From a virus: DNA of 22,008 nucleotides. The notes beneath the pieces are model-generated. The model saw nothing but the letters and a program-made list of their open reading frames with translations. It did no database searches and was not told where the DNA came from. The stretch lies in IMG/VR virus record IMGVR_UViG_3300023112_000104, positions 1-22,008 of that record; one strand, written 5' to 3'. Positions 1 to 22,008 of this stretch are shown piece after piece; positions within the stretch are counted from its first letter, which is position 1, and the number at the start of each line of letters is the position of its first letter. Position numbers and translations under genes: made by a program.

Positions 1-43
1 GAGAGCGGTAGCCCTCTTCTATTTCTATTAGTTTTGTTTGCAT
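1..43 (-). CDS. Partial CDS, N-terminus of an unidentified protein (runs off left edge)
   Basis: An ATG (reverse complement of 41-43) opens a frame reading MQTKLIEIEEGYRS with no stop before the window edge. A GGGAG Shine-Dalgarno lies about 8 nt upstream (reverse complement of about 52-56). It overlaps the last 16 nt of the preceding 70-aa gene, which is typical of the tightly packed leftward operon here. Only 14 residues are visible, so no function can be given. By position it follows portal and head-morphogenesis genes, so a structural gene would be expected. Confidence 0.5.
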   Translation of the reverse strand, partial: MQTKLIEIEEGYRS

Positions 44-240
44 TTTGTTTGCTCCCAGTCAGTCGCATCAATAATGACCCACGCGCAGTTAATGTGAGTC
101 TTAACTTTTGTTATTACATCAACATTATACAGTTCCTTTACTTCGGCAATTGCGGCTGATACGGACGTGGCCCTTACATTTGTGTAAATGCCTAATCCGG
201 TTTCTTTTTCTTTAAAATGCACTCTGAATAATTCTTTCAT
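28..240 (-). CDS. Small hypothetical phage protein (70 aa)
   Basis: A 70-residue protein (MKELFRVHFKEKETGLG...) starting from an ATG with a strong GAGAGGTAAGG ribosome-binding site just upstream. It looks like a compact alpha/beta fold: an N-terminal strand (LFRVHF), a helix (SVSAAIAEVKELYN), then two strands (VITKVKTHI, AWVIIDA). No catalytic motif, signal peptide or membrane segment is seen. It lies 13 nt downstream of the Mu-F-like head protein in the same operon and its end overlaps the next gene. I do not recognise the family. Confidence 0.75.
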   Translation of the reverse strand: MKELFRVHFKEKETGLGIYTNVRATSVSAAIAEVKELYNVDVITKVKTHINCAWVIIDATDWEQTKCKQN

Positions 241-253
241 CCTTACCTCTCAT

Positions 254-1333
254 TTATTTACTCGGGAACCATTGTTTCTTTTGTTTAGCCATTGTATCAA
301 TCATTTTTTGCTGTAGCACTTCTCCCGTTTTCTTATTTTGCAACACATCAAGAGTAGAGCACAAGCACGAAATAGCATTCGCATCCTTAGCCCACCAATC
401 GGTTTGCTGCTGCATTGTATGGATAGTGCCATGCCTTGCCGCGTGGTGAGGTCTTGTGGTAGGGCTTAGGGCGCTGCGGTGGGCCTGCTTAATCTCCCAC
501 TCATCATCTTTTAGGGCGGTTTCGTTCAAGTCTTTAGCCTCGGCCATATACGCACCACGGTAAGCGTGATTGATCTCAGTGCGGGCAATCCTTTCTGCTC
601 TTACCATACCAACAGATAAGCGCTTGTTGATAATCCCCTTGATGTCCCTTATGCCTAATCCTCTGGCAACTGATTCGGTTAGGCTTAGTCTTAGTTGGCT
701 TTTCATATCACCAGTCAAGCCCTTCATGCTCTCAAAAACACGCCCGTTAACCAATCGCAACCTATCCATATAGGCCGGTGACATAAGTTGTTGCTGTGCT
801 GACAGTAGTGATAAATTACCCTCTACCGGGCTACCTGTAGTAATACGAACAGCAGATTCAAAGCTATCTGTCGTGCCGTCCTCGGTGGCTGATTCGATAA
901 ATGGATTAAGAAAGAAGCGAGTCGTCCAGAAGTCAGAGCCGTCTAAAATGTCTTGCGTTAATATGCGATTGATAGCGCTCATTGTCCGATCCATCATATC
1001 AGCATCAAGTAGGTAGTCATATCTAACAGCGTTATTCATTACTTTTAGTTCACTTTGAAGTAAACCATCACACAGACCAAACTCACTATTCGCCCAAATG
1101 TACCGACTGTCTTTTAACATGTTTGTGAGTCGCGCTGTGCGCTTCTCCTTCTTCGTTACTTTCGGCGCTTCATCTTTTGGCACTTCGCGCTTTGTACGTG
1201 GTATCTGTTCAATGACCTCGTTTATGCGGAAAGCGGCCCTTTGCCAGCGGTGCTTATTGATGGCGAATGATTGGCTTATGTTTAAACGCTGCCCTGTTGG
1301 AGCCTTGTGTGTTCCTGGTTTTAGTGGGTTCAT
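254..1333 (-). CDS. Phage Mu gpF / SPP1 gp7-like head morphogenesis protein
   Basis: A 359-aa minor head protein of the Mu-F-like family, which in known phages associates with the portal or procapsid and is needed for head assembly or DNA ejection. The family signature is in the C-terminal half: RAERIARTEINHAYRGAY (residues 245-262), SPTTRPHHAARHG (290-302), and a terminal ISCLCS (321-326) corresponding to the usual 'NCRC' end of the domain. The N-terminal 70 residues are basic. The ATG overlaps the stop of the preceding 40-aa gene (ATGA), with GAGGAG upstream. It lies downstream of the portal gene, the usual order. Function in this phage is inferred from the family. Confidence 0.88.
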   Translation of the reverse strand: MNPLKPGTHKAPTGQRLNISQSFAINKHRWQRAAFRINEVIEQIPRTKREVPKDEAPKVTKKEKRTARLTNMLKDSRYIWANSEFGLCDGLLQSELKVMNNAVRYDYLLDADMMDRTMSAINRILTQDILDGSDFWTTRFFLNPFIESATEDGTTDSFESAVRITTGSPVEGNLSLLSAQQQLMSPAYMDRLRLVNGRVFESMKGLTGDMKSQLRLSLTESVARGLGIRDIKGIINKRLSVGMVRAERIARTEINHAYRGAYMAEAKDLNETALKDDEWEIKQAHRSALSPTTRPHHAARHGTIHTMQQQTDWWAKDANAISCLCSTLDVLQNKKTGEVLQQKMIDTMAKQKKQWFPSK

Positions 1334-1452
1334 TTACCATCTCCTCTGTATTCACGTTCTATAGCAGCAAAGATTAATATCGCCGCAATTCCTACCGGGA
1401 TAAAAATGATAGCGGTTAGCTTTAATGTAAATAAAAATTCATGTGGGTTCAT
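1330..1452 (-). CDS. Small single-span membrane protein (40 aa)
   Basis: A 40-codon reading frame found by direct reading: starts MNPHEFLFTLK and ends AAIEREYRGDGK. Residues about 6-31 form one strongly hydrophobic segment (LTAIIFIPVGIAAILIFAAI) followed by a charged, probably cytoplasmic tail. Its TGA overlaps the ATG of the Mu-F-like gene (ATGA), so translation is likely coupled. Upstream an AAGGAGCGGAG Shine-Dalgarno precedes the ATG, shared with the end of the 44-aa gene before it. Role unknown; a tiny membrane protein in a head operon could be a lysis accessory or moron, but nothing proves that. Confidence 0.65.
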   Translation of the reverse strand: MNPHEFLFTLKLTAIIFIPVGIAAILIFAAIEREYRGDGK

Positions 1453-1470
1453 TTAAACAACTCCGCTCCT

Positions 1471-1605
1471 TTATTTACAAATCCAATTAAAAAACCTATC
1501 GAGCAGCGTAATTAATAACGGATCTTTGCGCTTTTCGCCTTGCTTCATAGCTGCCGCACCTGCTTTTAATTGCTCTAGCTCTGATTGATTTAGTGGGTTA
1601 GACAT
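1471..1605 (-). CDS. Small hypothetical protein (44 aa)
   Basis: A 44-codon frame found by direct reading: MSNPLNQSELEQLKAG..., with a charged middle (MKQGEKRKD) and a hydrophobic/aromatic C-terminal helix (PLLITLLDRFFNWICK). The pattern suggests an amphipathic or peripheral-membrane peptide. The start overlaps the end of the preceding 74-aa gene by 8 nt, and a GGGGT sequence lies about 8 nt upstream. The stop is 18 nt before the next start, with its Shine-Dalgarno between. Function unknown; position in a tight operon supports it being real. Confidence 0.6.
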   Translation of the reverse strand: MSNPLNQSELEQLKAGAAAMKQGEKRKDPLLITLLDRFFNWICK

Positions 1606-1822
1606 GTGCAAACCCCATTATGGTTTTGTTATTTAGCAAAACTTCGTGCGTGTAATCGCTATCCTGATAATCCAGCGGCACAAGCTTTATGAAGCTATCC
1701 GCATTTAACGCAGGTGCAAAATAACTTCTGATGTATCTGAGGATTGACTCGGCACTTTCATGCTCAGTAACCGTTGCCAATGCGTCTACGCGCAAGCCTC
1801 TGTGCTTGTAGAATTTAATCAC
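1598..1822 (-). CDS. Small hypothetical phage protein (74 aa, GTG start)
   Basis: I place the start at the GTG at 1820-1822, which overlaps the preceding TGA (GTGA) and is preceded by AGGGGGTGGAG. A longer version from another GTG at 1852 would add ten residues (including HHQKSGGGV) but lacks a ribosome-binding site. The product (VIKFYKHRGLRVDALATV...) has a helix with HESAESILRYIRSYF and a C-terminal NNKTIMGFAHV. No known motif is recognised. It is translationally coupled to the gene before it and overlaps the 44-aa gene after it. Confidence 0.65.
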   Translation of the reverse strand: MIKFYKHRGLRVDALATVTEHESAESILRYIRSYFAPALNADSFIKLVPLDYQDSDYTHEVLLNNKTIMGFAHV

Positions 1823-2136
1823 AACTCCACCCCCTGACTTTTGATGATGCACTCAAGGATTGCTTGCTCAAGATTCTTAGGCAGGCAATCAATGCTAAAT
1901 GCCATTCCTTCTGGTACAACTTTATAATACCAATCTTCTTTTAGTAGACTAACCCCATACTTAACCATTAACGGCCCCAAAATAGACCAGCTAAATGGGT
2001 TGTATTCATTTTGCCCGCACGTATAGCTATTGCTTACCCATATAGCCCCGTATTTAGCTGAAACCGAATACCCATCATCAGCAGAAAAATCAATCTCCGC
2101 TATTTTCTTCGCTATTTCTAACTCTTGCTCTGTCAT
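1819..2136 (-). CDS. DUF2591/NinX-like phage protein (105 aa)
   Basis: A protein of about 105 aa (MTEQELEIAKKIAEIDF...). The central part, NPFSWSILGPLMVKYGVSLL followed by a Trp and a C-terminal helix LEQAILECIIKSQG, has the layout of the DUF2591 (NinX-type) family of small phage proteins: 'W...gpii.kygi.l......W', then a helix with 'ai...'. This is pattern recognition, not a database result. I chose the ATG at 2134-2136 because GGGGATGATT provides a Shine-Dalgarno; ATGs at 2142 and 2148 lack one. A TTGACA promoter-like sequence lies upstream. Molecular function of the family is not established. Confidence 0.65.
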   Translation of the reverse strand: MTEQELEIAKKIAEIDFSADDGYSVSAKYGAIWVSNSYTCGQNEYNPFSWSILGPLMVKYGVSLLKEDWYYKVVPEGMAFSIDCLPKNLEQAILECIIKSQGVEL

Positions 2137-2163
2137 AATCATCCCCATTAACGTAAAGATATA

Positions 2164-2192
2164 ATTGTCAGCCTATTTTACAAGGCTGTCAA
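2164..2192 (-). promoter_or_regulatory. Putative sigma-70 promoter with operator-like half-site
   Basis: On the minus strand TTGACA (2187-2192) is followed after 17 nt by GACAAT (2164-2169). The -35 is perfect and the -10 is weak (4 of 6). The -35 sits inside AATAAAACTTGACA, close to the AATAACTTGACA element found at other promoters here. It lies between the portal stop and the next gene. Confidence 0.45.
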
Positions 2193-2198
2193 GTTTTA

Positions 2199-3569
2199 TT
2201 ACTCCTCACCCTCACCCGCATCATCTAAAATGATCACATCTTGCACTTTAACGCCTGCATCTTCTTGTAATGTTCCCGTGTCATATACTGGCTGCATACG
2301 CGAGCGGATACATATCTCGTTTGTTTCTGCTTTCGTTTTGGTTAGGTTTGCCCGCTGCTCCGCCGTGCTCTCGTTCAGATCACGCCACACGATGTTAATT
2401 TTATTGGTAGGCTTGGGGAAAGTGAACTTCTCAGTCACTTCATTGATAAACCCGGTTATCATATCGTTACCTGCACCGGTTTGTCGATCCATCACAATAC
2501 GATTCCATGACTTAAGGTTCTCGGTACTTGCGCGCTCTCCGGTAATCTCGCCCATTACAACTGCTTGCGGCTTGCTATGACTTGCACACGCCTCAGAAAA
2601 TGCCATTTCCCAGGATAGCTTAGGGTTTCCGGTCATTTGTGTCTGTAGTGTTTTAACATCACCAACAGCTACCATGCTTTTGCCGATATCGTTATCAAAG
2701 TCCTCTTGAGACTGCAACACCGCATCAGCATCAGCCACCGTTGCATTCTCAGGCAAGATATTAACGTATTTATTGGACGCGTTTTGGTAGCTACCCTCAG
2801 CACCGGAGCCACGCACTTTAGCCAAATCCATAAGCGCTTCAAAGGCCGATTCATTGCATGGAATACCGTAGATTGAACCATCAAGCGCACCTTCACCATA
2901 CGCAAAAATTCGACTTGCATGAACTTGTGGACCTTTATTCTCCCATTCGTTAGTGCTGCCGGCTGCATCTGTTTTGATTTGATACGTTAGCGGGCGCCCG
3001 TAGTTAATGCTCATTGCATCTTCAACGGCCACTTGCACTGGGAGCTGTGCCTCATGGTATGTGCGCATTCCTACTAGGTAGTCAATAGACGGCAATCTTA
3101 ACAAGGCGTGTGTGGTATCGGTACCCTGCACTTCCCCTGACGTTACGAACATCAACCCACCATATCGCATAGGTCGCTGCTTTAAGTCTAGGCTTTTTAG
3201 GCGCTTCCATACCTCCAAGCGTTCAAAGTGCTCATCAATTGCCTGCTCGAATTCTGTAGGGTTGTTTTTGCGGCGCTCTACATCTTCATCACCATCATAG
3301 ATAGTCGGTGGAACTCTCCAGGTGTCGTTGACAATACCAAAGGCTAAATTAGCACCGATGCCGCCACGATAGGCCATATCGTAGTGTTGTCTTAGTGATA
3401 TTGTGACCGGGTAGCCGAATTGCTCTGCAAGGCTTCGTTTATGGTCTGCTCGCAGTGACCGACCTCGGCGCAGTTCTCCCGCTGTACGTGCGCCCACGCT
3501 TGCATATTCTTGGCGGTCGATGTGATTCTTTGCCTGCTTGCGGTTTTGTTTGTTCTTTCTTTTGCTCAT
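2199..3569 (-). CDS. Phage portal protein, DUF1073 / Acb1-N-terminal type
   Basis: A 456-aa portal protein, the dodecameric ring through which DNA enters and leaves the head. The diagnostic region is the stretch after the middle: ASHSKPQAVVMGEITGERAS followed by TENLKSWNRIVMDRQ, which matches the 'P...L.G.s..gl.stge....yyd.v...Q' signature of DUF1073 portals. The N-terminus is very basic (MSKRKNKQNRKQ). In some phages this domain is fused to a C-terminal anti-CBASS nuclease (Acb1, a 2H phosphodiesterase). This protein ends with an acidic tail (IILDDAGEGEE) and shows no paired H-x-T/S motifs, so it looks like the portal alone. The ATG is preceded by AGGGG at 9 nt, buried in a hairpin (see 3575-3602). 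It lies upstream of the Mu-F-like gene, as expected. Confidence 0.8.
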   Translation of the reverse strand: MSKRKNKQNRKQAKNHIDRQEYASVGARTAGELRRGRSLRADHKRSLAEQFGYPVTISLRQHYDMAYRGGIGANLAFGIVNDTWRVPPTIYDGDEDVERRKNNPTEFEQAIDEHFERLEVWKRLKSLDLKQRPMRYGGLMFVTSGEVQGTDTTHALLRLPSIDYLVGMRTYHEAQLPVQVAVEDAMSINYGRPLTYQIKTDAAGSTNEWENKGPQVHASRIFAYGEGALDGSIYGIPCNESAFEALMDLAKVRGSGAEGSYQNASNKYVNILPENATVADADAVLQSQEDFDNDIGKSMVAVGDVKTLQTQMTGNPKLSWEMAFSEACASHSKPQAVVMGEITGERASTENLKSWNRIVMDRQTGAGNDMITGFINEVTEKFTFPKPTNKINIVWRDLNESTAEQRANLTKTKAETNEICIRSRMQPVYDTGTLQEDAGVKVQDVIILDDAGEGEE

Positions 3570-3574
3570 ATGAA

Positions 3575-3602
3575 AATGCCCCTATAGGTTTATAGAGGCA
3601 TT
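3575..3602 (-). promoter_or_regulatory. Stem-loop covering the portal ribosome-binding site
   Basis: A 12-bp inverted repeat with a 4-nt loop: AATGCCTCTATA / AACC / TATAGGGGCATT on the minus strand, fully paired if one U-G wobble is allowed. The 3' arm contains AGGGG (3579-3583), the best Shine-Dalgarno for the portal ATG at 3569, nine nt away. It could regulate portal translation or act as a weak terminator (only four U follow). Confidence 0.6.
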
Positions 3603-3617
3603 GTAGCGTAATTGGTG

Positions 3618-3652
3618 GCGTGGGTTAAATCGTGGTTATTTAAAACCCACGC
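3618..3652 (-). repeat. 9-bp inverted repeat at the end of the 67-aa membrane protein gene
   Basis: GCGTGGGTT (3618-3626) and AACCCACGC (3644-3652) form a GC-rich stem with a 17-nt loop that contains the TAA stop of the gene at 3636-3839. No U-run follows on the minus strand, so it is not a classical terminator; it may stabilise mRNA. Confidence 0.4.
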
Positions 3653-3839
3653 GCTTAGACACCCTTTCAAAATACCAATCGTCATTACCCCACACATTGA
3701 ACACTAGCCACTTAAATCTTTTGCTGCAGTAAAACCACGCGAACAAAATAGATAGACTTGGGTAGCCGTATTTATAGTTGCAGTAAGCATCTATAAATAA
3801 CGAAGTAATCATTCCAATAAATAGCATTATTAATTCCAT
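3636..3839 (-). CDS. Small membrane protein (67 aa)
   Basis: A 67-residue protein with two likely membrane segments (about residues 3-18, LIMLFIGMITSLFIDA, and 27-38, PSLSILFAWFYC) and a basic, aromatic C-terminus (SKRFKWLVFNVW...RVSKRVGFK). The ATG lies 3 nt after the stop of the preceding gene with GGAG 8 nt upstream. It is the last gene of the accessory cluster before the portal. Two short hydrophobic segments in a phage suggest a holin, antiholin or superinfection-exclusion protein, but there is no specific signature. Confidence 0.6.
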   Translation of the reverse strand: MELIMLFIGMITSLFIDAYCNYKYGYPSLSILFAWFYCSKRFKWLVFNVWGNDDWYFERVSKRVGFK

Positions 3840-3842
3840 AAC

Positions 3843-4568
3843 CTACTCCGGTTTATCTGTCATTGATGCCAGTAGTTTAGAAACAATACTTTCCACCTCT
3901 TCACAGTCATAACCACAAACAAAACCCTTGCCATCATTATGTTTGTATTGTCTCGATGCAGGCGTTAGCAGTAATTTGGCCTCTTCCTGCCAAGTCACCT
4001 CGCGCTCTACTTTGCGGTAAAGGTATCCAGACTTGTAGTGAGTTAGCAGAAAATCATTAGATTTAACACCGCAACACCCTAAAGCATCGCTATAAAATTC
4101 GCACTCACCTTCCGCAAATTGTCTTGCGCACTCCCAGTATTTGCCGTTATCTGCATTCTTATCAACCTTCACAAACTCAACCTTAGTGCGCTTTGGTTTT
4201 GCCTGCTTATCATGCGCATCCTGCAATTTGATTAACTCGTTGATATCTGGCTTCCATGATTTATTGGTTGTAACACAAGCCCAATCAACCTGCCCAGCGT
4301 ATCTTTTCTCATTACCGAAGTCTTTATGGTTGCGATAATACTCTAGGACAACAGGCGCATCATCACCGCAAGGCTGCACACCTTTGTTTTTGCGGGGTGC
4401 GAATGATTCAATCCACATGTTTACATCGTTTGGACATGGAAGATTAAAGTCATCTATGTTGTGTTCGACAACAGTTGTAAGCCCGATTTCACGACCAACT
4501 ACGTCGTAGTTGGCAAGTTTTAACCCTTGTTTGAAAAAATAATCTAATCTCAATTTATCATTTTGCAT
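3843..4568 (-). CDS. Hypothetical phage protein (241 aa), unknown function
   Basis: A soluble, cysteine- and tryptophan-rich protein with no recognised catalytic motif. Visible blocks: an N-terminal helix (LRLDYFFKQGLKLANYDVV); a segment NMWIESFAPRKNKGVQPCGD followed by VDWACVTTNKSWKPD (about residues 51-110); a Lys-rich linker; and a second block with YWECARQFAEGECEFYS, LYRKVEREVTWQEEA (about 144-196). The two blocks share a loose plan (Trp, a Cys after Val/Gly, a Tyr-rich strand, a final Trp), similar to small domains repeated in phage accessory proteins; this is weak inference. The ATG is 1 nt after the stop of the zinc-ribbon-like gene. It lies in the accessory cluster between terminase and portal. 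Confidence 0.7.
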   Translation of the reverse strand: MQNDKLRLDYFFKQGLKLANYDVVGREIGLTTVVEHNIDDFNLPCPNDVNMWIESFAPRKNKGVQPCGDDAPVVLEYYRNHKDFGNEKRYAGQVDWACVTTNKSWKPDINELIKLQDAHDKQAKPKRTKVEFVKVDKNADNGKYWECARQFAEGECEFYSDALGCCGVKSNDFLLTHYKSGYLYRKVEREVTWQEEAKLLLTPASRQYKHNDGKGFVCGYDCEEVESIVSKLLASMTDKPE

Positions 4569-4569
4569 C

Positions 4570-4764
4570 TTACTTCTCCTTTAAAAAACCATCTACGCCA
4601 TTAATTAGTCTTGCGTGTTTTTTAACTACCAACCGCCCGCACTTCATGCAGCGAAAGTGGTAGCAGACCTCCTCAAAATCATTGTCAATTTTATTAATTG
4701 TTTGCTCTTTTTGCACACATAGGTCAGCTATACGGTGCTTACATTTAATAAATAGGCCTAGCAT
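4570..4764 (-). CDS. Small probable zinc-binding protein (64 aa)
   Basis: A 64-residue protein with a possible zinc site: C8-x-H10 near the N-terminus and C39-x-x-C42 in FRCMKCGRLVV, with extra Cys at 16 and 34. The plan, CxH...CxxCG followed by a short strand, resembles small zinc ribbons in phage genomes. The ATG is preceded by AAAGGAAAAAGAAA, and a TTGACA promoter-like sequence lies 56-61 nt further upstream, so this gene may begin a transcript that continues into the 241-aa gene. Function unknown. Confidence 0.65.
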   Translation of the reverse strand: MLGLFIKCKHRIADLCVQKEQTINKIDNDFEEVCYHFRCMKCGRLVVKKHARLINGVDGFLKEK

Positions 4765-4782
4765 TTTCTTTTTCCTTTAATT

Positions 4783-4825
4783 AAAAACTTTACACTAGCT
4801 TAATTGTCATTTTTCAAACTGTCAA
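4783..4825 (-). promoter_or_regulatory. Putative promoter plus operator-like half-site
   Basis: On the minus strand TTGACA (4820-4825), 17 nt, then TAAGCT (4797-4802, weak -10). Downstream of the -10 lies AAAAACTTTACA on the plus strand (4783-4794), an 11-of-12 match to the AATAACTTTACA half-site seen at other promoters, in inverted orientation to the TTGACA copy. Confidence 0.4.
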
Positions 4826-4836
4826 GCTATAGATGC

Positions 4837-4864
4837 AAAAAAGCCCCCAATGAAGGAGGCTTTT
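4837..4864 (-). terminator. Rho-independent terminator
   Basis: On the minus strand AAAAGCCTCCTTCATTGGGGGC followed by six T. The stem AAAAGCC/GGCTTTT plus inner CC/GG pairs ends in a U-run. It lies just past the stop of the 65-aa membrane protein gene and ends the transcript coming from the PAPS-reductase/holin-like genes. Confidence 0.75.
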
Positions 4865-4879
4865 ACATACCGCGTGAAG

Positions 4880-5077
4880 CTACGCTTTCTTCTTTCTGTC
4901 CTTGGCATCCCAATATAACCTTATTGACCTATCAATAATTAATGCCACAACACCGATTGCAGAGATTAGCTGGAAAGTATCAACATCGATGAACATACCC
5001 AACTTCTCTGCTGCTTCACTTACCGGGATCGCCACTATCGAGCCCTTCCCTGTTGCGTCTATGACCTTCTCTAACAT
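4880..5077 (-). CDS. Small single-span membrane protein, possible holin (65 aa)
   Basis: A 65-residue protein with an N-terminal soluble part (MLEKVIDATGKGSIVAIPVSE...), one membrane segment (about residues 36-56, FQLISAIGVVALIIDRSIRL) and a very basic C-terminus (DAKDRKKKA). Size, single span and charged tail fit a small phage holin or spanin-like partner. The Asp and Arg within the segment are unusual. The start overlaps the end of the larger membrane protein gene by 7 nt (ATGTTAG), so they are coupled. A terminator follows. No endolysin is in the window, so the lysis role is inference. Confidence 0.6.
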   Translation of the reverse strand: MLEKVIDATGKGSIVAIPVSEAAEKLGMFIDVDTFQLISAIGVVALIIDRSIRLYWDAKDRKKKA

Positions 5078-5514
5078 CTGACATCAACCTTACTGTGTGA
5101 ATTAAAACCCTCACCCCCACGATTGCAATAAGCGCTATAAGTCCAGTTTCTATCATTCCATGCGGCCCAAATTGTTGCGGCATTTATAGCCCATATCGCG
5201 AAAGGGAATGCTGTGGATATGATTGTTTTATAACCCTCTGCAAAGTAGCAATCAACAACAGATATCGACATCAGTACGCAAGCTATCCCGGTTACTATCT
5301 GGCTTGATACCATTTTGAGCCGACACATTGCGATCCACCAGCCGAAAACAATCAGGAATAACGCCACGTAATAAACATAAAGCGGGTTCTGGTATTGCAG
5401 TAGTGCAAATGCACCATCGGTCAGTAGGTCAGCAAATCCTGCCACGAGTAACGCAACAGCAGCCCCCTGTTTATGAACAATTAGCGCTGCAATTATAAAT
5501 ATAATCGACACCAT
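5071..5514 (-). CDS. Multi-span membrane protein (147 aa), possible holin/antiholin partner
   Basis: A 147-residue membrane protein with about four hydrophobic segments: residues 1-27 (MVSIIFIIAALIV... AGFA), 44-65 (VYYVALFLIVFGWWIAMC), 71-90 (QIVTGIACVLMSISVVDCYF) and 99-118 (ISTAFPFAIWAINAATIWAAW). The C-terminal 30 residues are polar (NDRNWTYSAYCNRGG...). The ATG overlaps the intergenic region after a 26-aa ORF; its own Shine-Dalgarno is weak (AGAAG), suggesting coupling to that ORF, which stops 5 nt upstream. Its end overlaps the 65-aa protein. A membrane pair like this is typical of phage lysis or exclusion cassettes, but no family is recognised. Confidence 0.65.
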   Translation of the reverse strand: MVSIIFIIAALIVHKQGAAVALLVAGFADLLTDGAFALLQYQNPLYVYYVALFLIVFGWWIAMCRLKMVSSQIVTGIACVLMSISVVDCYFAEGYKTIISTAFPFAIWAINAATIWAAWNDRNWTYSAYCNRGGEGFNSHSKVDVRC

Positions 5515-5519
5515 GGCGG

Positions 5520-5600
5520 CTACTTCTTAACAGGGTTGTTTGTAAATACGATATCTTCCGGTTTCTCTTTGCGCTCCGGCTGTTTGTCTGTAATAAACAT
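5520..5600 (-). CDS. 26-aa hydrophilic peptide with strong ribosome-binding site
   Basis: A short frame found by reading: starts MFITDKQPERKEKPED and ends IVFTNNPVKK. It is entirely hydrophilic and Lys/Glu/Pro-rich. It has an excellent Shine-Dalgarno (GAGGTG, 4-5 nt upstream) and sits directly behind a terminator and a promoter-like sequence. Its stop lies 5 nt before the ATG of the membrane protein, whose own site is weak. It may therefore be a leader peptide setting translation of the membrane pair, or a real micro-protein. Confidence 0.5.
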   Translation of the reverse strand: MFITDKQPERKEKPEDIVFTNNPVKK

Positions 5601-5640
5601 AATGCACCTCATATAGTTGGTTGTTTAATTGATAAATACG

Positions 5641-5669
5641 ATTGTAATATCAAACCGTTATAAGGGCAA
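5641..5669 (-). promoter_or_regulatory. Putative promoter for the 26-aa/membrane-protein unit
   Basis: On the minus strand TTGCCC (5664-5669), 17 nt, then TACAAT (5641-5646): -35 4 of 6, -10 5 of 6. It lies between the terminator at 5671-5697 and the 26-aa ORF, which would make the membrane genes an independent unit. Confidence 0.45.
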
Positions 5670-5670
5670 A

Positions 5671-5697
5671 AGTAAAAACCCGCTGTTATGCGGGTTT
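5671..5697 (-). terminator. Rho-independent terminator
   Basis: On the minus strand AAACCCGC, loop ATAACA, GCGGGTTT then TTACTTTT. An 8-bp perfect stem (5676-5683 with 5690-5697) followed by a T-rich run, 12 nt past the stop of the PAPS-reductase-like gene. Confidence 0.8.
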
Positions 5698-5708
5698 GTT
5701 TGGTGTGG

Positions 5709-6545
5709 CTACAGCGAACAGTCTAAACAAACCCCTTTATCATGCTCTGCCAGTTCTGATAATTCAGCTTCATGCTGTTTAATGGCTCTTTTAGCTTGCG
5801 CCCAGAATGTTTGCGGCTTTATTTTTTCAGTCGGTACAACCCCAGCTGTTATCATCGAATTAAACAAAGCTTCTTTTTCCTCAAGATAAACAGGGCCGTC
5901 CTTATCTTTATGTATTGCATAACCTATCTCATCCTCGCCTTCTTTAGCTTCATCCCACACATCACGACGAGTACAGTAGACAATATACCAATGCTGCCAA
6001 CCTGCTTTAAGGCACCCGATGCAATTACTATGATTAAACGTTTCGTAAACTGCGCCAGGTTTAATACCGATAGACTCAAGGCGCACAATCTCATCTTCTG
6101 GCCAAGTCATGGGAAACAGTGTTTTATATCCCATCTGCCCCATAATCTGAGAGCGGCGAGTGATACGTGATTGCTCGTTTAAGTCCATACCGTAAACATA
6201 AATGTTCTCACCGTCAGGATCGTTTTGTTTTAGCCACTGCTTGAACGGTTCGGTTTTTAGTCGGTTTGTGCAAAGTATCTGGCCGCGTCCAACTTTCCAT
6301 GCTTCAGCATCAACACAGACACTTACTGGCGTCACTTCATCCCATCGGTTATGGTTCGCATAAGTAATCTCAAGCCCAAGATGATCAGCCACATCTTTCT
6401 TCAACTGCTTAGTGCATGCCTGCTCAACATGCCCGTTAATATCATGGTTTAATAGAATTACATTTTCAGCACCGTATTTTTTGGCAACTGATAACGCACA
6501 TTCACTTGATGATTTCCCGCCTGAGTAACAAATAACATATTTCAT
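5709..6545 (-). CDS. PAPS reductase / PP-loop ATPase superfamily protein
   Basis: A 278-aa protein of the phosphoadenosine-phosphosulfate-reductase-like family. The PP-loop SGGKSS (residues 8-13) near the N-terminus binds ATP/adenylate. ILCTNRLKTEPFKQWL (90-105) and HSNCIGCLKAGWQHW (172-186) give Cys92, Cys175 and Cys178, with Cys191 and a terminal CLDC (273-276) nearby, compatible with an iron-sulfur or redox site. Relatives activate substrates by adenylation: sulfur transfer in tRNA thiolation, DNA phosphorothioation (DndC) or sulfate assimilation. Phage copies have no agreed substrate. No DndA/D/E or other modification genes are near, so phosphorothioation is not supported. Its start overlaps the stop of a 47-aa gene (ATGA) and a terminator follows; with that gene it forms a two-gene unit behind a good promoter. 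Confidence 0.82.
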   Translation of the reverse strand: MKYVICYSGGKSSSECALSVAKKYGAENVILLNHDINGHVEQACTKQLKKDVADHLGLEITYANHNRWDEVTPVSVCVDAEAWKVGRGQILCTNRLKTEPFKQWLKQNDPDGENIYVYGMDLNEQSRITRRSQIMGQMGYKTLFPMTWPEDEIVRLESIGIKPGAVYETFNHSNCIGCLKAGWQHWYIVYCTRRDVWDEAKEGEDEIGYAIHKDKDGPVYLEEKEALFNSMITAGVVPTEKIKPQTFWAQAKRAIKQHEAELSELAEHDKGVCLDCSL

Positions 6546-6685
6546 TTTCCACGTTCCTCTTTCTGCTTTTTGTAAGCTTCCTCTATCTTCAATCTGAATT
6601 CAGCTGCTATATCATCTATCTCAAAGAATTGACCGCCAGCTGAAAGTGATTCCTCAAATATTTCCAATACAGTTTCTTTTTTCAT
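6542..6685 (-). CDS. Small acidic/charged protein (47 aa), partner of PAPS-reductase-like gene
   Basis: A 47-residue helical, charged protein (MKKETVLEIFEESLSAGGQF... ending YKKQKEERGK) found by reading. I choose the ATG at 6683-6685 because GAGGA lies 6 nt upstream; an ATG two codons earlier (6691) abuts the Shine-Dalgarno. Its TGA overlaps the PAPS-like ATG, so the two are translationally coupled. It is the first gene after the TTGACA-17-TATGCT promoter. Family unknown; it could be a small partner subunit. Confidence 0.65.
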   Translation of the reverse strand: MKKETVLEIFEESLSAGGQFFEIDDIAAEFRLKIEEAYKKQKEERGK

Positions 6686-6700
6686 ACTCATTCCTCAATT

Positions 6701-6754
6701 AATAACTTAACAGTAACAAAGCATAAACACACCCCACAACGCTGTCAAGTTATT
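6701..6754 (-). promoter_or_regulatory. Sigma-70 promoter flanked by inverted operator-like sites
   Basis: On the minus strand TTGACA (6743-6748), 17 nt, TATGCT (6720-6725). The -35 lies in AATAACTTGACA (6743-6754), and an inverted copy AATAACTTAACA is at 6701-6712, the gap between arms being 30 nt. The pair brackets the promoter as a repressor dimer or loop site would. Drives the 47-aa and PAPS-like genes. Confidence 0.65.
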
Positions 6755-6755
6755 T

Positions 6756-8180
6756 CTACCGCCTACGCTCCCGGCGCTTAGATAGGACAGAGGTTAGGGA
6801 GGATTCTTTAACCTGGTAATCTGCCATTATGAGCGCATCCGCTAAGTTGTGAGAAGGTATACCCCTTGCTTTCAACTTATCTTTCGGCTCAACTCTTAGC
6901 TTGCTGCCCAAATATTCACGCTGCGGACAACTCATTTCAAAGATTAGCTTTTCAATTAAGTCTTTATCAACTGACTCTGAATTAATCGACAATACAGCAT
7001 CCCGATTATAATCCATACCCTGAGTGGCCAGCCATGATTGTTGGCACCGATAACGCAACCACCACCACTTTTGTGCTTTTAGGTTACTGTAAACCTGTTT
7101 GTTTTTCTTCTTATGCAGTTCGTCAATCTGTTCCGGGTTTTCTATTGCGCCACCAGCATCAAACGCTGTGATCTTTATCTCTCCGGTGCCTAATATCTTG
7201 TGTTCAAATTGCGGCTTAGATAGTGTTTGCTCAGTGCCCGACCCTACGCCTATGCAGTCATATACCAAATGCATCGCGCCCTGCTCTAATACATTGGCCC
7301 ACGTATCATGCGCAGCACTTACCGGATCGCCTTGCCTAAACTCTTTGATAAATGTAACAACCTGTCCATGCAACATTACGTTAGCATTTGGATCGGTTCC
7401 GCCACCACTGACGTCATCGCCCATGCGCTTAACCCCATCAGCTTCAATGCCGATCAGCTTATGAACGTCAACGCAAGCGCGCGCCCATTTCGGAGGTATG
7501 ATAGCAAGTGGTGAATCGCCAACAGGCTTACCAAGCCAAACGTGATCATATAAATCAGGATCGCTTTCCTTCATATCTCGTCGCTCTTGATCTAACGCTT
7601 CCGGGAAATGAGGGTTATCGCAGTAATTACATTCAGTGATTATTGAATCAGATGGCGGCTTAATAACAAACCGCTGATAGGTTGCATCCATTAACATGCG
7701 CGGATTGAATGTGATTATTATCCTGGCGTTCTTGGTTCGGATTGATGGCGTTAATACTTTCCAGCTATCCTCGGATACGGCCTCCGCCTCCTCGATCCAC
7801 GCCCGATCTATTCGCGCTATTGATTTTACGCTGGTTATGTTTGTTTTTAGGCCACGGAAAAAGAAGCGGGAGCCGTTAGCTCCAACCAGTTCATTTTTTG
7901 TTTTAGTGAAGAATGATTCAAGGCCAAGGGATTCGACTTGCTCCCACAATAGAGCCATTGAGCTATCTGCAATGGAGTTCATCAGCTCACGGGCGCATAG
8001 TATCTGTGTTTGTTTTAAATACGCCTCAAGCACTAGCGTTTTTGCGACAAAAACAGACTTACCGCCACCCCTGCCACCATGCATGATGTGATAGCGATTA
8101 TCCCGGAGTAATTGGCCGCGAGTCTGTATACTGTTTAAATCAACATGCTTTTCAAAGCAGGAAAAAACTTCGTAGTCCAT
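6756..8180 (-). CDS. terL: Terminase large subunit (PBSX/Terminase_3-like)
   Basis: A 474-aa DNA-packaging motor: an N-terminal ATPase that pumps DNA into the head through the portal and a C-terminal RNase-H-like nuclease that cuts the concatemer. Walker A is GGRGGGKS (35-42), Walker B RAWIEEAE (126-133) with Glu130/131, and the coupling motif ITFNP (156-160). The nuclease acidic residues are Asp256 (DVSGGGTD), Asp308 (VYDCIGVGSG) and Asp448 (HNLADALIMA). Length is normal for the family and it looks intact. Its ATG overlaps by one nt the TAA of the 92-aa gene (TAATG). The small terminase lies just upstream, but the portal is displaced about 3 kb by an accessory cluster. Confidence 0.95.
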   Translation of the reverse strand: MDYEVFSCFEKHVDLNSIQTRGQLLRDNRYHIMHGGRGGGKSVFVAKTLVLEAYLKQTQILCARELMNSIADSSMALLWEQVESLGLESFFTKTKNELVGANGSRFFFRGLKTNITSVKSIARIDRAWIEEAEAVSEDSWKVLTPSIRTKNARIIITFNPRMLMDATYQRFVIKPPSDSIITECNYCDNPHFPEALDQERRDMKESDPDLYDHVWLGKPVGDSPLAIIPPKWARACVDVHKLIGIEADGVKRMGDDVSGGGTDPNANVMLHGQVVTFIKEFRQGDPVSAAHDTWANVLEQGAMHLVYDCIGVGSGTEQTLSKPQFEHKILGTGEIKITAFDAGGAIENPEQIDELHKKKNKQVYSNLKAQKWWWLRYRCQQSWLATQGMDYNRDAVLSINSESVDKDLIEKLIFEMSCPQREYLGSKLRVEPKDKLKARGIPSHNLADALIMADYQVKESSLTSVLSKRRERRR

Positions 8181-8458
8181 TATTTACTAGCAATCAAAAA
8201 CACACCAGCAACAATCCCAGCTGCAAAGCCTGCCGAAAATAACACTGAGCACATTAATGTTTTCTGGTAAATTTTTGCGCAATACTCTGATGGTGACTCT
8301 TCAAGCCACAAAGCCCTCTTCATATCATTTACACACGCGTCAAACTCGGCTTTTGATACTTTAAACCCCCATGTTTCATGGTGGGCGTTACAAATCCACT
8401 TTGCTTTTGCGTAATTAACTGCTTCAACTATTGCTTGCTCTCTTGTTTTATCGCTCAT
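8180..8458 (-). CDS. Membrane-anchored hypothetical protein between terminase subunits (92 aa)
   Basis: A protein of about 92 aa (MSDKTREQAIVEAVNYAKAKW...) with a soluble helical N-terminal part containing Cys and His residues and a C-terminal membrane segment (LMCSVLFSAGFAAGIVAGVFLIASK), so a tail-anchored topology. I prefer the ATG at 8456-8458 (AAAGGA about 8 nt upstream); an ATG at 8467 would sit directly on that ribosome-binding site. It lies between small and large terminase genes and its stop overlaps the terL start, so it is co-translated. Function unknown. Confidence 0.7.
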   Translation of the reverse strand: MSDKTREQAIVEAVNYAKAKWICNAHHETWGFKVSKAEFDACVNDMKRALWLEESPSEYCAKIYQKTLMCSVLFSAGFAAGIVAGVFLIASK

Positions 8459-8470
8459 CTTGCCCATCCT

Positions 8471-8878
8471 TTATGGTTTAGTTACTGTGATGTTTAGGTT
8501 ATCAAGGCCCATTGAGCCATCAGATGAAACGTTGTCCTGTTGAACTTTTTCACTGTGCCCGTGCTTGTGCAGAAGTAGCTTAGCTATTGTCGGGTTCATT
8601 GCGCCGCCTAGTCCTCCGTTCATTAGTTTTAACTCCTGTGTGGCCCCCAATGCTGTAACGATGTCGGAAAAGCTTTCTCTGGTGCTCTCGCTTGCGTCTG
8701 ACGGCCATTCGCCAGCAGCCCACGAATGAATAGAGTCTCTTGATACTCTTGTGTATACGGATAGCCCAGCGATGGATGGGATAACTTCGCCCAACTCTTC
8801 CCAGCAATCCATATACTCATCAGCTTTGTTGATAAAGTCTTGCGTTAGCTTTGTCGGCCTCCCGTTTATTCCAGCCAT
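8471..8878 (-). CDS. terS: Terminase small subunit, P22 gp3-like DNA-packaging protein
   Basis: A 135-aa protein that would recognise the packaging site and recruit the large subunit. It begins MAGINGRPTKLTQDFINKAD, the 'GRPTKLT' start common to gp3-like small terminases, followed by a helical DNA-binding part (VIPSIAGLSVYTRVSRDSIHSWA) and the core LGATQELKLMNGGLGGAMNP followed by TIAKLLLHKHGHSEK. The C-terminal tail is polar. AAGGGG precedes the ATG and a strong promoter lies just upstream. Position next to terL supports the call. Confidence 0.88.
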   Translation of the reverse strand: MAGINGRPTKLTQDFINKADEYMDCWEELGEVIPSIAGLSVYTRVSRDSIHSWAAGEWPSDASESTRESFSDIVTALGATQELKLMNGGLGGAMNPTIAKLLLHKHGHSEKVQQDNVSSDGSMGLDNLNITVTKP

Positions 8879-8912
8879 AAAAAAATCCCCTTAAATAATA
8901 ATATCTAAGAGG

Positions 8913-8941
8913 ATTATACGTTTACGGTTGTGTTAAGTAAA
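8913..8941 (-). promoter_or_regulatory. Sigma-70 promoter for the terminase genes
   Basis: On the minus strand TTTACT (8936-8941), 17 nt, then a perfect TATAAT (8913-8918). GTTTAC-type half-sites lie inverted on both sides of the spacer (TTTAC ... GTAAA), possibly an operator. The -35 touches the stop of the 51-aa gene. Confidence 0.7.
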
Positions 8942-9097
8942 TTACAGGTCAATATCATCTGCATCGACATAAAACGAAGCAGTGCCCACCATAACATGAC
9001 AGCGGTCACCTTGTTTTAACACCGTAACCTCTGTTCCTTTTTCAAATGTGCCGAGCGTGTGAATTACAACATCTCTTGCTAATTTTGCAGTTTTCAT
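8942..9097 (-). CDS. Small beta-rich hypothetical protein (51 aa)
   Basis: A 51-codon frame found by reading (MKTAKLARDVVIHTLGTFEK... ending SFYVDADDIDL). It has an AAGGAA Shine-Dalgarno 6-7 nt upstream. The sequence alternates short strands (RDVVIHTL, GTEVTVLKQGDRCHVMVG, ASFYVDADDIDL), the pattern of small SH3-like barrels seen in phage early genes. No catalytic motif. Its stop overlaps the terminase promoter. Function unknown. Confidence 0.7.
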   Translation of the reverse strand: MKTAKLARDVVIHTLGTFEKGTEVTVLKQGDRCHVMVGTASFYVDADDIDL

Positions 9098-9119
9098 TTT
9101 ATTTCCTTATTTTAAGTTA

Positions 9120-9410
9120 CTAAATACCAATTTCATCATCAATTCTCTTTTGCTCTGCAATTTTATAAAGCCTGTCGCTTACAACCCGCTTGCGTTCGCT
9201 TCCAATTGTATCAGCAAGCTTTTGTAATATCTGTGGTACAGCTTTTTTCTTTGATCTGCGCTCTTTTTCGTGCGCTTGTACCCGTTTTTTAATTGTATCG
9301 CTATTACTGCAATCGTCACAGCGCCGTGATTTTGTTTTATCGTTTAGCCAAATTGTAAAGTGCTTTTCTGATCTGTGTTGTAAACACCCGGTGCAGTACT
9401 GGTCTTGCAT
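9120..9410 (-). CDS. Zinc-ribbon / treble-clef-like small protein (96 aa)
   Basis: A 96-residue basic protein whose N-terminus has a four-cysteine zinc site: C6-x-x-C9 (YCTGC) and C31-x-x-C34 (RRCDDC), separated by HRSEKHFTIWLNDKTKS. This layout is the one found N-terminal to HNH endonucleases in phages ('C..C......F........R..C..C'). No HNH motif follows; the rest is a Lys/Arg-rich helix (TIKKRVQAHEKERRSKKKA...). It is probably a small nucleic-acid-binding protein or the detached zinc finger of such a nuclease. AGAGGA lies upstream of the ATG. Confidence 0.72.
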   Translation of the reverse strand: MQDQYCTGCLQHRSEKHFTIWLNDKTKSRRCDDCSNSDTIKKRVQAHEKERRSKKKAVPQILQKLADTIGSERKRVVSDRLYKIAEQKRIDDEIGI

Positions 9411-9466
9411 AATAATTTCCTCTGTTTGAGTTATGGCGCATTGTTAGTACGCCAGGTAGGTTGTTT

Positions 9467-9835
9467 TTATTCCATTTCAGCAATCAAAAGCTTAACTTCA
9501 GCTTCAAGCGGGCTTTTGATGTATCCAGTGCAAAGTTCAAGCGCCGCGTCCAGTTCTTTAACCGTTGCAACAAGGCGATCACGCTGAGCAACATCCTCGG
9601 CAAAATCGCGCTTTGCGTTAACCTCAGCCAACCATTCTAGATGCGCTTTTTTATCGCCTGTCATTTCTGAGATGCAGTTATAAAACTCATCACGAGTACA
9701 TATAATCGTCTGTGTTGCGATATGTAAAGCGTCAGTAGAAAAATACTCCTGTAATTTATCGCTCCAAACTACTGTGCCGCCGTTGGTGTTAATTGCTGTT
9801 TGAGTTGCGGATATTGCAGCTACTATTTTAGACAT
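9467..9835 (-). CDS. Hypothetical phage protein (122 aa)
   Basis: A 122-aa protein starting MSKIVAAISATQTAINTNGG, with an AAGGAA ribosome-binding site. Residues 60-122 (GDKKAHLEWLAEVNAKRDFA... RDRLVATVKELDAALELC) are helical and could be a coiled coil; the N-terminal half is alpha/beta (GGTVVWSDKLQEYF, QTIICTRDEFYNCI). Sequences ending in 'ERDALAATVENL..A...' of this kind are frequent in phage early operons but have no assigned function. It is in the recombination-side operon downstream of recT. Confidence 0.72.
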   Translation of the reverse strand: MSKIVAAISATQTAINTNGGTVVWSDKLQEYFSTDALHIATQTIICTRDEFYNCISEMTGDKKAHLEWLAEVNAKRDFAEDVAQRDRLVATVKELDAALELCTGYIKSPLEAEVKLLIAEME

Positions 9836-9875
9836 TGTAATTTCCTTTTTTGTGGTTGGGTTTATTTAATTTTTC

Positions 9876-10082
9876 TTACTGCTTCATTGCTACTGTAGCG
9901 CTCTCTAACGCGTTTAAAAGGGAAAGGCTACAAAGTGCTAGGCTTTTCTTAGAAATCACTTCTCTGTGCGTCCCTGCTTGCCCTATCCACGCTAACGACA
10001 CAAGTTTGCCAATCGGTAACACATTTACCCGGCAATTATCGGCGCATTTTAGCATTTCGCTTCTGATTCCTTGGTTTCGCAT
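9876..10082 (-). CDS. Small hypothetical protein (68 aa)
   Basis: I start this gene at the ATG at 10080-10082 because AAGGAG lies 6 nt upstream; a longer frame from a TTG at 10124 would overlap the promoter -10. The product (MRNQGIRSEMLKCADNCRVN...) has a helical Cys-containing N-terminus, a middle GKLVSLAWIGQAGTHREVI and a Ser/Leu-rich C-terminal helix. No motif is recognised. It is the first gene after the promoter at 10112-10140. Confidence 0.62.
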   Translation of the reverse strand: MRNQGIRSEMLKCADNCRVNVLPIGKLVSLAWIGQAGTHREVISKKSLALCSLSLLNALESATVAMKQ

Positions 10083-10095
10083 TTGTAGCTCCTTA

Positions 10096-10146
10096 ATTTG
10101 TTTACACCTACAATTTAGATGCAAACAAAAGCTGTGTCAAGTTATT
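10096..10146 (-). promoter_or_regulatory. Sigma-70 promoter with operator-like element
   Basis: On the minus strand TTGACA (10135-10140), 17 nt, TAAATT (10112-10117). The -35 is within an exact AATAACTTGACA (10135-10146). ATTTGTTTACA lies on the plus strand at 10096-10106, identical to 13641-13651 next to another promoter here. It overlaps the region just past the recT stop. Confidence 0.6.
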
Positions 10147-10974
10147 TTATTTATCTTCGTTAACTTCTTCAAACTCTACCTCGATAGCTTCCTGCTCTAC
10201 CTCGGCTTGCTCTGATTCCTGTTCGATACTTTCATTGGCTTCAAGCACAACTTCGATACGGTTTTTATGCTCAAGGCGCATTGCGGCTACTTTCGCTTTT
10301 GCGCTATCCCATGCGCCACCTTTTTGCAGTTCTTCCCGGATACCACTTGCACACTGTCGCAGTGTTTCATCGTCTCCACATTCGGCGAACGCTTTGTCAA
10401 TCGCGTCAAAATCAACGTCAATTTTAGGCGTGATATCTTTTGGTTGATTGCTGTTGATACGATCCACTTCATCATTGTCGATCACCTCGCTGATACCGAA
10501 AGCTATACGAGCCGCCTGGATATATGCTTTATGGCGAAGCATACGGGCAGGCCAACGCTTCCATACACTTGATTTAGGATCTGCGCACTCGTTCATATAC
10601 TCGGTTACGCACACAGGGCGGCTTCGATCTTTGATATACATTTTGCAAGTAATAGCGGTAATCTTACCGTTTGCATCAATGTGATCCTCAAACTCTACAC
10701 CGTCGAATGATTCCTGGCGGTTAACCATCTTGTACCAGCCGTCGATCATTACAACTACTGATAATTTACCGCCACTGATGAATGCTGCGCATTCTTTCAC
10801 GAGTGGGTTTAATCCATACTTTGCACAAACACCGGTAACAACTGCCATTTCAGCTCCTGTTGCTTTTGCTCCATGCTGGTTTTTTGCAGATATGATCATG
10901 CCAGTTAAAACATTTCCGATTTCTTCTTCGCTTGCGCCTGTGTTTTGCGCAACAATTGATAATGCTGTACTCAT
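10147..10974 (-). CDS. recT: RecT/Bet family single-strand annealing recombinase
   Basis: A 275-aa protein that anneals complementary single strands made by the partner exonuclease. It is of the lambda Bet type: YGLNPLVKECAAFISGGKLS (residues 53-72), VVVMIDGWYKMVNRQESFDG (73-92), RPVCVTEYMNEC (119-130) and KRWPARMLRHKAYIQAARIA (139-158) line up with the Bet core. The last 40 residues are very acidic (ESEQAEVEQEAIEVEFEEVNEDK), which may mediate partner contact. AAGGGC precedes the ATG, with a good promoter upstream. The exonuclease gene ends only 89 nt before this start, the usual pairing. Confidence 0.93.
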   Translation of the reverse strand: MSTALSIVAQNTGASEEEIGNVLTGMIISAKNQHGAKATGAEMAVVTGVCAKYGLNPLVKECAAFISGGKLSVVVMIDGWYKMVNRQESFDGVEFEDHIDANGKITAITCKMYIKDRSRPVCVTEYMNECADPKSSVWKRWPARMLRHKAYIQAARIAFGISEVIDNDEVDRINSNQPKDITPKIDVDFDAIDKAFAECGDDETLRQCASGIREELQKGGAWDSAKAKVAAMRLEHKNRIEVVLEANESIEQESEQAEVEQEAIEVEFEEVNEDK

Positions 10975-11023
10975 AGTTTGAGCCCTTATTTATTGGTTAA
11001 AGTTAAAATTAACGTGCAAGCAA

Positions 11024-11051
11024 ATAATAATACTTTACACGTTATTGTCAA
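11024..11051 (-). promoter_or_regulatory. Sigma-70 promoter for recT
   Basis: On the minus strand TTGACA (11046-11051), 16 nt, TATTAT (11024-11029). An AATACTTTACA element (plus strand, 11029-11039) lies in the spacer, identical to the one in the divergent region at 17242-17252. Confidence 0.6.
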
Positions 11052-11063
11052 TATTTATTTAGA

Positions 11064-11861
11064 TTATTTCCATTTTTTCGGTGTTGAAATGATCTCCACC
11101 TCTACAATGCCAAGGCCGAAAGCCTCAAACTCTTTCGCCACCTCGAGATCATTAGAGCATTCAAGCCATGCTGCATCTTTTGAATCTTGATCCAACTCAA
11201 ACACTCGCACCGGATGACGCCCAAAAGTTTTGGTTTTACCAACAACCACGAAAATAAACCGAGGCTTAACGCCGGTTAATTGCTTGTACGCTTCGCTATA
11301 AAAAACGTCCTGAACGTCATAGCGATAGTCCCGCACACTAAAATTGAACTTCTCAACGTCTGCGCTGGTTTTAACGTCGATCACGTAATGCACGCCATCA
11401 ATCTCAGTGATGCGATCCGGTCTTGCTTTGCACTTAACGCCGTCCATCTCGAAAAAAATAGATGTTTCGCTTTGGCCTGGTGATGTTAATAATTTATTTG
11501 CAATTGGGTGCGCAAGCGTGCTATCGCGCATGGCCACAACCAGATCATAATCTTCTGCTGAAAATACGATCTTGCCTTGCATTGTTTCAGCAAATGCTGC
11601 AGCGGCTTCTTTTCCAGCCTTGGTGTGCTTATCGAATTTTGGCATGCGGATATAATCACTTTCAAATAAATCCGGCTCAAGCAATGCTGCATGTGTTGCC
11701 GTGCCAATGTTTGCAACTTCGCTTTCAGTTTGCGGCGCGTTTTTGCTCCATTCCGCAAGCGCTGGCGATTTGTGGATTAAATCCAGGTCGCTTTTACTAA
11801 ATGCTTTTACTGTGCGGTATTCTTGATTTGTTAGTGCTGTTGTACTGGTTGTTTTCATCAT
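11064..11861 (-). CDS. recE: RecE-like exonuclease (PDDEXK, exodeoxyribonuclease VIII type)
   Basis: A 265-aa 5'-3' double-strand exonuclease that produces the single strands used by RecT. The N-terminal YRTVKAFSKSDLDLIHKSPA (15-34) and GTATHAALLEPDLF (53-66) are typical of the RecE nuclease domain. Active-site candidates are His57, Asp149 (CKARPDRI), Asp162 and Lys164 (IDVKT), and the QDVFYSEAY motif (184-192). These correspond to the His/Asp/Asp-x-Lys set of E. coli RecE. It is only the nuclease domain, as in many phages, not the 866-residue RecE. The ATG overlaps the stop of the 59-aa gene (ATGA). Confidence 0.92.
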   Translation of the reverse strand: MMKTTSTTALTNQEYRTVKAFSKSDLDLIHKSPALAEWSKNAPQTESEVANIGTATHAALLEPDLFESDYIRMPKFDKHTKAGKEAAAAFAETMQGKIVFSAEDYDLVVAMRDSTLAHPIANKLLTSPGQSETSIFFEMDGVKCKARPDRITEIDGVHYVIDVKTSADVEKFNFSVRDYRYDVQDVFYSEAYKQLTGVKPRFIFVVVGKTKTFGRHPVRVFELDQDSKDAAWLECSNDLEVAKEFEAFGLGIVEVEIISTPKKWK

Positions 11862-12037
11862 AATACCTCTTTAAATTTTTCGTACTGCTTGTGTAAATTG
11901 CGGATTTGACTCTCCGTTGGCTTTGTTCTCGTAATTAAATGTCTGCGAGATTTTTCGCTGTATAGTCTATCGCTATATGTTGTTTGCCATACGAATTTAT
12001 TGTTACCGTTTATCCAGTAGAAAACTTTTGTTATCAT
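11858..12037 (-). CDS. Small basic hypothetical protein (59 aa) coupled to recE
   Basis: A 59-codon frame found by reading (MITKVFYWINGNNKFVWQTT... ending KQYEKFKEVL). It is basic (SEKSRRHLITRTKPTES) with an N-terminal beta-hairpin-like part and a C-terminal helix, so nucleic-acid binding is possible. AGGAC lies 7 nt upstream of the ATG. The TGA overlaps the recE ATG by the ATGA arrangement, so they are translated together. Family unknown. Confidence 0.7.
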   Translation of the reverse strand: MITKVFYWINGNNKFVWQTTYSDRLYSEKSRRHLITRTKPTESQIRNLHKQYEKFKEVL

Positions 12038-12049
12038 TTTAAGTCCTAT

Positions 12050-12065
12050 GCGCCATTTCTGGCGC
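12050..12065 (-). repeat. Intercistronic stem-loop with GAAA tetraloop
   Basis: GCGCCA, loop GAAA, TGGCGC on the minus strand: a perfect 6-bp GC-rich stem closed by a GNRA-type tetraloop, lying between the coiled-coil gene stop and the 59-aa gene. There is no T-run, so it is not an intrinsic terminator; an mRNA-stability or processing element is plausible. Confidence 0.55.
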
Positions 12066-12075
12066 TGTTATTTAA

Positions 12076-13173
12076 TTAGTATTGGATCGAAATGTTAGGA
12101 ACTTGGCGTTTAGCTATTAGCGTAATGGCCGTTTTTGCATCTTCTTCACTAAGCCCGCCTGCGACTAAGGCTACCAGTGCGGCGCGATTAATTTTAATTC
12201 GGTGATTTTTGTCTGCTTCGCGAGCTTCTGCCAATCGTTTTTGTTCCGCCTCTTCTTCTTCAATACGCTTGCGTTCATCTTCTGCGGCTTTCTTTGCTGC
12301 TGCTTTAGCGCGATTCTCTGCGTCGATTTTAGCTTGCTCTGCGCGTTTTTCTGCTGCTTCAGCTTCAGCAATGCGGCGTTTTTCTGCTTGCTCAGCTTCG
12401 TGCTTGGCTCTGATTTCGCGTTGTTTGGCTTCTTCTTCGCGCTGTTTTGCTTCCACCGCGCGCCGCTCAATATCTTCACGTTCTTTACATGCTTTTTGCT
12501 CGGCTTCGCGTTTTGCTTTTTCTTCTGCTTCAGCTGCTACTTTGCGATCATGCTCTTTTCGTTCGGCTTCTTCTTGCTGCTTTCGTAGCTCGGCCAGTTC
12601 TGCGGCTTGCTTTTCTGCTGTTTCCACTCGTTCAAGCGTTACCGTTGCGCTGGTGGTTGCTGCTTCGATTGCAACTTTAAATTTTTTCTTTAGCTCGGGC
12701 CAGATTTCACAAGTACCTATTGTTTCAATATCCGCAAGGTGTTGTTTTAGCTGATCGCTGTCTATGTTTGGATAGGTGCACATAACAGGAACAGATACTA
12801 ACCATTCAAGCTGCTGGTTCTGGAATTCTTGCGCTTTCGTCAAAGGCTCTAAAACGCCTTCTCGCAGCTTTTCAAAGCGAGACTTAGAATTACGTGCATT
12901 TAACTCCAAAACCTTTGGCAATGCTTTCATGACACGCAAATGATTGCGTATAGGTTCGTCAATTGCCTTATTGCTTTTTGAAATCTTAGCCGCAAGGTCT
13001 TTAATTCGTTTACGCCCATCTTGCGTTTCTACGTCGGCCACTTCTGATTTAACTTCGTCTTCAACTTGCTTGAATAGCTTTTGAAGATTTTCTTCGCCAA
13101 ACTGATCCGGCAATGATGGAAGATTAGTGATCTGTTCTACTGCTTCGATTTCTGTTGATACTTCTGTGCTCAT
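12076..13173 (-). CDS. Long coiled-coil phage protein (365 aa, TolA-like composition)
   Basis: A 365-aa protein in three parts: an N-terminal helical domain (residues 1-175, with DGRKRIKDLAAKISKSNKAI and SKSRFEKLREGVLEPLTKAQ); a long Ala/Glu/Lys/Arg coiled coil (about 176-325, AEKQAAELAELRKQQEEAER and similar); and a small C-terminal domain (NRAALVALVAGGLSEEDAKT, ending VPNISIQY). The first part resembles the phage DUF1351-type proteins often encoded beside RecE/RecT genes; the TolA-like look is only composition. No membrane segment, so it is not TolA. AGGAG precedes the ATG. By position it probably assists recombination or replication. Confidence 0.75.
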   Translation of the reverse strand: MSTEVSTEIEAVEQITNLPSLPDQFGEENLQKLFKQVEDEVKSEVADVETQDGRKRIKDLAAKISKSNKAIDEPIRNHLRVMKALPKVLELNARNSKSRFEKLREGVLEPLTKAQEFQNQQLEWLVSVPVMCTYPNIDSDQLKQHLADIETIGTCEIWPELKKKFKVAIEAATTSATVTLERVETAEKQAAELAELRKQQEEAERKEHDRKVAAEAEEKAKREAEQKACKEREDIERRAVEAKQREEEAKQREIRAKHEAEQAEKRRIAEAEAAEKRAEQAKIDAENRAKAAAKKAAEDERKRIEEEEAEQKRLAEAREADKNHRIKINRAALVALVAGGLSEEDAKTAITLIAKRQVPNISIQY

Positions 13174-13197
13174 GGTATTGCTCCTGTTTTTGTTTAA

Positions 13198-13620
13198 TTA
13201 AAATTCTTGCAATTCTTTTAAATATGATTCAGCTTTGCCGGTTAACATTACTTGCGAATCTACACGCTTGATCACCCCGCTTTTTACCATTTCAACTGAT
13301 AATGCCCTAAAGGTGTCAATGCCGCGCTGTTTTTGTGCCGCTGACAGTTCTTTGAAATACGCTCGGGAGTTTAGGCGGTATTTAACCTCGGACAGATAAA
13401 CCCATCCATCTACACTGTTTTTTTGCATGATCGCTTTTATGAATTGAATGCGTGATTTATTCATTACATAGGCCTCTTCGGTTTCATAATCTTTAGCCAA
13501 CAAAACACAGCGCAATAACTCCGCCAGTTCAAAGCTAGTTTCAGGTAGTGGAATTAACCCATTTCCTGCGTCACTAACCATTTTAACCTGAGCCTTGTTT
13601 GTTTCGTTTGATTCAGTCAT
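13198..13620 (-). CDS. Probable winged-helix protein sharing a domain with the primase (140 aa)
   Basis: A 140-aa protein. Its C-terminal part, residues 71-128 (DGWVYLSEVKYRLNSRAYFK ... FRALSVEMVKSGVIKRVDSQ), resembles residues 848-904 of the primase/helicase at 14253-16961 (EGWRYLSKIKGHLRRQKYYQ ... FNNAITSLNGDRKIELIGKK). Shared positions are GW-YLS, K, L, Y, D-F, I and V-L, the plan of a winged-helix fold. The N-terminus is acidic and flexible. It is the first gene left of the candidate origin, behind a TTGACG-17-TAGATT promoter, with AAGGA upstream of the ATG. I infer DNA binding at the origin repeats; this is not proven. Confidence 0.75.
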   Translation of the reverse strand: MTESNETNKAQVKMVSDAGNGLIPLPETSFELAELLRCVLLAKDYETEEAYVMNKSRIQFIKAIMQKNSVDGWVYLSEVKYRLNSRAYFKELSAAQKQRGIDTFRALSVEMVKSGVIKRVDSQVMLTGKAESYLKELQEF

Positions 13621-13640
13621 TTTATGTCCTTTGTTGTTTT

Positions 13641-13679
13641 ATTTGTTTACAATCTACACCTCTCCCATCTTTTCGTCAA
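13641..13679 (-). promoter_or_regulatory. Sigma-70 promoter for the recombination operon
   Basis: On the minus strand TTGACG (13674-13679), 17 nt, TAGATT (13651-13656). An ATTTGTTTACA element (13641-13651, plus strand) overlaps the -10; the same 11-mer occurs at 10096-10106. It would drive the 140-aa gene, coiled-coil protein, 59-aa protein and recE. Confidence 0.55.
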
Positions 13680-13712
13680 GTAAAACGCGGGTATTTATTT
13701 TCGTTAATTAAA

Positions 13713-13909
13713 TTTCCGGGTTTCCCGGAATTTCCCTTCTGTTTTCCCACCATTGCGCAAAACTTAAAATCAACTCCAACCAAAATTCATGTTAGTGACC
13801 CCTAACCCCACAGAATACTTCCCTAAAGTACTAAAGAAAGAATTTTTATATTATTTTTTTTTATATATCTTTCTTTGGGAAACATTTATATGGTTTTTCC
13901 GGGTTTCCC
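13713..13909 (+). repeat. Repeated 14-mer TTTCCGGGTTTCCC (two exact copies)
   Basis: Exact copies at 13713-13726 and 13896-13909. The first is part of a 17-bp perfect palindrome with a 3-nt centre (TTCCGGG/TTT/CCCGGAA, 13714-13730). Confidence 0.8.
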
Positions 13910-13993
13910 TGTTTATTTAGCGTCTATACCTCCGTTTCCTGTTTTTCCTTTATATTTTATAGTAGATGTGCTTTAAGGCCCCCTATACGGATC

Positions 13994-14016
13994 GAAAACC
14001 CGGAAAACCCGGAAAA
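13994..14016 (-). repeat. Tandem repeat of the same core, opposite orientation
   Basis: On the minus strand TTTTTCCGGG followed by TTTTCCGGG and TTTTC: two tandem copies of a 9-bp unit (TTTTCCGGG), near-matches of the 14-mer above in inverted orientation. A further copy, TTTCCGGGACAGGGAAAA, is at 14071-14088 on the plus strand and overlaps the palindrome GGAAATTTCC (14066-14075). Confidence 0.75.
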
Positions 14017-14203
14017 ATAACGTAAGTTGTTGATTTTGAATTGTTTATTCTTTTTTTCTAGTGTGGGAAATTTCCGGGACAGGGAAAAGTTTTTTGCTGC
14101 TATGTGTCATGCAGCTTTCATGCCTGTTTTTTGTATATTCCAAAATATTATAAAGCCATATTTTTTTATGAAAAAATGTTATATAGGTTTTTCTTGCAAA
14201 TAT

Positions 14204-14228
14204 AAAAAAGCCCCGAATTAACGAGGCT
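14204..14228 (-). terminator. Rho-independent terminator of the primase/helicase gene
   Basis: On the minus strand AGCCTCG, loop TTAATT, CGGGGCT then TTTTT: a 7-bp stem (one U-G wobble) with a T-run, 25 nt past the stop of the 902-aa gene. Confidence 0.78.
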
Positions 14229-14252
14229 GTGAAATGGTTGTTTTCGCTTGTT

Positions 14253-16961
14253 TTATCTTTTTAATCGAACTTTTTTTCCGATCAACTCTATTTTTCTATC
14301 TCCATTTAGAGATGTAATTGCATTATTAAACGCATCTTGGCTATGTTGAGCAAGCTCATCTGCAATATCCTGGTAGTATTTTTGGCGTCTTAAATGTCCT
14401 TTTATCTTGGATAAATACCGCCATCCTTCGTCTGAATCATCCTTTGCAACATCTAGTCGTTTAAGTATAACTTCCTTTATACCTTCCAGTTTGGCCTCTA
14501 TTGTTTCCCCGTCTTTTGCCTCATTTACCTTCAAATTGCTTGCCATGTGTTGAATGGAGTTTATAGCCATCATAAGCGCAAATCTTACGTGATCAGTAGT
14601 AATCGTCATCGTGCCATCTACAAAATTACCAAGCGCCAAGATACTTGAAACATTTATTACTCGCTCAGATAGTCGGGCGTAAAGCGGCCCAAGTCGTTGG
14701 TGGTTCCTATAGTCGTTTTGCTCGTAATGATCATCTATATTGCATAACATTTCAAACGCCGCTGGTGTTGCGTCCACCTCCTTATTTACGCCGTTAAACT
14801 CATTTTCTACTGTTTTCTCAGACTCTTGATTTGCAAGCTGCGCAATCATTCCTATTTCAGCCTTCAGGTGCTCATAAAGAACCCGATCATCATTGCTTTT
14901 TTTGCCCCTGCGATCCCTTAGTGATGTATTTTTCTTTTCCCTTTCCTCACCACAATCAACCATTAAGCCGCGACCTAAAAAACCTTGCTCTATATTTTCT
15001 TCGTTGATCATGTCGGCCATTTTTTGAGGTGTTGATGATGCAGCTAGATTTAACGCAGGGTTTTTCACTCCTCTTTTTATAGACTCTAATAGCCTTGTTT
15101 GTCCGGCTATTTCTGCGGTTATATTGGCTATTTCAATCTCAATGGCTTTTATTTTGCCTTGCTCAAGATCTTTGTTATACCCCAGTAGGATATCCTGCTT
15201 TGCGGCTAACTGCTTTTCATATCTGCCGATCAGCTGGTATGCATCTTTTGCGAATTCACTTTGATGTAGTTTAGATAGTGTCAATAATGATGTAGTAGCC
15301 AAGCTCATCAATGTTCCGACTATCTGATCAGAGTTCGGATTGTTTTTTGTTGCGTTGTTGCTTAACAGTTTGTGTGCTTCATCGTAAACATAAAAACAGC
15401 GCCCTTGGTCGTAAATGGCAGCCCTTAAAATATCTTTATCTGATCTAATATCACCATAAGTAAACACATCTATTTCACTTAGAAGCTCTTTCATGACCTT
15501 TTGCGGACGTTCCTTACCTGCCGCAGAAACCCCTAGCATTATGGTTATAAGGCTTAATTTTGAATCAGCAAAGCCAGTCAACCCATAGCCAGCCATAGCC
15601 ATTGTTTGAATGGCAAACACGGAGTAAGCTCCACCAGTTAACCGTCTGTGCGCGCCATTTCTCGTATACTTCACGATCTCACCGGCCAATCCGGGAGGGT
15701 GATCAATATCAAGCCCATCAAAATCCACCCCCTCCGGCAAGGCGTCAAGCCCAGTTTTCTTTTTGGGTGCCGGTGCTTGTTGTGCCGGTGCTTGTTGTGG
15801 CTGATTTAACCAGCTTCCGAACACTGGCGCAGGTTGTTGTATTGGTTCTGGCCCCAACTCCGGAACGGGTGCGACTTCCAATGCAGCCAGCACCGGCTTA
15901 ATACCCATGTCTTTTTTAATGGCGTCACGCATGGCGATTTTACAATTATCTATGCCGTGTTTTTGTCGATAGTCATCCCAATCACCAAGCTCCGGAGGTA
16001 ATGCGACAATTGCATTAAATGGTGCAGCCGCTTCATTTGCGAAATATTCACCCGGTCGGCGATTATGCACTTCATCTAGCTCATCGTGATCAGCAAATAT
16101 AATAATGCGTGAGTCAGGATGATCTTCTTTTGCTTTTTTAACTGCCGCTGCAAGGTTGCCTGTATTATATCCACAGTAAACTTCATACCCAGTCATAAGA
16201 TTGACTGTTACGCCGGTTGCATAGCCTTCAACAACTGCAAGCGTTTTTGTTTTGCCATCTATAATGTGTTGCACCCCGGCCATGTCACCACCCCACAACG
16301 GGCGTTTTGTGCCGTCTTTTGTGATCTTCTGTACGTTTACCAGTTCGCCATTTTTATAAAACGGTACAAGCAATAATTCACCGGTTCCAATGATCGCGCC
16401 TTTGCTCATTATTGGTTCTCCGTTAGTCAGCCATTTACCGGTTAAACCTTTGTTTGTCATGTATTCATGCTCAGTAAGAAAAGACGACGCAATCAATACC
16501 GCAGCACCTTTTTTTGCCTGCTGAATGTTGGCTTTTCGGATCTCGTCATCATTTACCTGGTGGATCCGTTTTGGCGCGATAGATTTATGCATATCATCGC
16601 CGACCAGTTCTTTTGCAGCTTCGATTGTTGGCTTGCCAAGGTAGCGTGAGAGCAACAATAAACCGCCGCCGCTTTGTGGTTCGCATTGAGAGCAAAACCA
16701 AGTGCCCCTCCCGTTTTTATCATCAAAGCGAAAGCGATCTTTACCGCCACACACAGGGCAAGGACCGTGATGTTTACCACTTGGCAACCTTGCACCGTAG
16801 TTTTCAAGCACGCTGCGCCATTGCCCATTGAATTGTTCTAAAGCTTTATCTATTGGGCTGTCGCCGTTTGATTGGTATTTCCCGCCGCGTTCTTTCCAAC
16901 ACATGCAGGCGTCATTAGTAAAATGACCGCATGATAATTTTAAAGGGAATTTTAAGTTCAT
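14253..16961 (-). CDS. Primase/helicase: P4-type Zn ribbon + Toprim + DUF3987-like ATPase
   Basis: A large replication protein of about 902 aa. In order (numbered from the upstream GTG): a primase zinc ribbon, C71-C74...C93-C96 (HGPCPVCGGKDRFRF ... WFCSQC); a Toprim domain with VVEGYATG (Glu248) and FADHD (Asp294/Asp296); a Pro/Gln-rich linker (370-405); a RecA-like ATPase with Walker A LGVSAAGKERP (479-489) and Walker B YVYDEAHKLL (527-536); an inserted coiled coil (about 575-635); and a C-terminal winged-helix-like segment (848-904). Walker A ends GKE where Ser/Thr is usual. I choose the ATG at 16959-16961 (AGGTG 7 nt upstream); a GTG at 16970 adds three residues. It probably primes and unwinds DNA at the nearby origin. 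It is preceded immediately by a small HTH gene and followed by a terminator. Confidence 0.9.
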   Translation of the reverse strand: MNLKFPLKLSCGHFTNDACMCWKERGGKYQSNGDSPIDKALEQFNGQWRSVLENYGARLPSGKHHGPCPVCGGKDRFRFDDKNGRGTWFCSQCEPQSGGGLLLLSRYLGKPTIEAAKELVGDDMHKSIAPKRIHQVNDDEIRKANIQQAKKGAAVLIASSFLTEHEYMTNKGLTGKWLTNGEPIMSKGAIIGTGELLLVPFYKNGELVNVQKITKDGTKRPLWGGDMAGVQHIIDGKTKTLAVVEGYATGVTVNLMTGYEVYCGYNTGNLAAAVKKAKEDHPDSRIIIFADHDELDEVHNRRPGEYFANEAAAPFNAIVALPPELGDWDDYRQKHGIDNCKIAMRDAIKKDMGIKPVLAALEVAPVPELGPEPIQQPAPVFGSWLNQPQQAPAQQAPAPKKKTGLDALPEGVDFDGLDIDHPPGLAGEIVKYTRNGAHRRLTGGAYSVFAIQTMAMAGYGLTGFADSKLSLITIMLGVSAAGKERPQKVMKELLSEIDVFTYGDIRSDKDILRAAIYDQGRCFYVYDEAHKLLSNNATKNNPNSDQIVGTLMSLATTSLLTLSKLHQSEFAKDAYQLIGRYEKQLAAKQDILLGYNKDLEQGKIKAIEIEIANITAEIAGQTRLLESIKRGVKNPALNLAASSTPQKMADMINEENIEQGFLGRGLMVDCGEEREKKNTSLRDRRGKKSNDDRVLYEHLKAEIGMIAQLANQESEKTVENEFNGVNKEVDATPAAFEMLCNIDDHYEQNDYRNHQRLGPLYARLSERVINVSSILALGNFVDGTMTITTDHVRFALMMAINSIQHMASNLKVNEAKDGETIEAKLEGIKEVILKRLDVAKDDSDEGWRYLSKIKGHLRRQKYYQDIADELAQHSQDAFNNAITSLNGDRKIELIGKKVRLKR

Positions 16962-16970
16962 TTTATTCAC

Positions 16971-17189
16971 CTACTTAATGATTTTTTTAATAATACCGTC
17001 TAACACCTCGTTAACCTTATCTGCTTCGGAGTCGGTAAACGTGGTGCGTGTTCTGTATGATTTAGTATTAACTACCGAGGCGATCCGGAAATAGGTAATG
17101 CCGGACTGCTCAGAAATAAATTTGATTTTAATCCCTGCATTAACTGCAGAGTTTATCCGCTCAATAACTTGATTGCTTTTTGTATTCAT
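16971..17189 (-). CDS. Small helix-turn-helix protein at the divergent switch (72 aa)
   Basis: A 72-aa protein. IKIKFISEQSGITYFRIASV (residues 20-39) reads as a helix-turn-helix, with a following wing/helix region (TFTDSEADKVNEVLDGIIKKI). It resembles small phage XRE/Cro-like DNA-binding proteins. It is the first gene of the leftward transcript, next to the divergent promoters, the place of a Cro- or CI-like switch protein; it is a candidate for binding the AATAACTTKACA elements, but that is inference. AAGGAAG precedes the ATG. The next gene starts within 10 nt. Confidence 0.72.
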   Translation of the reverse strand: MNTKSNQVIERINSAVNAGIKIKFISEQSGITYFRIASVVNTKSYRTRTTFTDSEADKVNEVLDGIIKKIIK

Positions 17190-17338
17190 TTTTAAGCTTC
17201 CTTTTATGTGTCATTTAATTTATTTGTATTATTACAGAAAAAATACTTTACAACAATATAAATTTAGTATTTAATTAACCCCATCGACAGGGTGAACCTG
17301 TTATCAACAACAAAGCGCAAGGCGCAGGAGTAATAAAC
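17190..17338. promoter_or_regulatory. Divergent control region between leftward and rightward operons
   Basis: A 149-bp gene-free region. Plus-strand promoter: TTTACA (17247-17252), 17 nt, TTTAAT (17270-17275). The -35 is inside AATACTTTACA (17242-17252), identical to the element in the recT promoter. On the minus strand TTGTAA (17249-17254) followed by an A/T-rich stretch with TAATAA could be the leftward promoter, but the -10 is uncertain. The rightward leader holds a small hairpin, ACAGG-GTGAA-CCTGT (17287-17301), 38 nt before the SSB-like start. An AGGAG precedes that start. Confidence 0.6.
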
Positions 17339-17941
17339 ATGAGTGCATTTTTTAAACCAATGGAAGAGCAAGACATTAATTATGAAGGTTTTTACGACGG
17401 TCAAAACAAGATAGTGCCTGACAATACCGAGCTCGAGTTTTCAGTAATCGATGGCTTCATGGGTATCGAAGAAGGTAAAAGCCAGCAGGTTTGTCTTATC
17501 AATATTTCAATTACAACACCAGGCGAGTTTTATGGTCAAAAATATCGTTACAACGCGAAAATCTTTGATGTAGATGCAAACAAGCGCGATCTAGCAATGC
17601 GCAATCTTGGCGTTTTAGATGCACAAGCGGGCTTTCCAATGACCAACGGACAAATGGAGCCGACAACTGAAAACGTCCAGGATTATTGGGTTGGCGCTGC
17701 AGAAGGTCGCGTTAAGTTTGGTTTGTTCGTGGACGAAGAAGACGGGCGTGAAATTAACTTTGTGCGCGGATTTGGTTATCTACGTGAAAAAATGCGTAAG
17801 CCTGGGCAGCAGAAAGCGCAGCAACAGCAGTCAGCTCAGCAGCAATCCGGTCCGGCTTATGCAGATCAGCAGCAGTCAACAACTGCAACAACAATGCAAA
17901 ACGCTCAACATCCAGAGCAAGAGGTTGATATCGACTTCTAG
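17339..17941 (+). CDS. SSB-like single-stranded DNA-binding protein (200 aa)
   Basis: A 200-aa protein with a beta-rich N-terminal domain (about 1-150; LEFSVIDGFMGIEEGKSQQV, INISITTPGEFYGQKYRYNA, GRVKFGLFVDEEDGREINFV), a Gln-rich low-complexity linker (157-190; QQQQSAQQQS), and an acidic tip EVDIDF at the extreme end. This plan, OB-like domain, flexible linker and acidic tail ending in Phe, is that of bacterial SSB (tail DDDIPF). The core looks like the phage DUF669-type group rather than classical SSB; that is recognition, not a search. It would coat single strands and recruit helicase and recombinase. First gene of the rightward operon; a terminator follows. Confidence 0.75.
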   Translation: MSAFFKPMEEQDINYEGFYDGQNKIVPDNTELEFSVIDGFMGIEEGKSQQVCLINISITTPGEFYGQKYRYNAKIFDVDANKRDLAMRNLGVLDAQAGFPMTNGQMEPTTENVQDYWVGAAEGRVKFGLFVDEEDGREINFVRGFGYLREKMRKPGQQKAQQQQSAQQQSGPAYADQQQSTTATTMQNAQHPEQEVDIDF

Positions 17942-17964
17942 CATTAGCCACTAACAAGCCCACC

Positions 17965-17990
17965 AGCCGCCAATTACGGCGGCTTTTTAT
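17965..17990 (+). terminator. Rho-independent terminator after the SSB-like gene
   Basis: AGCCGCC, loop AATTAC, GGCGGCT then TTTT: a perfect 7-bp GC-rich stem with a T-run, 24 nt past the stop. The downstream helicase has no clear own promoter, so partial read-through is likely, giving more SSB-like protein than helicase. Confidence 0.82.
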
Positions 17991-18011
17991 TAACTAACAG
18001 GACATAAAACA

Positions 18012-19973
18012 ATGGGATTCACACTCAGGCCATATCAGCAGCTTGCCGTTGATGCTGTTATAGCTCACGTAAAAAAACGGCTTTCACCATGCCTATTAGA
18101 GTTAGCGACCGGGGCGGGCAAAAGCTTGATTGTTGCCGAGCTGGCAAAATTCTTTTCTACTGCAGCACCACAAAAAAGAGTTCTTTGTATCGCACCCAGT
18201 AAAGAGCTGGTAGAACAGAACGCAGAAAAATATGAATTAACCGGTAACCATGCCTCAATCTTCTGCTCCAGTGCCGGTAAAAAATGTTTGCGTAGCCAGG
18301 TTATATTCGCCAGCCCTCAAAGCGCGTTAGGAGCAATCGAAAAAATTGCCCATATGGGGGTTAGCGCGATCATAGTTGATGAGGCGCACGGTATAGCCAA
18401 TACGCTTAAAAAACTTATTGAAGCGGTTTTAATGTATGAGATAAGCGGGAAAGTTGTAAATGATAAGTGTCGTATTATTGGTATGACCGCCACACCTTAC
18501 AGAATGGGAACCGGGTATATTTACGCAATTGATGCAACTGGTGATCAAGAATTGCACCACGATGAAACAAAAGCAATAGAACCATTTTTCTCAAAGCTAC
18601 TCTATAAAATAACCGCCGGGGAATTGGTTAGTGATGGTTATTTAAGCCAAGTTAAAATAGGCGAAAGTGAAGATGGTTATGATACCAGCGCGCTAAAAAC
18701 TAACAATATGGGCAAATTTACCGCGCAGTCTATCGAGAAAACATTTTCCGGTAATTCAAAAACCGAGCGCATAGTGCAAGGCATTATCGAAAAAACAGAG
18801 GATAGTATGGGCGTCATGATCTTCGCCTCGACTATTTCGCATGCCGAGGAAATCTTAGGTTACCTACCAGAGGGATCTCGCATCGTTACCGGTAAACTCA
18901 AAAAGAAAGAGCGGATCAATATAATCGAATCATTCAAGGCCAGAGTGTTTAAGTATATAGTCAACGTGGATATTTTAACGACAGGCTTTGATGCTCCGCA
19001 CGTTGATGTAGTTGCTGTTATGCGCGCCACTGAGTCAGCCTCATTGTTTCAACAAATAATAGGCAGGGGCCTCCGTCTGCATGATGATAAAGATCATTGT
19101 CTAATCTTGGATTATGCAGAAAACATTGAGCGTCACAGCCTGCAATCAGATATTTTCACGCCAGACATAAAGGCTAAAAAGAAAAGCGAAGCAGGAGAGG
19201 AAATAACAGTTGTTTGCCCCTCCTGCAATGCAATATCCAGTAAAAAGCGGCGTAATGATGCGGCTTATGCCGGATTGTGTCATGATCGCTTTGGTAATTT
19301 CCTTGTTGCCGGGACTGAGCAAAAAACCGGTACAAATGCAGACAGCGATCCTGAATATGAAGGAATGGTATTAACCACTCAAGTATTGGATCCGTCCACG
19401 AAGGACGAGTTCGGCGAATGCTCATTTAAGGAAATACCTGTACCAGCCCATTACTCGCGCCGTTGCAGCAATCCAGAGGCGTATATATTGAGTGGTAGGC
19501 CTGTCCCATGCAGTCATAGGTATAGCTATAAAACGTGCCCCGATTGCCTTGCTGATAACGATATCGCAGCGCGCCAGTGCACACAGTGCAAAGCGCGACT
19601 TGTGGATCCTAATGAAAAGCTAACCGAAAAGGCCGGGCAAGCTGGCGTTATTGCTACCGGGGAAATAAAAATAATTTCTTGTGCCAGCGTGAAATATGAA
19701 TCATATAAAAGCGCAGTTGGCAATATGTCACTGAAGGCAGTTTACTCTACTGAGATCGGCGCTATCACAGCATGGCACACTAAAAAGCAGCATTGGGTGT
19801 TTAATCGGTTAGCAAAAGCAAATAACACCGATCTTGATATGATTGACGGCGAGTATTCGCAATGCGATTTTTGGAGCGTCGCGCCCGATAATATCAAGAT
19901 TAAAAAATCTATGGGTGCGAATGGTTATGCAAAATTTGAAGTGAGGGAGGTTATTTTTAATAAAAATGATTAA
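18012..19973 (+). CDS. SF2 DEAD/DEAH-box helicase with zinc ribbon (653 aa)
   Basis: A superfamily-2 helicase of the UvsW/ResIII-like type. Motifs: Q-motif region LRPYQQLAVDAV (5-16), Walker A ATGAGKS (32-38), DEAH box IVDEAHG (121-127), MTATP (158-162), TTGFDAP (323-329) and motif VI QIIGRGLRL (348-356). After the motor, a cysteine-rich region: CPSC (402-405) and a zinc ribbon CPDC ... CTQC (509-512, 523-526). The last 100 residues are a separate beta-rich domain. Relatives remodel branched DNA during recombination-dependent replication. AGGA precedes the ATG, which lies behind the SSB-like gene's terminator; the VRR-NUC nuclease follows. Confidence 0.92.
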   Translation: MGFTLRPYQQLAVDAVIAHVKKRLSPCLLELATGAGKSLIVAELAKFFSTAAPQKRVLCIAPSKELVEQNAEKYELTGNHASIFCSSAGKKCLRSQVIFASPQSALGAIEKIAHMGVSAIIVDEAHGIANTLKKLIEAVLMYEISGKVVNDKCRIIGMTATPYRMGTGYIYAIDATGDQELHHDETKAIEPFFSKLLYKITAGELVSDGYLSQVKIGESEDGYDTSALKTNNMGKFTAQSIEKTFSGNSKTERIVQGIIEKTEDSMGVMIFASTISHAEEILGYLPEGSRIVTGKLKKKERINIIESFKARVFKYIVNVDILTTGFDAPHVDVVAVMRATESASLFQQIIGRGLRLHDDKDHCLILDYAENIERHSLQSDIFTPDIKAKKKSEAGEEITVVCPSCNAISSKKRRNDAAYAGLCHDRFGNFLVAGTEQKTGTNADSDPEYEGMVLTTQVLDPSTKDEFGECSFKEIPVPAHYSRRCSNPEAYILSGRPVPCSHRYSYKTCPDCLADNDIAARQCTQCKARLVDPNEKLTEKAGQAGVIATGEIKIISCASVKYESYKSAVGNMSLKAVYSTEIGAITAWHTKKQHWVFNRLAKANNTDLDMIDGEYSQCDFWSVAPDNIKIKKSMGANGYAKFEVREVIFNKND

Positions 19974-20006
19974 TAACTTGACATAATAAGCATGTAAAGT
20001 TATTTT
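19972..20006 (+). promoter_or_regulatory. Promoter with near-perfect operator palindrome
   Basis: AATAACTTGACA (19972-19983), 9 nt, TGTAAAGTTATT (19993-20004): 12-bp inverted arms differing at one position. TTGACA (19978-19983), 17 nt, TATTTT (20001-20006) forms the promoter. A repressor bound here would cover -35 to -10. It lies right after the helicase stop and before the nuclease gene. Confidence 0.65.
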
Positions 20007-20036
20007 TAATAAATAGTATTTAACGGAGCGAAGAAA

Positions 20037-20456
20037 GTGAACCTAAAAAAAATACCACAATCAATAACCATTTTTGGCGATACAAGCTGGCGCGGCGCAT
20101 GCCCGGTAGAATCAGCTGAGCAGATCAGTTTTTTAAAGCTGCTGCGCATTGAATTTCCTGAGCTGGCAGATATTGCCGTACATATTCGCAATGAAGGTAA
20201 ACGCACTAAGCGCCAAGGTTATCAGCAAAAGCAGGAAGGCATGAATACCGGTGCAAGCGATATTGTAATTCCGTGCTGCCCGCCAATCCTTATCGAGCTT
20301 AAACGGCGTGATCACACAAAAAGCAGTATTAGCGACAAGCAAATCAAATATCTTATTGATAGCCATAATCAAGGCGCTTTTGCTTGTGTGGCATGTAGTG
20401 CCATTGGTGCAATTGAGGCGGTAAGAGCATGGCATACCACAAACCGAAGCGCATAA
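20037..20456 (+). CDS. VRR-NUC domain nuclease (139 aa, GTG start)
   Basis: A small PDDEXK-type nuclease of the VRR-NUC family, often a Holliday-junction resolvase or flap nuclease in phages. Active-site candidates: Glu28 (ESAEQ), Asp75 in TGASDIVIP, Glu87 and Lys89 in LIELKRRD, and Gln102 in SDKQIKYL. The C-terminal AFACVACSAIGAIEAVRAW is the usual last strand-helix of the domain. It starts at GTG (20037) with GGAG 8 nt upstream. It follows the SF2 helicase and would cut branched intermediates made by it and RecT. Confidence 0.88.
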   Translation: MNLKKIPQSITIFGDTSWRGACPVESAEQISFLKLLRIEFPELADIAVHIRNEGKRTKRQGYQQKQEGMNTGASDIVIPCCPPILIELKRRDHTKSSISDKQIKYLIDSHNQGAFACVACSAIGAIEAVRAWHTTNRSA

Positions 20457-20689
20457 CACTTGAAATGCCGCAACACCATCATAAAGATGATGCAGAGTGG
20501 ATTGATAGCAAGTTATCCACTCTACAGCAGGACGAGCGCGGTAAGGTGTGCTTTGCTTATAACAATGTTTTTGTTAAAGCGCATAACGCAGAACCAGCTC
20601 CGCATCGTAAAGATGGTAAGGCGCGGTTTGCAGCAAACAACCGTCTGCGAATTTACATAGCGAAAAAGTTCGCAGTTTTTAATAAATAA
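20429..20689 (+). CDS. Hypothetical phage protein (86 aa)
   Basis: An 86-aa protein overlapping the end of the nuclease by 28 nt. It starts MAYHKPKRITLEMPQHHHKD; an internal ATG at 20465 would remove 12 residues and the overlap. The body (WIDSKLSTLQQDERGKVCFA, then VFVKAHNAEPAP... RFAANNRLRIYIAKKF) is basic and helical, with a His-rich start that might bind metal. I do not recognise the family. Overlap with the nuclease suggests translational coupling. Confidence 0.68.
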   Translation: MAYHKPKRITLEMPQHHHKDDAEWIDSKLSTLQQDERGKVCFAYNNVFVKAHNAEPAPHRKDGKARFAANNRLRIYIAKKFAVFNK

Positions 20690-20714
20690 GCGAGGGTTTT
20701 ATAATTAATATTTG

Positions 20715-20726
20715 TATCAAGTAATT
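20715..20726 (-). promoter_or_regulatory. Degenerate operator-like half-site
   Basis: AATTACTTGATA on the minus strand, 10 of 12 to AATAACTTGACA, 18 nt before the start of the 134-aa gene. A TATAAT (20699-20704) nearby lacks a convincing -35. Confidence 0.35.
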
Positions 20727-20743
20727 AAAAGGAGCAAAAACCA

Positions 20744-21148
20744 ATGAAAAACACGCAAATAAAAACAGAACAAATAGCGGAAGTTATCGACGCAAAGCTT
20801 ACCGATGAAACTTTAGAAATGACAAATAAAACGCTATGCAAATGGATGGATGACGCAGGTATCTTTATGGATGTCGCAGCAATACGACACAGGTTAAATA
20901 TATTCGCAAAGGCCGGGATTTTAGACGTGTTGAGCTATGGAAAGTGCAAGGTATACGGAATCAATAGAGAGCAGTATGGACTATTGCTTAAGTTTGGCAT
21001 ACAGAAAAAAGAGAACAAATACAGAAGGGGGCGCAGGGCGGTAGATGCTCCGGTAAAACCTAAAAAAATAGTAATAAAAAGAACTCCGTGGGGGAATGGA
21101 TTAATCGGTAAGCCTGGTACAGTTGAAACCAGAGGCGAATTATTTTAA
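20744..21148 (+). CDS. Probable winged-helix DNA-binding phage protein (134 aa)
   Basis: A 134-aa protein with AAAGGAG upstream of the ATG. Residues 25-75 (TLEMTNKTLCKWMDDAGIFM, AAIRHRLNIFAKAGILDVLS, KCKVYGIN) read as helices followed by a wing, a winged-helix plan. The C-terminal part is very basic (NKYRRGRRAVDAPVKPKKIV) and ends with TPWGNGLIGKPGTVETRGEL, a disordered tail. A transcription regulator or replication accessory is plausible; no family is recognised. Confidence 0.7.
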   Translation: MKNTQIKTEQIAEVIDAKLTDETLEMTNKTLCKWMDDAGIFMDVAAIRHRLNIFAKAGILDVLSYGKCKVYGINREQYGLLLKFGIQKKENKYRRGRRAVDAPVKPKKIVIKRTPWGNGLIGKPGTVETRGELF

Positions 21149-21164
21149 ATTAATTTGCAAATAA

Positions 21165-21195
21165 CGTTTACTTTTAAGTGAACGTATATTAATAT
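21165..21195 (+). promoter_or_regulatory. Promoter overlapping a 20-bp palindrome
   Basis: CGTTTACTTTTAAGTGAACG (21165-21184) is nearly palindromic: each arm CGTT(T/C)ACTT with two mismatched pairs overall. TTTACT (21167-21172), 17 nt, TAATAT (21190-21195) forms a promoter whose -35 lies in the palindrome. It precedes the 66-aa gene by about 40 nt. Confidence 0.6.
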
Positions 21196-21233
21196 ATTTA
21201 CATCGAAAGCAAATACACAAAAGGAAAAACATT

Positions 21234-21434
21234 ATGACTAACCTAGCTGAAAAAATCGCAACTGAATATAACGGAACATTATCAAACGGCGATGTTAAAT
21301 TTACTTGTGGGGATTCTGATTTCGTTTTTACTGACAACACTATTTACGCAGCAGTAGAAGGCAGACTTAGTGCCGGTGGTAAAAAAGCAAGAACATTAAA
21401 AACTGTTCAAAAATTTGTAGCGATGAGAGCCTAA
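21234..21434 (+). CDS. Small hypothetical protein (66 aa)
   Basis: A 66-residue protein (MTNLAEKIATEYNGTLSNGD...). It has an N-terminal helix, a beta-rich middle (DVKFTCGDSDFVFTDNTIYA) and a basic C-terminal helix (GGKKARTLKTVQKFVAMRA). AAAAGGAAAAAC precedes the ATG and a promoter with a palindrome lies upstream. Its TAA overlaps the ATG of the HTH gene (TAATG), so it is coupled to it; such a pair could be a regulator and a small partner, but nothing more is shown. Confidence 0.68.
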   Translation: MTNLAEKIATEYNGTLSNGDVKFTCGDSDFVFTDNTIYAAVEGRLSAGGKKARTLKTVQKFVAMRA

Positions 21435-21694
21435 TGATCGGCCCAGCGATCCTATGGCACCTTGAGCTATCAGGGTGCAGCCAGTACAAATTAGCCGCCA
21501 GAATGATGATAGGCAGGTCTGTAGTTAACAAGCTTTGCTCAGACGATTCCAATCCAACTTGGCGAACATTAAACAAAGTGGCCCGCGCTTTAAATATTAG
21601 CGTTGCAGATATTGTTGATAGGGCGCAGAAAATTAAGGAGCAGGAAAATGAACAAAGGAACAGTGTATTTATCAGGCCCTATGACCGGGCATAA
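21434..21694 (+). CDS. XRE-type helix-turn-helix regulator (86 aa)
   Basis: An 86-aa protein with a helix-turn-helix: SQYKLAARMMIGRSVVNKLC (residues 16-35), followed by NPTWRTLNKVARALNISVAD (40-59), the usual XRE five-helix plan ('t..tl.kia.aL.vs..dl'). The C-terminal 20 residues extend 47 nt into the next gene in another frame. The start overlaps the previous stop (TAATG). It could be the regulator binding the palindrome at 21165-21184 or the AATAACTTKACA sites; not proven. Confidence 0.82.
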   Translation: MIGPAILWHLELSGCSQYKLAARMMIGRSVVNKLCSDDSNPTWRTLNKVARALNISVADIVDRAQKIKEQENEQRNSVFIRPYDRA

Positions 21695-21938
21695 AAACTT
21701 TAATCGCGCTGCATTCATCGAATGCGGCCGCGCTTTAGAAAGCCGAGGCTATAACGTATTAAACCCAGCAATGCTACCTAACGGGCTAACAGACGCGCAA
21801 TATATGAGCATCTGTCAGCAGATGGTTATCGCATCAAAATCTATGTATATGCTGAAAGGTTGGAAACTTAGCAACGGGGCACTAGCAGAGCACGCGCTAG
21901 CTTTTAAATTAGATCTTAATGTCATTTACGAAGCGTAA
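21648..21938 (+). CDS. DUF4406 protein, nucleoside-deoxyribosyltransferase-like fold (96 aa)
   Basis: A 96-aa protein starting MNKGTVYLSGPMTGHKNFNR at the ATG at 21648, with AAGGAG about 8 nt upstream. YLSGPMTG, AAFIECGRALESRGYNVLNP, and the end GALAEHALAFKLDLNVIYE are typical of DUF4406, related to nucleoside 2-deoxyribosyltransferases. Phage members have no proven substrate; nucleotide salvage or modification is inferred. It overlaps the HTH gene by 47 nt in a different frame. Confidence 0.85.
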   Translation: MNKGTVYLSGPMTGHKNFNRAAFIECGRALESRGYNVLNPAMLPNGLTDAQYMSICQQMVIASKSMYMLKGWKLSNGALAEHALAFKLDLNVIYEA

Positions 21939-21963
21939 TCAAACTAACTAACAGGAAAATAAC

Positions 21964-22008
21964 ATGCAAAACATAATCAATAAAATTCAATCCGGCGAAT
22001 TGAGCCAA
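21964..22008 (+). CDS. Partial CDS, N-terminus of an unidentified protein (runs off right edge)
   Basis: An ATG at 21964 opens MQNIINKIQSGELSQ with no stop before the edge. An AACAGGAAAATAAC ribosome-binding site precedes it, 25 nt after the DUF4406 stop. Only 15 residues are visible; no function can be assigned. Confidence 0.6.
   Translation, partial: MQNIINKIQSGELSQ

Follow-up and report, generated by a model that had tools for sequence, protein, structure and literature searches.

The origins of iteron plasmids have iterons that adjoin an A/T-rich melting region. In phage lambda, the iterons also lie beside an A/T-rich melting region (PMC11447400), within a replication gene, and are bound by a separate O-type initiator. 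PICI origins are located immediately 3' of pri-rep, with two iteron sets flanking an A/T-rich region, and a pri-rep-ori segment of EcCICFT073 supports plasmid maintenance (Fillol-Salom et al., 2018, PMC6092414). Among the Gram-negative members of this group the iteron sequence varies between elements (PMC6092414). In P4 (NC_001609), the annotated cis-required region, crr, carries 8-bp iterons in both orientations with ∼9-bp spacing directly 3' of the terminator of the alpha gene, while a second iteron cluster, ori, is found 4.5 kb away. The pRN1 replicon likewise places its origin downstream of a primase-helicase (ORF904) that ends in a winged helix, although this origin is a large stem-loop without iterons and the primase is of the archaeo-eukaryotic kind (PMC4234260).

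Here we describe a locus of similar layout in a virus record of 22,008 nucleotides, referred to below in its entirety as the window. The record is a fragment, judged by its genes to derive from a tailed phage; its gene content includes a terminase, RecT, a PDDEXK exonuclease, a primase, and an SF2 helicase (Pfam). A gap beside the primase gene is very probably the replication origin of this phage, of the iteron type and bound by the primase-helicase. No description of an origin in these phages turned up in text searches of the literature.

The repeat array in the gap

The gap spans 632 bp (13621-14252) between the gene of a 905-aa primase-helicase (14253-16970, minus strand) and that of a 140-aa protein (13198-13620, minus strand). 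An earlier note on this DNA had placed a gene-free region here, correctly in substance but with bounds (13690-14100) narrower than the true interval. The sequence TTTCCGGG occurs five times in the window, and all five copies fall inside the gap, which makes up 2.9% of the window and would hold about 0.1 copies by chance. Exact 8-mer repeat pairs number 58 in the gap compared with 10.3 (sd 4.2) in dinucleotide shuffles, none of 300 shuffles reaching 58. When all segments of the same length are ranked by repeat density, the gap is the highest among the non-coding stretches of the window, and only segments within a repetitive coiled-coil gene (∼12.1-12.9 kb) score higher. With P4 as a control, this statistic ranks crr first and ori second, and thus detects known origins of such style.

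The iterons, in both direct and inverted orientation, form two sets (13713-13735 and 13896-14087) on either side of a 28-bp pure A/T run at 13841-13868. Across the run from the other iterons lies the cluster TTTCCGGGTTTCCCGGAATTTCC (13713-13735), which includes the perfect inverted repeat TTCCGGG-TTT-CCCGGAA (13714-13730) and one of two exact copies of TTTCCGGGTTTCCC (13713-13726). The other exact copy (13896-13909) belongs to the second set, together with a degenerate pair, TTTCCTGTTTTTCC (13935-13948; repeat family D1, 79% identity), the tandem iterons AAACCCGGAAAACCCGGAAAAA (13996-14017), in which two CCCGGAAA units are spaced by 9 bp (13999, 14008), and the site GGAAATTTCCGGGACAGGGAAA (14066-14087). 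The tandem pair also reads as a 9-bp repeat in inverted orientation, GAAAACCCG, at 13994 and 14003. The earlier note had listed the two exact copies, the palindrome, the tandem inverted repeat, and the A/T run, all of which are present; its sixth, degenerate core exists as well (14071-14078, within GGAAATTTCCGGGACAGGGAAA) but is an exact TTTCCGGG.

The proposed melting site (13833-13876) consists of the A/T run within 9-nt inverted arms, AAAGAAAGA/TCTTTCTTT (13833-13841/13868-13876). A single-strand hairpin over this tract in the window is no stronger than in shuffles (z -1.4), and a conserved A/T-tract hairpin was rejected as a general feature, being strong in some relatives only. A candidate IHF-like site, AATCAACAACTTA (WATCAANNNNTTR; 14023-14035, minus strand), is a motif match that is suggestive only, as an equally good match occurs in 5% of shuffles. 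A universal IHF site was also rejected: the motif is present in some lineages only, and its extended form was picked after the sequences had been seen.

On the primase side, the gap holds an intrinsic terminator of the primase-helicase gene (14209-14228, minus strand; 7-bp stem and T run), in the layout of the alpha terminator beside P4 crr. On the other side, a promoter-like match, TTGACG-17-TAGATT (13651-13679, minus strand), may serve the gene of the 140-aa protein, the number of promoter-like sites being not above that in shuffles. An Rfam search gave no match at the gathering threshold, and no tRNA gene was found. GC skew, which the earlier note had put forward as a check, follows gene direction in the window and turns near 17.0 kb rather than at the gap; it was set aside as uninformative about the origin. 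Beside this turn is a divergently transcribed gene for a single-strand DNA-binding protein (17339-17941; phrog_9002).

The primase-helicase and its small paralogue

The proposed initiator matches Pfam Zn_Ribbon_Prim and Toprim_3 and phrog_25777 (DNA primase). It is composed of a primase half with zinc ribbon and Toprim domains, a helicase half with Walker-like motifs, and a C-terminal winged helix; invariant residues include G485/K486 and D530/E531. Residues 45-351 share 38% identity with P4 alpha (E 7.7e-47). The alignment stops at residue 351, leaving the helicase half unaligned, and a profile of the C-terminal part found no match to the P4 alpha C-terminus. Membership in the P4 alpha family was consequently rejected beyond the primase half. 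In a model of the full-length protein, the helicase half was too poor for use.

The C-terminal domain (residues 806-905; 14256-14555, minus strand), the putative iteron reader, was modeled as a fragment with AlphaFold2. From fragment residue 20 onward the pLDDT is ∼90 or more, and the confident model displays a helix-turn-helix core followed by a β-hairpin wing. Its putative recognition segment contains residues that vary among the relatives compared. A PDB fold search with this domain returned no significant match, the best including many generic winged helices, and a Pfam search of ten window proteins gave no match to a plasmid Rep family.

The 140-aa protein, a possible regulator, is a paralogue of this winged helix (BLASTP E 2e-7; profile E 1.3e-6), and an HMM of the small winged-helix proteins retrieves the primase-helicase (E 1.6e-8). 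It probably arose by duplication of the initiator's binding domain. Eta and contig L051 retain strong iteron arrays although a separate gene for a small winged-helix protein was detected in neither, which leaves the primase-helicase as the constant partner of the iterons. In L012 (C-terminal ORF ending at 8565) and L056 (7119-7562), the primase is followed by a separate small ORF whose winged helix closely resembles primase C-terminal domains in sequence, apparently through a recent or an independent duplication of the domain.

Iterons in related phages

Relatives of the primase with 38-65% identity occur in Vibrio, Shewanella, Serratia, Erwinia, and Aeromonas phages and in IMG/VR contigs. In most of them a gap of ∼470-880 nt lies directly 3' of the primase gene. 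Among the exceptions, the gap is longer in L047 and contains tandem repeats, is reduced to 109 nt in 1.158.O, is occupied by an annotated gene in Aeromonas phage 62AhydR11PP, and was not seen in L044 and L056; the sequences of Gungnir and L009 stop before its end. At ∼6960-7090 of L047, after a small ORF just 3' of the primase gene, there is a direct-repeat run of ACACCTACGAAT in roughly ten copies. Vibrio phage 1.158.O (L025) has a deletion relative to 1.175.O that removed the gap flanks along with the small winged-helix gene; the 88 bp that remain between the primase-helicase and the next gene (5259-5346) are exactly the A/T-tract core. Its primase-helicase reads as two ORFs.

Four iteron groups were recognized: CCGGAAA in the window and L003 (the same virus), TGAGTTTT/TGAGACA in 1.191.O, 1.086.O, L004, and L058, TAGGAAA in L042, and GGATAA in Eta, L010, L016, L017, L051, and Gungnir. 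Counts are well over the shuffled expectation in each group, with no crossing between groups except for stray single copies. A single iteron cluster was found in 1.191.O and in Eta, as in the window. The winged-helix sequence sorts in the same way, with, for example, KIKANI(K/R)RQ accompanying TGAG iterons and VKQ(S/T)ITK accompanying GGATAA. Such a correspondence is what joint change of protein and site would produce, but common descent by itself would produce it as well.

Significant short repeats were not found in Shewanella phage 1/41, nor in most 1.201.B-type and freshwater-type relatives; in the freshwater contigs L053 and L048, a few repeats of 12-17 nt, each in two copies, are present instead. 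In such repeat-poor lineages, either the iterons are degenerate and mostly dispensable or melting and loading are done differently. The conservation that the earlier note had looked for is hence partial: the gap is kept and iterons recur in four lineages, but their sequence differs and two lineages are without significant short repeats.

Exact-pattern scans of IMG/VR with the window iterons retrieved only the same virus and unrelated contigs, and a scan for TGAGTTTTTTGAGACAG gave isolated matches, mostly one site each, in contigs that lack the primase. The 9-mer CCCGGAAAA, the unit of the window's tandem pair, is repeated five times in perfect tandem at L149 8773-8816, L151 143-186, and L148 14718-14761, directly upstream of a 222-aa gene in a phage that does not carry the primase of the window. 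This gene looks by eye like one for an ERF-type annealing protein, and the array is either a coincidence or another iteron array.

A natural cassette swap

The DNA of Vibrio phages 1.191.O and 1.201.B is 91-98% identical from the SSB gene through primase residue ∼370, except for one stretch of 83%. Identity then falls: the helicase and winged helix match at 51-68%, the gap at 36-45%, and the small gene at 44-61%, before a return to 97% at the gene that follows; as unrelated DNA gives ∼40% in a global alignment, the gap values mean ‘not alignable’. Relative to 1.191.O, the same drop and return are seen in 1.225.O. The flanks of the swapped segment are 90-98% identical, with breakpoints in the primase-helicase linker and just past the small gene. 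Identity between 1.191.O and 1.086.O, another phage with the TGAG iteron, stays at 94-97% through helicase and winged helix. It follows that a single cassette made up of helicase, winged helix, gap, and small gene was exchanged, taking the iteron type with it. On these alignments, the iteron type is co-inherited in one block with the helicase/winged-helix half, and the swap is a stronger test than the group-wise agreement between winged helix and iteron.

P4-type primases in other elements

A wider sample comprised 62 distinct loci, bacterial or viral, whose primase N-terminus is of the P4-alpha type and which, so far as can be judged, are prophage- or satellite-like. Significant repeat arrays are found in the 500 nt 3' of the gene at 52 of the 62 loci and in the 500 nt upstream at six; the loci are related to one another and do not count as 62 independent events. 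The arrays include many different iteron sequences, and their 3' position fits the PICI literature. Many such loci are found in Xenorhabdus, Photorhabdus, Pectobacterium, and other genomes (L067-L145, 500 nt 3' of the gene), where the iteron families are visibly different, for example GTGGGGGAA, GAACCAAC, TGGTAACA, and AGTGAGGA, with GTAGATAA, ATCCCTAC, CTGTTCAC, and ACGGGATA as further families.

A probable iteron origin and its alternatives

The window follows the PICI and P4 plan in that its iteron array is immediately 3' of the primase-helicase stop codon, with repeats above the level of shuffles, and its two iteron sets flank an A/T-rich region. The comparison with P4 made in the earlier note is apt, as crr holds 8-bp iterons of the same kind in the corresponding position and the primase half is of the P4 alpha type in both. 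The iteron itself differs, as do the helicase half and C-terminal domain, which are not alignable, and P4 has its distant ori whereas one cluster was found in the window. In contrast to PICIs, the origin would reside in a tailed phage and not in a satellite island, and a duplicated winged-helix gene flanks it. Iterons next to an A/T-rich melting region are shared with lambda-type and iteron-plasmid origins, but here the proposed initiator is the primase-helicase itself. An origin role beside the primase/helicase, as first suggested in the note, stands as the best reading, which we infer from the plan shared with P4 crr and PICIs (PMC6092414). Its further suggestion of a new origin type was too strong: the repeat unit is unfamiliar, but the type is already known. 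The novelty is in the lineage, the helicase with its binding domain, the duplicated winged helix, and the swap, and not in the origin plan.

Other functions have to be weighed for such an array. A promoter-like sequence and a winged-helix gene adjoin it, and the nearest iteron ends ∼35 bp upstream of the -35 hexamer, so the repeats could be operators through which the small winged-helix protein or a Cro/CI-like repressor controls the promoter at 13651-13679, making the region regulatory instead of an origin. Such an arrangement is unlikely, as the iterons reach ∼400 bp from the promoter, on either side of the A/T tract, strong arrays are kept in Eta and L051 even though a separate small winged-helix gene was not detected in either, and the array position 3' of P4-type primases is general. 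It may nevertheless be partly true as well, since origins and operators can coincide. Repeat arrays also mark packaging, partition, and recombination sites in other elements. That the present array is one of these, beside the primase gene by chance, is highly improbable, given that the terminase genes are 5-7 kb off in the window and elsewhere in relatives and that, at more than 60 loci in different elements, the arrays go with the primase-helicase. The inverted repeats at 13714-13730 and 13999-14013 score as terminator-like hairpins, yet it is scarcely credible that they act as transcription terminators or insulators between two operon parts, with no replication role. The primase-helicase gene already has a terminator of its own, and this explanation leaves out the five exact cores in both orientations, the 9-bp tandem pair, and the lineage-specific families (GGATAA, TGAGTTTT) with their co-exchange with helicase and winged helix.

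For the gap as an iteron origin, the position of the array, its repeats, its co-inheritance, and the domain content of its neighbor are observed; binding, melting, and initiation are modeled on the P4 and PICI precedent. The C-terminal winged helix of the primase-helicase would bind the iterons, and the bound protein, possibly with help from IHF, would melt the A/T tract. The helicase half would then load and unwind the DNA, and the primase half would supply primers to the host polymerase; the window, itself a fragment, showed no polymerase gene. As a guess from homology and position, the 140-aa winged-helix protein could regulate the process, competing with the initiator for its sites or similar ones and in this way likely tuning either initiation or its own promoter.

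Implications for phage replication

A P4/PICI-type plan appears here in a tailed-phage lineage whose enzyme has a helicase half and a binding domain not alignable to those of P4. The arrays at L067-L145 constitute a ready data set for decoding initiator-iteron specificity, and the natural swap offers ready-made pairs, 1.191.O and 1.201.B, for learning how such initiators read iterons. The rule of looking just 3' of a P4-type primase gives a practical means of predicting origins in unannotated phages and satellites. More tentatively, and with somewhat greater doubt than belief, we suggest that these tailed phages carry swappable origin cassettes consisting of helicase, winged helix, iterons, and a duplicated winged-helix regulator, in which a swap would change the origin-recognition group and the duplicated winged helix would act as a copy-number or timing brake on the shared iterons. 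If so, cassette exchange would give these phages plasmid-like replication-compatibility types.
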